Shown one piece after another: positions 1 to 64,000 of a DNA stretch of 64,000 nt. A program made the position numbers and the translations under genes. Positions within the stretch are counted from its first letter, which is position 1. Every line of letters begins with the position of its first letter. This DNA comes from Isoptericola halotolerans. GTDB lineage: Bacteria > Actinomycetota > Actinomycetes > Actinomycetales > Cellulomonadaceae. The notes below the pieces were generated by a model. It made no database searches, was not told the DNA's origin, and saw nothing but the letters and a program-made list of their open reading frames with translations. Location: contig NZ_JABEZU010000003.1 in NCBI RefSeq assembly GCF_013149785.1, positions 310,001 to 374,000 of the forward strand, given 5' to 3'.

Positions 1-1
1 C

Positions 2-703
2 GGCTCGGCCGACTCCGCCCCGCACGTGCGGCTCGCGCTGAAGCAGGACTGGTCCGCCGCCGAACCGGGCATCGGACTCGCTCTGCAGAGGGAGCAGTTC
101 GCGAAGTTCCGCTGGGACGCCGACGGCGGCCCGTGGCTCGTCGTGCTGAACTGCTGCGAGGGTGCCGCCCCGTCACGCGAGGGTCTGACGTCCCTGGCAC
201 GCGACCTGGTCAGCTCCGGGGTGGCGCCGGCCGTGATCGGGATGCGCGAGCCGATCACCGGTGCCGTCGCGCACGCGGTGACCCAGGGCCTGTACGGCGC
301 CCTGCGCCAGGAGCTGTCCTCGAGGACCGCTCGAGCCACCTCGACCTCCACCCCCCTGGACTGGGCGGCTCTCGCCGTCGCGGCACGGCACCGGCTCGTC
401 TCCGAGTTCAACGTCGCCCGCGGCTCGACGCTGACCACGACGCAGGCCCAGGACCAGAGCCGCGAGTGGACGCTGCCGGCCCTCTACGTGCGCTGGGAGG
501 AGTTCCAGCTCCAGGTGACCACGGGGACCTCCGAGCCGGGGGCCGAGCGTGCGTGGCGGCTGGAGGTCGCCGCGCTGCAGAGCGTGCTGACCTCGTTGCC
601 GCCCGGGCAGGGTACGGCGTTCCGGGCTGCGGCCGTCGAGCGGGTCGCGGAGCTCGCCGAGCTGCTCGGGGTCACCCCCGAAGAGCTCGCGGAGGAACCA
701 TGA
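2..703 (+). CDS. CHAT-domain (caspase-like) protein, C-terminal part
   Basis: The reading frame is open to the left window edge, so only the last 233 residues are seen and the start lies upstream. The visible part resembles the C-terminal half of a CHAT domain: a strand ending in the nucleophile region VVLNCCEG, a helix SLARDLVSSGVAPAVIG, then a VAHAVTQGLYGALRQEL helix. In CHAT proteins the catalytic His precedes this Cys by about 50-60 residues; here it would lie outside the window. A roughly 120-residue tail follows with no recognised domain. The stop overlaps the next start by ATGA, so the gene is translationally coupled to a second caspase-like protein. CHAT proteases commonly act as effectors in bacterial conflict or signalling systems. 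The family call is from motif pattern only; target and partners are unknown. Confidence 0.7.
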   Translation, partial: GSADSAPHVRLALKQDWSAAEPGIGLALQREQFAKFRWDADGGPWLVVLNCCEGAAPSREGLTSLARDLVSSGVAPAVIGMREPITGAVAHAVTQGLYGALRQELSSRTARATSTSTPLDWAALAVAARHRLVSEFNVARGSTLTTTQAQDQSREWTLPALYVRWEEFQLQVTTGTSEPGAERAWRLEVAALQSVLTSLPPGQGTAFRAAAVERVAELAELLGVTPEELAEEP

Positions 704-2142
704 GGCGCGGCCCGGCGGTCGACCCGGCCTTCCCTGTCATGACCGACGCGTGGTCCGGGACGGAGCCGGTCACCGGCACCTTCGCACCGGACCTGTCGGC
801 CTGGCTCGCCGGTGAGTTCAGCACGGCCGAACGGACGGCACGCCCAGCGCCCGCCGACCCCTGGGACTGGAGGCACCCGGACGTCGGCTGGGGCCTTGTC
901 GCCCGCCAGCCCGAGGGGGCGGGCCGCGACGAGCTCGTGGCGATGGCCGACCTCCCTGAGGACATCCGGCGCCTGGTGACGGCGCGCGGCGGCAGGGTGT
1001 TCCGGTACCAGCCCGGACGCACGTACTCGCAGTGGACGCTCGTCGACCACGAGGGCGACGCCCAGCCGTTCCTGCCGGCCGTCCCGGCCGGGACGGGGGC
1101 CGGCTCGCTCCCCGCGTTCCTGCTCGTCTACGGCAACCCGGCGCAGGTGCCCTGGAGCGTGCAGCTCATGCTCAACCCCGTGCGCCACGTCGGCCGGCTC
1201 GACCTCGAGGGCGTGGCGTTGACCCGCTACGTCGACGCCCTGCTCGGCGAGTGGAGCGAGTCAGCCGCCCGGTGGTCGGCCCCGGTCGTGTGGGCGGTGG
1301 ACCACCGGGCGGGCGAGATCACGACGCTCATGCGCGACGTCGTCGCCGCACCTCTGCACGGCGACATGCAGCAGGACGACGAGCTACGGCCCACCTTCGT
1401 CGACGGCCGGTCCACCGACGCGACGGTGGCTTCTCTCACGGACGCCCTGGCCACCGGCCGGCCCGCCGTCGTCGTCACCAGCAGCCATGGCCAGACCGGC
1501 CCGCTCGACGACCTCGCGGCCATGCGCGCCGACCTCGGCAAGCTCGTCGACCACGACCACGCGCTGCTCGACCCGCAGGAGCTGTTGCGGTCCTGGCAGC
1601 CCGACGGGGCGATCTGGTTCGCGCAGGCCTGCTGCTCCGCCGGGGCGGACGGCCGGTCGGCCTACGAAGGACTCTTCGACGGCGACCTGGCAGCGACGCT
1701 CGACGGCGTCGCACGCCTCGGCCCCGTCACCTCGCCGCTGCCGCGTGCGCTGCTCGGTGCCGACAAGCCCCTGCGGGCCTTCGTCGGACACGTCGAGCCG
1801 ACGTTCAACTGGACGCTCGAGTTCCCACCGAACGCCCAGGAGCTCACCTCCCAGCTCCGCACGGCGCTCTACGAACGACTCTTCCTGGGCCTGCCCGTGG
1901 GGTACGCCATGGAGCCCTTCTACCGGCCTGTCGGCGGGCTTCTCCAGGGGTACCACGCCGCGCGACGGGAGTACCAGAGCACCTTCGGTGCGGCTGCCGC
2001 ACCCAGCCTCGACATGATGGTGTACAGCCGGGTCACCGCGCTCGACCGTGCGAGCACGGTCATCCTGGGCGACCCCACCGTGGCGATCCCGGTGCCGCCC
2101 CCGCAGCGGCTCCCGTCGGCGCGGGCTGGTGAGCAGCGATGA
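700..2142 (+). CDS. Caspase-like (clan CD) cysteine peptidase homologue, unassigned family
   Basis: A 480-residue protein with no signal peptide or membrane segment. The ATG at 700 overlaps the upstream stop, which decides the start. The N-terminal half (residues 1-230) has no domain I recognise. The C-terminal half shows the clan CD layout: a hydrophobic strand ending in TSSHGQTG (His263) and, about 48 residues later, a second strand ending in WFAQACCSAG (Cys311/Cys312), giving a possible His/Cys dyad. A further helix-rich segment (GLPVGYAMEPFY) ends the protein. It lies between a CHAT protein and an M15 peptidase, with 4-bp overlaps on both sides. Two caspase-like proteins side by side suggest a proteolytic relay or a protease with a regulatory paralogue. 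That role is inference; activity is not shown by sequence alone. Confidence 0.6.
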   Translation: MRRGPAVDPAFPVMTDAWSGTEPVTGTFAPDLSAWLAGEFSTAERTARPAPADPWDWRHPDVGWGLVARQPEGAGRDELVAMADLPEDIRRLVTARGGRVFRYQPGRTYSQWTLVDHEGDAQPFLPAVPAGTGAGSLPAFLLVYGNPAQVPWSVQLMLNPVRHVGRLDLEGVALTRYVDALLGEWSESAARWSAPVVWAVDHRAGEITTLMRDVVAAPLHGDMQQDDELRPTFVDGRSTDATVASLTDALATGRPAVVVTSSHGQTGPLDDLAAMRADLGKLVDHDHALLDPQELLRSWQPDGAIWFAQACCSAGADGRSAYEGLFDGDLAATLDGVARLGPVTSPLPRALLGADKPLRAFVGHVEPTFNWTLEFPPNAQELTSQLRTALYERLFLGLPVGYAMEPFYRPVGGLLQGYHAARREYQSTFGAAAAPSLDMMVYSRVTALDRASTVILGDPTVAIPVPPPQRLPSARAGEQR

Positions 2143-3110
2143 GCAGGATGAGGTTCGCCGGGAAGAGCTACAGCAACGGCAGCGTGCCCTCCGCCGTGCT
2201 GGCCGAGGTCCTTCCCTCCGGACGTCACGGCGTCAGCAGGACGTCGCGGGCCTATCTGCGCCGGGACGCAGCAGCGTCCTGGAACCGCGCCGTCGCCGAG
2301 GTCCGGTCCGGTACCGGCCTCGACCTGACCGTTCGCGGGTGGAACCGCTCGCTCGCGGAGCAGCGACGGTTCTTCCTCGAACGCTACCGGCCGGGAGCGC
2401 ACAGCCCTTTCGGTGACTACCGGCGGTACGGAGGATCCACCTACGGCCGGGTGCGCGGTGCGGCGGCAGCCGTCCCGGGCTACTCGAACCACGGCTGGGC
2501 CCTCGCGGTCGACGTCAACGACTTCGGCGGTGTCGGCGAGTTCGGAAACGCCCGCCGCGTCCGGGCCTTCCCGATCCTTCAGCGGCACGGATGGACGGAC
2601 ACGGAGGGCCGTCGCGTCAGGGAACCGTGGCACCTGGTCTACAGCCCGACCTCCGATGTCGGGGCTCGCCGACGTGCGCCGACCGCCCGCAGGACGCGGG
2701 CACCCCGACGGCCGCCGACGATCCGCCCGGGCTGCCCCCGGTCCTCCTGGACACGGTTGTGGAAGGAGTTCCTCACGGCGGAGGGTGACTTCGGTGGCCG
2801 CCCCGGACCGGTCTTCGGCGAGGCGCTCGCCGACGCCACCCGGCGGTGGCAACGGCGGGCCGGCCTGCACGACGACGCCGTGGTCGGCCCGCGCACCTGG
2901 TACCGGGCGGTCCAGGGGGCGCGGTACCAGGGCACGGGTGCCCGCGTGAAGATCGCTCAACGGATCGCCGGCCTGCGCGGACAGGACGTGGACGGCCGGG
3001 CGGGGCCCGTCTTCCTGAGGCGCTGGAAGCAGATCCAGCGCTGGCTGGGCGTGGTCCCGGACGCGAGCATCGGGCACAGGACGGTCGCCGCCCTCGTCCT
3101 GAAGGGCTGA
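2139..3110 (+). CDS. M15-family D,D-carboxypeptidase/endolysin-like protein with peptidoglycan-binding-like repeats
   Basis: A 323-residue protein. Residues about 60-170 form a zinc peptidase domain of the M15 (VanY/L-Ala-D-Glu endopeptidase) type: SNHGWALAVDVND supplies His118 and Asp125, and EPWHLVY supplies Glu162 and His165. After an Arg/Pro-rich linker (about 172-205) come two repeats resembling peptidoglycan-binding modules, each with a GRxGPVF...W..IQRW pattern (about 215-255 and 270-320). There is no signal peptide or transmembrane helix, as in phage endolysins. The protein would therefore need lysis, a holin or another route to reach the wall. The ATG overlaps the upstream caspase-like gene by 4 bp, making it the third gene of one transcript. 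The peptidase call is strong; the link to the two proteases is inferred from coupling. Confidence 0.78.
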   Translation: MSRMRFAGKSYSNGSVPSAVLAEVLPSGRHGVSRTSRAYLRRDAAASWNRAVAEVRSGTGLDLTVRGWNRSLAEQRRFFLERYRPGAHSPFGDYRRYGGSTYGRVRGAAAAVPGYSNHGWALAVDVNDFGGVGEFGNARRVRAFPILQRHGWTDTEGRRVREPWHLVYSPTSDVGARRRAPTARRTRAPRRPPTIRPGCPRSSWTRLWKEFLTAEGDFGGRPGPVFGEALADATRRWQRRAGLHDDAVVGPRTWYRAVQGARYQGTGARVKIAQRIAGLRGQDVDGRAGPVFLRRWKQIQRWLGVVPDASIGHRTVAALVLKG

Positions 3111-3131
3111 GCCAGGGAGTCGCGTTGCGGC

Positions 3132-4208
3132 TCAGCCGGTCAGCGGGACCAGGGGTGGCACGACGCAGGTGCTGCTCACCGGGACGCGCCGCTGCTCGTC
3201 CGCGGCGCGGATCACGGACTCCATGACGTCCAGCACGTGCAGCGCCACCTCGGCCGAGGCCCGGCCGGTACGCCGGTCGGCGCTCCGGGAGACGTCCACG
3301 AGACCGAACCCACGGGCGGCACCCCGGTACCCGGCACCGTCCGGCAGCCTCGCCCAGTCTCCGCTCGTCCCTCGAACCTCAGCGGCACCGTCGAACGTGT
3401 TCGGGTCCGGCACCACCATGGATCCCTCGTCGCCGTGCACCTCGATCGGCATGGCCCGGGTAGCCGGTGCGTCGAAGCTCATGACCAGGGTGGAGACGGC
3501 GCCTGAAGCGTGCTCGGCGAGGGCGGTGACGTGCGTCGCCACCGCGACCGGGACCTGCTCGCCGGCGCGCGGGCCGCTGGCGATGGTCCGAACCTCCCGC
3601 GGCCGGCGCGCCACGGCCTGCACGGACTCGACCGGCCCGAGCAGGTGCACGAGCGCGGTGAGGTAGTACGGACCCATGTCGAAGAGCGGGCCACCACCGG
3701 GGGCGTAGTAGAAGTCGGGCTGCGGGTGCCAGAGCTCGTGGCCGGCGCACGCCATGGTCGCCGTCGCCGAGACGGGTCGGCCGATCGCACCCGCCTCGAC
3801 AGCGGCACGCGCCGTCTGGATCCCCGTGCCCAGGACGGTGTCCGGCGCGCTGCCGACGGCCAGTCCGGCCTCGGCGGCTGCCTCGAGGACCTGGCGCGCC
3901 TCAGCCGTCGTGGCGCACAGCGGCTTCTCGTTGTAGACGGAGAAGCCGTTCTCGAGCGCCGTCAGGGCGACCTCGGCGTGGGCGCCGGGCGTCGTGAGGT
4001 CGAGGACCCACTCGATCTCGTCGTCGGCCCACAGGTCGTCCAGGCTCGCCGCACGCACCCCGTGGGTCTCGGCGGCACGCCGCGCACGGGCCGGGTCCGC
4101 GTCGGCGACCGCCACGACCTCGAGGTCGGGGACCCGCCCGGCCGTCTCGAGATACGTGGAGCTGATGACGCCGCAGCCCACGACGCCGATCCTCAACGGG
4201 TCGCCCAT
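3132..4208 (-). CDS. Gfo/Idh/MocA-family NAD(P)-dependent oxidoreductase
   Basis: A 358-residue protein starting at ATG 4208 (MGDPLRIGVVGCG). The start overlaps the end of the upstream ThuA-like gene by 16 bp. The N-terminal Rossmann fold has the dinucleotide-binding GVVGCGVISS motif at residues 8-17. The family EKP motif follows (NEKPLCAT, about residue 96), as does a C-terminal substrate domain rich in aromatic residues (HPQPDFYYAPGGGPLFDMGPYY). Members oxidise or reduce sugars, inositols or their derivatives in the cytoplasm. Coupling to a ThuA-like protein and a LacI regulator points to uptake-linked catabolism of a disaccharide or sugar derivative; the substrate cannot be told from sequence. 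Family call is secure. Confidence 0.92.
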   Translation of the reverse strand: MGDPLRIGVVGCGVISSTYLETAGRVPDLEVVAVADADPARARRAAETHGVRAASLDDLWADDEIEWVLDLTTPGAHAEVALTALENGFSVYNEKPLCATTAEARQVLEAAAEAGLAVGSAPDTVLGTGIQTARAAVEAGAIGRPVSATATMACAGHELWHPQPDFYYAPGGGPLFDMGPYYLTALVHLLGPVESVQAVARRPREVRTIASGPRAGEQVPVAVATHVTALAEHASGAVSTLVMSFDAPATRAMPIEVHGDEGSMVVPDPNTFDGAAEVRGTSGDWARLPDGAGYRGAARGFGLVDVSRSADRRTGRASAEVALHVLDVMESVIRAADEQRRVPVSSTCVVPPLVPLTG

Positions 4209-4879
4209 GCCATGCCCCTCTCGATGATCGTCCGCACGGACGGGTGGGAGACCGTCTCGACGTCGTGCCCGGGCGTGACCACGCAGACGCGCCCCTGGCC
4301 CCACGTGCGCGTCCAGACCGCGGGGCGGACCAGGGGGCGTGACCACGGCTCCCAGGAGGGCGCGGGCACGGTGGTGGTGGCGAGCACGTCGCACAGGTCG
4401 TCGGTCAGGACCCAGTACTGCTCGGTCGTCAGCTCGAAGGAGTCGAGGCCGGCGACGACGGGGTGGTCCGCCGCGCCGGGCAGGATGTCGATCGTGTGCG
4501 GGACGTAGTTGTCGGCCGCCTCACCGACCCGCTCGTCCGGGTGCTTGCCGGGGTGCGCGGCGAACTGCCCACCGACGAGCTGGAGGTACTCCGCGTTGCT
4601 GCGGAACGAGTCGGCGATCCCTCCGTGCCAGCCGACCAGACCGGTGCCGGCGGCGACGGCCCGGCGAAGGCCTGCGACGGCGTCGCCGGAGATCTCCCCC
4701 ATCGTGAAGCACTGCACCACGAGGTCGACGTCGGACATCCGGTCCTGGGCGTACACCTCCGGCGTGTCCTCCACCCGGACGGTGTGGCCCGCGGCCTCCA
4801 GGCCGGGGATGAACAGGTCCGTGGTGGCGACGGGCGCATGGCCGTCCCATCCGCCACGGACGACGAGCACCTGTCCCAC
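4193..4879 (-). CDS. ThuA-like trehalose-utilisation family protein
   Basis: A 228-residue protein. GTG 4879 is chosen as start because AGGAGG lies at 4885-4890 with normal spacing; the open frame continues to 4969 without support. It has the ThuA class I amidotransferase-like fold: an initial strand VLVVRGGWDGH, the conserved GLVGWHGG (about residue 90), a QLVGGQFAAHPG segment and a final VVTPGHDVETVSHP segment. ThuA proteins accompany oxidoreductases in trehalose or related disaccharide utilisation; their chemistry is poorly defined. Its stop lies inside the start of the Gfo/Idh/MocA gene, so the two are coupled. A palindrome lies 27 bp upstream of the start, next to the LacI gene that precedes it on the same strand. 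Confidence 0.88.
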   Translation of the reverse strand: MGQVLVVRGGWDGHAPVATTDLFIPGLEAAGHTVRVEDTPEVYAQDRMSDVDLVVQCFTMGEISGDAVAGLRRAVAAGTGLVGWHGGIADSFRSNAEYLQLVGGQFAAHPGKHPDERVGEAADNYVPHTIDILPGAADHPVVAGLDSFELTTEQYWVLTDDLCDVLATTTVPAPSWEPWSRPLVRPAVWTRTWGQGRVCVVTPGHDVETVSHPSVRTIIERGMAWATR

Positions 4880-4905
4880 GTGCGCCTCCTTGAGCGAGTC
4901 GTGAT

Positions 4906-4927
4906 GCCGAGAGATCGATCTCTCGGC
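4906..4927. promoter_or_regulatory. 22-bp perfect palindrome, candidate LacI-family operator
   Basis: The sequence is a perfect 22-bp palindrome with core GAGATCGATCTC, centred on CG as LacI-family operators usually are. It lies between the LacI-type gene (ends at 4981) and the ThuA-like start (4879), about 27 bp before that start, where a bound repressor would block transcription. That it is bound by the adjacent regulator is inference. Confidence 0.7.
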
Positions 4928-4980
4928 GGTCAGGCTAGCCTTCCGCGCCGTCGGGCAGCAACCCGCCACCCGCCGTGCGT

Positions 4981-5997
4981 TCAGACCGACCGTCGCCGCG
5001 TGACCGACGTCGGGAGGAACTCTTGCCGTGGTGGAGAGCCCGGCGCGCCGAGCATCTCCAGCACGAGCCCGGCGGCGCGCTCCCCCATCTCTCGCAGCGG
5101 CTGGCGCACGGTGGTCAGCGGCGGAGAGGCCGACTCGGCCACCACCGTGTCGTCGAAACCGACCACGGAGACGTCGTGCGCCACCCGCAGCCCGGTGTCG
5201 TGCAGCACCCGCATCGCACCGAGGGCCATGAGGTCGGAGCCCGCGAAGAGCCCGTCGAGGTCCGGTCGCCGGGCCATGACGTCCCTCGCCGCCACGGATC
5301 CTGACTCCAACGAGAAGTCACCACCCACCACGAGTGCCGGCCGGATCTCTCGGTCCTCCAGCTCGTCCTGGAAGCCCCGGAGGCGGTCGTCGGACGGTGC
5401 GTAGCCGGCCGGCCCCGTGATCGTCGCCAGCCGGCGTCGCCCGGCCTCGAGCAGGACGCGGGCAGCCTGCCGACCACCGCCGTAGTTGTCGCAGTCGACG
5501 ACGCTGAGCCCGGCGTCCATCGCCGTCGTCGGCCGTCCCACGAAGACCATCGGCAGATCGAGCTCGGCCAGCTCGCGGAACAGGGGGAGGGACTCGCGCT
5601 GCAGGACGACGACGGCGGCGTCGACGTGGCCGGCGCTCAGGTAGCGCACCAGCGGCTGCCGGTCACGCTCGTCGTCCAGGAGGAGCACGGGCTGCAGCGA
5701 GCGCCCGAAGAGCACCGACGACGCTCCGCGCAAGGGGGCGCCCACGAAGGGCCCGCTGCCTCCGTCCAGCTCGCTGCTCGGGGCCACGAGCGCGACCGAG
5801 CCTGTCGACCCGCTCCGCAGCGCGCGCGCCGCCGTGTTCGTCCGGTAGCCCAGCGCCTCCGCCGACTCCAGCACCCGCCGAGCGAGGTCAGGGCGGACGG
5901 TCTCGGCACCGGCGAGCACGCGCGACGCCGTCGCGCGGGAGACATCGGCGGCACGGGCGACGTCCAGGAGCGTGGGGCGGAGGCGCTGCGTCGTCAC
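4981..5997 (-). CDS. LacI-family transcriptional regulator
   Basis: A 338-residue regulator starting at GTG 5997 (encoding MTTQRLRP). An ATG seven bases further upstream is out of frame and hits a stop. The N-terminal helix-turn-helix is typical (TLLDVARAADVSRATASRVLAG, residues about 9-30), followed by the hinge region and a periplasmic-binding-like sugar-sensing domain (about 60-335) with the family motif VSVVGFDDT near the C-terminus. It lies directly upstream of the ThuA-like/oxidoreductase pair on the same strand, separated by about 100 bp that holds a perfect palindrome. Local repression of that pair and relief by a sugar ligand is the likely role; autoregulation is possible but no operator was found on its own 5' side. 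Confidence 0.93.
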   Translation of the reverse strand: MTTQRLRPTLLDVARAADVSRATASRVLAGAETVRPDLARRVLESAEALGYRTNTAARALRSGSTGSVALVAPSSELDGGSGPFVGAPLRGASSVLFGRSLQPVLLLDDERDRQPLVRYLSAGHVDAAVVVLQRESLPLFRELAELDLPMVFVGRPTTAMDAGLSVVDCDNYGGGRQAARVLLEAGRRRLATITGPAGYAPSDDRLRGFQDELEDREIRPALVVGGDFSLESGSVAARDVMARRPDLDGLFAGSDLMALGAMRVLHDTGLRVAHDVSVVGFDDTVVAESASPPLTTVRQPLREMGERAAGLVLEMLGAPGSPPRQEFLPTSVTRRRSV

Positions 5998-6056
5998 CCG
6001 AGCATCGTCCCACCACCGCGCGGTTCATCCCGCCGCGGTAGGGCAGGATATGCCCC

Positions 6057-6878
6057 GTGCACCTTCATCACGACGAGAACGCGGCGAGCCAGGCCGCCGC
6101 GGCTCCCACCGGGGACCGCGCGACGCGCAAGGTGCGCGCGGTCGCGGCACAGCACCGCGCGGCGCTCGGCAACCTGCGCCATGTCGAGGCGGCCACGCCG
6201 AACGCGCCCGCCTGGGCCACGACGGCGGCCCTCGTGCTGCTCTTCAGCGTCGGACCGCTGCTCGGCAACGCCTCGGTGGCCGAGGCTCTGTGGCTCCTGC
6301 CGGTGTGGGTGGCCATCGCAGGCCTGGTGCTGTGGTTCCTCGGCTCGGAGAAGCTGCTCGTCCTCGACCGGGGCGTCGTCGTCGGCTCCTTCGCACCGTT
6401 CCTGCGCCCGTTCGTCGTGCCGTTCTCCTGCGTCGAGGCCACCAGTGTCCGCGCCGTCGTCGGCAGCACCCGCGCGATCGGGGCGCTCCTGGCGGACCGT
6501 GGTGTCTCCCGGTCGAGCCGCACCGTGCTGTGGTCGCGGCGGGCGGTGACGTTCGTCGGTCCGTCGACGGTCGCCGCCCGACGCTTCGCCGAAGCCCCCC
6601 TCGACGCCCCGACATCACAGGACGTCGGCGCCGACCTGTGGGTGTTCTCCGCACGCTCCGCCCGCCGTCAGGAGACCGTCGTCCGCGCCCTGGCCGCCGC
6701 GCTGGACGATGCGCACGTGGCCGACGTCGAGCAGGTCCTGGCGCACGCGCTGCCCGCCCGGCGCCTGACCGCCACGCCCGCGGGCGCCGATCATCTGCGC
6801 CTCCCCGAGCGCTGGCGATCGGCCGCGGCCCGGCACACCAGGACCGGACCGCACGCGACCGACGGCCGCCCCCGGTAG
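6057..6878 (+). CDS. Conserved-type membrane protein of unknown function
   Basis: A 273-residue protein, starting at GTG 6057; an ATG at 6050 is in another frame. It has a hydrophilic N-terminus of about 50 residues and two adjacent transmembrane helices (about 55-72, LVLLFSVGPLLGNASV; about 78-97, LLPVWVAIAGLVLWFLG). The rest is a cytoplasmic domain of about 170 residues with PH-like alternating strands (SEKLLVLDRGVVVGSFAPFLRPFVVPFSCVEA is such a run, interrupted here). The architecture recalls two-helix membrane proteins with a PH-like domain, but I recognise no family. It diverges from the LacI gene and precedes the duplicated small membrane genes on the same strand. Confidence 0.6.
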   Translation: MHLHHDENAASQAAAAPTGDRATRKVRAVAAQHRAALGNLRHVEAATPNAPAWATTAALVLLFSVGPLLGNASVAEALWLLPVWVAIAGLVLWFLGSEKLLVLDRGVVVGSFAPFLRPFVVPFSCVEATSVRAVVGSTRAIGALLADRGVSRSSRTVLWSRRAVTFVGPSTVAARRFAEAPLDAPTSQDVGADLWVFSARSARRQETVVRALAAALDDAHVADVEQVLAHALPARRLTATPAGADHLRLPERWRSAAARHTRTGPHATDGRPR

Positions 6879-7001
6879 CCCGGCGACTCCGCGCCGTCCA
6901 CCATCGACCCAGGAGTGATCGTGAAGCCCGCACGTGCCGATGCCCGTGGCCGCCGTCCACGACGGAGCCGCCGCGCCGTCCACCCCGCTGGGCAGGACGC
7001 G

Positions 7002-7295
7002 ATGGACCCACCGACGCCGCTGTCCCACGAGGAACGTCGCTACCAGGAGCTCTTGCGCACCGCCCCGGCCAAGACGCGGTGGGTGCTCCTGATGGCGGTG
7101 CTCTGCCTCGGGTTCTCGATCGTCACGCTCGCGGCCCTTCTCGGCGGCTACTACGACGGCCAGGTCAACCACGCCCGCTGGTACGGGGTGGTGCTGCTTC
7201 TCGTGGCCGGTGCGTACTTCCTGTGGGGATGGAGCAAGATGCGCCACGGTCCTGTCCCGCCCGCACGCACCGACCCGTTGGGCAGGGAACGGTGA
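7002..7295 (+). CDS. Small two-helix membrane protein, tandem copy A
   Basis: A 97-residue protein. ATG 7002 is preferred over upstream GTG codons because the sequence just before it (GGGCAGG) and the first codons align with the start of copy B. The N-terminus is hydrophilic (HEERRYQELLRTAPAKTRW). Two transmembrane helices follow, WVLLMAVLCLGFSIVTLAALL (about 26-46, quoted here only as a landmark run) and a second at about 60-77, ending with a WGWSKMRHGPVPP tail. No family is recognised. Its stop overlaps the start of the near-identical copy B by GTGA. The nucleotide identity between the copies suggests recent duplication. Confidence 0.65.
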   Translation: MDPPTPLSHEERRYQELLRTAPAKTRWVLLMAVLCLGFSIVTLAALLGGYYDGQVNHARWYGVVLLLVAGAYFLWGWSKMRHGPVPPARTDPLGRER

Positions 7296-7573
7296 ACCCA
7301 CCGACGCCGCCGTCCGACGAGGAACGTCGCTACCAGGAGCTCTTGCGCACCGCCCCGGCCAAGACGCGGTGGGTGCTCCTGATGGCGGTGATCTGCCTCG
7401 CGTCCTCGGTCGGGCTGCTCGCGGCCTTGCTCGGCGGCTACTACGACGGCCAGGTCAACCACGCCCGCTGGTTCGGGGTCGTGCTGAACCTCGCTGCCGG
7501 CGTGTTCTTCCTCTGGGGATGGAGCAAGATGCGCCACGGACCCGTCCCGCCCGGAGGCCGTCCTCGACGGTAG
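7292..7573 (+). CDS. Small two-helix membrane protein, tandem copy B
   Basis: A 93-residue paralogue of the preceding gene, starting at GTG 7292 inside that gene's stop. The N-terminal EERRYQELLRTAPAKTRWVL and the stretch GGYYDGQVNHARW between the helices are unchanged. Differences cluster in the helices and the C-terminal tail. The shared DNA from about 7028 to 7099 is repeated base for base at 7319-7390, a 291-bp shift. Function is unknown; two helices with a short loop suggest an integral membrane protein that could form dimers. A strong hairpin terminator follows two bases after the stop, ending this transcript. Confidence 0.65.
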   Translation: MNPPTPPSDEERRYQELLRTAPAKTRWVLLMAVICLASSVGLLAALLGGYYDGQVNHARWFGVVLNLAAGVFFLWGWSKMRHGPVPPGGRPRR

Positions 7574-7574
7574 A

Positions 7575-7615
7575 CGAACGGCCCGCATCGAAGGGTGTTC
7601 GATGCGGGCCGTTCG
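7575..7615. terminator. Hairpin terminator, 16-bp perfect stem
   Basis: Arms 7575-7590 and 7600-7615 are perfect inverse complements around a 9-base loop. The hairpin lies two bases past the end of the small membrane gene and before tRNA-Pro on the other strand, so it can serve both directions. There is no T run, as is usual in high-GC actinobacteria. Confidence 0.85.
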
Positions 7616-7651
7616 GCCTGCTGACCTGGGCTTCGAGCCCTGGTCACACTG

Positions 7652-7725
<74 letters not shown>

Positions 7726-8203
7726 TCCGGCCCGCTCCCTCACGCCGAGGCGTCAGGATCCAGACCGGTCCGGCCCCGGAGGGCCGACCGAAATACTACC
7801 CCAGACCGGGCGGCCTTCGTCCACCCGGTCCGACGGGTGTGGCGGGGGTCACCGAGACCGATGGCCAGCCGGTCGGAGGCGAGCCCGCCGTCGGTCCCGG
7901 TCGCGAGCGGCGAGGCGCCCGTGCCCTCGGTGAAGCGCCTGGGCAGGAGGTCGATGACCGACTTCTGCCGCAGGTCTGAGCCATGCGGCCCGGGAGTACC
8001 GGACGTCGTCGCGCAGCGCACCTGCTCGACCTCACTCATGCGGGCGCCGGCAGGCATAGCCCACCCGGGCAGGCATCCCACCCTCAGGTGGCGCGGATGC
8101 GCGCGGAGTCGTTGACAACCTCGACCGGCCACCCTTACTTTACCGATACACAGCGCCGGGCTGTGGAGCGACTCAAGGATGAGCGACTGTGACCGATCGA
8201 GAG
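7726..8203. other. 478-bp intergenic stretch, no convincing gene
   Basis: The only open frame of note runs on the minus strand from ATG 8039 to 7740 (99 residues, start MSEVEQVRCA). It lacks a ribosome-binding site and any recognisable domain, and its composition is Arg/Gly/Thr-rich as chance frames are here. A promoter-like pair, TTGACA (8112-8117) and TACTTT (8136-8141) with an 18-bp spacer, lies on the plus strand in a locally AT-richer patch. It points into the 3' end of the convergent LacI gene, so what it would transcribe is unclear. Confidence 0.5.
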
Positions 8204-9235
8204 CTAGGCGTGGTCAACCCGACGCGTCGACTCCCTCACGACGAGGCGAGCGGTCGTCACCACCTCGACGGCGTCCTCACCGGACACCGCGTCCTCGATC
8301 CGACCCAGCAGCCGCTCCATGATGTGCGCCGCCATCGACTCGTTGCCCGGATCGATGGTGGTCAGGCGAGGCACCAGGTACTCGCCCTCGACGTCGTTGT
8401 CGAAGCCCACCACCTGCACCTCGTCCGGGACGCGTCGGCCCAGGTCGGCGAGCGCCCGGAGCACTCCCATGGCCGCGGCGTCCGTGAGGACCAGGACACC
8501 GTCGAACGGCACACCTTGGCCGTGCAGCCGCATCACGGCCTCATACCCGTCGGCCGTGGTGAACGGGGCGGCGTCGATCACGAGTCGGTCGTCGACGGCG
8601 AGACCAGCGCGAGCATGCGCCTGGTGGTAGCCGCGGGTACGCAGCGTGGCCATGCTGTCGACACCGCGGTCCGGGCGACCGCCGACCAGCGCGATCCTGC
8701 GTGCCCCGCCCTGGATCAGGTGGGTGACCGCCAGCTCCGCACCGCCGACGTTGTCCATCATGACGTGGTCGAACGGCCCCGCCAGCCGCCGCTCTCCCAG
8801 CAGGACCACCGGGACGCCGATGCCGGCGGCCAGCACGTCGGACGTATCGAGCTGCACCGGGCTGAAGACGATGCCGTCGTAGGGTCGCACGCGATCGGAC
8901 GCGATCGCCAACAGCTCACCCTCGCGGCTGGCACCCGTGCGCTCGACGATCACGTGGTACCCCCGAGCCCTGGCCATCGTGTCGAGCCGCACCGCCAGGT
9001 GCGAGTAGTACGGGCCGTCGAGATGTGGGACCAGCAGACCGATCGCTCCGCTGCGTCCGGCCCGGAAGTGCCGGGCGGCTGCGTTGAGGCGGTAGTCGAG
9101 CCGCTGCACCGCGGCCATCACCCGGGAGCGGGTCTCCTCGCTGGCGCCAGGGCGTCCGTTGATGACGTTCGAGACCGTCATCTTGGACACTCCGGCCTCG
9201 CGGGCCACATCGCTCATCGTCACCACGTCGACCAT
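8204..9235 (-). CDS. LacI-family transcriptional regulator of the adjacent sugar ABC importer
   Basis: A 343-residue regulator. ATG 9235 (MVDVVTMSDVAREAG) is taken as start because it gives the usual few residues before the LacI helix-turn-helix and has a GGAG about 9 bases upstream. The frame is open to 9358 but that part is not LacI-like. The DNA-binding segment is DVAREAGVSKMTVSNVINGRPG (about 8-29 region). The ligand domain fills the rest, with the family motif VQVVGFDNDVEGEYLVPRL in two parts near residue 290. It is divergent from a carbohydrate permease operon with 149 bp between starts, the standard layout for a local repressor whose inducer is the imported sugar. I found no clear palindrome in that gap. 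Confidence 0.92.
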   Translation of the reverse strand: MVDVVTMSDVAREAGVSKMTVSNVINGRPGASEETRSRVMAAVQRLDYRLNAAARHFRAGRSGAIGLLVPHLDGPYYSHLAVRLDTMARARGYHVIVERTGASREGELLAIASDRVRPYDGIVFSPVQLDTSDVLAAGIGVPVVLLGERRLAGPFDHVMMDNVGGAELAVTHLIQGGARRIALVGGRPDRGVDSMATLRTRGYHQAHARAGLAVDDRLVIDAAPFTTADGYEAVMRLHGQGVPFDGVLVLTDAAAMGVLRALADLGRRVPDEVQVVGFDNDVEGEYLVPRLTTIDPGNESMAAHIMERLLGRIEDAVSGEDAVEVVTTARLVVRESTRRVDHA

Positions 9236-9384
9236 GATGCCCGCTCCGTCATCCGAACGTGCGGACGGGTGACCACAGCCCGCGTCGAGAGATCGGACCG
9301 ACTCATCGGCCGGCATCACGGTCGTCAGCGGCAGCGGGTCCGTCCACGTACCGAGCACCTCCCCTCACGAAGGATCAGCATCGT

Positions 9385-10284
9385 ATGAAGAAGGTTCTCT
9401 ACTCCCAGCGTCTCGCGCCCTACTTCTTCATCCTCCCGTTCGTCCTGACCTTGCTCGTCTTCTGGCTCGTTCCGGTCGGCCGATCAGTGGTCATGAGCTT
9501 TCAGGAGGTGCTGTACGGCCAGACGACCTTCATCGGGACCGCCAACTATGAGCGGCTGGGGCGTGACCCGATCTTCTGGAAAGCGGTGTACAACAGCATG
9601 CGCTACATGCTGCTCACGCTGCTCCTCCTGATCCCCATCCCGATGGTGCTCGCGGCGATCGTCAACTCCAAATTGGGCAGCAGCCGCCTGAAGAACATCT
9701 TCAAGGCGTCCCTGTTCGTCCCGGCGCTGACCTCGGTCGTCGTCGCCGGCATCGTGTTCCGGCTCATGTTCTCCGAGACGCCCTCCGGACTGATGAACGA
9801 GGTCGTCGGATTCTTCGGGTTCGGACCCGTGCGGTGGCTGCGCGAAGACCTCACCGGCCTGGTGGCACTCCTCGCCCTCGCTGTCTGGCGGTGGGCCGGC
9901 GTCAACATGATGTACTTCCTCGCCGGGATGCAGGCCATCCCCCACGACTACTACGAGGCGGCATCGCTCGACGGCGCGAGCAAGGTCCAGCAGTTCTTCC
10001 ACGTCACCCTGCCCAACCTCAAGCCGACCATGGTGTACGTCACGACGATCAGCGTGTACGGCGGCCTGGCCATGTTCCTCGAGAGCTTCATGCTGTACGC
10101 CGGCAACAACTCGCCCAACAACCAGGGCCTGACGATCGTCGGCTACCTGTATCGCAAGGGCATCCAGGAGAACGACCTCGGGTTCGCCTCCGCCGTCGGT
10201 GTGGTGCTCCTCGTGCTGATCCTGGCCATCAACCTCACGCAGCTGACCGCGACGGGAACCTTCAAGAAGGAGTCGGTGCGATGA
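9385..10284 (+). CDS. Carbohydrate ABC importer permease (MalF/UgpA type)
   Basis: A 299-residue inner-membrane protein with about six transmembrane helices. ATG 9385 (MKKVLYSQRLAPYFF) follows AAGGATC at about 8 bases. The binding-protein-dependent transport motif is present as EAASLDGASKVQQFFHVTLPNLKP (EAA loop, about residue 190-212), which contacts the ATPase. It forms the transmembrane channel with the next gene, to which it is joined by an ATGA overlap. There is no ATPase gene in the cluster, so a shared MsiK-like ATPase encoded elsewhere probably energises uptake, as is usual in actinobacteria. The imported sugar is not identifiable; the family handles oligosaccharides and sugar alcohols. 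Confidence 0.94.
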   Translation: MKKVLYSQRLAPYFFILPFVLTLLVFWLVPVGRSVVMSFQEVLYGQTTFIGTANYERLGRDPIFWKAVYNSMRYMLLTLLLLIPIPMVLAAIVNSKLGSSRLKNIFKASLFVPALTSVVVAGIVFRLMFSETPSGLMNEVVGFFGFGPVRWLREDLTGLVALLALAVWRWAGVNMMYFLAGMQAIPHDYYEAASLDGASKVQQFFHVTLPNLKPTMVYVTTISVYGGLAMFLESFMLYAGNNSPNNQGLTIVGYLYRKGIQENDLGFASAVGVVLLVLILAINLTQLTATGTFKKESVR

Positions 10285-11174
10285 CACTCCGGACGACCAC
10301 ACCACCCGACGCGACGCAGGGCCGACGCACGGAAGAACCCCGCCTGACCCATCGGCGCGCCTCCCTGATCCAGGCTGCCTTCCTCGTGCTGATCGCGGCC
10401 GTCGCACTGATTCCCCTCCTGGCGATATTCCTGGGCACGTTCCAGGACGGCAACGTGATCATCCGCAACGGGATCTCGTTCTCGGTCGACTTCTCGGAGC
10501 TGAGCCTCGACAACTACGTGATGCTGTTCACGGACTCAGGGCTGTACTTCCGGTGGTTCTGGAACAGCCTGATCATCACCATCGTCCAGGTGGTCGGCAC
10601 CCTGCTCGTGAGCTCTTTCGTCGCCTACGGGTTCGCGATGTACGAGTTCAAGGGGAAGAGGCTCGGCTTCATCCTGGTGCTCATCCTCATGACGGTGCCG
10701 TTCGAGATGCTGATGCTGCCGCTCTACGTCCAGGTCAACAACTTCGGTGCGGCGGACCAGTACTGGATCGTGGTGCTGCCGTTCCTGGCCCAGGCCGTGA
10801 CGATCTTCTTCTTCCGGCAGTACTTCCTCGGCGTGCCGAAGGAAGTCCTCGAGGCAGGTCGTGTGGACGGTGTCACCGAGTTCGGCATCTTCTTCCGACT
10901 CGTGGTGCCGATCGCCAAACCTGCGTTCGCCGCCATGGCGATCCTCAACGGCATGATCACCTGGAACAACTTCCTGTGGCCGCTGCTGGTGCTGCGCTCA
11001 CCCGAGAAGTTCGTCCTGCCGATCGGTCTCAACACCCTCCTGACGCCGCACGGCAACAACTACGAGCTGCTGATCATCGGCGCGTTCTTCTCGCTGATCC
11101 CCATCCTGATCCTCTTCCTGGCGTTCCAGCGGTTCTTCATCGACGGCATGACCGCCGGCGCCGTGAAGGGCTGA
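10281..11174 (+). CDS. Carbohydrate ABC importer permease (MalG/UgpE type)
   Basis: A 297-residue permease with six predicted helices, starting at ATG 10281 in an ATGA overlap with the first permease. The N-terminus of about 35 hydrophilic residues precedes the first helix (QAAFLVLIAAVALIPLLAIF). The EAA loop reads LEAGRVDGVTEFGIFFRLVVP (about 190-210). It is longer at the N-terminus than many MalG proteins but otherwise canonical. It pairs with the upstream permease and receives sugar from the lipoprotein encoded 56 bp downstream. Translational coupling keeps the two channel subunits equimolar. Confidence 0.94.
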   Translation: MTLRTTTPPDATQGRRTEEPRLTHRRASLIQAAFLVLIAAVALIPLLAIFLGTFQDGNVIIRNGISFSVDFSELSLDNYVMLFTDSGLYFRWFWNSLIITIVQVVGTLLVSSFVAYGFAMYEFKGKRLGFILVLILMTVPFEMLMLPLYVQVNNFGAADQYWIVVLPFLAQAVTIFFFRQYFLGVPKEVLEAGRVDGVTEFGIFFRLVVPIAKPAFAAMAILNGMITWNNFLWPLLVLRSPEKFVLPIGLNTLLTPHGNNYELLIIGAFFSLIPILILFLAFQRFFIDGMTAGAVKG

Positions 11175-11230
11175 CACGACCGCTCCCTGGTGGACCTGAC
11201 CGCTGAACCTCTCAAGACAGGAGCAAGACG

Positions 11231-12595
11231 ATGCACATCCGAAAGACCTTGGCCACCACGATGGTGGCGGGCCTGGCCGCCACCGCGCTGGCCGCTTGCG
11301 GCAGCAACGGTGACGGTGGCAGCAGCACGTCGGACGGCGAGGTCATCGAGGGTGCCGAAGCCCCCGAAGGCGCCACCCCGCTCGACATGTGGGTGTTCGC
11401 CGAGCTTCACGCCGCCGTGTACGACGACATGGCAGTCCGGTGGAACGAGGACAACCCTGACCGACCGATCGACCTCAACATCACCGTCTACCCCTACCAG
11501 GACATGCACGACAAGCTCCTGCTCGCCGTGAACTCGGGACAGGGCGTGCCGGACCTGGTCGACATCGAGGTCAACAAGTTCTCCAGCTTCGTCAAGGGTG
11601 ACAACCCGCCGCTCGTCGACCTGACTGCGGCAGCGCAGCCGTACGTCGACGACATCGTGCCGGCACGGCTCGATCTCTACAGCCGTGACGGGCAGATCTA
11701 CGGCTACCCGACGCACGTCGGCGCCTTCGTGGCGTTCTACAACACCGAGCTCCTGGAAGGCGCCGGGATCGACTACACGACGATCGAGACGTGGGACGAC
11801 TTCGCCGCGGCCGGATCCACCTACAGCGAGGAGACGGGCAACGCCTTCAGTGTCGCGAGCACCAGCGTGTTCTTCACGGAGCCGCTGGCGATCGCCCAGC
11901 GCGGTGGCCAGCTCTTCGACGACGGTGGCCTCGGCGGCGTCGACGTGAACAACCCCGAGACCGTGGCCGCGATGCAGATGTTCCAGGACATGAAGGACGC
12001 CGGCGCGCTCTCCACGATCCCCGGAGGAAGCCCCGACTCCGAGGAGGCGTTCGGCGCCATCAACAACGGTGACTACGCGGCCATCGTCTACCCGGCGTGG
12101 TACACCTCCCGCTTCGTCGACTACATGCCTGACCTGGCCGGCAAGATCGCCATCGCCCCCGCACCGCAGACCGAGGGCTCGCCCACCCTGACGATCGGCG
12201 GCGGCGGCACCGGCACCTCGGTCCCGGTCGGCTCGGAGCACGAAGAGCTGGCCACCGACTACCTCGCCTACGCCAAGCTCTCGCTCGACGCCAACATCGC
12301 GGTGTGGGAGGTGCTCGGCTTCGACCCGGTGAACATGACGGTGTGGGAGGACGAGGCGATCACGCACAACCCGGACAACAAGTTCAACGAGTACTTCCAG
12401 ACGAACCTGTTCGACGTGCTGAACTCGGTGCAGGGCGGGATCGGCCACTTCGAGTCGTTCGCCAACGAGGACCTGCCCGCGGTCGACAACTGGTTCCGCA
12501 CAGTCACCCTGAACGAGGTGTACGAGAGCGGTACGCCGGCGCAGGACGCTCTCGATCAGGCACAGAACGACCTGCAGAACGAACTGGGTCAGTAG
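11231..12595 (+). CDS. Sugar-binding lipoprotein of ABC importer (family 1 solute-binding protein)
   Basis: A 454-residue extracellular solute-binding protein. It begins with a lipoprotein signal peptide: MHIRKTL, a hydrophobic run, and a lipobox LAAC with the acylated Cys at residue 22, followed by a Gly/Ser-rich linker. The mature part has the two-lobed binding-protein pattern: MWVFAELHAAVYDDMAVRWN, then DLVDIEVNKFSSFVKG, and a late GGGGTGTSVP/AYAKLSLD region. A GAGCAAG-type Shine-Dalgarno region (CAGGAGCAAG) precedes ATG 11231. Many aromatic and acidic residues fit carbohydrate binding. It completes the permease-permease-lipoprotein operon and is followed by a strong hairpin terminator. 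No glycoside hydrolase is adjacent, so the ligand is open. Confidence 0.93.
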   Translation: MHIRKTLATTMVAGLAATALAACGSNGDGGSSTSDGEVIEGAEAPEGATPLDMWVFAELHAAVYDDMAVRWNEDNPDRPIDLNITVYPYQDMHDKLLLAVNSGQGVPDLVDIEVNKFSSFVKGDNPPLVDLTAAAQPYVDDIVPARLDLYSRDGQIYGYPTHVGAFVAFYNTELLEGAGIDYTTIETWDDFAAAGSTYSEETGNAFSVASTSVFFTEPLAIAQRGGQLFDDGGLGGVDVNNPETVAAMQMFQDMKDAGALSTIPGGSPDSEEAFGAINNGDYAAIVYPAWYTSRFVDYMPDLAGKIAIAPAPQTEGSPTLTIGGGGTGTSVPVGSEHEELATDYLAYAKLSLDANIAVWEVLGFDPVNMTVWEDEAITHNPDNKFNEYFQTNLFDVLNSVQGGIGHFESFANEDLPAVDNWFRTVTLNEVYESGTPAQDALDQAQNDLQNELGQ

Positions 12596-12614
12596 ACCTT
12601 CTGCACCGACCAGC

Positions 12615-12656
12615 GCACGGGCGGAGCGGCCGAGAACGATGCCGCTCCGCCCGTGC
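12615..12656. terminator. Hairpin terminator, 16-bp perfect stem
   Basis: Arms 12615-12630 and 12641-12656 pair perfectly around a 10-base loop, 19 bases after the binding-protein stop and before the end of ribH on the other strand. It is placed to end both convergent transcripts. Confidence 0.85.
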
Positions 12657-12739
12657 CGCACCACCACCGGAGCAGCGTTGGCGCGGGACACGCGGGCCCC
12701 TGCGTGCGGAGCGTCTACCTGGCGCGTGCCGGGGCCCGC

Positions 12740-13234
12740 TCAGGTCGCTCGGCGCGCAGCGACCGGGCGCAGCGACCTCACGACGTGCGCCGTCGCGAGC
12801 GCCGCCGCCGTCGCCTCGTAGCCCTTGTCCTCGTGCGACCCGGCCAGCCCTGCACGGTCCAGCGCCTGCGCCTCGTCGTCGCACGTGAGCAGACCGAACC
12901 CCACGGGGACCGTGTGGTCGAGCGCCACGCGGTTCAGCCCGTCGGTGGCAGCGGCGCAGACGTACTCGAAGTGGGGCGTGCCGCCACGGATCACGACGCC
13001 GAGCGCCACGACGGCGTCGAAGCCGGCCGCCGCCGCGGCCTGGGCGGCCACGGGCAGCTCGAACGACCCCGGCACCCGCAGCACCTCGGGCTCGACCGAG
13101 TGGTCCGCGCAGGCCCGCCGGGCGCCGTCGAGCAGCCCGTCCATCACGGTCTCGTGCCAGGAGGCGGCGATCACGGCCACCCGCAGGTCCGAGCTGTCCA
13201 CGGCGTGCGTGGCCGGTGCTCCCGCCCCGCTCAT
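12740..13234 (-). CDS. ribH: 6,7-dimethyl-8-ribityllumazine synthase
   Basis: A 164-residue enzyme that condenses 5-amino-6-ribitylamino-uracil with 3,4-dihydroxy-2-butanone 4-phosphate, the penultimate step of riboflavin synthesis. Family signatures are present: [44 protein letters not shown] (active-site His) and the C-terminal NKGYE-like motif, here [15 protein letters not shown] 13234 is chosen because it overlaps the ribBA stop by ATGA; another ATG at 13249 would add five residues. It is the last gene of the ribD-ribE-ribBA-ribH operon and is under control of the upstream FMN riboswitch. The C-terminus is Arg/Ala-rich. Confidence 0.96.
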
Positions 13235-14595
13235 CGCGCACCCTCGCATGCCGTCGTCATCTCGTTCATGGCTTCTCCTTCAGGTTGGACTCGAGGGTGA
13301 AGGTCGGCCCGCATCGAAGGCTCGACCTGAGGGTCAAGGTCGGGCAGGTCGTGCCCCATGCGGTCACGCTTGGTGCGCAGGTACGCGACATTGTCCGGCA
13401 CGGGGTGGATCGCCAGCGGGACCCTCTCGGTCACCGCCACTCCCCCGGCGCGCAGGCCGTCGACCTTGGCCGGGTTGTTGGTCAGCAGCCGCACGTCGGA
13501 CACGCCGAGATCACGCAGCACGTGCGCGGCGGCGGTGTACTCGCGCGAGTCCACGGGCAGTCCCTGGGCGAGGTTCGCGTCGATGGTGTCGTGCCCGCCG
13601 TCCTGGAGGCTGTAGGCGGTGAGCTTGGCCACCAGACCGATCCCTCGGCCCTCGTGCCCGCGCAGGTAGACCACCACGCCGCGACCGGCCTCCTGGACCG
13701 CCCGCAGCGAGGCGTCGAGCTGGGGCCCGCAGTCGCAGCGCAGCGAGCCGAAGGCGTCGCCGGTGAGGCACTCCGAGTGCACCCGGGTCAGCACCGGGTC
13801 CCCGGCGTCCAGGTCGGCGAGCGACCCGGCCACGAGCGCGACGTGCTCGTCACCGGTGACGCGGTCGCGGTACCCGACCGCCGTGAGCTCGCCGTGCCGG
13901 GTGGGCAGCCGGGTCACCGCGAGGCGGTCCACGAGCGACTCCGTGGCCCGCCGGTAGGCGGCCAGGTCGGCGACGCTGATCAGCTCGAGGCCGTGCTCGG
14001 CCGCGAAGTCGCGCAGGGCGGGCCTGCGCATCATGGTGCCGTCGTCGTGGGTGAGCTCCGCCAGGACCCCGGCGCTCCCCCGGCCCGCCAGGCGAGCCAG
14101 GTCGACGGCGGACTCGGTGTGCCCGCGACGCACCAGCACCCCGCCGTCGTGCGCGCGCAGCGGCAGCACGTGACCGGGCCGCGTCAGTGCGGAGGGGGAC
14201 GCTGTCGGGTCGGCGAGGACCCGCGCGGTCCGCGCCCGGTCCGCACCCGAGATGCCGGTCGAGACGCCCTCGGCGGCGTCGACGGTGACCGTGTACGCGG
14301 TGCGGAAGGCGTCGCGGTTGTCGGTCACCATGAGCGGCAGCGCGAGCCGGTCGAGCGTGGCGCCGTCCGCGGCGACACAGATCAGGCCGCTGGTGTGCCG
14401 CACGGTGAACCCCATGAGCTCGGGGGTCGCGGCCTCGGCGGCGAAGATCAGGTCGCCCTCGTTCTCCCGGTGCTCGTCGTCGACCACGACGACGGCCCGC
14501 CCGGCGGCCACGGCGGCCAGGGCGCGCTCGACCCGCTCCACCAGGTCGACGTCGGCACCCGTCCCGCGCACGACGCCGTTCATGGCGCCCTTCAT
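13231..14595 (-). CDS. ribBA: Bifunctional 3,4-dihydroxy-2-butanone-4-phosphate synthase / GTP cyclohydrolase II
   Basis: A 454-residue fusion supplying both precursors of riboflavin. The N-terminal DHBP synthase domain (about 10-215) has [20 protein letters not shown] (acidic metal site), [10 protein letters not shown] and [16 protein letters not shown]. The C-terminal GTP cyclohydrolase II domain (about 220-415) has [20 protein letters not shown], whose cysteines bind zinc, then [12 protein letters not shown] and NNPAKV. A tail of about 30 residues rich in Asp, Glu and Pro follows. ATG 14595 overlaps the ribE stop by ATGA; a second ATG at 14583 is possible. Coupled to ribE upstream and ribH downstream. 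Confidence 0.96.
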
Positions 14596-15194
14596 GACGT
14601 CGCTCCGGACGTCGCCAGCAGCCGTTCGACGTGCCGGGCCAGCACGTCGGTCTCCAGGTTGACCTGGTCGCCCACCGCCCGGGCCCCCAGGGTGGTCCGG
14701 GCGAGCGTCTCCGGGATGAGGCTCACGGCGAAACGGTCGGCCCCGGCGTCGACGACGGTGAGCGACACGCCGTCCACCGCGATCGACCCCTTGGTGACGA
14801 CATAGCGGGCGAGCTCCGCAGGAAGAGAGATCTCCACGACCTCCCACCGCTCGCCCGGGGTGCGCGACAGCACGGTGCCGACGCCGTCGACGTGCCCCTG
14901 CACGATGTGCCCTCCGAGGCGCCCGGTGACGGGCAGGGCGGGCTCGAGGTTCACGGGGTCACCGGCGACGAGCGCGCCGAGCGAGGTGCGCTTCAGCGTC
15001 TCGGCCATGAGGTCGGCGGTCCACGAGTCGCCGTCGAAGGCCGCGACGGTCAGGCAGCAGCCGTTGACGGCGATCGAGTCGCCCAGCCGCACGCCGTCGA
15101 GCACGTCGGTGGCCGCGACGGTCAGCCGAGCGGCGTCGGTGGTGGACTCCAGCGCTTGTACGGCGCCCAGCTCGGTGACGATTCCGGTGAACAT
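14592..15194 (-). CDS. ribE: Riboflavin synthase alpha subunit
   Basis: A 200-residue enzyme that dismutates two lumazine molecules into riboflavin. It starts with the family hallmark [10 protein letters not shown] and shows the internal duplication of lumazine-binding barrels: [10 protein letters not shown] in the first and [12 protein letters not shown] in the second, each followed by SLIPETL or [24 protein letters not shown] joins the halves. The start overlaps the ribD stop (TGATG arrangement) and the stop overlaps ribBA, so it is translated by coupling. Length and motifs are standard. Confidence 0.97.
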
Positions 15195-16297
15195 CAGGTC
15201 TCCTTCCGCGGCCGCAGAGTCAGCCGCACGTTCGTCTCGCCGGGCCCGGGGTCACCCGGTCCGTCGACAGGGTCAGGGGTGAGGACGGTGACGTCGACGA
15301 CCTCGAGGCGCACCGCCCCGGTGATGGTGTCGACGCCGAGGTCGCCGACGACGGCCGGGCCGGCACCGAGGAGCACGGGTGCGACATAGGCGACGACCTC
15401 GTCGACGAGGCCCGCGCGCCAGAAGGCGGCGGCGAGCGTGGCACCGCCCTCGAGCAGGACGTGGCGCCGGTCGTGCTCCCACAGGGTCGCCAGCGCCGCA
15501 CGAGGGTCGCGGGTGCGCAGGTGCAGGGAGGCGGCGCCGTCGGGTCCGGTCGTCGCGAGCCGGGCCCCGGTCGGGACGTCCCGCAGCCCCATCACGGCAC
15601 GCAGCGGCTGGGGCCCGCGCAGCGGTGCATCGCGGACCGTGAGCGACGGGTCGTCGGCGGCCACCGTGCCGGTACCCACCAGGACGGTGTCGACCTCGGC
15701 ACGCAGCCGGTGCACGTCCGCGCGGGACGCCGTCGAGGTGATCCATCGTGAGGTGCCGTCGGCTGCGGCGGTCCGCCCGTCGAGCGTCGCGGCGAACTTC
15801 CAGGTCACGAACGGCCTGCCGAGCTCCATCGCCGCCGACCAGACCGGGTTCAGCGCGAGCGCCTCGTCGACGAGGACCCCGCCGACGACGTCGACCCCTG
15901 CGGCGCGGAGCAGCTCACCACCGCCGGTGGCTACCGGGTTGGGGTCGCTCTGGGCGTACACCACGCGGGCGATCCCGGCGTCGAGCAGCGCCTGTGCGCA
16001 CGGACCGGTGCGACCGGTGTGGGCGCACGGCTCGAGGGTGACGACGGCGGTGGCACCGCGCAGCGCGTCCGGACCGACCGCGTCACGCGCGTTCGCCAGG
16101 GCTGCGGCCTCGGCATGGGGCGTCCCGGCGCCGCGGTGGAGACCCTCGGCGATCGTGGCGCCGTCGGCGTCGAGCAGGACGCAGCCGACGCGGGGGTTGG
16201 GCCCGAGGTCGAACCCCTCGGTCGCGGCGAGCACGAGCGCGCGGCGCAGCGCCTCGTGCTCGGCCGGTGTCACGGCCGCCGTGGTGGCGGAAGTCAT
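15194..16297 (-). CDS. ribD: Bifunctional diaminohydroxyphosphoribosylaminopyrimidine deaminase / 5-amino-6-(5-phosphoribosylamino)uracil reductase
   Basis: A 367-residue enzyme carrying out the second and third steps of riboflavin synthesis. The deaminase domain (about 12-150) has the zinc motif HAEAAAL and PCAHTGRTGPC; GLGPNPRVGCV-like sequence (DLGPNPRVGCVLLD) opens it. The reductase domain (about 150-365) starts with PFVTWKFAATLDGRTA and includes LLEGGATLAAAFWRAGLVDE. ATG 16297 is chosen as start; a frame continuing upstream would run into the riboswitch. First gene of the operon, with a leader of about 135 nt between the FMN aptamer and the start that contains short hairpins suited to an expression platform. 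Confidence 0.95.
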   Translation of the reverse strand: MTSATTAAVTPAEHEALRRALVLAATEGFDLGPNPRVGCVLLDADGATIAEGLHRGAGTPHAEAAALANARDAVGPDALRGATAVVTLEPCAHTGRTGPCAQALLDAGIARVVYAQSDPNPVATGGGELLRAAGVDVVGGVLVDEALALNPVWSAAMELGRPFVTWKFAATLDGRTAAADGTSRWITSTASRADVHRLRAEVDTVLVGTGTVAADDPSLTVRDAPLRGPQPLRAVMGLRDVPTGARLATTGPDGAASLHLRTRDPRAALATLWEHDRRHVLLEGGATLAAAFWRAGLVDEVVAYVAPVLLGAGPAVVGDLGVDTITGAVRLEVVDVTVLTPDPVDGPGDPGPGETNVRLTLRPRKET

Positions 16298-16432
16298 GTG
16301 CTGCCCCTGTCGTCCGGTCGCGGACCGCTGGGGCGTGCACGGAGTCGTCGCCGCGCACCGGGCTCGGAGCCGAGGGCTCCGCGACGTGGAGGACTCCACG
16401 CCGGCGGTGAGCGGGCGAAACCGTCGCGTGCG

Positions 16433-16550
16433 TCTTCCCATCCGGACTTTGACCGTCGGTCCAGGAGTTTCACCTGGTCAACCGGTCACTGGCTGTGACC
16501 GGGTCGCGGACTGTTACCGCCGGCTCGGATTTTCACCGACCCCAGAGCAC
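16433..16550 (-). promoter_or_regulatory. FMN riboswitch (RFN element)
   Basis: Read on the minus strand, the leader contains the conserved RFN blocks in order: GGTCGGTGAAAATCCGA, GCCGGCGGTAACAGTCCG, a variable hairpin (CGGTCACAGCCAGTGACCG), CAGGTGAAACTCCTGG, and ACCGACGGTCAAAGTCCGGA ending GATGGGAAGA. These form the multi-stem FMN aptamer. Downstream hairpins, such as a 7-bp stem at 16385-16400, could be the switching platform. FMN binding is expected to reduce expression of ribD-ribE-ribBA-ribH. Confidence 0.97.
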
Positions 16551-16627
16551 GCGAGCTGTTGCTCGTTCGTCCTGCGACGATACCGCACCACGCGGGGCCA
16601 GCGGTGCGAGGCCCGTCACACGACGGC

Positions 16628-18199
16628 TCAGCGGCGTCGGCGCTTCTCCCGCACGCGCACGCTGATCGAGATGGGCGAGCCCTCGAACCCGAAGGCCTCG
16701 CGCAGACGGCGCTCGATGAACCGGCGGTAGCCGGCCTCGATGAACCCCGTGGCGAACAGCACGAACCGCGGCGGGCGGGTGGAGGCCTGCGTGGCGAACA
16801 GGATGCGCGGCTGCTTCCCGCCGCGTACCGGGTGCGGGTGGGCGGCCACCAGCTCACCGAGGAAGCCGTTGAGCCGGCCCGTCGGGATGCGGGTGTCCCA
16901 CGAGTCCAGGGCGGTCTCCAGAGCCCTGACCAGCTTGTCCGTGTGCCAGCCCGTCCGGGCCGAGACGTTGACCCGCGGCGCCCAGGTGACCTGGACGAGA
17001 TCGCGCTCGATCTCGCGCTCCAGGAAGGGCCGGCGGTCCTCGTCCATGAGGTCCCACTTGTTGTAGGCGATGACCACGGCACGGCCGGCGTCCACCGCCT
17101 GAGAGATGACGCGGGTGTCCTGCTCGGTGAGCGGCACCGACGCGTCCACCAGGACGACAGCGACCTCCGCCTTCTCGATGGCGGCCTGCGTCCGCAGCGA
17201 GGCGTAGAAGTCGGCGCCGCTGGTCTGGTGCACACGCCGCCGGATGCCGGCGGTGTCGACGAACCAGTACGGGATGCCCTTGATCTCCACGAGCTCGTCG
17301 ACGGGGTCGCGCGTCGTGCCGGCGGTCTCGTCGACCACCACCCGCTCGGCGCCGGCGATCTTGTTCAGCAGCGACGACTTGCCGACGTTGGGCCGTCCGA
17401 CCAGGGCGACGCGACGCGGCCCCTCGGGGCGCAGCGTGCCGTGCTCGGAGTGCTCGGGCAGGGCGGCCACGACCGCGTCGAGCAGGTCGCCCGTCCCCCG
17501 GCCGTGCAGCGCCGAGACCGGCCGCGGCTCGCCGAGCCCGAGCGCCCACAGGTAGGAGGCGTCCGCCTCTCCTGCCGGCCCGTCGACCTTGTTGGCGCAC
17601 AGGATCACGGGCTTGCCCGAGCGCCGCAGCATCTCGACGACCCGCTCGTCGCTCGCGGTCGCCCCCACCTGGGCGTCCACCACGAAGACGACCGCATCCG
17701 CGAGCGAGACCGCGACCTCGGCCTGCTCGGCCACCTTCGACTCGATCCCGGCGACGTCGACCTCCCAGCCGCCGGTGTCGACCAGGGTGAAGTGCGTGCC
17801 GGACCACTCCGCGGGGTAGCTGACCCGGTCGCGCGTCACCCCCGGCTTGTCCTCCACGACGGCCTCGCGACGGCCCAGTATCCGGTTCACGAGGGTCGAC
17901 TTGCCCACGTTCGGACGGCCGATGACAGCGAGTACCGGCAGGGCACGCTCGGCCGGGCTCAGGCCCTCGTCGTCCCACTCGTCGGACAGCAGCTGCCGGT
18001 CGGACTCGTCGAGCTCGAAGTCCTCCAGGCCGGCGCGCAGGGCGCGCTCGCGCGCCTCGTCGTCCTCGAAGTCGTCGAGGGAGTCGAGGGCGACGGGTTC
18101 GGTGGCGACGGACTCGTCGACGGCCGCAGGCTCGGGCTCGAACGGGCCGTCGATGACGTCGGCGGGAGTGTTCTCGGGGCCGTCGGCGTGGGAGGTCAT
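16628..18199 (-). CDS. der: Ribosome biogenesis GTPase Der
   Basis: A 523-residue tandem GTPase needed for 50S subunit maturation. The first G domain has GRPNVGKST (94-102), DTGGW and NKVD. The second has [14 protein letters not shown] and NKWD. A KH-like C-terminal domain follows and ends in basic residues (REKRRRR). ATG 18199 is preferred over ATG 18208 because GGGAGAA lies at suitable distance. The first 85 residues form an acidic extension common in actinobacterial Der and absent from shorter homologues. It is the last gene of the scpAB-cmk cluster, 100 bp after cmk. Confidence 0.96.
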
Positions 18200-18299
18200 G
18201 GCAGTCATTCTCCCAGGTGCCGGCACGAGGGCACCACGTCGGGCCCCACGAGGCGACGAGACACGCGTCACGCCCGCACCGAGCGGTGGCAGGGCACCG

Positions 18300-18989
18300 T
18301 CAGACGGCCGCGCGCTCCACGACGGTCAGCACGGCGGCGACCGTCTGCTCCAGGTCCAGCTCGCTGGAGTCGACGGTCACCACGCCGTCGGCCGCCACGT
18401 GGAAGGTGCTGACCGTCGAGTCGTCGCGGTCACGGCGCAGCACCTGGTCGCGGGTCGCCTCGACCGAGGTCGCGTCGGCGGTGCCGTGCACCTCGAGCGA
18501 GCGCCGACGCAGGCGGGCCTCCTCGCTCGCCGTGAGCAGCACCCGGGCGTCGGCGTCCGGAGCGACGACCGTCGTGATGTCCCGACCCTCGGCGACGATC
18601 CCGCGACCGCCGGAGAACCCGCTGTCGCCCTCCCCCGCGATGATCTCGCGCTGACGCCGCCGGAGCTCGTCGCGCACCTCGAGGTTCGTCGCGACCTGCG
18701 AGACCGCCGCGGTCACGTCGGTGGTCCTGATCGCCGCGGCGACGTCCTCACCGTCCAGGGTGACCCCGGGTGCGGCGGGGTCCACTCCCATCACCAGCGG
18801 CATCGACCTCACGGCAGCCGCGACCGCGGCGGCGTCCTCGAGCGGGACGCCCGTGCGCACGCACCACAGCGTCGCGGCCCGGTACATCGCCCCGGTGTCG
18901 AGGTAGGCCAGGCCGAGCCGGGCGGCGACCGCCTTGCTGACGCTGGACTTGCCGGACCCGGACGGGCCGTCGACGGCGATGGTGACCAC
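18300..18989 (-). CDS. cmk: Cytidylate kinase
   Basis: A 229-residue enzyme phosphorylating CMP and dCMP with ATP in pyrimidine nucleotide synthesis. The P-loop GPSGSGKSS lies at residues 8-16; LDTGAMYRA follows, as do the CMP-binding region and the lid segment ([21 protein letters not shown]) later. It starts at GTG 18989. Length is normal for bacterial Cmk. It lies between the pseudouridine synthase gene (45 bp upstream) and der, the usual actinobacterial order. Confidence 0.97.
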
Positions 18990-19034
18990 AGGTGCTCGCT
19001 CTCGTTCGCTGAAGGGTGGGGCGCGGGGGAAAAT

Positions 19035-19844
19035 CTACAGGTCGACCGCGCGCATGAGGGTGCCGAGCTCCGTGCGACCCAGCACACGCGTGCGACCCGT
19101 CTTGAGGTCGCCGAGCACGATCGGGCCGATGCGGGTCCGGACCAGGCGCGCGACGGGGAACCCCACCGCGTCGAACATGCGGCGCACGATGCGGTTGCGA
19201 CCCTCGTGCAGCACGACCTCGAGCATCGTCCGACCGGGGACCGCGTCCACGACACGGACCTTGTCCATCCGCGCGGTGCCGTCGTCGAGATCCACGCCGG
19301 AGGTGAGCTGCTTGATGACCCGGGGATAGACCTCGCCGCCCTCGACGGTGACCAGGTAGGTCTTGGGGATCTCGTAGCGCGGGTGCGCGAGCCGGTTGCC
19401 CAGCTCCCCGTCGTTGGTGAGCAGCAGCAGCCCCTCGGAGTCCGCGTCGAGCCGACCGACGTGGAACAGCCGCTCCGGGCGGTCCTTGACGAGCTCTGCC
19501 ACGGTCGGACGCCCGTCCGGGTCGCTCATCGCCGAGATCATGTCCAACGGCTTGTTGACCGCGACCGTGATCTTCGACGGGTCGAGCTGCACGCGCATGC
19601 CGTCCACCCGGACGACCGCCTTGCCCGGGTCCACCCGGACACCCAGCTCGGTCACGATCTGTCCGTCGACCTCGACCCGGGCCTCGGAGATGAGCTCCTC
19701 GCACTTGCGACGGGACCCGAGGCCCGCCTGGGCGAGCACCTTCTGCAGGCGCACGCCGTCGGCGACGTGCACGTCGACCGTTGGCGTCTGGGTGTTCTGC
19801 GACTGCTGAGGGCGACGACGGCCGCCGCGGCGTGAGGTGGGCAT
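19035..19844 (-). CDS. RsuA/RluB-family 23S rRNA pseudouridine synthase
   Basis: A 269-residue protein with an S4 RNA-binding domain (VRLQKVLAQAGLGSRRKCEELI, about 34-80). The catalytic domain has the RsuA-family active site GRLDADSEGLLLLTNDG, where the first Asp is the nucleophile, and the late motif EGRNRIVRRMFDAVGFPVARLVR. The basic N-terminus (TSRRGGRRRPQQSQ) is typical of actinobacterial members. ATG 19844 lies 4 bp after the scpB stop. By position next to scpB it is the RluB-type enzyme that modifies the 23S rRNA, but the exact uridine is not provable from sequence. Confidence 0.93.
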   Translation of the reverse strand: MPTSRRGGRRRPQQSQNTQTPTVDVHVADGVRLQKVLAQAGLGSRRKCEELISEARVEVDGQIVTELGVRVDPGKAVVRVDGMRVQLDPSKITVAVNKPLDMISAMSDPDGRPTVAELVKDRPERLFHVGRLDADSEGLLLLTNDGELGNRLAHPRYEIPKTYLVTVEGGEVYPRVIKQLTSGVDLDDGTARMDKVRVVDAVPGRTMLEVVLHEGRNRIVRRMFDAVGFPVARLVRTRIGPIVLGDLKTGRTRVLGRTELGTLMRAVDL

Positions 19845-19848
19845 GGCC

Positions 19849-20499
19849 CTATTGTCGCAGGACTCGGTCGGTGAGGTCGCCGACGGCCTCGATGCCCGGC
19901 AGGTGCGGCGCGAGCGGTGGCAGCTCGTCGAGCGACGACCACCCCATCCGGTCGAGGAACTCCCCCGTGGTGCCGAACAGCACCGCCCCCGACAGCGGGT
20001 CCTGGCCGACCTCGGCGACCAGCCCGCGGGCGAGCAGGGTGCGCACCACGCCGTCGACGTTGACACCGCGTACCGCAGAGATCTGCCCGCGGGTGACCGG
20101 CTGGCGGTAGGCCACCACCGCGAGCGTCTCGAGGGCGGCCTGGCTGAGCCGCGACGACTGGCCCTCGAGCACGAACCGGCTCACCACGTCGGCGTGCTCG
20201 CGCGAGGAGTAGACGCGCCAGCCCTCCGCGCCCTCTCGCAGCTCGAAGCCCCGTGGGCGCCCGCCCGTCTCACCGCGGTACTCCGCGGCCAGCGTCGCGA
20301 GCAGCTCGGCGACCTCGGCGGTCGGGCGCGCCACGGCCGCGGCGAGCCGTTCGGTCCGCACCGGCGTCTCGGCGACCATGAGGATCGACTCGAGCGCCGC
20401 GGCGAGCCCGCCGGGCAGCTCGTCGACGTCGAGCGCCGGGTCGTCGGACGCGCTGGCCGACGGGTCGGAGCCGTCCCGTGCGGTCGTGTCCTGCGTCAT
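19849..20499 (-). CDS. scpB: Segregation and condensation protein B
   Basis: A 216-residue winged-helix protein that joins ScpA and SMC in the condensin-like complex. Core features are LAAALESILMVAETPVRTERLA, followed by LSQAALETLAVVAYRQPVTRGQISAVRGVNVDGVVRTLLARGLV (an uninterrupted family block, described in parts) and FGTTGEFLDRMGW. The first 25 residues are low-complexity Asp/Ser. ATG 20499 overlaps the scpA stop by ATGA, securing the start and coupling the two subunits. Confidence 0.96.
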   Translation of the reverse strand: MTQDTTARDGSDPSASASDDPALDVDELPGGLAAALESILMVAETPVRTERLAAAVARPTAEVAELLATLAAEYRGETGGRPRGFELREGAEGWRVYSSREHADVVSRFVLEGQSSRLSQAALETLAVVAYRQPVTRGQISAVRGVNVDGVVRTLLARGLVAEVGQDPLSGAVLFGTTGEFLDRMGWSSLDELPPLAPHLPGIEAVGDLTDRVLRQ

Positions 20500-21380
20500 G
20501 CGGCTCCCTCCACGGCGCCCTCGAACTCCTCGATCTCCGTGCCGATCTCGTCACCGTCGTCACCGTCGTCACCTGTCCACCGCACCGTGAGCTCGCCGAG
20601 CGGCGCGACCTGGTCGAACGCCACCTGACCGGCCCGGAAGAGCTCCAGCAGAGCCAGGAAGCGCGCCACCACGACGATCCGTTCCTCGCCGGCCGTGAGT
20701 GTGCGGAAGGTCGCCACGTGGTCGCGTCGCAGTCGTCGCGCCACGACGGTGGCCTGCTCGCGCACGCTCACCGCCGGTGCGTGCAGGTGGCTCAGACCGA
20801 CGACCGGTGGTTGTCGCGGCTCGAGCGCCTTCGCCGCCAGCTCGGCGATCCGCCCGGCGTCCAGGGTCCAGACGAGCTCGGGCAGCAGAGCGGCCACCTC
20901 GTGCTCCATCGGCACCGAGCGCGGGACCCGGCGCCCCTCGGTCGCCCACCTCTCGGCCAGGACCGTCGAGACCTCCTTGTAGGCGCGGTACTGGAGCAGC
21001 CGGGCGAAGAGCAGGTCGCGCGCCTCGAGCAGCTCGAGGTCCTCCGCGTCCTCCTCCACGATCCCCGGCAGCAGCCTCGCAGCCTTCAGGTCGAGCAGGG
21101 TCGCGGCGACCACCACGAACTCGCTCGCCACGCCCAGGTCCCAGGAGGGGTGCGTCTCGCCGCGTCCTGCGGCCTCCCGGGAGGCCGTCTCGGCCGCCCG
21201 GATGTGCGCCACGAAGTCGTCGGTCACGGCGGCCAGCGCGACCTCCGTGACGTCCAGCTTCCGCCCGGTGATGAGCGACAGCAGCAGGTCGAACGGTCCG
21301 TCGAAGTTGTCGAGGTGGACGGTGAACGCGCCCGCCCGTGCCGGTTCCCCCCGACGGCCGGTCTCAGGCGGTGCGGCCAC
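20496..21380 (-). CDS. scpA: Segregation and condensation protein A (kleisin)
   Basis: A 294-residue kleisin. The N-terminal signature FTVHLDNFDGPFDLLLSLI (about 19-37) binds the SMC neck, and the middle helices include FVVVAATLLDLKAARLLPG. The C-terminal winged helix (RIVVVARFLALLELFRAGQVAFDQ) binds the SMC head. It starts at GTG 21380, 17 bp inside parA, and couples to scpB at its end. It organises the origin region for segregation together with the ParA homologue encoded upstream. Confidence 0.96.
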   Translation of the reverse strand: MAAPPETGRRGEPARAGAFTVHLDNFDGPFDLLLSLITGRKLDVTEVALAAVTDDFVAHIRAAETASREAAGRGETHPSWDLGVASEFVVVAATLLDLKAARLLPGIVEEDAEDLELLEARDLLFARLLQYRAYKEVSTVLAERWATEGRRVPRSVPMEHEVAALLPELVWTLDAGRIAELAAKALEPRQPPVVGLSHLHAPAVSVREQATVVARRLRRDHVATFRTLTAGEERIVVVARFLALLELFRAGQVAFDQVAPLGELTVRWTGDDGDDGDEIGTEIEEFEGAVEGAA

Positions 21381-22275
21381 GGGCGACGAGCTCGCGGGCG
21401 AGCTGGCGGTAGGCCGCCGCGCCGCGGTGCGACGGCGCGTAGGCGGTGATCGGCTCAGCGGCCACGGAGGCGTCGGGGAACTTGACGGTCCGTCCGATGA
21501 CGGTGTGCAGCAGGGTGTCCCCGAAGGCCTCGTGCACGCGCTGGACGACCTCGCGCGAGTGCAGGGTCCTGGAGTCGAACATGGTCGGCAGGATGCCGTC
21601 GACCTCGAGGTCGGGGTTGAGCCGGTCCTTGACCTTGTCGATCGTCTCGACCAGCAGGGCGACGCCGCGCAGCGCGAAGAACTCGCACTCCAGCGGGATC
21701 AGGACGCCGTGGGCCGCCGTCAGGGCGTTCACCGTGAGCAGGCCGAGGGACGGCTGGCAGTCGACGAGGATCACGTCGTAGTCGGCCAGCGCGGGCCGCA
21801 GGGCGCGCGCCAGGATCGACTCACGCGCGACCTCGCCGACGAGCTGCACCTCCGCGGCCGACAGGTCGATGTTGGCCGGGACCACGTCGAGGTTCTCGAT
21901 CGCGGTGGGTCGCACCACGTCGGACAGCTCGACGTCGCGGTCCATGATCAGGTTGTAGACGCTCAGCTCGAGCTCGTGCGGACTGACCCCCACCCCGACC
22001 GACGCGGCGCCCTGCGGGTCGAAGTCCACGAGCAGCACCCTGCGGCCGTACTCCGCCAGGGCCGCCCCGAGGTTGATCGTCGTGGTGGTCTTGCCGACCC
22101 CGCCCTTCTGGTTGCACATCGCCACGATGCGGGCGGGTCCGTGGGTGGTGCGCGGGGGCGGTACCGCGAAATCGGGCATCGGTCGTCCGACGACGTCGGT
22201 GGGCGCGTCGTCCTCCGTCGTCTGGTGGCCCGGGATCCCGGGCAAGGTGCTCTCGGCCGTCGCAGGCTGCGTCAT
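21364..22275 (-). CDS. ParA/Soj-family chromosome partitioning ATPase
   Basis: A 303-residue Walker ATPase. ATG 22275 is chosen because GGGGGGAG stands about 7 bases upstream; the frame is open to GTG 22314. The deviant Walker A KGGVGKTT is at 57-64 (NQKGGVGKTTTTINLGAALA region), switch I-like DFDPQG follows, and Walker B is DVILVDCQPSLG. A 50-residue Pro/Thr-rich leader precedes the ATPase. This is the scpAB-linked ParA homologue found in actinobacteria, distinct from the parAB pair near the origin. No parB follows, so an auxiliary role in segregation or in condensin loading is likely. Confidence 0.9.
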   Translation of the reverse strand: MTQPATAESTLPGIPGHQTTEDDAPTDVVGRPMPDFAVPPPRTTHGPARIVAMCNQKGGVGKTTTTINLGAALAEYGRRVLLVDFDPQGAASVGVGVSPHELELSVYNLIMDRDVELSDVVRPTAIENLDVVPANIDLSAAEVQLVGEVARESILARALRPALADYDVILVDCQPSLGLLTVNALTAAHGVLIPLECEFFALRGVALLVETIDKVKDRLNPDLEVDGILPTMFDSRTLHSREVVQRVHEAFGDTLLHTVIGRTVKFPDASVAAEPITAYAPSHRGAAAYRQLARELVARGRTA

Positions 22276-22401
22276 CGTGTCGCTCCCCCCGGGTGCGTCG
22301 CTCACGCCCGTCACGCTACACCGGCGGTGTCCGGGGCACCGGTCCGGCGCGCGGCGCGGCGGACATCGACGGCCCGGTGCCGGGCGCTGCCGGGCGGGAG
22401 C

Positions 22402-23355
22402 CTAGAGCGCACGGGGATGCGTGGCCGCGTAGACCTCTCGCAAGGCTTCCGGGGTGACCATGGTGTAGATCTGCGTGGTCGTCACCGAGGCGTGCCCGAG
22501 CAGCTCCTGGACCACCCGGACGTCGGCCCCGCCGGCCAGCAGATGGGTGGCGAAGGAGTGCCGCAACGTGTGCGGGGAGACGTGCTCGGTCAGACCCGCC
22601 CGCGTGGCCGCGCCCTGCAGCACCGCCCAGGCGCTCTGGCGCGAGAGCCGGGCGCCTCGCGTGTTCAGGAAGAGGGCGGGGGTGCTGCGAGCCCGGGCCG
22701 ACCCGGCCACCGCGAGCGCCGGCCGGCCCCGGACGAGGTAGGCGTCCACGGCGTCCCGGGCGTACGACCCGACGGGGACCACACGTTCCTTGCTCCCCTT
22801 GCCGAACAGCCGGACCATCGCCTCGGCCCCGACGTCGTCGACGTCGAGTCCGACCACCTCGCTGATCCGCCCCCCGGTGGAGTACAGCAGCTCCAGCAGT
22901 GCCCGGTCGCGGAGCCCTGCGGGAGTGTCTCCCGACGAGGCCGCGCCGAGCAGGCGGGCGACGTCGTCGACGCTCAGGGCGTGCGGGAGCCTGCGCGTCT
23001 GGGTGGGTGCGGCCACCTCGGCCGCCGGGTCGTCGGCCGTCCAGCCCTCGGCCCGGGCGAAGCGGTGCCACCCACGGACCGCGGCGAGCGCTCGGGCCGA
23101 CGACGACGCGGACAACGGGCGACCACCGTCGGCGCCCTCGCGCACGGCCGTCAGGAAGGCGGTGACGTCACGCTCGTCGACCTGGTCCAGCCCGGTGCGA
23201 CCGGCCCCGGACAGGTGGGCGGCGTAGCGGCCCAGGTCCCGCCGGTAGGCCGCGACGGTGTTCTCCGACAGCCCTCGCTCGACCCGCAGGTGGGCGAGGT
23301 AGTCGCGCAGCGCCCTCTCGAGGGCGGGTTGCAGCAGTTCGGCCGGTGCGCTCAC
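22402..23355 (-). CDS. xerD: Tyrosine recombinase XerD
   Basis: A 317-residue recombinase that resolves chromosome dimers at dif with XerC. The N-terminal SAM-like core-binding domain (about 10-100) includes [17 protein letters not shown]. The catalytic domain holds Arg in [11 protein letters not shown], Lys in [30 protein letters not shown] and the nucleophile Tyr in IYTMV. It starts at GTG 23355. Position directly before parA-scpA-scpB is the conserved actinobacterial context, which favours XerD over XerC or a phage integrase. Confidence 0.94.
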
Positions 23356-23389
23356 GCGCCCATCATGCCGCGTCGGCGTCGGCCGGAGG

Positions 23390-24370
23390 TCACCACGGCA
23401 GGAAGACGTCCACCGCGACGGCGACGAACAGCAGCGTCAGGTACGTGATGGAGGCGTGGAACACCTTCATGGCGCCGGGCCCGCTGCGTTCCCGGCCCTG
23501 CGACCGGCCGTGCGCCTTGCGCAGCATCGCCACGGTCAGCCACAGGAACCACCCGCCGAGGGCCGCGGCGACGACCGTGTACACCCAGGTCATGCCGGCC
23601 AGGGGAACCAGGGCCAGGGAGCAGGCGATCATCGCGACGGTGTGCCCGACCATCTCTGCCGCGACCCGGCGGTCGGAGGCGACCACGGGCAGCATCGGCA
23701 CGCCGGCGTTGGCGTAGTCCTTCTTGAACTTCACCGACAGGGGCCAGTAGTGCGGCGGCGTCCAGAAGAAGATGACGCCGAAGAGGGCCAGCGCGGCCCA
23801 GCTCAACGACTCGGTGACGGCCGCCCAGCCGATGAAGACGGGCATGCAGCCGGCGATACCGCCCCAGACGATGTTCTGGGAGGTGCGGCGCTTGAGGATC
23901 ATCGTGTAGCCGACGACGTAGATCGCGATGGCCCCGAAGGTCAGCCACGCCGCGGGGACGTTGACCAGCCACGCGAACCACAGCAGCGAGACCACGCCGA
24001 GCGCCGTGGCGAAGATCAGCGCGTGACGCGGCACGATCTCGCCCGTCACCAGCGGCCGACGCTTCGTGCGGTTCATCACCTCGTCGATGTCGCGGTCGAG
24101 GTAGCAGTTGAAGGCGTTCGCGGAGCCGGCCGCGAGCGCACCACCGACGAGCGTCTTGACCACCAGCCACAGGTCGGGCAGCCCGCCCTGCGCCAGGATC
24201 ATCGTCGGGACGGTGGTGACCAGGAGCAGCTCGATGATGCGCGGCTTGGTGAGAGCCACGTAGGCACCCACCCTGCTGCGCCAGCCGGTGCTCCGGCCGT
24301 CGACGTCGCGGCGCACGGCGGCGCGGGTCGAGGTCGACGGGTCGGGCGTCGTGCGGCTCGGGGTGCTCAC
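23390..24370 (-). CDS. ctaB: Protoheme IX farnesyltransferase
   Basis: A 326-residue membrane enzyme of the UbiA superfamily making heme O for cytochrome oxidase. It has about nine transmembrane helices. The Asp-rich motif for farnesyl diphosphate reads [23 protein letters not shown] (about 95-117), and the second is in [25 protein letters not shown] 24370 is taken as start, giving a 55-residue hydrophilic N-terminus that ends at [14 protein letters not shown]. It is divergent from tkt, as in many actinobacteria, and implies an aerobic respiratory chain with heme A or O. Confidence 0.95.
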
Positions 24371-24712
24371 GCGCGTGGTGCTTCCGTTCGCGAGGGGGTC
24401 GGGCAGGGCGGGTCCATCGTACGCCGGGGTGCGCGACGTCTCGCACCAGCACGGCGGGAGTGCGGTGTGAGAAACATCAGCGGCCCGGACCGCCGGCCGC
24501 GACCACATGGTGGGACGGTTCCGAGGCGTTGACGCGTCCGCCCGCCGTCACCGCTAGTGTGGAGACGCACACCGCAGGGCACTGGTGCCGTCGTGCGCAC
24601 CGGTTCGTCCGCTGCGTCCGGCGACCGTCCTCGCCGCCACGGCGAGGCCTGCCGCGCCCGGCCACCGCAGCAGAGCACCCGGGGCACCGCCTCGGGCAGG
24701 AAAGAGGCATAC
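24371..24712. other. 342-bp divergent intergenic region between ctaB and tkt
   Basis: No gene is supported here. It must hold promoters for both neighbours. On the plus strand TTGACG (24529-24534) and TAGTGT (24555-24560) are promoter-like, but the 20-bp spacing is long. AAAGAGG at 24702-24708 is the ribosome-binding site of tkt. Confidence 0.45.
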
Positions 24713-26824
24713 GTGAACGCGTTCGACCCCGCACTGTCGCCGCTCGAGTGGAACGAACTCGACGCGCGCGCGGTCAAGTCCATCAAGGCGCTCGCCGCCG
24801 ACGCCGTCGAGAAGTGCGGCTCCGGCCACCCCGGGACGGCGATCTCGCTCGCGCCGGCCGCGTACCTGCTCTTCCAGAAGGCGATGCGGCACGACCCGAG
24901 CGACCCGGCATGGGTGGGCCGCGACCGGTTCGTGCTGTCGGCCGGGCACTCGTCCCTGACGCTGTACCTCCAGCTCTTCCTGGCCGGGTACGGCATGGAG
25001 ATGGACGACATCGCCGCGCTGCGCACCTGGGACTCCCAGACGCCGGGCCACCCGGAGTACGGCCACACCCCCGGCGTCGAGATCACCACCGGTCCGCTGG
25101 GCCAGGGGCTCGCCTCCGCCGTCGGCATGGCCTACGCGTCGCGTCGCGAGCGGGGCCTGCTGGACCCCGACGCCGCACCCGGCACCTCGCCGTTCGACCA
25201 CCACGTGTACGTCATCGCCTCCGACGGCGACCTGCAGGAGGGCGTCACCTCCGAGGCCTCCTCCTTGGCCGGCACCCAGCAGCTCGGCAACCTCGTCGTG
25301 ATCTGGGACGACAACAAGATCTCCATCGAGGACGACACCGAGATCGCGTTCACCGAGGACGTGCTGGCCCGCTACGAGGCGTACGGCTGGCACACCCAGC
25401 GGGTCGACTTCACCCAGGGCGGCACCGGCTACACCGAGGACACCGACGCGCTCGGCGCAGCGCTCGCCGCCGCCAAGGCCGAGACCGGCAAGCCGTCCAT
25501 CATCGCGCTGCGCACCATCATCGGCTGGCCCGCCCCCACCAAGCAGAACACCGGCGGGATCCACGGCTCGGCCATGGGCGCCGACGAGATCGCGGGCATG
25601 AAGACGGTCCTCGGGCTCGATCCCGAGAAGTCCTTCGACATCGACGACGAGGTGCTCACGCACACCCGCGCCGTCGCCGAGCGCCAGGCCGAGCAGCGCA
25701 CCGCCTGGGACACCGCCTTCGCGGCGTGGAAGACCGCGAGCCCCGAGAAGGCTGCGCTGCTGGAGCGACTCACCGCGGGCGAGCTGCCCGAGGGATGGGT
25801 CGACTCCCTGCCGACCTTCGAGGCGTCCGAGAAGGGCATCGCGACCCGCGCGGCCTCGGGCAAGGTTCTCTCGGCGCTCGCCGACACCCTTCCCGAGCTC
25901 TGGGGCGGCTCGGCCGACCTGGCCGGATCCAACAACACGACGATGGACGGCGCGGCCTCGTTCGTCCCGGTGGAGCACGCCACCAAGAAGTTCCCCGGCA
26001 ACCCGTACGGGCGCACGCTGCACTTCGGCATCCGCGAGCACGCGATGGGATCGATCCTCAACGGCATCGTGCTGCACGGCCTCACCCGGCCGTACGGCGG
26101 CACGTTCCTGCAGTTCTCCGACTACATGCGGGCGTCCGTGCGACTCGCCGCGCTGATGGGGATCCCGTCCACCTTCGTGTGGACGCACGACTCGATCGGG
26201 CTCGGCGAGGACGGTCCGACGCACCAGCCCGTCGAGCACCTGGCCGCGCTGCGTGCCATCCCGGGTCTGGACATCGTCCGTCCCGCGGACGCCAACGAGA
26301 CCGCCTGGGCCTGGCGCGGCATCCTCGAGGAGCGCCACCACCCGGCCGGTCTCGTGCTGACCCGCCAGGGGGTGCCCACGTTCCCGCGCGGCACGGAGGG
26401 CTTCGCGGGCGCCGAGGGCACCCTTCGTGGCGGCTACACGCTCCTGGACACCGAGGGCACGCCGGACGTCATCCTGGTCGGCACCGGCTCCGAGGTCCAG
26501 CTCGCGGTGGAGGCGCGCGAGCTCCTCGCCGCCGACGGCGTGGCTGCGCGTGTGGTGTCCCTGCCGAGCCGGGAGTGGTTCGACCGCCAGGACGCCGAGT
26601 ACCGCGAGTCGGTGCTGCCGTCGTCGGTCAGGGCCCGGGTCTCGGTCGAGGCGGGCGTGGCCCAGGGCTGGCGCGACATCGTCGGCGACGCCGGCCGGAG
26701 CGTGTCGCTGGAGCACTACGGCGCCTCGGCCGACCACCAGACGCTGTACCGCGAGTTCGGCATCACGGCCGAGGCCGTGGCCACCGCCGCCCGCGAGTCC
26801 CTCGCGGCGGTTCGCGGCGAGTAG
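24713..26824 (+). CDS. tkt: Transketolase
   Basis: A 703-residue thiamine-diphosphate enzyme that moves two-carbon units between ketoses and aldoses in the non-oxidative pentose phosphate pathway. GTG 24713 (encoding [17 protein letters not shown]) with an upstream AAGAGG is the start. Signatures: [17 protein letters not shown], the [16 protein letters not shown] loop, the cofactor motif SDGDLQEG...WDDNKISI, the pyrimidine-domain [16 protein letters not shown], and [19 protein letters not shown]. Full length. It is the first gene of tkt-tal-zwf-opcA-pgl. Confidence 0.98.
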
Positions 26825-26827
26825 CAC

Positions 26828-26865
26828 CGACGACGGCGGCCGGCGAGCGTCGGCCGCCGTCGTCG
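26828..26865 (+). terminator. Intercistronic hairpin after tkt
   Basis: Arms 26828-26842 and 26851-26865 form a 15-bp perfect stem with an 8-base loop, four bases after the tkt stop and 57 bp before tal. It may partly terminate transcription or protect the tkt message 3' end, setting a lower level for the distal genes. Confidence 0.7.
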
Positions 26866-26922
26866 TCCACCATGTGACGGACGCGGTGGTGCGGCCACCG
26901 CCGGCGAGGCAGGAGACCTGAC

Positions 26923-28035
26923 ATGACCGAGACGAACCGACCCACCCGGCACCTCTCCGAGGCAGGCGTGTCCATCTGGCTGGACGACCTGTCGCGCGAA
27001 CGGCTCGACACCGGAAACCTCGCGGACCTGATCGAGTCCCACGACGTCGTCGGCGTCACCACCAACCCGACGATCTTCGCCGGCGCGCTCGCGGCGGGCA
27101 ACGCCTACGACGGCGCGCTCACCGAGCTGGCGGGGACCGACGTCGAGGCCGCGGTCGAGACCATCACCACGGACGACGTCCGTGCGGCCGCCGACGTGCT
27201 GCGCGGCGTCTACGACGCCACCGACGGCGTCGACGGCCGCGTGTCCATCGAGGTCGACCCGCGCCTCGCTCGGGACACCGCTGCCACCGTCGCGACAGCG
27301 CGGCGGCTGTGGCACACGGTCGACCGTCCCAACATCATGATCAAGATCCCGGCCACGGTCGAGGGCCTCCCCGCCATCACGGAGACCATCGCCGCCGGGA
27401 TCAGCGTCAACGTCACCCTGATCTTCTCCATCGACCGCTACCGCGCCGTGATGGACGCCTTCCTGACCGGTCTGGAGCGTGCACGGGCCAACGGGCACGA
27501 CCTGGCCCCCATCGGGTCGGTGGCCTCCTTCTTCGTCTCACGGGTCGACGCTGCCGTGGACTCGGCGCTGAACGACGTCGGCACCGACACCGCCCTGGCC
27601 CTGCGGGGCCGGGCAGCGATCGCCAACGCCCGGCTCGCGTACGCCGCCTACGAGGACGTGTTCTCCTCCGAGCGGTGGCACTCGTTGGCGTCCGCCGGGG
27701 CGCACCCCCAGCGTCCCCTCTGGGCCTCGACGGGCGTCAAGGACCCCGCCTACCCCGACACCCTGTACGTCACCGAGCTGGTCGCGCCGGGCGTGGTCAA
27801 CACCATGCCCCAGGCCACGCTCGACGCCGTCGCGGACCACGGCGAGATCACCGGCGACACGGTCTCCGGCACCGCCGAGGAGGCGACCGCGACGCTGCAC
27901 GCCGTCGAGGCGCACGGCATCTCGATGGACGAGGTGACCGCGCGCCTCGAGGACGAGGGCGTGTCCAAGTTCGAGAAGAGCTGGGACGAGCTGCTCGCCA
28001 CCACCCAGACCGGCCTCGACGCCACCGGCGCCTGA
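26923..28035 (+). CDS. tal: Transaldolase
   Basis: A 370-residue enzyme transferring dihydroxyacetone units between sugar phosphates. It is the long actinobacterial form. [12 protein letters not shown] and [15 protein letters not shown] open the barrel; the Schiff-base Lys is in [16 protein letters not shown] (about residue 142), with [11 protein letters not shown] and [20 protein letters not shown] later. ATG 26923 follows CAGGAGACCTGAC. It lies between tkt and zwf, so the oxidative and non-oxidative branches are co-transcribed. Confidence 0.97.
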
Positions 28036-28091
28036 GCGCGCGACGCCAGAACGCTTCACCGACGACCGCACCACGACAGAGACGGGGCACC

Positions 28092-29633
28092 GTGAGACCG
28101 GCCAAGATCACTGCTGAGCAGAACCCGCTGCGCGACCCGCTCGACCTCCGCCTGCCCCGGATCGCCGGTCCGTCCGGACTGGTCATCTTCGGTGTCACCG
28201 GCGACCTTTCCCGCAAAAAGCTGATGCCGGCCGTCTACGACCTCGCCAACCGTGGCCTGCTGCCGCCGGGCTTCGCCCTCACCGGGTTCGCCCGCCGCGA
28301 CTGGGAGGACGAGGACTTCGCGCAGATCGTCCACGACGCGGTCAAGGAGCACGCGCGCACCCCGTTCCGCGAGGCGACCTGGCAGCAGCTCAGCGAGGGC
28401 ATCCGTTTCGTGCAGGGTTCGTTCGACGACCCCGAGGCCTTCGAGCGCCTGCGCAGGACCGTCGAGGACCTGGACGCCGAGCGTGGTACCGGAGGCAACC
28501 ACGCCTTCTACCTGTCGGTGCCGCCGAGCGCCTTCCCCCTGGTGTGCGAGCAGCTCGCCCGCTCGGGCCTGTCCGAGTCCGCCGAGGACGCCTGGCGCCG
28601 GGTGGTCATCGAGAAGCCCTTCGGGCACGACCTGGCCTCCGCCCAGGAGCTCGACGCCGTGGTGTCGAAGGTCTTCGAGCCCGAGTCGGTGTTCCGCATC
28701 GACCACTACCTCGGCAAGGAGACGGTGCAGAACATCCTGGCGCTGCGCTTCGCCAACCAGATGTTCGAGCCGCTGTGGAACAGCAACTACGTCGACCACG
28801 TCCAGATCACGATGGCCGAGGACATCGGCATCGGTGGGCGTGCGGGGTACTACGACGGGGTCGGCGCGGCACGGGACGTGATCCAGAACCACCTGCTGCA
28901 GCTGCTGGCGCTCGTGGCGATGGAGGAGCCCGTCAACTTCGACGCGGACGCGCTGCGCGCCGAGAAGATCAAGGCGTTGTCCTCGGTCCGGCTGCCCCGG
29001 GACCTCTCCCGGCACACCGCCCGGGGACAGTACGCCTCCGCGTGGCAGGGCGGCGAGAAGGTCGTCGGTTTCCTCGAGGAGGAGGGCTTCAACCCGGAGT
29101 CCACCACCGAGACCTACGCTGCCGTGCGTCTCGACATCGACAACCGGCGGTGGGCCGGCGTCCCGTTCTACCTGCGCAGCGGCAAGCGTCTCGGACGTCG
29201 GGTGACCGAAGTCGCGGTCGTCTTCAAGACGGCGCCGCACCTCCCGTTCGAGAGCTCGCTGACCTCCGACCTGGGCAGCAACGCCCTGGTGATCCGCGTC
29301 CAGCCGGACGAGGGCGTCACGTTGCGGTTCGGGGCCAAGGTCCCCGGCACGGCCATGGAGGTCCGCGACGTGACGATGGACTTCGGGTACGGGCACTCCT
29401 TCACGGAGTCCTCCCCCGAGGCCTACGAGCGGCTCATCCTCGACGTGCTGCTCGGCGACCCGCCGCTGTTCCCCACCCGCGAAGAGGTCGAGCTGTCCTG
29501 GAAGATCCTCGACCCCGTCATCGCGCACTGGGCCCAACGGGGCCGTCCGGAGACCTACCCCGCCGGGTCGTGGGGTCCCCCGTCGGCCGACGCCATGATG
29601 GCTCGCGACGGACGCACCTGGCGCCGTCCCTGA
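28092..29633 (+). CDS. zwf: Glucose-6-phosphate 1-dehydrogenase
   Basis: A 513-residue enzyme oxidising glucose 6-phosphate to 6-phosphogluconolactone with reduction of NADP. It starts at GTG 28092. The cofactor fold has VIFGVTGDLSRKKLMPAVYDL, and the substrate motif RIDHYLGKETVQN contains the catalytic His region. VVIEKPFGHDL and the C-terminal beta-domain complete it. Actinobacterial Zwf needs OpcA for full activity, and opcA follows by 28 bp. Confidence 0.98.
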   Translation: MRPAKITAEQNPLRDPLDLRLPRIAGPSGLVIFGVTGDLSRKKLMPAVYDLANRGLLPPGFALTGFARRDWEDEDFAQIVHDAVKEHARTPFREATWQQLSEGIRFVQGSFDDPEAFERLRRTVEDLDAERGTGGNHAFYLSVPPSAFPLVCEQLARSGLSESAEDAWRRVVIEKPFGHDLASAQELDAVVSKVFEPESVFRIDHYLGKETVQNILALRFANQMFEPLWNSNYVDHVQITMAEDIGIGGRAGYYDGVGAARDVIQNHLLQLLALVAMEEPVNFDADALRAEKIKALSSVRLPRDLSRHTARGQYASAWQGGEKVVGFLEEEGFNPESTTETYAAVRLDIDNRRWAGVPFYLRSGKRLGRRVTEVAVVFKTAPHLPFESSLTSDLGSNALVIRVQPDEGVTLRFGAKVPGTAMEVRDVTMDFGYGHSFTESSPEAYERLILDVLLGDPPLFPTREEVELSWKILDPVIAHWAQRGRPETYPAGSWGPPSADAMMARDGRTWRRP

Positions 29634-29661
29634 TCCGCCGGCACGACCAAGGAGCACTCCC

Positions 29662-30597
29662 ATGATCATCGACATGCCGGACACCACGACGAACGCGGTC
29701 AGCAAGCGTCTCGACCAACTGCGCGACGAGGGTGGTGCCGTGGCCCTCGGCCGCGTGCTGACGCTCGTCGTGGTCGCCGCCGAGGTCGACATCGAGGCGG
29801 CGGTGTCGGCCGCGAACGAGGCCAGCCACGAACATCCCTGCCGGGTCGTGGTCGTCGCGCCGCTGGCCACGCACGCCGCGACCGGACGGCTGGACGCCCA
29901 GATCCGCGTCGGCGGTGACGCCGGCGCCTCGGAGGTCATCGTCCTGCGGTGCGCCGAGCCCCTGGGTGACCACCCCGACACCCTGGTGATGCCGTTGCTG
30001 CTGTCCGACGCGCCGATCGTGGTGTGGTGGCCCACCGGTGGCCCCGACGACCCGACGGCCGACCCCCTGGGCGCCATGGCGCAGCGCCGCATCACCGACA
30101 CGACGACCGCGGACGACCCCGTCGCCAAGCTGGGAAGCCTCGCCAGGTCGTTCACCGAGGGCGACACCGACCTCGCCTGGGCTCGGGTCACCCTGTGGCG
30201 CGGGCTGATCGCCGCTGCGATCGACCAGCCACCCTACGAGCCGGTGACCTCCGTCCGTGTCGAGGGACAGGCGGAGCACACCTCGCTCGACCTGCTCGCC
30301 GCCTGGCTGGGCCTGAAGCTGAAGTGTGCGGCGACGGTGGTCCGTACGCCCGGCTCGGACGCCATCACCCGTGTCACCCTCGAACGCAAGAGCGGGCCCA
30401 TCGTCCTGGACCGGCCGGACGGCCGCGTCGTGACGATCAACCAGCCCGGCAAGCCCGAACGTCGCATGTCGCTACCGATCCGGTCGCTGTCGGAAGCGCT
30501 CATCGAAGAGCTGCGGCGGCTCGACCCCGACGAGATCTACGGACAGGTGCTGGGCAAGGGCCTGGGCCGGATCGCGACCGTCGAGGATGCCTCGTGA
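29662..30597 (+). CDS. opcA: Glucose-6-phosphate dehydrogenase assembly protein OpcA
   Basis: A 311-residue protein required for assembly or activity of glucose-6-phosphate dehydrogenase in actinobacteria and cyanobacteria. Recognised by MIIDMPDTTTNAVSKRLDQLR at the start, followed by LTLVVVAAEVDIEAA, the PIVVWWPTGGPDDP segment, and DLLAAWLGLKLKCAA in the second half. AAGGAGC precedes ATG 29662. The stop overlaps pgl by GTGA. It is a marker for actinobacterial origin here. Confidence 0.95.
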   Translation: MIIDMPDTTTNAVSKRLDQLRDEGGAVALGRVLTLVVVAAEVDIEAAVSAANEASHEHPCRVVVVAPLATHAATGRLDAQIRVGGDAGASEVIVLRCAEPLGDHPDTLVMPLLLSDAPIVVWWPTGGPDDPTADPLGAMAQRRITDTTTADDPVAKLGSLARSFTEGDTDLAWARVTLWRGLIAAAIDQPPYEPVTSVRVEGQAEHTSLDLLAAWLGLKLKCAATVVRTPGSDAITRVTLERKSGPIVLDRPDGRVVTINQPGKPERRMSLPIRSLSEALIEELRRLDPDEIYGQVLGKGLGRIATVEDAS

Positions 30598-31358
30598 GCA
30601 CCCGCCTGGTCGTCGTCCACCCGGACGCCACCGTCCTCGCCGAGGCGGCCGCCGCGCGGCTCCTGACGCGCGTCCTGGACGTCCAGTCGCTCCGCAGCCC
30701 GGTACACCTGGTGCTCACGGGCGGAACCGTCGGGATCAAGACGCTCGCAGCCGTGGCCGCGAGCCCGTTGCGCGACGCCGTCGACTGGTCCGGCGTCCAC
30801 CTGTGGTGGGGCGACGAGAGGTTCCTGCCCTCCGGCGACCCGGAGCGCAACGAGACGCAGGCACGCGCGGCGCTCGTCGACGACCTCGTGCGGTCCTCGG
30901 GGCTCCCCACGGCGAACGTCCACGCGGTGGCGCCCTCCGGGGAAGGTCCCGGGGAGGCGGCGACGCCGGAGGAGGCCGCGGCCGCCTACGCCGCCGAGCT
31001 GTCGGCCTTCGCGTCGCCCGGCGGTCAGGTACCGTCGTTCGACGTGCTGCTGCTCGGTATGGGGCCCGACGGACATGTCGCGTCACTCTTCCCGGACCAC
31101 GCGGCGCTCGCCGCGGTCGGCGCGGTGGTGGGCGTGCACGGCTCGCCCAAGCCGCCGGCGGAGCGGGTGTCCCTGACGTTCGCGGCCATCGGCAGCGCGC
31201 GGGAGGTGTGGGTCGTCGCGGCCGGTGCGGAGAAGGCGGCGAAGGCCGCCGCCGCACTGTCGGACGGACCTGTCACCGAGGTCCCCGCGGTGCGTGCTGT
31301 CGGACACGACCGGACCCTGTGGCTGCTGGATGCCGCTGCGGCCTCCGGGCGTGGCTGA
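30594..31358 (+). CDS. pgl: 6-phosphogluconolactonase
   Basis: A 254-residue hydrolase of the NagB/DevB fold converting 6-phosphogluconolactone to 6-phosphogluconate. GTG 30594 overlaps opcA by GTGA. Motifs: LTGGTVGIKTLAAV near residue 40, VHLWWGDERFLPSGDPERNETQARAAL (signature, about 63-89), and LLGMGPDGHVASLFPDH (catalytic His). It ends the pentose phosphate operon before a strong hairpin. The gnd gene for the next oxidative step is not in this window. Confidence 0.96.
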   Translation: MSTRLVVVHPDATVLAEAAAARLLTRVLDVQSLRSPVHLVLTGGTVGIKTLAAVAASPLRDAVDWSGVHLWWGDERFLPSGDPERNETQARAALVDDLVRSSGLPTANVHAVAPSGEGPGEAATPEEAAAAYAAELSAFASPGGQVPSFDVLLLGMGPDGHVASLFPDHAALAAVGAVVGVHGSPKPPAERVSLTFAAIGSAREVWVVAAGAEKAAKAAAALSDGPVTEVPAVRAVGHDRTLWLLDAAAASGRG

Positions 31359-31403
31359 GCGCGTCCCGCGGCCAAGCAGCCACCGCCGACGCCGAACGTC
31401 GTG

Positions 31404-31436
31404 AGGGGGGCGATCCTGCGGCAGGATCGCCCCCCT
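31404..31436. terminator. Bidirectional hairpin terminator between pgl and rbpA
   Basis: A 16-base arm (31404-31419) pairs with 31421-31436, folding to a tight loop. Flanking ACGTCGT/ACGACGT bases can extend the stem. It stands between two convergent genes, 45 bp after pgl and 14 bp from the end of rbpA. Confidence 0.85.
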
Positions 31437-31449
31437 GACGACGTCGTTC

Positions 31450-31818
31450 TCAGCGCGAGGCGGCCACACCTCCGGAACGACGGTCGCGCAGCATGGCGAG
31501 CGCCTCGTCCAGCAGGGCCGCGCCGTCGGCCTCGGACCGACGTTCCTTGACGTACGCGAGATGAGTCTTGTAGGGCTCGTTCCGCAGCGGTGCCGGAGGG
31601 TTCGCGCGGTCCCGACCCGCGGGAAAACCGCACCGCGGGCAGTCCCAGTGCTCAGGGGGCTCGAACGCCTCCACCACGGCGAAGCTCGGTCTCGTCTCGT
31701 GACCGTTGAGACACCAGTACGAGACCACGGTCCGCGGTGCGACCTCGCCGCGTTCCTGCTCTCCCATCGGTCCGGCCCCGACCCGCGAGCCACGGATAGC
31801 GTGTCCAGCAGATGCCAC
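31450..31818 (-). CDS. rbpA: RNA polymerase-binding protein RbpA
   Basis: A 122-residue actinobacterial transcription factor that binds RNA polymerase and group 1/2 sigma factors and stimulates open-complex formation. The N-terminal tail is typical (AIRGSRVGAGPMGEQERGE). The zinc-bearing core has YWCLNGHETRPSFA and DCPRCGFPAGRD, with its Cys residues. The basic linker and C-terminal sigma-interaction helix follow (VKERRSEADGAALLDEALAMLRDRR). It starts at GTG 31818 with GGTGAGGA upstream. RbpA is restricted to actinobacteria. Confidence 0.96.
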   Translation of the reverse strand: MASAGHAIRGSRVGAGPMGEQERGEVAPRTVVSYWCLNGHETRPSFAVVEAFEPPEHWDCPRCGFPAGRDRANPPAPLRNEPYKTHLAYVKERRSEADGAALLDEALAMLRDRRSGGVAASR

Positions 31819-31930
31819 GTGTCGTCCTCACCTTCGACTCAGTGGGCGTTGCCCACGGACGATCCTCGTGCCCGACGGCGCGCCCCCGTGCCGTCCGACG
31901 CCGCGCCCCCCGGTGCGGCTCGTTGGAACG

Positions 31931-32176
31931 TCAGCTCACCTTCGTGGCGAGCCCGAGGAGGACGACGACCACGACCCACACCAGGGCGATACCCACGGTG
32001 ATGCGGTTGAGGTTGCGCTCTGCCACGCCAGAGCTGCCCGCCGCACTGGACATACCGCCCCCGAACATGTCGGACATGCCCCCGCCCTTGCCCTTGTGCA
32101 TCAGGATGAGCAGGATCAGGAACGCGCTGGTGAGCACCAGCACGACGTTCAGGAAGATGGTCAACGCGGCGAACAT
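31931..32176 (-). CDS. secG: Preprotein translocase subunit SecG
   Basis: An 81-residue membrane protein of the SecYEG channel with two transmembrane helices (about 5-26 and 60-78) joined by a Gly/Ser-rich cytoplasmic loop (HKGKGGGMSDMFGGGMSS). The LILLILMHKGKGGG motif is the SecG hallmark. It follows tpiA on the same strand, the common position at the end of the gap-pgk-tpiA operon. A 55-bp inverted-repeat structure lies between tpiA and secG and may set its expression. Confidence 0.95.
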   Translation of the reverse strand: MFAALTIFLNVVLVLTSAFLILLILMHKGKGGGMSDMFGGGMSSAAGSSGVAERNLNRITVGIALVWVVVVVLLGLATKVS

Positions 32177-32255
32177 GAGTGTCCTCGGTTCTCGGCCGCC
32201 TCACGGCGGGCTGACGGCGCCGGGATTGCCCGGCGGGCTCAAGAGTAGGTGACGA

Positions 32256-32311
32256 ACGCCTCTTGTGGCGAACCCCTGGCATGACCAAGGGCTGACCGCC
32301 ACAAGAGGCGT
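32256..32311. repeat. Long inverted repeat between tpiA and secG
   Basis: Arms 32256-32270 and 32297-32311 match perfectly over 15 bp around a 26-base spacer whose ends (CCCCTGG/CCAAGGG) can extend the pairing inwards. The structure lies in the tpiA-secG intercistronic gap, so it would act as an attenuator, terminator or RNA-processing site for the minus-strand transcript. Confidence 0.75.
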
Positions 32312-32352
32312 CCTGGACGGACGGGCACGCGGGCGCGCCTCGTCCCGGCTCG

Positions 32353-33144
32353 TCAGGCCACGTGCGACTGGTACCGCACGATCTTCGCGAACTCCACCGG
32401 GTCGAGGCTGGCGCCGCCCACCAGCGCGCCGTCGACGTCGGGCTGCGCCATGATCTCGGCGACGTTGCCCGACTTGACCGAGCCGCCGTACAGGACCCGC
32501 ACCCCGGCGGCCAGCTCGGCGTCGTACAGCTCCGCGAGCCGAGCACGCACCGCCCCGCAGACCTCCTGGGCGTCCTCCGGCGTGGCGACCTCGCCCGTCC
32601 CGATCGCCCACACCGGCTCGTAGGCCACGACGATGCTCTTCGCCTGCTCGGCGGGGACGCCCTCGAGCGCACCGTCGAGCTGAGCCAGCGTGTAGGAGAC
32701 CTGGTCCCCCGCCTTGCGGACGTCGAGACCTTCGCCCACGCACAGGATCGGCGTCACGTCCTTCGAGAACGCCGCCTTCACCTTGGCGTTGACGACGGCG
32801 TCGCTCTCGGCGTGGTACTCCCGGCGCTCGGAGTGCCCGACCGCGACGTAGCTGCAGCCCAGGCGGGCGATCATGGCGCCCGAGACCTCACCGGTGTAGG
32901 CACCGGACTCGTGCTGCGAGACGTCCTGCGCGCCGTAGCGGACCTCGAGCTTGTCCGCGTCGACCAGGGTCTGGACCGACCGCAGGTCGGTGAACGGGGC
33001 GAGGATCGCGACCTCGACCGCGGAGTAGTCGTGCCCGGCGTCCTTGAGGGTCCACGCCAGCTTCTGCACCGCGGCGATCGCCTCGGCGTGGTCCAGGTTC
33101 ATCTTCCAGTTGCCCGCCATGAGGGGCGTGCGCTTCGTAGCCAC
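32353..33144 (-). CDS. tpiA: Triosephosphate isomerase
   Basis: A 263-residue TIM barrel interconverting dihydroxyacetone phosphate and glyceraldehyde 3-phosphate. Motifs: [12 protein letters not shown] (Lys), [12 protein letters not shown] (catalytic His), [21 protein letters not shown] (catalytic Glu and loop 6), and [26 protein letters not shown] (phosphate-binding). Full length. It lies 49 bp after pgk and is followed by secG in the same transcript. Confidence 0.98.
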
Positions 33145-33193
33145 TTCTTCGTCCTTCGTGTCGTGGATGGTTGGTCGCGTGAGCAGGCGAAGG

Positions 33194-34393
33194 TCAGTCT
33201 GCCAGGACGGTCAGCCCTGGCAGCTCCTTGCCCTCGAGCAGCTCCAGGCTCGCTCCCCCACCGGTCGAGATGTGGCTGAAGCCCTCCTCGTCGAACCCGA
33301 GGATGCGGACGGCGGCGGCGGAGTCGCCGCCCCCGACGATGGAGAACGCACCGGCCGAGGTCGCCTCGATGATGCCCTGGGCGACGGCGCAGGTGCCGCC
33401 GGCGAAGGCGTCGAACTCGAACACACCCATCGGGCCGTTCCAGGCGATGGTGCGCGCGTCGGCCAGCTTGGCGGCGAAGAGCCGCGCGGAGTCGGGGCCG
33501 ATGTCCAGGCCCATCTTGCCGTCAGGGATCGCGTCGGCCGCGACCGTCGTGTGCGGCGCGTCGGCCGCGAACGAGTCCGCCGCGACGATGTCGGTCGGCA
33601 GCACGATCTCGACCCCGTTGGCCTCGGCCTGCGCCAGGTAGCCCTTCACCGTGTCGACCTGGTCGGCCTCCAGCAGCGAGGCCCCGACCGAGTGGCCCTT
33701 GGCGGCCAGGAACGTGAAGACCATCCCGCCACCGATGAGCAGCCGGTCGGCCTTGGTCAGCAGGTTGGCGATGACGCCCAGCTTGTCCGACACCTTGGAA
33801 CCGCCGAGCACGACCGCGTAGGGGCGCTGCGGATCGGTCGTCGCCCGCGAGAGCGACTCGACCTCCTTGAGCACGAGGTCGCCCGCACCGGCCGGCAGGA
33901 TCTGCGCGACGTCGTAGACCGACGCCTGCTTGCGGTGCACGACACCGAAGCCGTCGGACACGAACGCGTCTGCCAGCCGGGCCAGCTCGGCCGCCAGCTC
34001 GGCGCGCTCGGCGTCGACCTTGGAGGTCTCCCGGGCATCGAAGCGGACGTTCTCCAGCAGGGCCACCTGGCCGTCGGCCAGGCCCTCGACGGCGGCGCGG
34101 GCGGAGGGCCCCACGAGGTCCGACGCGAGCCGTACGTCCTGCCCGAGCAGCTCGCCGAGACGTGCTGCGACGGGTGCGAGCGAGTACTTCGCGTCCGGTG
34201 AGCCCTTCGGCCGGCCCAGGTGGGCCATCACCACGACACGCGCGCCGGCGTCGGACAGCCGCTGCAGGGTGGGCAGGGCGGCACGGATGCGGCCGTCGTC
34301 GGTGATGGTGGTGCCGTCCAGCGGCACGTTGAAGTCGGAGCGGACGAGCACGCGCTTGCCGCGCAGGTCTCCGAGTGTGTCGATCGTCTTCAT
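33194..34393 (-). CDS. pgk: Phosphoglycerate kinase
   Basis: A 399-residue glycolytic kinase making ATP from 1,3-bisphosphoglycerate. ATG 34393 ([27 protein letters not shown] region, given as landmark) has GAGGTGAGC upstream. The substrate motif [16 protein letters not shown], the nucleotide region [14 protein letters not shown] and the C-terminal [14 protein letters not shown] are conserved. It sits between gap and tpiA. A long hairpin separates it from gap. Confidence 0.97.
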
Positions 34394-34443
34394 GAGCTCA
34401 CCTCGTGCAGAAAGGTCGGTGGGTGGCAGGTGCCGGTGACACG

Positions 34444-34511
34444 ACGACGTCCGCGGGTGCGGCGGTCGGCTCGTCGCACGGACGGGCGGCCCGCGCACCC
34501 GCGGACGTCGT
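34444..34511. terminator. Long hairpin between gap and pgk
   Basis: Arms 34444-34461 and 34494-34511 give an 18-bp perfect stem with a 32-base loop that can fold further, and outer bases GTGAC/GTCAC can pair too. It lies 26 bp beyond the gap stop on the minus strand and 51 bp before pgk. It is suited to partial termination or processing that raises gap over pgk-tpiA. Confidence 0.75.
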
Positions 34512-34536
34512 GGTCACTCTCGGGTCGGGCAGCTCG

Positions 34537-35679
<1,143 letters not shown>

Positions 35680-35785
35680 TCACACCGTCGTCACCTGACA
35701 CCTCGGAGCCTATACCCATCCGTTGCCGGGTGCTGACTCCGGTCGCCCGTGAGACAGGTGGTCCGACCAGTGGTCGGCGGCGCTC

Positions 35786-36766
35786 TCAGAGGTCCAGCAG
35801 GTCGGGCGAGAGCCCCGCCTCGGTGTCGGGGATGCCCAGGTCCATCGCCCGCTTGTCCGCCGTCGAGAGCAGCCTGCGGATCCGGCCCGCCACCGCGTCC
35901 TTCGACAACGGCGGGGACGCGAGCTGGCCGAGCTCCTCCAACGAGGCCTGCTTGTGGGCCAGACGCAGCTCCCCGGCCTCGCGCAGGTGCTCCGGCACCT
36001 CGTCGCCGAGGATCTCGAAGGCGCGCTGAACCCGGGCGCCGGCCGCGACCGCCGCCCGCGCCGAGCGACGGAGGTTCGCGTCGTCGAAGTTCGCCAACCG
36101 GTTCGCGGTGCCGCGCACCTCACGCCGCGCCCGCCGCTCCTCCCACGTCGCACGGGTGGTGACTGCGCCCATCCGGCGCAGCGCCTCGCTGATGGCGTCA
36201 CCGTCACGCACCACCACCCGGTCGATGCCGCGGACCTCACGCGACTTCGCCTGGACTCCGATGCGCCTCGCGGCTCCCACCAGTGCCAGCGCCGCCTCGG
36301 GTCCGGGGCAGGTGACCTCCAGGGACATGGACCTGCCCGGCTCGGTCAACGAGCCGTGCGCGAGGAACGCCCCTCGCCACGCCGCTTCTGCCGCGTCCAC
36401 GCCACCGGAGACGACCTCCGGTGCCAGCCCCCGCACCGGTCGCCCTCGCGAGTCCAGCAGGCCGGTCTGGCGAGCCAGCGACTCGCCGTCGCGCACGACC
36501 CGGACCACGTACCGGTCGTTCTTGCGCAGCCCCCCGGCACGGACGACGATCAGCTCGCTGGCGTGCCCGTACAGATCGGAGATCGCCCGCCGCAGCCGTC
36601 CGGCCGCGGACTCCGTGTCGAGCTCGGCCTCGATCACCACGCGGCCCGAGATGATGTGCAGACCACCCGAGAACCGCAGCATCGCCGACACCTCGGCCTT
36701 GCGGCACGACGTCCGAGTCACCACGTGCCGTGCCAGCTCGTCCTTCACCTCTACCGTCAGCGCCAT
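35786..36766 (-). CDS. whiA: DNA-binding protein WhiA (sporulation regulator-type)
   Basis: A 326-residue protein. ATG 36766 ([14 protein letters not shown]) with AGGA upstream is the start. It combines a LAGLIDADG-homing-endonuclease-like N-terminal domain ([32 protein letters not shown]) with a C-terminal helix-turn-helix ([29 protein letters not shown]). In Streptomyces WhiA controls sporulation and cell division genes. In non-sporulating Gram-positives it has a general role in division or chromosome segregation. The rapZ-yvcK-whiA order is strongly conserved. Confidence 0.96.
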
Positions 36767-36820
36767 GGCGTCATCCTGCCACGCGCCCATGACCTGCGCC
36801 GTCGAGGCAGGCGTGGGGCC

Positions 36821-37741
36821 TCACCCGGCCGGTGTGCCCTCGAAGACGTCACGGTAGGCGGCGGCGAGGCGCAGCGGGTCGTGACGGGGCGTGCCGTCGC
36901 CGCGCGCCACAGGCGCCAGGACGAGCCGCGCACCGAGCGCCTCGGCGGCACTGCTCAGCTCGTCGAGGTCACCGGCGGCCGACCGGTCCGCGAGAACCAC
37001 GTCGATCGCGAGACGGGGTGCGTGCCGGTGCAGCGCGGCGAGATGTTCCGCCGCCGTCAGACCGTGCGTCTCGCCCGGTTCCGCGCTCAGGTTCAAGGTC
37101 ACGCAGCGCCGCGCCGAGGTGGCGTGCAGCGCCGCTGCCAGATCCGGGACGAGGAGGTGCACGAGCACCGAGGAGTACCAGGACCCCGGACCCAGGACCA
37201 CCCAGTCGGCGTCGAGCACGGCCCGCACGGCCTCGGGGCACGCCGGTGGATCGGCAGGGCGAAGACGCAGCTGGTCGATCCGTCCTCCGCACCGCGCGAC
37301 GCTGCTCTGTCCGACCACCGTGCCGGCCTTCCCTCCGTCCATGACGTCGGCCTCGACGACGAGGGGCACCGAGGCCATCGGCAGCACGCGGCCCCGCGCG
37401 CCCAGGAGCCGGCCCACCCAGTCCAGGCCCTCCACGGTGTCGCCGAGCCGCTCCCACAGAGACACGATGAGGAGGTTGCCCATGGCGTGCCCGTCCAGCT
37501 CACCGCCCGTGGCGAACCGGTGCTGCAGCAGATCGCTCCAGGTGCGCCCCCACTCCGTGTCGTCGCACAGCGCCGCCAGCGCCATGCGCAGGTCACCCGG
37601 CGGCAGGACGTCGAGCTCGTCGCGCAGTCGGCCGGACGAGCCACCGTCGTCGGCCACCGTGACGACGGCCGTGAGCCGTTCGGTCAGCAGCCGCAACGCC
37701 CCCAGGCTCGCCGACAGGCCGTGTCCTCCGCCGAGCGCCAC
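36821..37741 (-). CDS. yvcK: YvcK/CofD-like UDP-sugar-binding protein (gluconeogenesis factor)
   Basis: A 306-residue protein of the CofD-like superfamily. The nucleotide-sugar motif VALGGGHGLSASLGALR lies at the very start and TVADDGGSSGRLRDELD at about 28; HAMGNLLI and VLGPGSWYSSVLVHLL follow. YvcK binds UDP-GlcNAc and links carbon metabolism to cell-wall synthesis. GTG 37741 has GGAGGGG 9 bases upstream, but homologues usually begin 5-30 residues earlier. The in-frame upstream 28 codons contain no ATG, GTG or TTG, so either the protein is short at its N-terminus or a rare CTG is used. It lies 88 bp after rapZ. Confidence 0.92.
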   Translation of the reverse strand: MALGGGHGLSASLGALRLLTERLTAVVTVADDGGSSGRLRDELDVLPPGDLRMALAALCDDTEWGRTWSDLLQHRFATGGELDGHAMGNLLIVSLWERLGDTVEGLDWVGRLLGARGRVLPMASVPLVVEADVMDGGKAGTVVGQSSVARCGGRIDQLRLRPADPPACPEAVRAVLDADWVVLGPGSWYSSVLVHLLVPDLAAALHATSARRCVTLNLSAEPGETHGLTAAEHLAALHRHAPRLAIDVVLADRSAAGDLDELSSAAEALGARLVLAPVARGDGTPRHDPLRLAAAYRDVFEGTPAG

Positions 37742-37829
37742 GGTCGTCGGCCCCTCCGGACGGCCGAGGTCGCGGGGCTCCGGAACGCTCCGTGCCGCGT
37801 CGGCACGGGATGGCGTGGCGTTCAGGGCG

Positions 37830-38765
37830 CTATTCCTTCCCGAGGTCGCGGGCCGTGACGGTCACGTTCTGCCCGGCGGCCCGCAGCCGGTCGGCGATCT
37901 CCCCCGCGATCGCGACCGATCGGTGCTTCCCGCCGGTGCAGCCCACGGCGATCGTGGCGTAGCGCTTCTCCTCGGCGAGGTACCCGGCCAGCACGGGCTC
38001 CAGGGCCGCGACGTACCGTTCGACGAACTCGGTCGCACCCGGGCGCTCGAGCACGTAGCGGCGCACGGCGTCGTCCTGCCCGGTCAGGTGACGCAGCTCC
38101 GAGATCCAGTAGGGGTTGGCGAGGAAGCGCACGTCCACGACGTGATCCGCGTCCAGGGGCAGGCCGTACTTGAAGCCGAAGGCCAGCACGTTGATGCGCA
38201 GCGCGTCGACGGCACCGGCGGCCACGGCGTCCCGGACCTCCTTGGCGAGGTCGTGCACGGAGAGGTCCGAGGTGTCGACGACGACGTCGGCCCGCTCGGC
38301 GATCGACGCCAGCACCCGCCGCTCCGCCGCGATGCCGTCCAGGATCCGGCCGTCACCCTGCAGCGGGTGCGGGCGCCGCACGCTCTCGAAGCGTCGCACC
38401 AGCACCTCGTCCGAGGCGTCCAGGAACAGGATCCGGTAGGTGATGCCACCGGCGCGCAGGTGGCCGAGCGCCTCGGCCAGCTCCGGGAAGTACTCACGAC
38501 CGCGGACGTCGACCACCACGGCGAGCTGGTCGACCGACGATCCCGCTCTGGTCATCAGGTCGACGAGCGGCACGATCATCAGCGGCGGGAGGTTGTCGAC
38601 CACGAACCAGTCGAGGTCCTCCAGCACGCCGGCGGCGCGGGAACGCCCCGCCCCGGACATGCCGGTGATGATCAGCACCTCCGGGTCGGAGCGCGGTGGC
38701 GCCGGGGTCGCGGCCTCGATCTCGGCGATGCCCTGGGGAACGGTGATGGGCGACGGTTCGCTCAT
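37830..38765 (-). CDS. rapZ: RapZ-like nucleotide-binding protein (YvcJ family)
   Basis: A 311-residue P-loop protein. ATG 38765 overlaps the uvrC stop by ATGA. Walker A reads GMSGAGRS (35-42), with Arg in place of Lys, as I recall from other actinobacterial members. [31 protein letters not shown] and the C-terminal [20 protein letters not shown] are family hallmarks. In E. coli RapZ senses glucosamine 6-phosphate precursors and steers small-RNA decay; in Gram-positives the role is less clear. Upstream of yvcK and whiA in the usual order. Confidence 0.95.
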
Positions 38766-40783
38766 GGGCCCAGCATGCCAGTCCGGTCGCCGTCGTCCGC
38801 GCTCGCCGTGCCCGACACGCCGGTGCCGGCCAGCGCGTCGACGACCGCCCTCGCCGTGCGGGCGCCCACGCCCTTGACCTCGGCGACCTCCTCGACGCTC
38901 GCCGCGCGCAGGCGCTTCACCGAACCGAAGCGCGCCAGCAACGCCTGCTGGCGGGCCGGCCCCAGCCCCGGCACGCCGTCCAGGACGGAGGACACCATGC
39001 CCTTGCTCCGCCGACGACGGTGCTGGGCGATGGCGAAGCGGTGCGCCTCGTCGCGCACGCGCTGCAGCAGGTACAGGCCCTGGGACGCCCGTTGCAGGAT
39101 CACGGGGTAGTCGTCGCCGGGCACCCAGACCTCCTCCAGCCGCTTGGCCAGCCCGCACAGTGCGACGTCGGTCACCCCCAGCTCGGCCAGCGCACGAGCG
39201 GCCGCGGCCACCTGCGGAGGGCCGCCGTCGACGACGACGAGCTGCGGCGGATAGGCGAACCGTCGCCTGTCCCCCTCCTCCGCGTCAGGACCGACCTCAC
39301 CGGTGGTCCCCAGCTCTCCGGACGCGTGCCGGTCGTCCAGGTAGCGGCGGAACCGGCGGGTGATCACCTCGTGCATCGCGGCGGTGTCGTCGGCCGCACC
39401 GTCCCCGTCCGGACCGCGCACCGAGAAGGAGCGGTACTCGCTCTTGCGCGGCAGGCCGTCCTCGAAGACGACCATCGACGCCGACTGGTACGAGCCCTGG
39501 GTGTGCGAGACGTCGTAGCACTCGATCCGCAGAGGCGCCTCGTCCAGGCCCAGCGCCTCCTGCAGCTCGGCGAGGGCCTGGCTGCGGGTCGTGAGGTCCC
39601 CGGCGCGCCGCGTGCGGTGCAGCGCGAGAGCCTGCTCGGCGTTCGCGTGGACGGTCGCGGCCAGCTCCCGCTTGTCCCCCCGCTGCGGGACCCGAACGTC
39701 GACCCGTGCGCCGCGCAGCCCCGTCAGCCAGGCGGTGACCTGCTCCAGGTCGGTCGGCAGGACGGGCACCAGGACCTCGCGCGGCACCGCGTCCCGCGCG
39801 ACGGCACGGGCCTCACGGTCGGTCGCCGCCGGGTCGCGGGCGTCGGCGACGGCCCCGTAGACCTGCTGCAGCAGGTGCTCGACGAGCTCGGCGTCTGTGA
39901 CGTCCTCGACCTTCTCGACCACCCAGCCGCGCTGGCCCCGGATCCGGCCGCCCCGCACGTGGAACACCTGGACGGCAGCCTCCAGGTCGTCGCCTGCCAG
40001 GGCGAAGACGTCGGCATCGGTCGCGTCGGAGAGCACGACGGCGTTCTTCTCCGTCACACGCCGCAGCGCCGCCAGGTCGTCACGCACCCGGGCGGCGCGC
40101 TCGTACTCCTGGTGCGCGGCCGCGTCCGCCATCTCCTGCTCCAGCCGCCGGACGAACCGCCCGGTGTCGCCCGCCATGAAGTCGCACAGGTCGCTCGCCA
40201 GGGCACGGTGATCGGCAGGGCTGACCCTGCCGACGCACGGCGCCGCGCACTTGTCGATGTAGCCGAGCAGGCAGGGCCGGCCGGACTGCTCCGCACGCCG
40301 GTACACCCCGGCCGAGCAGGTCCGCACGGGGAACACGCGGAGCAGGAGGTCGAGCGTCTCGCGGATCGCCCACGCGTGCCCGTACGGACCGAAGTAGCGC
40401 GTCCCCGGACGCTTGACCCCGCGCATCACCTGCGCACGGGGGATCTCGTCCCCCATCGTCACCGCGAGGTAGGGGTAGGACTTGTCGTCGCGGTACTTGA
40501 CGTTGAACCGCGGGTCGTACTCCTTGATCCAGGAGTACTCCAGGGACAGCGCCTCCACCTCGGTCCCGACGACGGTCCACTCGACGGACGCCGCCGTCGT
40601 CACCATCTGCTGGGTCCGGTGGTGGAGGTTCGCGACGTCCTGGAAGTAGCTCGAGAGCCGTTGACGCAGGTTCTTCGCCTTGCCGACGTAGATCACCCGA
40701 CCGTGGGCCTCGCGGAACCGGTAGACACCCGGCGAGGTGGGGATCTCCCCCGGTCGTGGACGATAGGTCGCAGGGTCGGCCAT
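38762..40783 (-). CDS. uvrC: Excinuclease ABC subunit C
   Basis: A 673-residue nuclease making both incisions in nucleotide excision repair. GIY-YIG domain at the N-terminus ([26 protein letters not shown] in two parts), then the Cys-rich [19 protein letters not shown], the UVR motif for UvrB contact (about 205-240), the RNase H-like endonuclease domain ([32 protein letters not shown]) and the C-terminal helix-hairpin-helix pair ([19 protein letters not shown]). Full length. It is first in uvrC-rapZ-yvcK-whiA. Confidence 0.98.
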
Positions 40784-40825
40784 GAGCCCCAGGTTAGGTC
40801 AGGACACCGACACGGCGGGAAACCG

Positions 40826-41335
40826 TCAGGCGGCCGCGTCAGCCAGGTGCAGCGGGGCAGGCTCGACGACGACCGAGAAGTTGACGCTCCGCGCGAGGAA
40901 GCACATCGCGTGCGCACGGCGGTGCAGGCCCGCGACGTGCTCGTCCGTGGCCTGCTCACCCGGTTCCACCACCACACGCGGGCGCAGCGTGACGTCCGTG
41001 AACTGCCCCTCGCCCCGCGACTCGACCCTCATCGTGCCCGACGCGTCGTCGACGTACTGCCGCACCGCCAGGCCGGTCTCCGCGGAGAGGTGCAGGAACC
41101 ACAGCATGTGGCACTGCGACAGGCTGGCCACGAACAGGTCCTCGGGGCTGTACCGGGCGGGGTCACCACGAAAGGCCGGGTCCGCCGAACCCGGGATCCC
41201 CGGACGGCCGGGCAGGGCGACGTCGTGGTCGCGAGAGTAGGCGACGTACGACGACGTCACGGCCTCCGGGCTGCCCGGGTCGACGCCCGAGGCGGGCCAG
41301 GTGACGGCGACCGAGTACTCGTGGTGGGCTCCCAT
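40826..41335 (-). CDS. OsmC-family protein
   Basis: A 169-residue protein of the OsmC/Ohr superfamily, thiol peroxidases acting on organic hydroperoxides. The two redox Cys are in DLFVASLSQCHMLWFLHL (about residue 76) and HRRAHAMCFLARSVN (about 147). PEDLF and the strand-rich N-terminus support the fold. ATG 41335 is taken as start; GTG 41341 two codons earlier is equally possible, as neither has a clear ribosome-binding site. It lies alone between uvrC and uvrA on the same strand. The substrate is not determined. Confidence 0.88.
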   Translation of the reverse strand: MGAHHEYSVAVTWPASGVDPGSPEAVTSSYVAYSRDHDVALPGRPGIPGSADPAFRGDPARYSPEDLFVASLSQCHMLWFLHLSAETGLAVRQYVDDASGTMRVESRGEGQFTDVTLRPRVVVEPGEQATDEHVAGLHRRAHAMCFLARSVNFSVVVEPAPLHLADAAA

Positions 41336-41352
41336 GGCCACACCGTAGAGGC

Positions 41353-44313
<2,961 letters not shown>

Positions 44314-44343
44314 CGCAGCATCCTACGGCGACCCACCCGCATT

Positions 44344-44357
44344 CGTACAGGTGTTCC
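44344..44357. promoter_or_regulatory. Candidate LexA (SOS) box upstream of uvrA
   Basis: CGTACAGGTGTTCC matches the Gram-positive/actinobacterial SOS consensus CGAAC-N4-GTTCG except at one base of the left arm and the last base. Location 31 bp before the uvrA start is where LexA would block transcription. Confidence 0.55.
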
Positions 44358-44429
44358 ATGTCACCGCCCGGCACTCCTGCAGGGCGGAGCATCGCACCGC
44401 CGGTGGGTCGAAGATGCTTGGATGGCGAC

Positions 44430-44726
44430 ATGAAGACCTACGCCGTCACCTATGACTACGCCCCCGGCAGCGCCGCCGCCCGCGACCGGGTGCGTCCCGC
44501 CCACCGTGAGCTCCTCGGGACACTGCGCACCGCAGGGTCCGTCCTCGTGTCGGGCCCCTTGCCTGCGACCGACGAGCACCCCGACGGCGCCCTGATCGTG
44601 GTGACGGCCCCGTCGGAGCAGGCCGCGACGACCCTGCTCGACGGCGACCCCTTCCGTCTCGAGGGCCTCGTGGACCGGCTGACGGTGCGCGAGTGGGTGC
44701 CGGTCATCGGCGGCTTCTCGACCTGA
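44430..44726 (+). CDS. YciI-like (YCII-domain) protein
   Basis: A 98-residue protein with the small alpha/beta YCII fold. ATG 44430 (MKTYAVTYDYAP) is the start. The conserved His lies in RPAHRELLGTLRTAG (about residue 26-40). DGALIVVTAPSEQAATTLLDGDPF follows, giving the typical end-strand with Asp. Members may be dioxygenase-like or dehydrochlorinase-like enzymes; most are uncharacterised. It is divergent from uvrA and convergent with terC. No functional link to either is evident. Confidence 0.85.
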   Translation: MKTYAVTYDYAPGSAAARDRVRPAHRELLGTLRTAGSVLVSGPLPATDEHPDGALIVVTAPSEQAATTLLDGDPFRLEGLVDRLTVREWVPVIGGFST

Positions 44727-44747
44727 GGCCGACCCGCGCGTGGTCGG

Positions 44748-45746
44748 CTACGCCGCGCTGTCGCGCGTCAGGACCTTCTGGCGGCGGCGCGAGGCGAGCA
44801 GCGAGAAGATCGTGGTGATCGCCAGCACGACGACGATGAAGCTCAACGAGACCGCCGTCGGGATCTCCGGGATCGCGTGCACGGGCTCGCCACCGTTGAC
44901 GAACGGCAGCTCGTTGGTGTGCAGCGCGTGGATGACCAGCTTGACGCCGATGAACCCCAGGATCGCGGCGAGACCGTAGTTGAGGAAGACCAACCGGTCG
45001 AGCAACCCGTCCACGAGGAAGTAGAGCTGCCGCAGTCCCAGCAGCGAGAACGCGTTGGCGGTGAAGACGAGGAACGTCTCCTGGGTCAGGCCGAAGATCG
45101 CCGGGATCGAGTCGACGGCGAAGAGCAGGTCGGCGCTGCCGATGGCGATCATCACGATGAGCATCGGGGTGACGTACCGCCTGCCGTCGATCCTCGTCGT
45201 CAGGCGGTGCTCGACGTAGGTGTCGGTGGTCGGAAGGACCCGCCGCGTCAGCCGCAGCACGGCGTTCTCGCTGAACTCCTCGTCGTGGTCGGTCCCGGCA
45301 CGGGCCTGAGCGACGGCGGTCCAGATGAGGAACGCACCGAAGACGTAGAAGATCCACGCGAAGTTCGCGATGAGCGCGGCACCGGTGAAGATGAAGATCG
45401 TCCGCAGCACCAGGGCGATGGTGATCCCGATCAGCAGCACCCGCTGCTGGTGCTCTCGGGGCACCCTGAAGCTCGTCATGATCAGGACGAACACGAAGAG
45501 GTTGTCGACGCTCAGCGACTTCTCGGTGACGTAGCCGGCGAAGTACTCACCACCGTAGGTGGGCCCCCAGACGACGAGGACGACGACCCCGAAGAGGAGT
45601 GCGACGGCGACGTAGGCCAGTGACCACCAGGTCGACTCCTTCAGGGTCGGGGCGTGCGGCGTGCGCACGTGGCCGACGTAGTCGATGGCGAGCATGGCGA
45701 GGATCGCGCCGACGGTGGCGATCCATACCCAGACAGGCACGTCCAT
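44748..45746 (-). CDS. TerC/Alx-family integral membrane protein
   Basis: A 332-residue membrane protein with about eight transmembrane helices. TerC-family marks are EKSLSVDNLFVFVLIMTSF (Glu/Asp in a helix, about 75-93) and SADLLFAVDSIPAIFGLTQETFLVFTANAFSLLGLRQLYFL (about 205-245, described as one conserved block). Relatives export Mn2+ or help load metal into exported proteins. The Asp-bearing helices fit a metal route. Upstream lies a candidate manganese riboswitch whose last stem contains the ribosome-binding site, supporting a manganese-exporter role. Confidence 0.93.
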   Translation of the reverse strand: MDVPVWVWIATVGAILAMLAIDYVGHVRTPHAPTLKESTWWSLAYVAVALLFGVVVLVVWGPTYGGEYFAGYVTEKSLSVDNLFVFVLIMTSFRVPREHQQRVLLIGITIALVLRTIFIFTGAALIANFAWIFYVFGAFLIWTAVAQARAGTDHDEEFSENAVLRLTRRVLPTTDTYVEHRLTTRIDGRRYVTPMLIVMIAIGSADLLFAVDSIPAIFGLTQETFLVFTANAFSLLGLRQLYFLVDGLLDRLVFLNYGLAAILGFIGVKLVIHALHTNELPFVNGGEPVHAIPEIPTAVSLSFIVVVLAITTIFSLLASRRRQKVLTRDSAA

Positions 45747-45751
45747 GGGGT

Positions 45752-45885
45752 ACTCCTTCGGTACACAGAGTCAGTACCGAAGGTCTCCTCCACCTGTGGT
45801 CGCGCCAGCAGGTCGACAGGGCCGGTCCGGCGACGACGCCCGACGTGATGACGGCCCTGCACGTTGTGGAGTACTCCCCCTCGTC
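45752..45885 (-). promoter_or_regulatory. Candidate yybP-ykoY (Mn2+) riboswitch upstream of terC
   Basis: On the minus strand the leader carries the two conserved yybP-ykoY loops: GGGGGAGTACTCC near its 5' end and GGAGGAGACC near its 3' end. The second is followed at once by the stem CCTTCGGTA...TACCGAAGG (45755-45783). The AAGGAG ribosome-binding site of terC forms the end of that stem. Metal binding would rearrange it and free translation. The assignment rests on motif and context. Confidence 0.75.
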
Positions 45886-45913
45886 GAGCAGTCAGCATAC
45901 GGCACCGCGAGGG

Positions 45914-48022
45914 TCACCCGGTCGCGTCACGCATCTGGCGCAGCTCCTTCTTCAGGCCCCCGATCTCGTCCCGCAGCCTCGCGGCGACCTCGAACTGCAG
46001 CTCGGCAGCAGCGGCGTGCATCTGGTCGCTCAGCTCCTGGATGAGCTCGGCGAGCTCGTCCGCGGCCAGCCCTGCCAGGCGGTTGCCCGACGTCGCGGCC
46101 TCCTTCGGCGTGCCGGGCACGGCTGCCCTCGGGCGACCGTCGCCCGGCGTCTTGCGGTAACCGCCGGCCAGCAGCTCTGCGGTGTCGATGTCCTCGCGCG
46201 CGAGCATGTCGGTGACGTCCGCGATGCGCTTGCGCAGCGGTTGCGGGTCGATCCCTCGCTCCGCGTTGTAGGCCTGCTGCTTCTCCCGTCGCCGGCTCGT
46301 CTCGTCCAGGGCGAACCGCATCGCCGGGGTCACCTTGTCGGCGTACATGTGCACCTGACCCGTGACGTTGCGCGCCGCTCGTCCGATGGTCTGGATCAAC
46401 GAGCGCTCCGACCGCAGGAAGCCCTCCTTGTCCGCGTCGAGGATCGCCACGAGCGAGACCTCCGGCAGGTCGAGGCCCTCGCGCAGCAGGTTGATCCCCA
46501 CGAGCACGTCGTACTCGCCCATCCTCAGCTCGCGCAACAGCTCGACCCGCCGCAGCGTGTCCACCTCGGAGTGCAGGTAGCGCACCCGGACGTCCTTGCC
46601 GAGCAGGTAGTCGGTGAGGTCCTCGGCCATCTTCTTGGTGAGCGTCGTCACCAGGACGCGCTCGTTGCGGTCCACCCGGTCGCGGATCTCGCCGAGGAGG
46701 TCGTCGATCTGGCCTGTCGTCGGCTTGACCACGACCTCCGGGTCGACGAGGCCCGTCGGCCGGATGATCTGCTCGACGACACCGTCGGACATCGCCAGCT
46801 CGTAGTCGCCGGGCGTGGCCGACAGGTAGACCGTCTGGCCGATCCTCTCGACGAACTCCTCCCAGCGCAGCGGCCGGTTGTCCATCGCGCTCGGGAGCCG
46901 GAAGCCGTGGTCCACGAGCGCCCGCTTGCGGGACATGTCACCTTCGAACATGGCGCCGATCTGCGGCACCGTCACGTGCGACTCGTCGATGACGAGCAGG
47001 AAGTCCTCGGGGAAGTAGTCGAGCAACGTGTTCGGTGGCGTGCCCCCCTCGCGGCCGTCGATGTGGCGCGAGTAGTTCTCGATGCCGTTGCAGGTGCCGA
47101 TCGAGCGCATCATCTCGATGTCGTAGGTGGTCCGCATGCGCAGCCTCTGTGCCTCGAGGAGCTTGTCCTGCTTCTCCAGGTCGGCCAGCCGCGCCTCGAG
47201 CTCGGCCTCGATGCCGCCGATCGCGCGCTCCATGCGCTCGGGCCCCGCGACGTAGTGCGTCGCCGGGAACAGGTACACGCTGCTCTCGTTGCGGATCACG
47301 TCACCGGTCAACGGGTGCAGGGTCTGGATCGACTCGATCTCGTCGCCGAAGAGCTCGATCCGGACGGCGAGCTCCTCGTAGACCGGGATGATCTCCACGG
47401 TGTCGCCGCGCACCCGGAACGTCCCACGGGTGAACGCCATGTCGTTGCGGGTGTACTGCATCTGCACGAACCTGCGGAGCATCTCGTCGCGGTCGACGAC
47501 GTCGCCCACCTCCAGACGCACCATCCGGTCGACGTACTCCTGCGGCGTGCCGAGACCGTAGATGCACGACACCGACGCCACCACGACGGTGTCGCGCCGC
47601 GTCAACAGGTTCGACGTCGCCGAGTGTCGCAACCGCTCGACCTCGTCGTTGATCGAGGAGTCCTTCTCGATGTAGGTGTCCGTCTGGGCGATGTACGCCT
47701 CGGGCTGGTAGTAGTCGTAGTAGGAGACGAAGTACTCGACGGCGTTGTTCGGCAGGAGCTCGCGGAACTCCGTGGCGAGCTGCGCGGCGAGCGTCTTGTT
47801 CGGGGCCATGATCAGGGTGGGACGCTGCAGCTTCTCGATCAGCCAGGCCGTCGTCGCGCTCTTGCCCGTGCCGGTCGCCCCCAGCAGGACGACGTCCTTC
47901 TCCCCTGCCTGGATCCTCCCCGCCAGGTCGCCGATCGCGGCCGGTTGGTCACCGCTCGGTTCGAACTCCGAGATCACCTCGAAGGGTGCCACGGTGCGCT
48001 GCAGGTCGGTCACGGGTCGCAT
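45914..48022 (-). CDS. uvrB: Excinuclease ABC subunit B
   Basis: A 702-residue helicase-like repair protein. Walker A is [20 protein letters not shown] (about 47-54 core); the beta-hairpin [21 protein letters not shown] inserts into DNA; DEAD-like [11 protein letters not shown] and motif [12 protein letters not shown] follow. The C-terminal UVR motif ([29 protein letters not shown], interrupted here for length) contacts UvrC. Full length. No LexA box was seen upstream, unlike uvrA; a 12-bp tandem repeat lies there instead. Confidence 0.98.
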
Positions 48023-48080
48023 GGCACCACGGTAGGCCGTGACACCGACATCCGGCCCACGGGACGAAGGCAGGTGCCGA

Positions 48081-48128
48081 GGTCGAGTGCCGGGACCGAT
48101 GCTCGGGTCAGTGCCCGGGTCAGTGCTC
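48081..48128. repeat. Four-unit 12-bp tandem repeat between pcp and uvrB
   Basis: Four consecutive 12-mers starting at 48081, 48093, 48105 and 48117 follow the pattern GGGTCAGTGCYC; the last two differ at one base and the first two are more diverged. The array crosses the pcp stop (48120-48122) and ends 59 bp from the uvrB start. Confidence 0.75.
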
Positions 48129-48749
48129 GGCGCCCGCCGCGACCAGCAGGTCGCCGGTCCCCGCGACCTGGTGCCGGACTGCGGTCCGGACCACCGCGGA
48201 CAACGCCCGGGCCGCCGTGGCCGGAGGGACGACGTCGCCGGAGGGCACGTGCACGAACCCCACCCGGACCGGCCTGCCGACGACCGCGTGCGCCAGGGCG
48301 TAGAAGGTGGCGTTGCAGACGTACGTCCCCGCGCTGTTGCTCACACCGACCGGCACACCCAGCTCCTCGACCGCGCGCAGCGCCGCCTTGATCGGCAACG
48401 AGGTGAGATAGGCCGCCGGACCACCGACCACGACCGGTTCGTCGATCGGGCGACGACCGTCGTTGTCGGCGATACGGGCGTCCGCGACGTTGATCGCCAC
48501 CCGCTCGAGACGCACGGTGCCCGTGCCGGCCGCCAGGCCCACACTTACCACGACCTCCGGTTCGTGCTCGACGAGCAGGCGCCGCACCGCCAGGGCAGCG
48601 CCTGCGAACGTCACGGGCAGGCGGGCGGTGACGAGCTCGTGGTCGCCTCCCGCGGCGCCCCACGCGTCCGCCACCAGCCGGACCGCCTCCCAGGACTCGT
48701 TGACCGTCGCCCCGCCGAACGGCTCGAACCCGGTGACCAGGACCCTCAC
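48120..48749 (-). CDS. pcp: Pyroglutamyl-peptidase I
   Basis: A 209-residue C15 cysteine peptidase removing N-terminal pyroglutamate from peptides in the cytoplasm. The catalytic triad is visible: Glu82 in [11 protein letters not shown], Cys145 in [14 protein letters not shown] and His167 in [24 protein letters not shown] opens the fold. GTG 48749 overlaps the coaE stop by GTGA, so coaE and pcp are coupled. Length and residues are normal; it is probably a house-keeping peptide-scavenging enzyme. Confidence 0.95.
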
Positions 48750-49378
48750 ACCAGGTCCTCGGCGTCCAGCTCCTCGGCGACCTCGCCGGACACGCGCTCC
48801 CAGAGCTCGTCGACCTGACCCTGCAGCTGCTGCAGCGTCCCGGTACCGTCCAGCACGACGTCGGCGAGCGCCAGTCGTTCGGCGTCGTCCGCCTGGGCCT
48901 CGACCCGCGAGCGCGCCTCGGCCGGGGTCAGAGCACGTCCCGCGACGAGCCGCTCCACCCGCTGCTCGGCGGGGGCGTGGACGACCACGAGCAGGTGGAA
49001 CCGGTCCGCCTGGCCGGTCTCCACCAGCAGGGGGATGTCGTGCACGACGACCGCCCGGGGGTCCGCCGCGCCGGCCATCGCCTCACGCTCCGCCGCCAGA
49101 CGTCGCACCTGCGGGTGCACGATGTCCTCGAGCCGCGACCGCGCGGCCCCGTCGCCGAAGACGAGCCGTCCCAGGGCGGCACGGTCCAGCGAGCCGTCGA
49201 CGGCCAGGACCCCGTGCCCGAACTCCTCGGCCACCTCGACCAACCCGACCGACCCGGGCGCCACCGCCTCGCGGGCCAGCACGTCGTGATCGATCACGAC
49301 CGCACCGCGCTCGCCGAGACGCCGCGCCACCGCGGACTTGCCTGCTGCGATACCACCGGTCAGACCTATGCGGAACAT
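48746..49378 (-). CDS. coaE: Dephospho-CoA kinase
   Basis: A 210-residue kinase for the last step of coenzyme A synthesis. ATG 49378 (MFRIGLTGGIAAGKSAVARRL) places the P-loop GGIAAGKS at residues 8-15. DHDVLAREAVAPGS and HDIPLLVETG are the substrate-binding segments. It lacks the C-terminal UPF0157 extension found in mycobacterial CoaE. It is divergent from the ABC exporter gene with 34 bp between starts and coupled to pcp. Confidence 0.96.
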   Translation of the reverse strand: MFRIGLTGGIAAGKSAVARRLGERGAVVIDHDVLAREAVAPGSVGLVEVAEEFGHGVLAVDGSLDRAALGRLVFGDGAARSRLEDIVHPQVRRLAAEREAMAGAADPRAVVVHDIPLLVETGQADRFHLLVVVHAPAEQRVERLVAGRALTPAEARSRVEAQADDAERLALADVVLDGTGTLQQLQGQVDELWERVSGEVAEELDAEDLV

Positions 49379-49412
49379 GGGTCCATCCTGCCCCGGCCGT
49401 AGGCTGCACGCC

Positions 49413-51335
49413 ATGAGCATGAGCGGGCAGGCATCGGGTGGGCGACCGGTCGGTGGTGCGATGGGCGGACCGATGCGTTCCTACCTCCAGGACAGGTCGG
49501 TGCGCAGCCGCCGCCTGCCTCGCCAGACGCTGCGCCGCATCCTGGCCTTCGCGCGGCCCTACCGCGGCAAGCTCGTCGTGTTCGTGGGGCTCCTGCTGGT
49601 CAGCGCCGCCGCCGGCGCGGCGGTGCCCCTGCTGTTCCGCCGGCTCATCGACGAGGGCATCGGCGGCGGGGACCGAGGCATCGTCCTGCTCATGGCAGGA
49701 TGCGCGGCCGGGATCGCGCTGCTGACGGCCCTGCTCTCCCTCGCCGAGCGCTGGATGTCGGCGGTCGTCGGCGAAGGGCTCATCGTCGACCTGCGCACCA
49801 GCGTCTTCGACCACGTGCAGCGCATGCCGCTGGCCTTCTTCGCCCGGGCCCGCACCGGTGCGCTGGTCCAGCGGCTCAACGGCGACGTGCTGGGCGCGCA
49901 GCAGGCCTTCACGTCGACGCTGCAGACCGTCGTCTCGAACGGTCTGACGGTGGTCTTCACGCTCGGGGCGATGTTCGCCATGTCGTGGAGCCTCACGCTG
50001 CTCTCGCTGGTGCTGCTCCCGGCCTTCGTCCTGCCGGCTCGCTGGTTCGGGCGGCGGATCGCGGCCCTGACCCGTCGCGGCTACGAGCTGGACGCCGACG
50101 CCGGCCAGCTGATGAACGAGCGCTTCAACGTCGCCGGCGCCCATCTCGCCAAGGTCTTCGGTGACCCCGACCGCGAGGCGGCCCGGTACGCGGAGCAGGC
50201 CCACGCGCTGCGCGACGTCGGCGTCTCGCGGGCCATGTACTCCACCTGGTTCCGCATCGGGCTGACCACGCTGGCGTCGGTCGCCATCGCTCTGGTGTAC
50301 GGTCTCGGCGGACTGCAGGTGATCTCGGACCAGCTCACCGTCGGCACGCTCGTGGCCCTGACGGCCTACCTGGGCCGCCTGTACGGCCCGCTGACGGCGA
50401 TGTCGAACGTCCAGGTCGACATCATGACCGCGCTCGTCAGCTTCGAGCGTGTCCTGGAGGTGCTCGACCTCGAGCCGACGGTGGCCGAGAAGCCCGGCGC
50501 CCTCGACCTGCGCGCCGCGGTGACGAACCGTGGCGCCGGCGTCGAGCTCGACCACGTGACGTTCCGCTACCCACGGGCCGACGAGGTCTCGCTGGCCTCG
50601 CTGGAATCGGTCGCCACGGTCCGCGAGGATCCGTCGTCGACCACCCTGCGCGACGTCACGTTCTCCGTGCCGGCAGGGTCGATGGTGGCCCTGGTCGGTC
50701 CGTCCGGAGCCGGGAAGACGACCATCTCCCAGCTCGTGGTCCGCCTGTACGACCCGACCTCCGGCGCCGTCCGCATCGCCGGCCAGGACCTGCGCGACGT
50801 CACCGCCGACTCCCTGCGGGCGACCGTGGGCGTCGTGTCCCAGGAGGCGCACCTCTTCCACGACACCGTGGCGGAGAACCTGCGGTACGCCCGACCCGAC
50901 GCCACGGACGCAGAGCTGCACCGCGCCCTGGGGCAGGCCCGGATCGCTGACCTCGTCGCACGGATGCCTGAGGGTCTCGACACCGTCGTCGGCGACCGTG
51001 GCTACCGCCTCTCCGGTGGCGAGCGCCAGCGTCTGGCGATCGCCAGGCTCCTGCTCAAGGCGCCCGACGTCGTCGTCCTCGACGAGGCCACCGCCCACCT
51101 GGACTCCGAGTCGGAGGCAGCAGTGCAGGCCGCTCTCGACGAGGCCCTCAGCGGGCGGACCTCGCTGGTCATCGCGCACCGGCTCTCGACCGTGCGCGCG
51201 GCCGACTCGATCGTGGTGCTCGACGACGGGGAGGTCGTCGAGCAGGGTACGCACGCCGAGCTGCTGGCCTCGAGCGGCCTCTACGCCGAGCTCTACCGCA
51301 CGCAGTTCGACCTGGACGACAGCTCGTCCTCGTAG
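49413..51335 (+). CDS. ABC exporter, fused permease and ATPase
   Basis: A 640-residue half-transporter. The membrane domain (about 45-345) has six helices; the nucleotide-binding domain has Walker A GPSGAGKT (Lys435), signature LSGGE (533-537), Walker B VVVLDEAT (Asp557, Glu558) and H-loop IAHRLSTVRAADS. The domain order is that of homodimeric lipid or drug exporters (MsbA/LmrA-like). ATG 49413 is chosen; another ATG lies two codons later. A segment of about 30 residues before Walker A (ADEVSLASLESVATVREDPSS) is an insertion relative to many relatives. Substrate unknown. Confidence 0.93.
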   Translation: MSMSGQASGGRPVGGAMGGPMRSYLQDRSVRSRRLPRQTLRRILAFARPYRGKLVVFVGLLLVSAAAGAAVPLLFRRLIDEGIGGGDRGIVLLMAGCAAGIALLTALLSLAERWMSAVVGEGLIVDLRTSVFDHVQRMPLAFFARARTGALVQRLNGDVLGAQQAFTSTLQTVVSNGLTVVFTLGAMFAMSWSLTLLSLVLLPAFVLPARWFGRRIAALTRRGYELDADAGQLMNERFNVAGAHLAKVFGDPDREAARYAEQAHALRDVGVSRAMYSTWFRIGLTTLASVAIALVYGLGGLQVISDQLTVGTLVALTAYLGRLYGPLTAMSNVQVDIMTALVSFERVLEVLDLEPTVAEKPGALDLRAAVTNRGAGVELDHVTFRYPRADEVSLASLESVATVREDPSSTTLRDVTFSVPAGSMVALVGPSGAGKTTISQLVVRLYDPTSGAVRIAGQDLRDVTADSLRATVGVVSQEAHLFHDTVAENLRYARPDATDAELHRALGQARIADLVARMPEGLDTVVGDRGYRLSGGERQRLAIARLLLKAPDVVVLDEATAHLDSESEAAVQAALDEALSGRTSLVIAHRLSTVRAADSIVVLDDGEVVEQGTHAELLASSGLYAELYRTQFDLDDSSSS

Positions 51336-51337
51336 CA

Positions 51338-51379
51338 CGACGACGGCCCGCCACCCCGAAGGGTGACGGGCCGTCGTCG
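51338..51379. terminator. Bidirectional terminator between ABC exporter and rpsA
   Basis: A 13-bp outer stem (51338-51350 with 51367-51379) encloses a 5-bp inner stem with a CGAA tetraloop (51357-51360). It lies two bases after the exporter stop and 34 bp from the end of rpsA. Confidence 0.88.
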
Positions 51380-51413
51380 CGTCAGCGGCCGCTCACGGCC
51401 GTCGACTGTCGGC

Positions 51414-52919
51414 TCAGTTGCCGGTCAGCTTCTCACGGAGCGCGGCGAGCGCCTCGTCGGAAGCCAGGGTGCCGCCGGTCTCCTCCTGCTGCACCGGGGC
51501 AGCCGAGGAGTAGGACGACGAGGAGGAAGCAGTCGACGAACCGCTGCTGCTCGAGCCGCTGGAGACGACGTCCCCGGCCGCAGCGTCGGCGTCGGCCGAC
51601 AGCGCGGCACGGACCTGCTCGCGGTGCGACTCCCAACGCGCGTGCGCCTTGGCGTACTCCGCCTCCCAGGCCTCACGCTGCGTCTCGAAGCCCTCGAGCC
51701 ACTCGTTGGTCTCGGGGTCGAAGCCCTCGGGGTACTTGTACTCGCCGTTCTCGTCGTAGTCGGCCGCCATGCCGTAGAGCGCCGGGTCGAAGTCCTCGGA
51801 CTCCGGGTCCATGCCCTCGTTGGCCTGCTTGAGCGACAGCGAGATCCGACGACGCTCGAGGTCGATGTCGATGACCTTGACGAAGACCTCGGCACCCACC
51901 TGGACGACCTGCTCGGGCAGCTCGACGTGGCGCACGGCCAGCTCCGAGATGTGCACGAGGCCCTCGATGCCGTCCTCGACACGGACGAACGCACCGAACG
52001 GCACCAGCTTGGTGACCTTGCCGGGCACGACCTGACCGATGGCGTGCGTCCGGGCGAAGGTCTGCCACGGGTCCTCCTGCGTCGCCTTCAGCGACAGGGA
52101 GACGCGCTCGCGGTCGAAGTCGACGTCGAGAACCTCGACGGTGACCTCCTGACCGACCTCGACGACCTCGGACGGGTGGTCGATGTGCTTCCAGGAGAGC
52201 TCGGAGACGTGCACGAGGCCGTCCACGCCGCCCAGGTCGACGAACGCACCGAAGTTGACGATCGAGGACACGACACCGGGGCGGACCTGGCCCTTCTGCA
52301 GGGTCTGCAGGAAGGTGGAGCGGACCTCGGACTGCGTCTGCTCGAGCCAGGCACGGCGCGACAGGACCACGTTGTTGCGGTTCTTGTCGAGCTCGATGAT
52401 CTTGGCCTCGATCTCCTTGCCGACGTACGGCGCGAGGTCGCGGACACGACGCATCTCCACCAGGGAGGCGGGCAGGAAGCCGCGCAGGCCGATGTCGAGG
52501 ATGAGGCCGCCCTTGACGACCTCGATGACGGTGCCGGTGACGACGCCGTCCTCTTCCTTGATCTTCTCGATCGTGCCCCAGGCGCGCTCGTACTGTGCGC
52601 GCTTCTTGGACAGGATCAGACGGCCCTCCTTGTCCTCCTTCTGGAGGACGAGAGCCTCGACGGCGTCACCGACGGTGACGACCTCGCCCGGGTCCACGTC
52701 GTGCTTGATGGAGAGCTCCCGGGACGGGATCACGCCCTCCGTCTTGTAACCGATGTCGAGGAGGACCTCGTCGCGGTCGACCTTGACGATCGTGCCTTCC
52801 ACGATGTCACCATCGTTGAAGTACTTGATGGTGGCGTCGACGGCGGCAAGGAAGTCTTCCTCGGTGCCGATGTCGTTGACGGCGACCTGCGGGGCGGACT
52901 TCGTGGTGGAGATGGTCAT
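51414..52919 (-). CDS. rpsA: 30S ribosomal protein S1
   Basis: A 501-residue protein with four S1 RNA-binding domains: GDIVEGTIVKVDRDEVLLDIG, GVVTGTVIEVVKGGLILDIG, GQVRPGVVSSIVNFGAFVDLGG and GQVVPGKVTKLVPFGAFVRVEDG. The C-terminal third is acidic and Ser-rich (SSGSSSSGSSTASSSSSYSS). ATG 52919 (MTISTTKSAPQVAV) is the start. Four domains with a disordered tail is the actinobacterial form. Transcribed from a strong promoter with a leader of about 115 nt that includes a small hairpin. Confidence 0.98.
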   Translation of the reverse strand: MTISTTKSAPQVAVNDIGTEEDFLAAVDATIKYFNDGDIVEGTIVKVDRDEVLLDIGYKTEGVIPSRELSIKHDVDPGEVVTVGDAVEALVLQKEDKEGRLILSKKRAQYERAWGTIEKIKEEDGVVTGTVIEVVKGGLILDIGLRGFLPASLVEMRRVRDLAPYVGKEIEAKIIELDKNRNNVVLSRRAWLEQTQSEVRSTFLQTLQKGQVRPGVVSSIVNFGAFVDLGGVDGLVHVSELSWKHIDHPSEVVEVGQEVTVEVLDVDFDRERVSLSLKATQEDPWQTFARTHAIGQVVPGKVTKLVPFGAFVRVEDGIEGLVHISELAVRHVELPEQVVQVGAEVFVKVIDIDLERRRISLSLKQANEGMDPESEDFDPALYGMAADYDENGEYKYPEGFDPETNEWLEGFETQREAWEAEYAKAHARWESHREQVRAALSADADAAAGDVVSSGSSSSGSSTASSSSSYSSAAPVQQEETGGTLASDEALAALREKLTGN

Positions 52920-53044
52920 TGAGTAGTTGCTCCGATGCGGACAGGGCATAGTACGGACAGGGTCGTGGTGCGTGTGTCTCGAACGTGCGTCTCGTGCGTG
53001 CGTACGCAGGACAACCGGTGCGCAAGCGCACTGCACCGCGGACC

Positions 53045-53073
53045 ATCCTATCCGTGCGGTTTGGAGGGGTCAA
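53045..53073 (-). promoter_or_regulatory. rpsA promoter (TTGACC-17-TAGGAT)
   Basis: On the minus strand TTGACC (53068-53073) and TAGGAT (53045-53050) are separated by exactly 17 bp, close to the actinobacterial housekeeping-sigma consensus. The predicted start is about 120 nt upstream of rpsA. The leader contains a perfect GTGCGC/GCGCAC hairpin at 53020-53033. Confidence 0.8.
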
Positions 53074-53115
53074 CGCCACCGACGCCTCCGGCCGACGCCG
53101 GCCCTGAGACCCCGG

Positions 53116-54141
53116 TCACGCGAGCGCCGCGGCCACCCCGAGAAGGTCCGCGGGGACCTGCTTGATCTTCCCGGCGACCTCCGCCAGGTCGACGAGCACG
53201 ACATCGTCCCCGTGCAGAGCCGTCATCACCGCCGAGGAGCCGGCGGTCACCGCGTCGACGGCGGCCACCCCGAAGCGCGAGCCGAGGATCCGGTCCGACG
53301 GCGTGGGCGTCCCGCCACGCTGGACGTGTCCGAGCACGGTCACCCGGGTGTCGAACCCCGTGCGTTCCGAGAGCTCAGCACCGAGACGTTCCCCGATCGC
53401 GCCGGCGACGATCTCGCCGAACGGACCGAGCCGTGTCTCGTAGTCCATCGAGGTGCCCTCGGCCGGGACGGCGCCCTCGGCGACGACGATGATCGAGAAG
53501 CTCGCGTGCGCCCGGTGCCGGTGCCGCAGGAACTTCACCACCCGGTCGATGTCGAACGGCTCCTCGGGGGCGAGCACCAGCTCCGCCCCTCCCGCGATGC
53601 CCGACGTCGCCGCGATCCAGCCCGCGTGCCGCCCCATGACCTCGACGATCATCACGCGGTTGTGGCTCTCGGCCGTCGTGTGGATGCGGTCGACCGCCTC
53701 GGTCGCGATGGTCACCGCCGTGTCGAAGCCGATCGACCGGTCGGTTCCCCACACGTCGTTGTCGATCGTCTTCGGGATCGCGACGATGCGGACGCCCGCC
53801 TCGGCGACCTTGCTCGCCGCGTGCAGCGTCCCGTCACCGCCGATGCAGATCAGAGCCTCGATCCGTTCGGCCTCCAGAGTGGCGAGCACGGCGTCCATGC
53901 CGCCGTCCTCGGCGTGGGGGTGGTAGCGGGCGGTGCCGAGCAGGGTGCCACCGGTGGGCAGCACGTTGCGGATGTGGGACCGGGTCAGCGGCATCACGTC
54001 ACCGTCGGCGAGACCTCGCCAGCCGTTCCGGAAGCCGACCATCGAGTGCCCGTGCTCCCCCTCGCCCCGCTTCACGACGGCGCGGATGGCGGCGTTCAGT
54101 CCCGGGACGTCGCCACCCCCGGTCAACAGCCCGACACGCAC
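53116..54141 (-). CDS. pfk: 6-phosphofructokinase
   Basis: A 341-residue glycolytic enzyme. GTG 54141 (encoding MRVGLLTGGGDVPGLNAAIR) has GGAGGAG upstream. ICIGGDGTLHAASK has Gly at the position that is Asp in pyrophosphate-dependent enzymes, while PKTIDNDVWGTD has Lys at the second specificity site. This Gly/Lys mix is that of the actinobacterial ATP-dependent group III enzymes. The catalytic Asp is in KTIDND and the fructose-6-phosphate motif in EVMGRHAGWIA. ATP use is therefore expected, though Lys is retained. It lies upstream of rpsA on the same strand. Confidence 0.95.
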   Translation of the reverse strand: MRVGLLTGGGDVPGLNAAIRAVVKRGEGEHGHSMVGFRNGWRGLADGDVMPLTRSHIRNVLPTGGTLLGTARYHPHAEDGGMDAVLATLEAERIEALICIGGDGTLHAASKVAEAGVRIVAIPKTIDNDVWGTDRSIGFDTAVTIATEAVDRIHTTAESHNRVMIVEVMGRHAGWIAATSGIAGGAELVLAPEEPFDIDRVVKFLRHRHRAHASFSIIVVAEGAVPAEGTSMDYETRLGPFGEIVAGAIGERLGAELSERTGFDTRVTVLGHVQRGGTPTPSDRILGSRFGVAAVDAVTAGSSAVMTALHGDDVVLVDLAEVAGKIKQVPADLLGVAAALA

Positions 54142-54222
54142 GATGCTCCTCCAGCCAGCTCGGTGATGAGGCACCCGGAGGCTACCGCGCGGATGTGTCC
54201 GTCAGGTGTCGGGTGTCACGAT

Positions 54223-55020
54223 GTGGCGGTGACTGCGACCTGGTTCGGCTACCGCGAGACACCCGACGACGACGGCGCCGCGCGCCGCTGGTGGGACGCC
54301 CACGCCGAGGAGTATCTCGCCGACCACGGCGACTTCCTCGGGGACGCCGGGTTCCGGTGGGGCCCCGAAGGCCTCACGGAGGCCGAGGCGGGGCTGCTCG
54401 GCGACGTGCGAGGGGCCCGGGTGCTCGAGGTGGGTGCCGGTGCGGCGCACTGCTCGCGGTGGCTGGCCGCACGCGGCGCGGCCGTCGTCGCCACCGACGT
54501 CGCGCCCGCGATGCTCGACGCCGCCGCACGCCTCGACGCACGGACCGGGCTCACCGTTCCCCTCGTCGAGGCCGACGCCCGCGCCCTGCCCTTCGAGGAG
54601 GGGAGCTTCGACGTCGTCTTCACCTCGTTCGGGGCGGTGCCCTTCGTGCCCGACGCGGACCGCGTGCACGCCGAGGCGGCACGGGTCCTGCGTGACGGCG
54701 GGCGCTGGGTCTTCTCCGTGACGCACCCCGTGCGCTGGTCCTTTCCCGACGACCCCACCACGCAGGGGCTGACGGCGCACCGCTCGTACTTCGACCGCCG
54801 CCCCTACGTCGAGGCGGACGCGTCGGGACGCGTCGTCTACGCCGAGCACCACCGGACCGTCGGCGACCACGTGCGCGACATCGTGACGGCCGGGCTCCGC
54901 CTGCGCGACGTCGTCGAGCCCGAGTGGCCGTCCTGGAACACCCAGACCTGGGGTGGCTGGGGTCCGGTGCGCGGCGCGTACCTGCCCGGCACGGCGGTCT
55001 TCGTCACCACCAAGGACTGA
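54223..55020 (+). CDS. SAM-dependent class I methyltransferase
   Basis: A 265-residue enzyme. Motif I is VLEVGAGAAHCSRWLA (about residue 64), acidic loop VVATDVAPAMLDAA, motif III-like DARALPFEEGSFDVVFTSFGAVPFV, then VLRDGGRWVFSVTHPVRWSF. The last third (YFDRRPYVEADASG, WPSWNTQTWGGWG) is the substrate region seen in small-molecule methyltransferases. Start is uncertain: GTG 54223, GTG 54229 and ATG 54193 are in frame, none with a strong ribosome-binding site; GTG 54223 is taken. It diverges from pfk. Substrate unknown. Confidence 0.87.
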   Translation: MAVTATWFGYRETPDDDGAARRWWDAHAEEYLADHGDFLGDAGFRWGPEGLTEAEAGLLGDVRGARVLEVGAGAAHCSRWLAARGAAVVATDVAPAMLDAAARLDARTGLTVPLVEADARALPFEEGSFDVVFTSFGAVPFVPDADRVHAEAARVLRDGGRWVFSVTHPVRWSFPDDPTTQGLTAHRSYFDRRPYVEADASGRVVYAEHHRTVGDHVRDIVTAGLRLRDVVEPEWPSWNTQTWGGWGPVRGAYLPGTAVFVTTKD

Positions 55021-55040
55021 CGGCCGCGCCGCCCGGGGGC

Positions 55041-57782
55041 TCAGTGGCCGGCGTCGTGCCAGGTCTCGCCCGCACCGACCGAGACGTCGAGCGGCACCTC
55101 GAGCGCGTAGGCCGCACCCATCTTCGTGCGCAGGACCTCCTCGGCGGCCTCGCGCTCGCCCGGCGCGACCTCGACCACGAGCTCGTCGTGGACCTGCAGC
55201 AGCAGCCGCGATGCCAGCCCGCGCTCGTCGAGCTCGCGCTGCACCCCGAGCATGGCGAGCTTGATGATGTCGGCCGCGCTGCCCTGGATCGGCGCGTTGA
55301 GCGCCATCCGCTCCGCCATCTGGCGACGTTGTCGGTTGTCGCTCGTCAGGTCGGGCAGGTACCGGCGGCGCCCCAGGATCGTGGCGGTGTACCCCGTGGC
55401 CCGGGCCTCCTCGACCACGCCGGCGAGGTAGTCGCGCACCCCACCGAACCGGGTGAAGTAGTCGTCCATCAGTCCCTGTGCCTCGCCCGTGGCGATCCCG
55501 AGCTGCTGGGACAGGCCGAAGGCGCTGAGTCCGTACGCGAGCCCGTAGCTCATCGCCTTGACCTTGGCCCGCATCTCGGCGGTGACCTCGGCGGGCTCCA
55601 CGTCGAAGACCCGCGAGCCCACGTAGCGGTGCAGGTCCTCGCCCGACCGGAACGCGGCGATCAAGCCCTCGTCGCCCGACAGGTGCGCCATGATGCGCAT
55701 CTCGATCTGGCTGTAGTCGGCGGTCAGCAGCGTCTCGTTCCCTGCACCGACGCGGAAGGCCCGCCGGATCCGTCGGCCGGACTCGGTCCGGATCGGGATG
55801 TTCTGCAGGTTCGGGTCGGTCGAGCTGAGCCGACCCGTCGCGGCGATCGTCTGCTGGAAGGTCGTGTGGATGCGACCGTCGGGCTGGACGGCCTTGAGCA
55901 GGCCCTCGACGGTCGTGCGGAGCTTGGCGGCGTCGCGGTGCGCGAGCAGGTGCGCCAGGAACGGGTGCTGGGTCTTGGTGAACAGGTCCTGCAGCGAGGC
56001 GGCGTCGGTGGTGTACCCCGTCTTGATCTTCTTGGTCTTCGGCATCCCCAGCTGCTCGAACAGCACCTCCTGGAGCTGCTTGGGGCTACCGAGGTTGACC
56101 TCGCGACCGATGACGGCGTAGGCCTCGGCGGCCGAATCCGCCACGGCGTCGGCAAAACCACGCTCCAGCTCGGTCAGGAACCCCGTGTCCGCGGCGATCC
56201 CGGCGTCCTCCATGCGCACCAGCACACCGGCCAGCGGCATCTCGACGTCGTCGAGCAGACCACGAGCGCCCCTGTCGTCGAGGCGTCCGGCCAGAGCCTC
56301 GGCGAGATCGGCGACCGCGACCGCGCGGTGGGCCGCCTCGGTGCCGGCAGGCGGACCCTCGGCGAGCTCGAGGTCCAGCGACCCCTGCGCGGACGCTTCC
56401 TGGACCGTCAGCTCACGGTGCAGGTGCCGCACGACCAGGTCGGCAAGATCGTAGCCACGCTGGTCGGGGTAGCACAGGTATGCCGCCAGGCCCGTGTCGC
56501 AGACGACGCCGCCCAGGTCCAGGTCGAGCCCGCGGGCCGCGAGCAGGTGCCAGGCGACCTTCGCACCGTGCACCACCTTGGACGACGCGTCGTCGGCCAG
56601 CCAGGACGCCAGGGCACGCTCGTCGTCGGTGGCGACCGTCGTCAGGTCGACCACCACCGCGCTCGCCGACCCGTCGGCGCTGTCGGTCGCCACGGCGACC
56701 TGCCAGGCGTCCGCCCGCCCGGGGCCGCCCGTCCCGGAGACGTCCAGGCCGAGCACCCGTCCCGCGTGCTCGGCGAAGAAGTCGGCGAGCGCACCCTGGT
56801 GCAGCGCGAGCGCGACCCCTGCGCTCACCACGTCCTCCTCGGCGTCGGAGGCCGCGGGGTCGACGGCGAGCAACCGGTCACGGAGCGCACCGAACTGCAG
56901 CGTGTCGGAGACGGTGTGCACCGCCTCGCGGTCGAAGCCGACGAGAGCGAGGTCCTGCACCCCCAGAGGCAGCTCGACGTCCGTGAGCAGAGCGTTGAGC
57001 TCGCGGTTGAGCCGCACCTGGTCGACGTGCTCGCGCAGGGCCTCGCCCCGTTTGCCCGTCACCTCGGCCCGACGCTCGAGCAGGCTGTCCAGGTCCCCGA
57101 ACTGGGTGATCCACTTGGCGGCCACCCCCGGGCCGACGCCCGGCACCCCGGGCAGGTTGTCGCTCGTCTCCCCCACCAGCGCGGCGAGGTCCGGGTAGCG
57201 CTCGGGGCGGACCTTGTACTTCGCCTCGACCGCCTCGGGAGTCATCCGCGCCAGCTCGGAGACCCCCTTCTTCGGGTACAGGACCGTGACGTCGTCGTTG
57301 ACGAGCTGGAGGGAGTCCCGGTCGCCGGAGCACACCAGCACGTCCATGCCCGCCTCGGTGCCCTGGCGGGCAAGGGTGGCGAGGATGTCGTCGGCCTCGA
57401 TGCCGTCGCGCTGCAGCGCCGGGACACGCAGCGCCTCGAGCACCTCCTTGATCAGCGGGACCTGGCCACGGAAGACCTCGGGGGTGGCGTCGCGGTTGCC
57501 CTTGTACGCGGCGAACCGTTCCGTCCGGAACGTCACCCGACCCGCGTCGAACGCCACGGCGAGGTGCGTGGGCTGCTCGTCGCGGAGCAGGTTGGTGAGC
57601 ATGGAGAAGAAGCCGTAGACCGCGTTCGTCACCTGACCCGAGGAGGTCACCAGGGTGTCGGGCAGGGCGAAGAACGCCCGGTACGCCATCGAGTGGCCGT
57701 CGATGAGCAGCAGTCGGGGTCGGGTGCCGGCGGCGGTGCTGCCGGGACTGCTGGTGCCGTCGGTTCGCGCTGAGGTCGTCAC
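55041..57782 (-). CDS. polA: DNA polymerase I
   Basis: A 913-residue polymerase. The 5'-3' exonuclease domain (RLLLIDGHSMAYRAFFALP, DGIEADDILATLAR, CSGDRDSLQLV) and helix-hairpin-helix (GVPGVGPGVAAKWI) come first. The central 3'-5' exonuclease-like domain opens with LGLDVSGTG, lacking the Asp-x-Glu of active proofreading. The polymerase domain has LLTADYSQIEMRIMAHLSGD (motif A), MRAKVKAMSYGLAYG (motif B) and LLQVHDELVVEV (motif C). GTG 57782 is taken as start; ATG 57803 would overlap the thioesterase. Proofreading is probably absent, as in other actinobacterial PolA. Confidence 0.97.
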   Translation of the reverse strand: MTTSARTDGTSSPGSTAAGTRPRLLLIDGHSMAYRAFFALPDTLVTSSGQVTNAVYGFFSMLTNLLRDEQPTHLAVAFDAGRVTFRTERFAAYKGNRDATPEVFRGQVPLIKEVLEALRVPALQRDGIEADDILATLARQGTEAGMDVLVCSGDRDSLQLVNDDVTVLYPKKGVSELARMTPEAVEAKYKVRPERYPDLAALVGETSDNLPGVPGVGPGVAAKWITQFGDLDSLLERRAEVTGKRGEALREHVDQVRLNRELNALLTDVELPLGVQDLALVGFDREAVHTVSDTLQFGALRDRLLAVDPAASDAEEDVVSAGVALALHQGALADFFAEHAGRVLGLDVSGTGGPGRADAWQVAVATDSADGSASAVVVDLTTVATDDERALASWLADDASSKVVHGAKVAWHLLAARGLDLDLGGVVCDTGLAAYLCYPDQRGYDLADLVVRHLHRELTVQEASAQGSLDLELAEGPPAGTEAAHRAVAVADLAEALAGRLDDRGARGLLDDVEMPLAGVLVRMEDAGIAADTGFLTELERGFADAVADSAAEAYAVIGREVNLGSPKQLQEVLFEQLGMPKTKKIKTGYTTDAASLQDLFTKTQHPFLAHLLAHRDAAKLRTTVEGLLKAVQPDGRIHTTFQQTIAATGRLSSTDPNLQNIPIRTESGRRIRRAFRVGAGNETLLTADYSQIEMRIMAHLSGDEGLIAAFRSGEDLHRYVGSRVFDVEPAEVTAEMRAKVKAMSYGLAYGLSAFGLSQQLGIATGEAQGLMDDYFTRFGGVRDYLAGVVEEARATGYTATILGRRRYLPDLTSDNRQRRQMAERMALNAPIQGSAADIIKLAMLGVQRELDERGLASRLLLQVHDELVVEVAPGEREAAEEVLRTKMGAAYALEVPLDVSVGAGETWHDAGH

Positions 57783-57801
57783 GGGTGCCAACCTATCTCC
57801 C

Positions 57802-58224
57802 ATGACCGACACCGACGCCTTCCCGCAGGACACCGCCGGTTGGGAGCAGGCCGCGACCGGCACCCTCATCGAACGCACCGGGATCGTCCTGACCGAGGTG
57901 GGCGCGCGCACCACCCGAGGCCGCATGCCCGTGGCCGGCAACACGCAGCCCGCAGGTCTCCTGCACGGCGGGGCGACGGCGGTGCTGGCCGAGACACTGG
58001 GCTCCGTGGCCGCGCAGCAGCACGCCGGCCCCGGACGGGCGGCCGTGGGGATCGAGCTGAACGTGACGCACCATCGCGGGGTGCGATCGGGACAGGTCCA
58101 CGGGGTCGCGACGGCGCTCCACCTCGGTCGCTCCACCGCCACCTACGAGATCACCGTAACGGACGACGCCGACCGGCGGGTCGCCACCGCCCGACTGACG
58201 TGCATGGTGCTCGCGGGACGCTGA
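57802..58224 (+). CDS. PaaI-family hotdog-fold thioesterase
   Basis: A 140-residue acyl-CoA thioesterase-like protein. ATG 57802 (MTDTDAFPQ) is the start. The hotdog family motif is LLHGGATAVLAETLGSVAA (about 53-71), with the general HGG...E pattern, and GIELNVTHHRGVRSGQV on the following strand. Proteins of this size close to polA in actinobacteria hydrolyse aromatic or isoprenoid acyl-CoAs such as DHNA-CoA in menaquinone synthesis; which substrate applies is not shown. It is divergent from polA. Confidence 0.9.
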   Translation: MTDTDAFPQDTAGWEQAATGTLIERTGIVLTEVGARTTRGRMPVAGNTQPAGLLHGGATAVLAETLGSVAAQQHAGPGRAAVGIELNVTHHRGVRSGQVHGVATALHLGRSTATYEITVTDDADRRVATARLTCMVLAGR

Positions 58225-58239
58225 CGTACCCGGCCGGCG

Positions 58240-58929
58240 TCAGGAAGCGTTGGTGGCCTGCTCCGCGCGAAGCTCCGCCTCGGCGGCGTGCTCCGCCTGG
58301 AAGGCTCGCAGGTCGACCGGCCCGGTGGGCAGACCGGCCTCACGTGCCCGACGGCGCCGGGCGACCAGGTCCTCGATGGCTGCTCGGGTGGCGTCCCGTC
58401 GCCGACGTCCACCGTCACGTCGCCGCACCACGGTCCCGCCCGTCGCGCCGTCCTGGGCGAGACGCCGCTCCAGGACCGGCACCGCCACGACACGGTGCCC
58501 GGCCGCCGGCGCAAAGCCGAGCCGGGCCAGGAACCGGTGCATCTCACGGGCACCGGGCGCGGGCGCGCAGTAGACGGCCTCGGCGCCGGAGGCGCTCGCG
58601 AGCCCCAGCGCCGAGCCCAGGAGCGCCCGACCGACCCCGTGGCGTCGTGCGGCGGGCGCCACGAGGATCGCGTCGACGTAGAGGCTCGGCACCAACGAGT
58701 AGAAGTGAGGTTCGAGCACCCGGGCCAGCAGGAAGCCCACGACCGCGTCCTCCTCGACGGCGACCAGGAGCTCACCCCCGGCTGCGACGAGCACGCTCAG
58801 GTGCTCGCACAGGCGTCCGGGGTCGGAGGCGGCCGTCGTCGAGCCGTCCGGAGCGAACTTCGCTGCCATCTCGGCGACCTCGAACAGGTCGTCCTGGTTC
58901 GCGGAACGCACTACGACCGCTGCACGCAT
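58240..58929 (-). CDS. GNAT-family N-acetyltransferase
   Basis: A 229-residue protein. ATG 58929 (MRAAVVVRSANQDD) has GGAGGGAG upstream, so the longer frame to 58965 is rejected. Acetyl-CoA site: LYVDAILVAPAARRHGVGRALLGSALGLASASGAEAVYC, containing the Q/RxxGxG/A-type RRHGVGRALL. The N-terminal VGFLLARVLEPHF strand fits GNAT. A basic linker (RRRDGGRRRRD) and an alpha-helical C-terminus of about 60 residues (AIEDLVARRRRAREAG...) follow, longer than the catalytic domain needs. It sits between the thioesterase and pdtaR; substrate unknown. Confidence 0.87.
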   Translation of the reverse strand: MRAAVVVRSANQDDLFEVAEMAAKFAPDGSTTAASDPGRLCEHLSVLVAAGGELLVAVEEDAVVGFLLARVLEPHFYSLVPSLYVDAILVAPAARRHGVGRALLGSALGLASASGAEAVYCAPAPGAREMHRFLARLGFAPAAGHRVVAVPVLERRLAQDGATGGTVVRRRDGGRRRRDATRAAIEDLVARRRRAREAGLPTGPVDLRAFQAEHAAEAELRAEQATNAS

Positions 58930-58985
58930 CGACACTCCCTCCGACGCTTCAGATGACCTCACCACAGAAGGTCACGAAAAGATCA

Positions 58986-59022
58986 CGACTCCCTGGTGAC
59001 CATAGCCGTCACCAGGGAGTCG
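58986..59022 (-). terminator. Terminator after pdtaR
   Basis: A 15-bp perfect stem (58986-59000 with 59008-59022) and 7-base loop lie 12 bases beyond the pdtaR stop on the minus strand and before the GNAT gene. Confidence 0.85.
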
Positions 59023-59033
59023 CACAACGTGTC

Positions 59034-59699
59034 TCAGGCGCCCACCTGATCGATGACCGCGTCAGCCACCTCGCGCATGGTCAGTCGCCGGTCCATCGAC
59101 GTCTTCTGGATCCAACGGAAGGACTCCGGCTCGCTCAGACCCATCTTCGTCATGAGGAGACCCTTGGCGCGGTCGACGCGCTTGCGAGTCTCGAAGCGCT
59201 CCTGGAGGTCGGCCACCTCGGACTCGAGCGCCCCGATCTGCTGGTAGCGCGAGATCGCGATCTCGACCGCCGGCAGCAGGTCGGCAGGGGTGAAGGGCTT
59301 GACGACGTACGCCATGGCCCCGGCGTCCCGTGCTCGCTCGACCAGCTCGGTCTGGGAGAACGCGGTGAGCAGCACGACCGGCGCGGCGTGCGCCTTGCCG
59401 ATCCGCTCGGCGGCGGAGATGCCGTCCAGCTCGGGCATCTTGACGTCCATCACCACGACGTCCGGCTTGAGGTCCGTGGCCAGGGCGACCGCCGTCTCGC
59501 CGTCGCCCGCCTCGCCGACGACGTCGAACCCTGCCTCGCGCAGCGTCTCGACGACATCCATGCGGATGAGGGCCTCGTCCTCCGCCACCACGGCGCGGCG
59601 GGCAGGCTTCGCAGAGGTCGCGGGCGGCGCCGGCTCGGGGTCGGCGTCGATCAGCGGGGGCAGGTCGAGCGGCAGCTTCTCGTCGGTCACAGGGACCAT
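59034..59699 (-). CDS. pdtaR: ANTAR-domain response regulator PdtaR
   Basis: A 221-residue regulator. Receiver domain (about 36-155) with acidic pocket AEDEALIRMD, phosphoacceptor Asp85 in VVVMDVKMPELDG and Lys in YVVKPF. The C-terminal ANTAR domain (about 160-218; ERFETRKRVDRAKGLLMTKMGLSEPESFRWIQKTSMDRRLTM, described in parts) binds stem-loop RNA and prevents transcription termination. ATG 59699 is chosen; GTG 59690 is possible. The first 30 residues are Pro-rich. In mycobacteria PdtaR (Rv1626) is phosphorylated by PdtaS, encoded elsewhere, as seems the case here. The polA/rpsA/coaE neighbourhood matches that in mycobacteria. Confidence 0.94.
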   Translation of the reverse strand: MVPVTDEKLPLDLPPLIDADPEPAPPATSAKPARRAVVAEDEALIRMDVVETLREAGFDVVGEAGDGETAVALATDLKPDVVVMDVKMPELDGISAAERIGKAHAAPVVLLTAFSQTELVERARDAGAMAYVVKPFTPADLLPAVEIAISRYQQIGALESEVADLQERFETRKRVDRAKGLLMTKMGLSEPESFRWIQKTSMDRRLTMREVADAVIDQVGA

Positions 59700-59834
59700 C
59701 GTAGACCCCGCGAGCACCGGTCGCGTGCTCCTGGGCGCAGCGCGCCGGTGTGACCGTGCGCACCCCGTTCCTCGGTGTGGGGCGGTTGCGCACCACGGCC
59801 CCCGGTGTGGTTCGATAAGGCCGCTGCCGACAGC

Positions 59835-59908
59835 GCCCCGGTAGCCCAACTGGCAGAGGCAATCGGCTCAAACCCGATCCAGTGCGGGTTCGAATCCCGC
59901 CCGGGGCA
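59835..59908 (+). tRNA. tRNA-Leu (CAA), 74 nt with short variable loop
   Basis: Cloverleaf: acceptor GCCCCGG/CCGGGGC, D arm with AACTGGCAGA, anticodon stem ATCGG/CCGAT around CTCAAAC (anticodon CAA at 59869-59871), a 5-base variable loop CCAGT and T arm GCGGG TTCGAAT CCCGC. Discriminator A; CCA not encoded. Anticodon CAA means Leu, but bacterial tRNA-Leu usually has a long variable arm, so this is class-I shaped. Its 3' end is the likely attachment site of the element that follows. Confidence 0.88.
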
Positions 59909-59951
59909 CGGCATTCCCGCAGGTCACAGCCTCACCAACCGCATATCTAGC

Positions 59952-60013
59952 ACTCGCCTACAGGAACCTGCCTACAATGGTCAGATCGTAGGCGAGTACC
60001 AGTCGCGCCTACC
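59952..60013. other. Repeat cluster at attL: integrase-binding candidates
   Basis: ACTCGCCTAC (59952-59961) and GTAGGCGAGT (59988-59997) form a perfect 10-bp inverted repeat. Extra GCCTAC copies occur at 59970-59975 and 60008-60013. Between the tRNA and the integrase start, these are good candidates for integrase arm or excisionase sites. The core is expected to be in the tRNA 3' end (about 59886-59908). Confidence 0.55.
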
Positions 60014-60043
60014 GCCCGACGACAACCGGTGGTGAGGTTCCAC

Positions 60044-61258
60044 ATGGCATCTGTGACGCCCTCGAAGCGAGCGCGGGGTTACGCCTGGCGGGTCCAGGCA
60101 CGTGACCGCCACGGCACGATGCGCCAGGAGACGTTCTACGGCGACGACGCCCTGGCCGTGGAGCGCGCGGCCCGCGACTTCGCCCGGCTGGTGGACCGCG
60201 TCGGCATCACCGAGGCGTCCCGGATCCGCACCGAGCGCACCGGTGCAGCTGCTCGAGGAGCGATGACCGTCGCCGGGTGGATGACGAAGTATCTCGACCC
60301 GGCCAGCGGGGCGCTCAAGGTCTCCCCCGGCACCCGCAGCGAGTACCAGCGCATCGCCGCCGAGTGGATCACCCCCCGCCTCGGCGAGATCCCGCTCGAC
60401 TCCCTCGACGTCGAGGACGTCACGAAGTGGGTCGCGTGGATGGAGGACCAGTCCGGCAAGGACGGCGGTCACGTCGCGACGAAGACCATCAAGAACCGGC
60501 ACGGGCTGCTGTCCGGCGCGCTCGCCGTCGCCGAGGCCCGAGGCCTGCGCAAGGGCAACCCCGCCCGGGGCGCGAAGTTCACGCGCCGCCGCAAGGACGG
60601 GATGGTGATCCTGACGCAGTCGGAGTTCGCAGTGCTGCTGCACTTCCTGACGCCGTCGCGCCGGCCGCTGATCATGTGGCTGGCCGGGACCGGCATGCGC
60701 TTCGGCGAGGCGACGGCCCTCACGTGGGGCGACATCGACCGCGACGCCCGCCCGATGCTCGCGCACGTGACCAAGGCGTGGCAGAAGCCGCCCAAGGGCG
60801 GCGGCGAGTTCCTCGGCCCACCGAAGACCGAGGCCGGCGAGCGGACGATCTCCGTCCCGGACTCCCTCGTTGCTCAGCTCGGCAAGCCCGGCCGCGGCGA
60901 CCGGCTCGTGTTCACCAACACCAAGGGTGAGCGGGTGCGCTCCGGCGCGCTGTACGACGCGTGGTCGGGCGCGCTCGACCGGGCCAACGACGCGGCGCGG
61001 TGCGCGGAGGCTGGCCTCTCCCCCATCGGGAAGCGCCCCCGCGTGCACGACTTGCGCCACGCGCACGCCTCGTGGCTCATCGGCGCCGGGCGCCCGCTGC
61101 CGTACATCCAGGCGCGGCTCGGTCACGAGTCGATCACGACGACGATCGGGACCTACGGGCACCTGCTCCCCGACGCACAGCAGGGTGACGCCGACGCCGT
61201 TGCACTGGCGATGGGCGCCGTGCTGCCCGTGGCCGTGGTGCCGCAGATCGCGGGGTGA
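60044..61258 (+). CDS. Phage-type tyrosine integrase
   Basis: A 404-residue site-specific recombinase. ATG 60044 (MASVTPSKRARGYAWRV) has a GAGG about 8 bases upstream; GTG 60029 is less likely. An N-terminal arm-binding domain (AWRVQARDRHGTMRQETFYG) is followed by a core-binding domain (about 80-165) and a catalytic domain: Arg in GTGMRFGEATALTW, HDLRHAHASWL, LGHESITTTIGTYGHL (nucleophile Tyr). All catalytic residues are intact. It sits just after tRNA-Leu, so it very likely recombines at the tRNA 3' end. Confidence 0.95.
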   Translation: MASVTPSKRARGYAWRVQARDRHGTMRQETFYGDDALAVERAARDFARLVDRVGITEASRIRTERTGAAARGAMTVAGWMTKYLDPASGALKVSPGTRSEYQRIAAEWITPRLGEIPLDSLDVEDVTKWVAWMEDQSGKDGGHVATKTIKNRHGLLSGALAVAEARGLRKGNPARGAKFTRRRKDGMVILTQSEFAVLLHFLTPSRRPLIMWLAGTGMRFGEATALTWGDIDRDARPMLAHVTKAWQKPPKGGGEFLGPPKTEAGERTISVPDSLVAQLGKPGRGDRLVFTNTKGERVRSGALYDAWSGALDRANDAARCAEAGLSPIGKRPRVHDLRHAHASWLIGAGRPLPYIQARLGHESITTTIGTYGHLLPDAQQGDADAVALAMGAVLPVAVVPQIAG

Positions 61259-61340
61259 CGTCAGGAAATCCCGGCGACCTCCGGGATGGTCAGGATTCCC
61301 CGGCATTCGGGCCTTGATCACCGCTGATCCAGGCTGAGGC

Positions 61341-61757
61341 CTAGACCGCGCGCAACCGCCAGCGGCCCGGCGGTGTCGTCGCGCCGCGCCACACGTCGGT
61401 CTGCCAGACCTCGACGAGCCGCCGGGTGACCTCGAGCTCGCGGGCGATCGCTCCCGGGTGCTCTCCGTGCGTGCGCTCGGCCAGCGCGTAGTCCACAGGC
61501 GAGATGAGCAGCTGGGCCGCGTAGGCGTCAGCCTCCCGCTCGTCGCGCTCGACGTCGTGGTAGAGCGTCCAGTCGTGCCCGAGCGTCCAGTGGCCCATCT
61601 CGTGGGCGAGGGTGCACCGCTGCGTCAGGACGGACTTGCGGTGGTTGAGCAGTACGAGCCCGGAGCGCCGCAGCTCCCCCGCGCGCCGGCCGAGGTCCAT
61701 CCACTTCACGTGGACGCCGAGCTCCTCAGCAGCGGCGATCAGGTCCTCGAGCGTCAC
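61341..61757 (-). CDS. ImmA/IrrE-family metallo-endopeptidase
   Basis: A 138-residue zinc peptidase. GTG 61757 (encoding MTLEDLIAAAEELGVHVKW) is taken as start; GTG 61793 adds 12 residues. Motif HEMGH (His52, Glu53, His56) and the third-ligand helix READAYAAQLLI (Glu75) are present. ImmA-type peptidases cleave a partner repressor to derepress an element's genes after DNA damage. The likely target is one of the HTH regulators about 1 kb away, though it is not directly adjacent to either. The C-terminus (WQTDVWRGATTPPGRWRLR) is basic. Confidence 0.9.
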   Translation of the reverse strand: MTLEDLIAAAEELGVHVKWMDLGRRAGELRRSGLVLLNHRKSVLTQRCTLAHEMGHWTLGHDWTLYHDVERDEREADAYAAQLLISPVDYALAERTHGEHPGAIARELEVTRRLVEVWQTDVWRGATTPPGRWRLRAV

Positions 61758-61811
61758 CAGTCCAGGTCTACATGCCCGAGGCGACGAGTGCACGGCGGCG
61801 TGCCGCGGGTC

Positions 61812-62303
61812 CTAGATGTCGCGGACCCATGTCTCCATCCCCTCGTACACGCCGAGCGGCTCGAACAGAAGCGACCCGAATGCAGCCTTGCTCTCTGCGT
61901 TGTCTGGATGGATGCGCGTGAAGACGCCGCAGTCAAGGCTGTAGAGCAGCTTGTGTGCGGCGAGGACGGTTAGCGCCTGCTCGATCGCGGCGCGGCCGTA
62001 CCCGCGGCGGGTGCACCGCTGGGCACGCGCCACCGCCTGGATGACGAACTGCTCGTCGCTGGGGTCGAAGCCGAACGCTACGACCGCCGCGAGGCCGTCG
62101 TCATCGTGTCCGACAAGGATGGCGTCCGGGTCGTCGACAGGAGGGCGCAGGTCACGAACGAGACCCTGAGCCCTGAGCGCGTAGAGCTGGGGGTGATGCC
62201 GTCCGCGATGCGGGTCGTAGGTGTAGCCCGGCGGATCGGCGCAGATGAACGACTGCAGTTCACGCCGATCACGCCTGCCGGCGTCACGCCAGGCGAGACT
62301 CAC
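61812..62303 (-). CDS. GNAT-family acetyltransferase in mobile element
   Basis: A 163-residue protein with the GNAT-like core: DAILVGHDDDGLAAVVAFGFD (strand pair), QFVIQAVARAQRCTRRGYGRAAIEQAL (acetyl-CoA binding, with RRGYGRAA) and NAESKAAFGSLLFEPLG toward the end. It starts at GTG 62303 without a strong ribosome-binding site and overlaps the next upstream gene by 20 bp. Such acetyltransferases occur as accessory cargo in prophages. Substrate unknown; whether it has a role in lysogeny is not apparent. Confidence 0.75.
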   Translation of the reverse strand: MSLAWRDAGRRDRRELQSFICADPPGYTYDPHRGRHHPQLYALRAQGLVRDLRPPVDDPDAILVGHDDDGLAAVVAFGFDPSDEQFVIQAVARAQRCTRRGYGRAAIEQALTVLAAHKLLYSLDCGVFTRIHPDNAESKAAFGSLLFEPLGVYEGMETWVRDI

Positions 62304-62490
62304 GCTTCGCCTGGAGCCAGGCGGCCACGTCCTGCCGCTCCTGGCCCGCCAGCGGGCGCATCGCCGTCTCGCGGTACTCGCGCGCCAGCCGGGCGCGCTC
62401 GCGATCGGTCAGCCCGTCGTTGCCGACGCGATCCGGGCCCACCAGAACGCGCTCGACCGAGGGTCGGCGTGTGAGGGTGTGGCGTGACAT
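62284..62490 (-). CDS. Small hypothetical protein of mobile element
   Basis: A 68-residue protein from ATG 62490 (MSRHTLTRRPSVERVL). It looks coherent rather than random: a charged amphipathic run LTDRERARLAREYRETAMRPL and a second helix GQERQDVAAWLQAKRESRLA. It overlaps the GNAT start by 20 bp, as coupled phage genes often do. No family is recognised. Confidence 0.55.
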   Translation of the reverse strand: MSRHTLTRRPSVERVLVGPDRVGNDGLTDRERARLAREYRETAMRPLAGQERQDVAAWLQAKRESRLA

Positions 62491-62541
62491 GTCTCGACGG
62501 TAGCGCAATCCGTGAGCCATGCACACGATCCGTGAGCCGTG

Positions 62542-62952
62542 TCACGCCTCCTCCTGCTGCGCCTCGGCCTCGTCGTCGGCGTCGTCGTCACGCGCGGCGA
62601 GCACGTGGTCGTCGGGGTCGATCCGCTCGCCGTCGAGTGTGTAGCGGTCGTGCGCCGGCTCGTGGCCGGCCGTCTTGATGGGGGCGGGATGCTCAGCATT
62701 GCCCACCACCTCCTCGTTACCCAGGTAGCCCATGTCGTGGACCACAGCCTCGAGGAGCCGCTCGTACGGGATCCGGGTCACGCTGGCGATCTGCCGCAGC
62801 TTCTCCGGCGAGGGCTTCGCCTGCCCGGCCTTCCACTGCGACATCGCGCTGCGCGAGACGCCGATCTTCGACGCCAGCGCCGCCTGCGACACGGGGAAGA
62901 GCTGCGCGTCGCGCCACTCCTCGATCAGCGCCCAGAGCTTGCTCGTAGTCAC
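62542..62952 (-). CDS. XRE-family HTH protein, likely lysogeny repressor
   Basis: A 136-residue regulator. GTG 62952 (encoding MTTSKLWALIEEWRDAQLF) is preceded by GAAGGAGGAACC, a strong ribosome-binding site, which rejects the longer frame. The helix-turn-helix is VSQAALASKIGVSRSAMSQWKAGQAKPSPEKLRQIA (about 19-54, in parts). A linker and a very acidic C-terminus (ARDDDADDEAEAQQEEA) follow. It is divergent from the Cro-like gene and faces a repeat-rich intergenic region, the usual arrangement of a phage immunity switch. ImmA nearby is its possible inactivator. Confidence 0.85.
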   Translation of the reverse strand: MTTSKLWALIEEWRDAQLFPVSQAALASKIGVSRSAMSQWKAGQAKPSPEKLRQIASVTRIPYERLLEAVVHDMGYLGNEEVVGNAEHPAPIKTAGHEPAHDRYTLDGERIDPDDHVLAARDDDADDEAEAQQEEA

Positions 62953-63225
62953 GGTTCCTCCTTCACGGGCACCACAGTTCAGGCCGACAGGGCATCCCGT
63001 CCAGCGGGGTGGGCACCGGGCGCACGGGACGTCTGGACACCAAATCACGCGCGCCGCAGCCACAGGTCAGCGTACCAACGGCGCACTTCTGCGGCTCCTG
63101 CGGGCATGGCAGGGCCTTGCGGGGTGGGCACCGGGTATGTATGTTTGTCGCAGAACGCTGGACACAACGACAAGGGGATGGATACAGTGAGGACACCAAC
63201 ACCGACACCGATGGGAGCAATCTGG
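62953..63225. promoter_or_regulatory. Immunity-switch intergenic region with direct and inverted repeats
   Basis: The 15-mer GGGGTGGGCACCGGG occurs at 63006-63020 and 63121-63135, each followed by CTGGACAC (63032-63039 and 63159-63166). TTGTCG (63145-63150) and CGACAA (63168-63173) form an inverted repeat around the second. The stretch lies between divergent regulators, so these are candidate operators and promoters of the lysis/lysogeny choice. Confidence 0.55.
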
Positions 63226-63480
63226 ATGGTCCTCACCGACCGCAAGAAGCTCGCCAAGCTGATGGTGATCCAGGACGTGTCGCAGCGAGAGCTGGCGAAG
63301 GCTGCCGGCTGGAAGTCGCACTCGTACCTCGGCCGCCTGCTGCGAGGCGAGGTCAACACGCTCGACCTTGAGCCCGCCGTGCGCATCGCGATGTACCTGC
63401 AGGTGGGCACGGACGACCTTTTCATGTCCAGGTCGTCCAGCGATTCACGGCGGAACGCGAAGCGTCTCGTGGCTGCTTGA
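63226..63480 (+). CDS. Small HTH protein, Cro/excisionase-like
   Basis: An 84-residue protein. ATG 63226 (MVLTDRKKLAKLMVIQ) has GGGAG at suitable spacing; in-frame ATGs at 63178 and 63211 are less supported. HTH: DVSQRELAKAAGWKSHSYLGRLLRGEVNTLDLEPAVRIAMYLQVG is the XRE-like core (about 16-60, described as a block), with the recognition helix in KSHSYLGRLLRG. It is divergent from the repressor, the position of a Cro or early regulator, and is followed by the antirepressor. Confidence 0.8.
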   Translation: MVLTDRKKLAKLMVIQDVSQRELAKAAGWKSHSYLGRLLRGEVNTLDLEPAVRIAMYLQVGTDDLFMSRSSSDSRRNAKRLVAA

Positions 63481-63624
63481 CCGGATCGGGCCGACCCAGT
63501 TCCGCGCGGGCCGGTCACACATCACCCCTGCCGAGCACCTTCATCAGGCGAAGGCAGCAAGAAGCCCCCGCAGTCCCGGCCAGGGCAACACGCGAGGGCT
63601 CCTCTACAGGAAGAAGGATCGCAT

Positions 63625-64000
63625 GACCCAGCTCCAGCCATTCGACTTCGACGGCACCGCCGTCCGGGTCATCACCGACGAGCACGGCGAGCCGTGGTTC
63701 GTGCTCACCGACCTCTGCAAGATCCTCGGCCTCACCCGACGAGCAGCCGCCGTTGCCGAGCGGCTCGCCGACGACGAGAAGGGTGTACGCCTGGCGGACA
63801 CCCCCGGCGGCCCCCAGAACCTCACGATGGTGACCGAGGCCGGCATGTGGACGGTCATCCTCCGCAGCGACTCCCCCGCCGCCGAGCCGGTCCGCCGCTG
63901 GGTCACCCACGAGGTGCTCCCGACGATCCGCCGCACCGGCCAGTACGGCGCCGCCCCGGCGCTCACCGAGGACCAGATCGTCGCCCAGGCGCTGCAGATC
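63625..64000 (+). CDS. Bro-N domain antirepressor, truncated by window end
   Basis: The first 125 residues of a phage antirepressor. ATG 63625 follows GGAAGAAGGA. The Bro-N domain is full (about 8-108): GTAVRVITDEHGEPWFVLTDLCKILGL (starts the fold), VRLADTPGGPQNLTMVTEAGMWTVILRS and EPVRRWVTHEVLPTIRRTGQY. A second domain is expected beyond the window. It is about 144 bp after the Cro-like gene. Antirepressors titrate the repressor and favour lytic growth. Confidence 0.9.

Follow-up and report, generated by a model that had tools for sequence, protein, structure and literature searches.

The locus and its operon

The window (the whole stretch analysed, 64,000 nucleotides, G000:C3:310001-374000) comes from contig NZ_JABEZU010000003.1 of Isoptericola halotolerans and has three overlapping genes at its left edge. 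Reading the upstream sequence, a check that the earlier sequence-only reading had called for, added two further genes, an alpha/beta-hydrolase and a CHAT-like protein. The trio in the window thus makes up the 3' part of an operon of five genes encoded on a single strand, in the order alpha/beta-hydrolase, pseudo-CHAT (a catalytically dead paralogue), intact CHAT, gingipain-fold clan CD protease (hereafter casp) and M15/peptidoglycan-binding protein. The genes and key codons are as follows (window coordinates, except for the two upstream genes).

2..703, + strand: CHAT protease gene, 3' part, open at the left window edge (whole gene G000:C3:309318-310703, 461 aa)
155..157, + strand: codon of CHAT Cys280, predicted catalytic
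700..2142, + strand: casp, cysteine protease of predicted gingipain fold, clan CD (480 aa; 64 homologous loci)
1486..1488, + strand: codon of casp His263, predicted catalytic
1630..1632, + strand: codon of casp Cys311, predicted nucleophile
2139..3110, + strand: M15-like (VanY) peptidase with C-terminal peptidoglycan-binding domains (323 aa; accessory gene)
C3:307885-309321, same strand as CHAT, upstream of the window: pseudo-CHAT (P0005, 478 aa)
C3:306543-307874, same strand as CHAT, upstream of the window: alpha/beta-hydrolase (P0006, 443 aa)

All three ORFs reported for the window were recovered at the same positions, as were the ATGA overlaps said to join them. The casp gene starts with the ATG at 700 (CCATGAGG) and the CHAT gene ends at 703, while the M15 gene starts at 2139 (CGATGAGC) and casp ends at 2142, so both overlaps are of 4 nt. 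Upstream, pseudo-CHAT overlaps CHAT by 4 nt as well, and the hydrolase gene stops 10 nt ahead of pseudo-CHAT. The codon of CHAT His228 straddles the window edge. By hydropathy (top 19-residue mean of 1.77), neither a signal peptide nor a membrane span was seen in any of the five operon proteins, in line with what had been said of the M15 protein, and Pfam profiles revealed no recognizable sensor or NTPase domain among them.

Catalytic residues and predicted folds

To characterize the individual proteins we used aligned sets of homologues picked by length and score (56 sequences each for hydrolase, pseudo-CHAT and CHAT, and 64 for casp). With the gene completed upstream of the window, the CHAT motifs recognized earlier in its C-terminal part turned into a clear family assignment: the protein matches PF12770 at 46.6 bits (cut-off 24), and all 56 aligned homologues keep the dyad of H228 and C280. 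Among solved sequences, the CHAT profile hits SAVED-CHAT 8tl0 (E 1.5e-7) and no other at E<=0.01. The pseudo-CHAT is homologous to CHAT by profile comparison (hhalign probability 97.4), and its predicted model has CHAT structures among the best structural matches, albeit with modest fold matches. It has no Pfam match and lacks the dyad. The catalytic His is found in 19 of 56 aligned sequences, the column matched by hhalign to the CHAT Cys holds Pro in 38 of 56, and any nearby Cys occurs in only 4 of 56.

The casp protein matches no Pfam family at E<=10. Its predicted structure (pLDDT 92.1) matches gingipain, separase, CHAT, metacaspase and caspase, so that the clan CD (caspase superfamily) fold proposed for the middle protein of the trio was borne out by structure prediction. 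Together with the catalytic order of His followed by Cys (H263 and C311), this predicted fold places casp in clan CD; its likeness to peptidase family C25 is one of fold alone, and its sequence link to CHAT profiles is weak (hhalign probability 25). The residues singled out in the sequence-only reading proved to be highly conserved: H263 is present in 63 of 64 aligned homologues, C311 in 64 of 64 and C312 in 62 of 64. The sole sequence without His263 comes from a degraded locus (L064), in which the hydrolase gene is also split. A distant homologue (L118) keeps C311 and has Tyr at the position of C312, which points to C311 as the likely nucleophile.

In the alpha/beta-hydrolase, the triad S271/D336/H419 is kept in 56 of 56 aligned sequences. 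The protein falls slightly below the DUF900 profile cut-off (18.5 bits versus 20.5), with the triad columns occupied in 56 of 56. A role as a membrane-attacking lipase or esterase seems probable.

The four genes evolve at different rates. Across the 46 loci in which all four passed length and score filters, median identities are 38 percent for hydrolase, 24 for pseudo-CHAT, 26 for CHAT and 41 for casp. Identity of casp exceeds that of CHAT in 1035 of 1035 locus pairs and that of pseudo-CHAT in 1034, and thus the CHAT pair diverges fastest. Such fast divergence would be expected of sensors; looser constraint would give the same pattern.

Conservation and distribution of the cassette

A scan of the genome_contigs collection with five casp sequences produced 64 loci, three of them partial, and the plasmid collection contributed 5 records with casp relatives, two of these from one strain. 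The resulting set comprises 70 loci including that of the window, or 69 once a duplicate (L015) is dropped. In 50 of the 69 casp-encoding loci, the hydrolase, pseudo-CHAT, CHAT and casp genes occur in the same order on one strand (abh-chat1-chat-casp); this number includes three loci with broken genes (L054, L064 and L074). The suggested co-occurrence of CHAT and casp therefore holds, as part of a larger four-gene unit. Median gaps within the cassette are 9, -4 and -4 nt (abh/chat1, chat1/chat and chat/casp), and a 4-nt overlap is seen in 26 of 50 loci at the chat1/chat junction and likewise in 26 of 50 at chat/casp. The other 19 loci are truncated, partial, interrupted or variants.

Cassettes are present in Actinomycetota, Pseudomonadota, Chloroflexota and Gemmatimonadota, yet the casp family is rare and its distribution is very patchy. 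Among 297 genomes of its own order, only the Isoptericola genome itself encodes it; in the phylum the count is 3 of 396 genomes including this one, the third being a partial match. In the phylum of the Myxococcales bin L073 (see below), 12 of 329 genomes gave matches, three above 460 bits (L073's own included) and nine below 100; one of the matched genomes, L109, has all four cassette genes. Nine changes of phylum are needed on the casp tree, compared with a minimum of 5 and a value of 23.8 for shuffled labels, which indicates grouping by phylum with some mixing. Since the tree tracks phyla fairly closely, it does not point to strong recent mobility. Relatives were found neither in viral contigs nor in the phages searched.

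We also asked whether the cassette resembles, or resides among, known defence genes. Searching defence-system collections, as had been advised, gave a divided answer: CHAT matches the PADLOC model SAVED_CHAT weakly (E 1.1e-7), and the remaining four operon proteins match nothing in PADLOC at E<=0.1, so the five do not form an anti-phage system known to PADLOC. Nor did our paper searches turn up a description of the cassette. PADLOC families numbered 43 among immediate and 34 among distant neighbours (98 proteins in each set), no clear enrichment considering that many models are redundant and their members uncountable. The first 25 of 116 Pfam families of immediate neighbours are mostly ordinary enzymes. 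These neighbourhood data, along with an alpha/beta-hydrolase as the usual enzyme partner with its triad intact in 56 of 56 sequences, would suit a regulated processing pathway, in which the proteases activate the hydrolase for metabolism or signalling rather than for defence or death. Such a pathway could mature or turn over a substrate that carries lipid or ester modifications, or it could be a lipase system switched on by stress. The very patchy distribution argues against such a pathway, as do the variant loci described next.

Variant loci: fusions and exchanged effectors

Several loci depart from the common arrangement. Hydrolase and casp are fused into one 935-aa protein in L031, and a C14 caspase is fused to the hydrolase in a 1064-aa protein of L050. 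A further variant, L073, has chat1-chat-casp with intact casp and CHAT dyads, followed 34 nt downstream by a bacterial gasdermin gene (bGSDM; PADLOC E 3.5e-69) and then, with a 4-nt overlap, by a DNA/RNA endonuclease (PF01223, Endonuclease_NS). No hydrolase match was found in this genome bin, which may be incomplete. The gasdermin case comes from one metagenome bin and a single locus, and genes may be missing from such bins; used as a phmmer query (E<=0.01), the gasdermin matched itself alone in the 70 loci plus L108-L113.

Other loci carry different proteins next to the protease genes. L108, another genome of the same phylum group, encodes a subtilase, a metallo-beta-lactamase (MBL)-like protein, chat1-chat-casp and a tyrosinase; the MBL-like protein, identified by reading and without a Pfam match, lies directly upstream of the protease genes, and the genome has no hydrolase match. 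In L039 and L075, close relatives from Bradyrhizobium, a papain-like protease is encoded upstream, and L039 has no hydrolase match in its genome. L053 and L055 are devoid of the hydrolase and have no evident replacement. The L055 contig stops at casp, and there is one weak hydrolase match in that genome. In one search of six genomes, no hydrolase match was found in five (L073, L039, L053, L059 and L068); several are metagenome bins and possibly incomplete. Close co-directional hydrolytic genes are also found elsewhere, namely a C92 amidase in L065 and an M28 peptidase in L025.

In two loci VMAP-C genes are located near casp, on the same strand in L059 and on the opposite strand in L031. The L031 neighbourhood includes a WD40 protein and, on the opposite strand, TPR-CHAT, an AAA protein whose bpMoxR match falls short of the threshold, and CHAT-VMAP-C. 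In L059, casp lies 39 nt ahead of an LCAT-like hydrolase; next comes caspase-VMAP-C and, at a greater distance, a protein that matches GAF, response-regulator and, weakly, caspase, with all these genes on one strand. No vWA domain was recognized in L031 or L059. CHATs occur in L026 together with Hsp70 and clostripain, and in L068 together with a subtilase. Finally, the Variovorax genome bearing L033 has a distant second set (L118) with the order CHAT-hydrolase-casp, in which the checked catalytic residues are kept.

The gasdermin and nuclease that follow the L073 protease genes, where no hydrolase was found, and the two relatives adjoining VMAP-C genes speak against a processing pathway with a metabolic or signalling role. 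Considering both sides, we regard that explanation as rather unlikely.

The M15 gene

The M15 protein itself matches its earlier description. Reading the sequence shows the zinc-site residues H118/D125/E162/H165 in place (SNHGWALAVD, EPWH), and the wall-binding-like repeats correspond to PG_binding_1 (34.6 bits versus a cut-off of 23); the VanY score is just under the cut-off (22.7 versus 25). What did not hold is the trio as a conserved unit. Of the 70 cassette loci, the window's is the only one in which a homologue of M15 was found; even L016, whose casp is 77% identical and which is the nearest relative, gave none. On these grounds we consider the M15 gene a local addition outside the conserved unit.

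The sequence-only reading had pictured a proteolytic cascade ending in a wall hydrolase that lyses the cell from inside. The idea of a protease-switch module survives as part of our best reading, whereas M15 as its defining end effector now seems improbable. The 4-nt overlap with casp, the zinc-site residues, the peptidoglycan-binding domain and the lack of a visible signal peptide would all agree with such a role, but it is the upstream hydrolase that is the conserved partner. Moreover, a cytosolic wall hydrolase would need a route across the membrane, and hydropathy gave no sign of a membrane span in any of the five proteins.

Alternatively, M15 may be a chance neighbour, captured or read through, with an unrelated role in wall metabolism, an explanation compatible with a four-gene cassette. 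It is consistent with the restriction of M15 to this locus and with the lack of constancy downstream of casp: the next gene is co-directional in just 26 of 63 loci, and about ten such genes that were scanned belong to different families. On the other hand, the overlap is exact and makes translational coupling likely, and hydrolytic genes are closely placed and co-directional in other loci too (those of L073, L065 and L025). We consider the odds of a mere bystander to be about even; otherwise M15 may be an extra lytic payload in this genome.

Functional interpretation

A conserved operon of caspase relatives and a lipase-like enzyme, with a gasdermin swapped in by one relative, has the look of a module for cell death or defence. 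We infer that the cassette is a stand-alone module of this kind, made of three clan CD proteins and one exchangeable effector, and assign this reading a probability of roughly 0.55. Put safely, this is a conserved clan CD protease-hydrolase cassette, likely of conflict function; put more boldly, it would be a cascade of bacterial caspases whose effectors can be exchanged.

In the proposed mechanism, the pseudo-CHAT and CHAT pair would sense a trigger and start CHAT proteolysis, with pseudo-CHAT possibly regulating the cascade. CHAT would then activate, or act together with, the cytosolic gingipain-fold protease, as adjacency and CHAT/caspase precedents suggest. The latter, as the executioner, would work with or release the effector. 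This would usually be the alpha/beta-hydrolase, probably acting as a membrane-attacking lipase or esterase, and in L073 a gasdermin pore plus nuclease. In Isoptericola, the intracellular M15/peptidoglycan-binding enzyme at the 3' end may add to the payload. A proteolytic switch that releases an effector agrees best with the gene arrangement. It has two precedents in the available text of the respective papers: cleavage of bGSDMs by adjacent proteases (PMC9612521) and activation of the Canu pro-nuclease by caspases (PMC12799240).

A more far-reaching version, which we put forward only tentatively, is an NTPase-free apoptosis-like pathway. Here the dead CHAT would license the CHAT initiator, by analogy with pseudo-proteases that regulate eukaryotic caspases, and the signal would pass to the gingipain-fold executioner and on to an effector taken off a shelf of alternatives. 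That shelf would hold the lipase-like hydrolase, gasdermin with nuclease, the MBL-like protein, the papain-like protease and, in the window, the wall hydrolase.

The cassette matters in two respects. Three clan CD proteins are united in one conserved unit, including an intracellular gingipain-fold protein and a dead paralogue, and effectors are exchanged around this protease core. Two questions thereby become testable. One is whether the hydrolase beside bacterial caspases, as described in the available text of PMC7159879, is a membrane-attacking equivalent of gasdermin. The other is whether bacteria have caspase cascades of several steps in settings other than CRISPR.

Comparison with known systems

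In a type III CRISPR system, SAVED-CHAT serves as the activator of a prokaryotic caspase. The cassette shares the CHAT domain and its catalytic dyad with SAVED-CHAT and with Craspase (TPR-CHAT/Csx29), but no SAVED, TPR or CRISPR domain is present among the five operon proteins. Gingipains (peptidase family C25) are only 11-15% identical to casp, which has no Pfam match and, unlike them, no visible signal peptide and an operon shared with CHATs.

According to the available text of PMC12799240, bacteria have caspase-family proteases in the company of gasdermins and in CRISPR, NLR-like and Canu systems. In Canu, as described there, a caspase-family protease activates a pro-effector, which is a pro-nuclease. 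L108 is reminiscent of this arrangement, having an MBL-like protein directly upstream of the protease genes. However, Canu combines CanB with a MALT1-like caspase that has an Ig-like fold (PMC12799240, same text), whereas the proteases of the cassette are CHAT and a gingipain-fold protein, and none of the five operon proteins has an MBL domain.

VMAP (MoxR-vWA) ternary conflict systems also share features with the cassette. According to the available text of Kaur et al. 2020 (PMC7159879), those VMAP systems that carry a caspase always include an adjacent alpha/beta-hydrolase, the same pairing of caspase-superfamily protease and hydrolase as in the cassette, and casp homologues in L059 and L031 adjoin VMAP-C genes. 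The five operon proteins differ in having no MoxR, vWA or VMAP-C, and the cassette adds the CHAT/pseudo-CHAT pair and the gingipain-fold protease.

The available text of a review (PMC9612521) states that bGSDMs are often encoded next to caspase-like proteases and cleaved by them. L073 conforms to this pattern, pairing a caspase-like protease with a pore-forming gasdermin that has a PADLOC bGSDM match; the five operon proteins of the window have no such match. Instead of the gasdermin, the window's locus and most of its relatives have the alpha/beta-hydrolase, and the protease portion of the cassette comprises three genes.

Genes neighbouring the cassettes

Downstream of the M15 gene in the window, and convergent with it, lie ORFs whose names were assigned by reading:

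window 3132-5997, ORFs on the minus strand resembling Gfo/Idh/MocA, ThuA and LacI

An annotated Gfo/Idh/MocA-ThuA pair is also found about 8 kb from the cassette of Gemmobacter (locus L011), and its occurrence near both cassettes is probably a coincidence. The oxidases close to several cassettes, which comprise a tyrosinase, LodA/GoxA, an animal-type haem peroxidase and a GMC oxidoreductase, may likewise reflect chance:

L108:7689-9137, oxidase gene (tyrosinase)
L012:16110-19198, oxidase gene
L022:11281-13137, oxidase gene
L049:11506-12999, oxidase gene

Three Embleya loci have a mutually related gene (cluster c13) close to that of the clan CD protease (casp); the L013 copy combines DUF2278 with a lamin-tail domain:

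L013:11580-12584, c13 gene
L063:12624-13856, c13 gene
L078:14097-15101, c13 gene

Variation of the module

Cassettes are degraded or interrupted in L064, L072, L074 and L054, which suggests that the module has been lost or disabled in some lineages, unless these breaks are sequencing errors. The Variovorax genome containing cassette locus L033 encodes a second, distant set:

L118:3180-9671, CHAT-hydrolase-casp triad

Divergent casp-like proteins (about 130 bits) occur in genomes from the phylum of the Myxococcales bin L073, each with an adjoining gene named phosphoesterase-like by reading:

L110:8935-12006, both genes
L111:7404-10345, both genes, 4-nt overlap
L112:9287-12201, both genes, 4-nt overlap

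The phosphoesterase-like protein is a possible different partner for the casp protease family.
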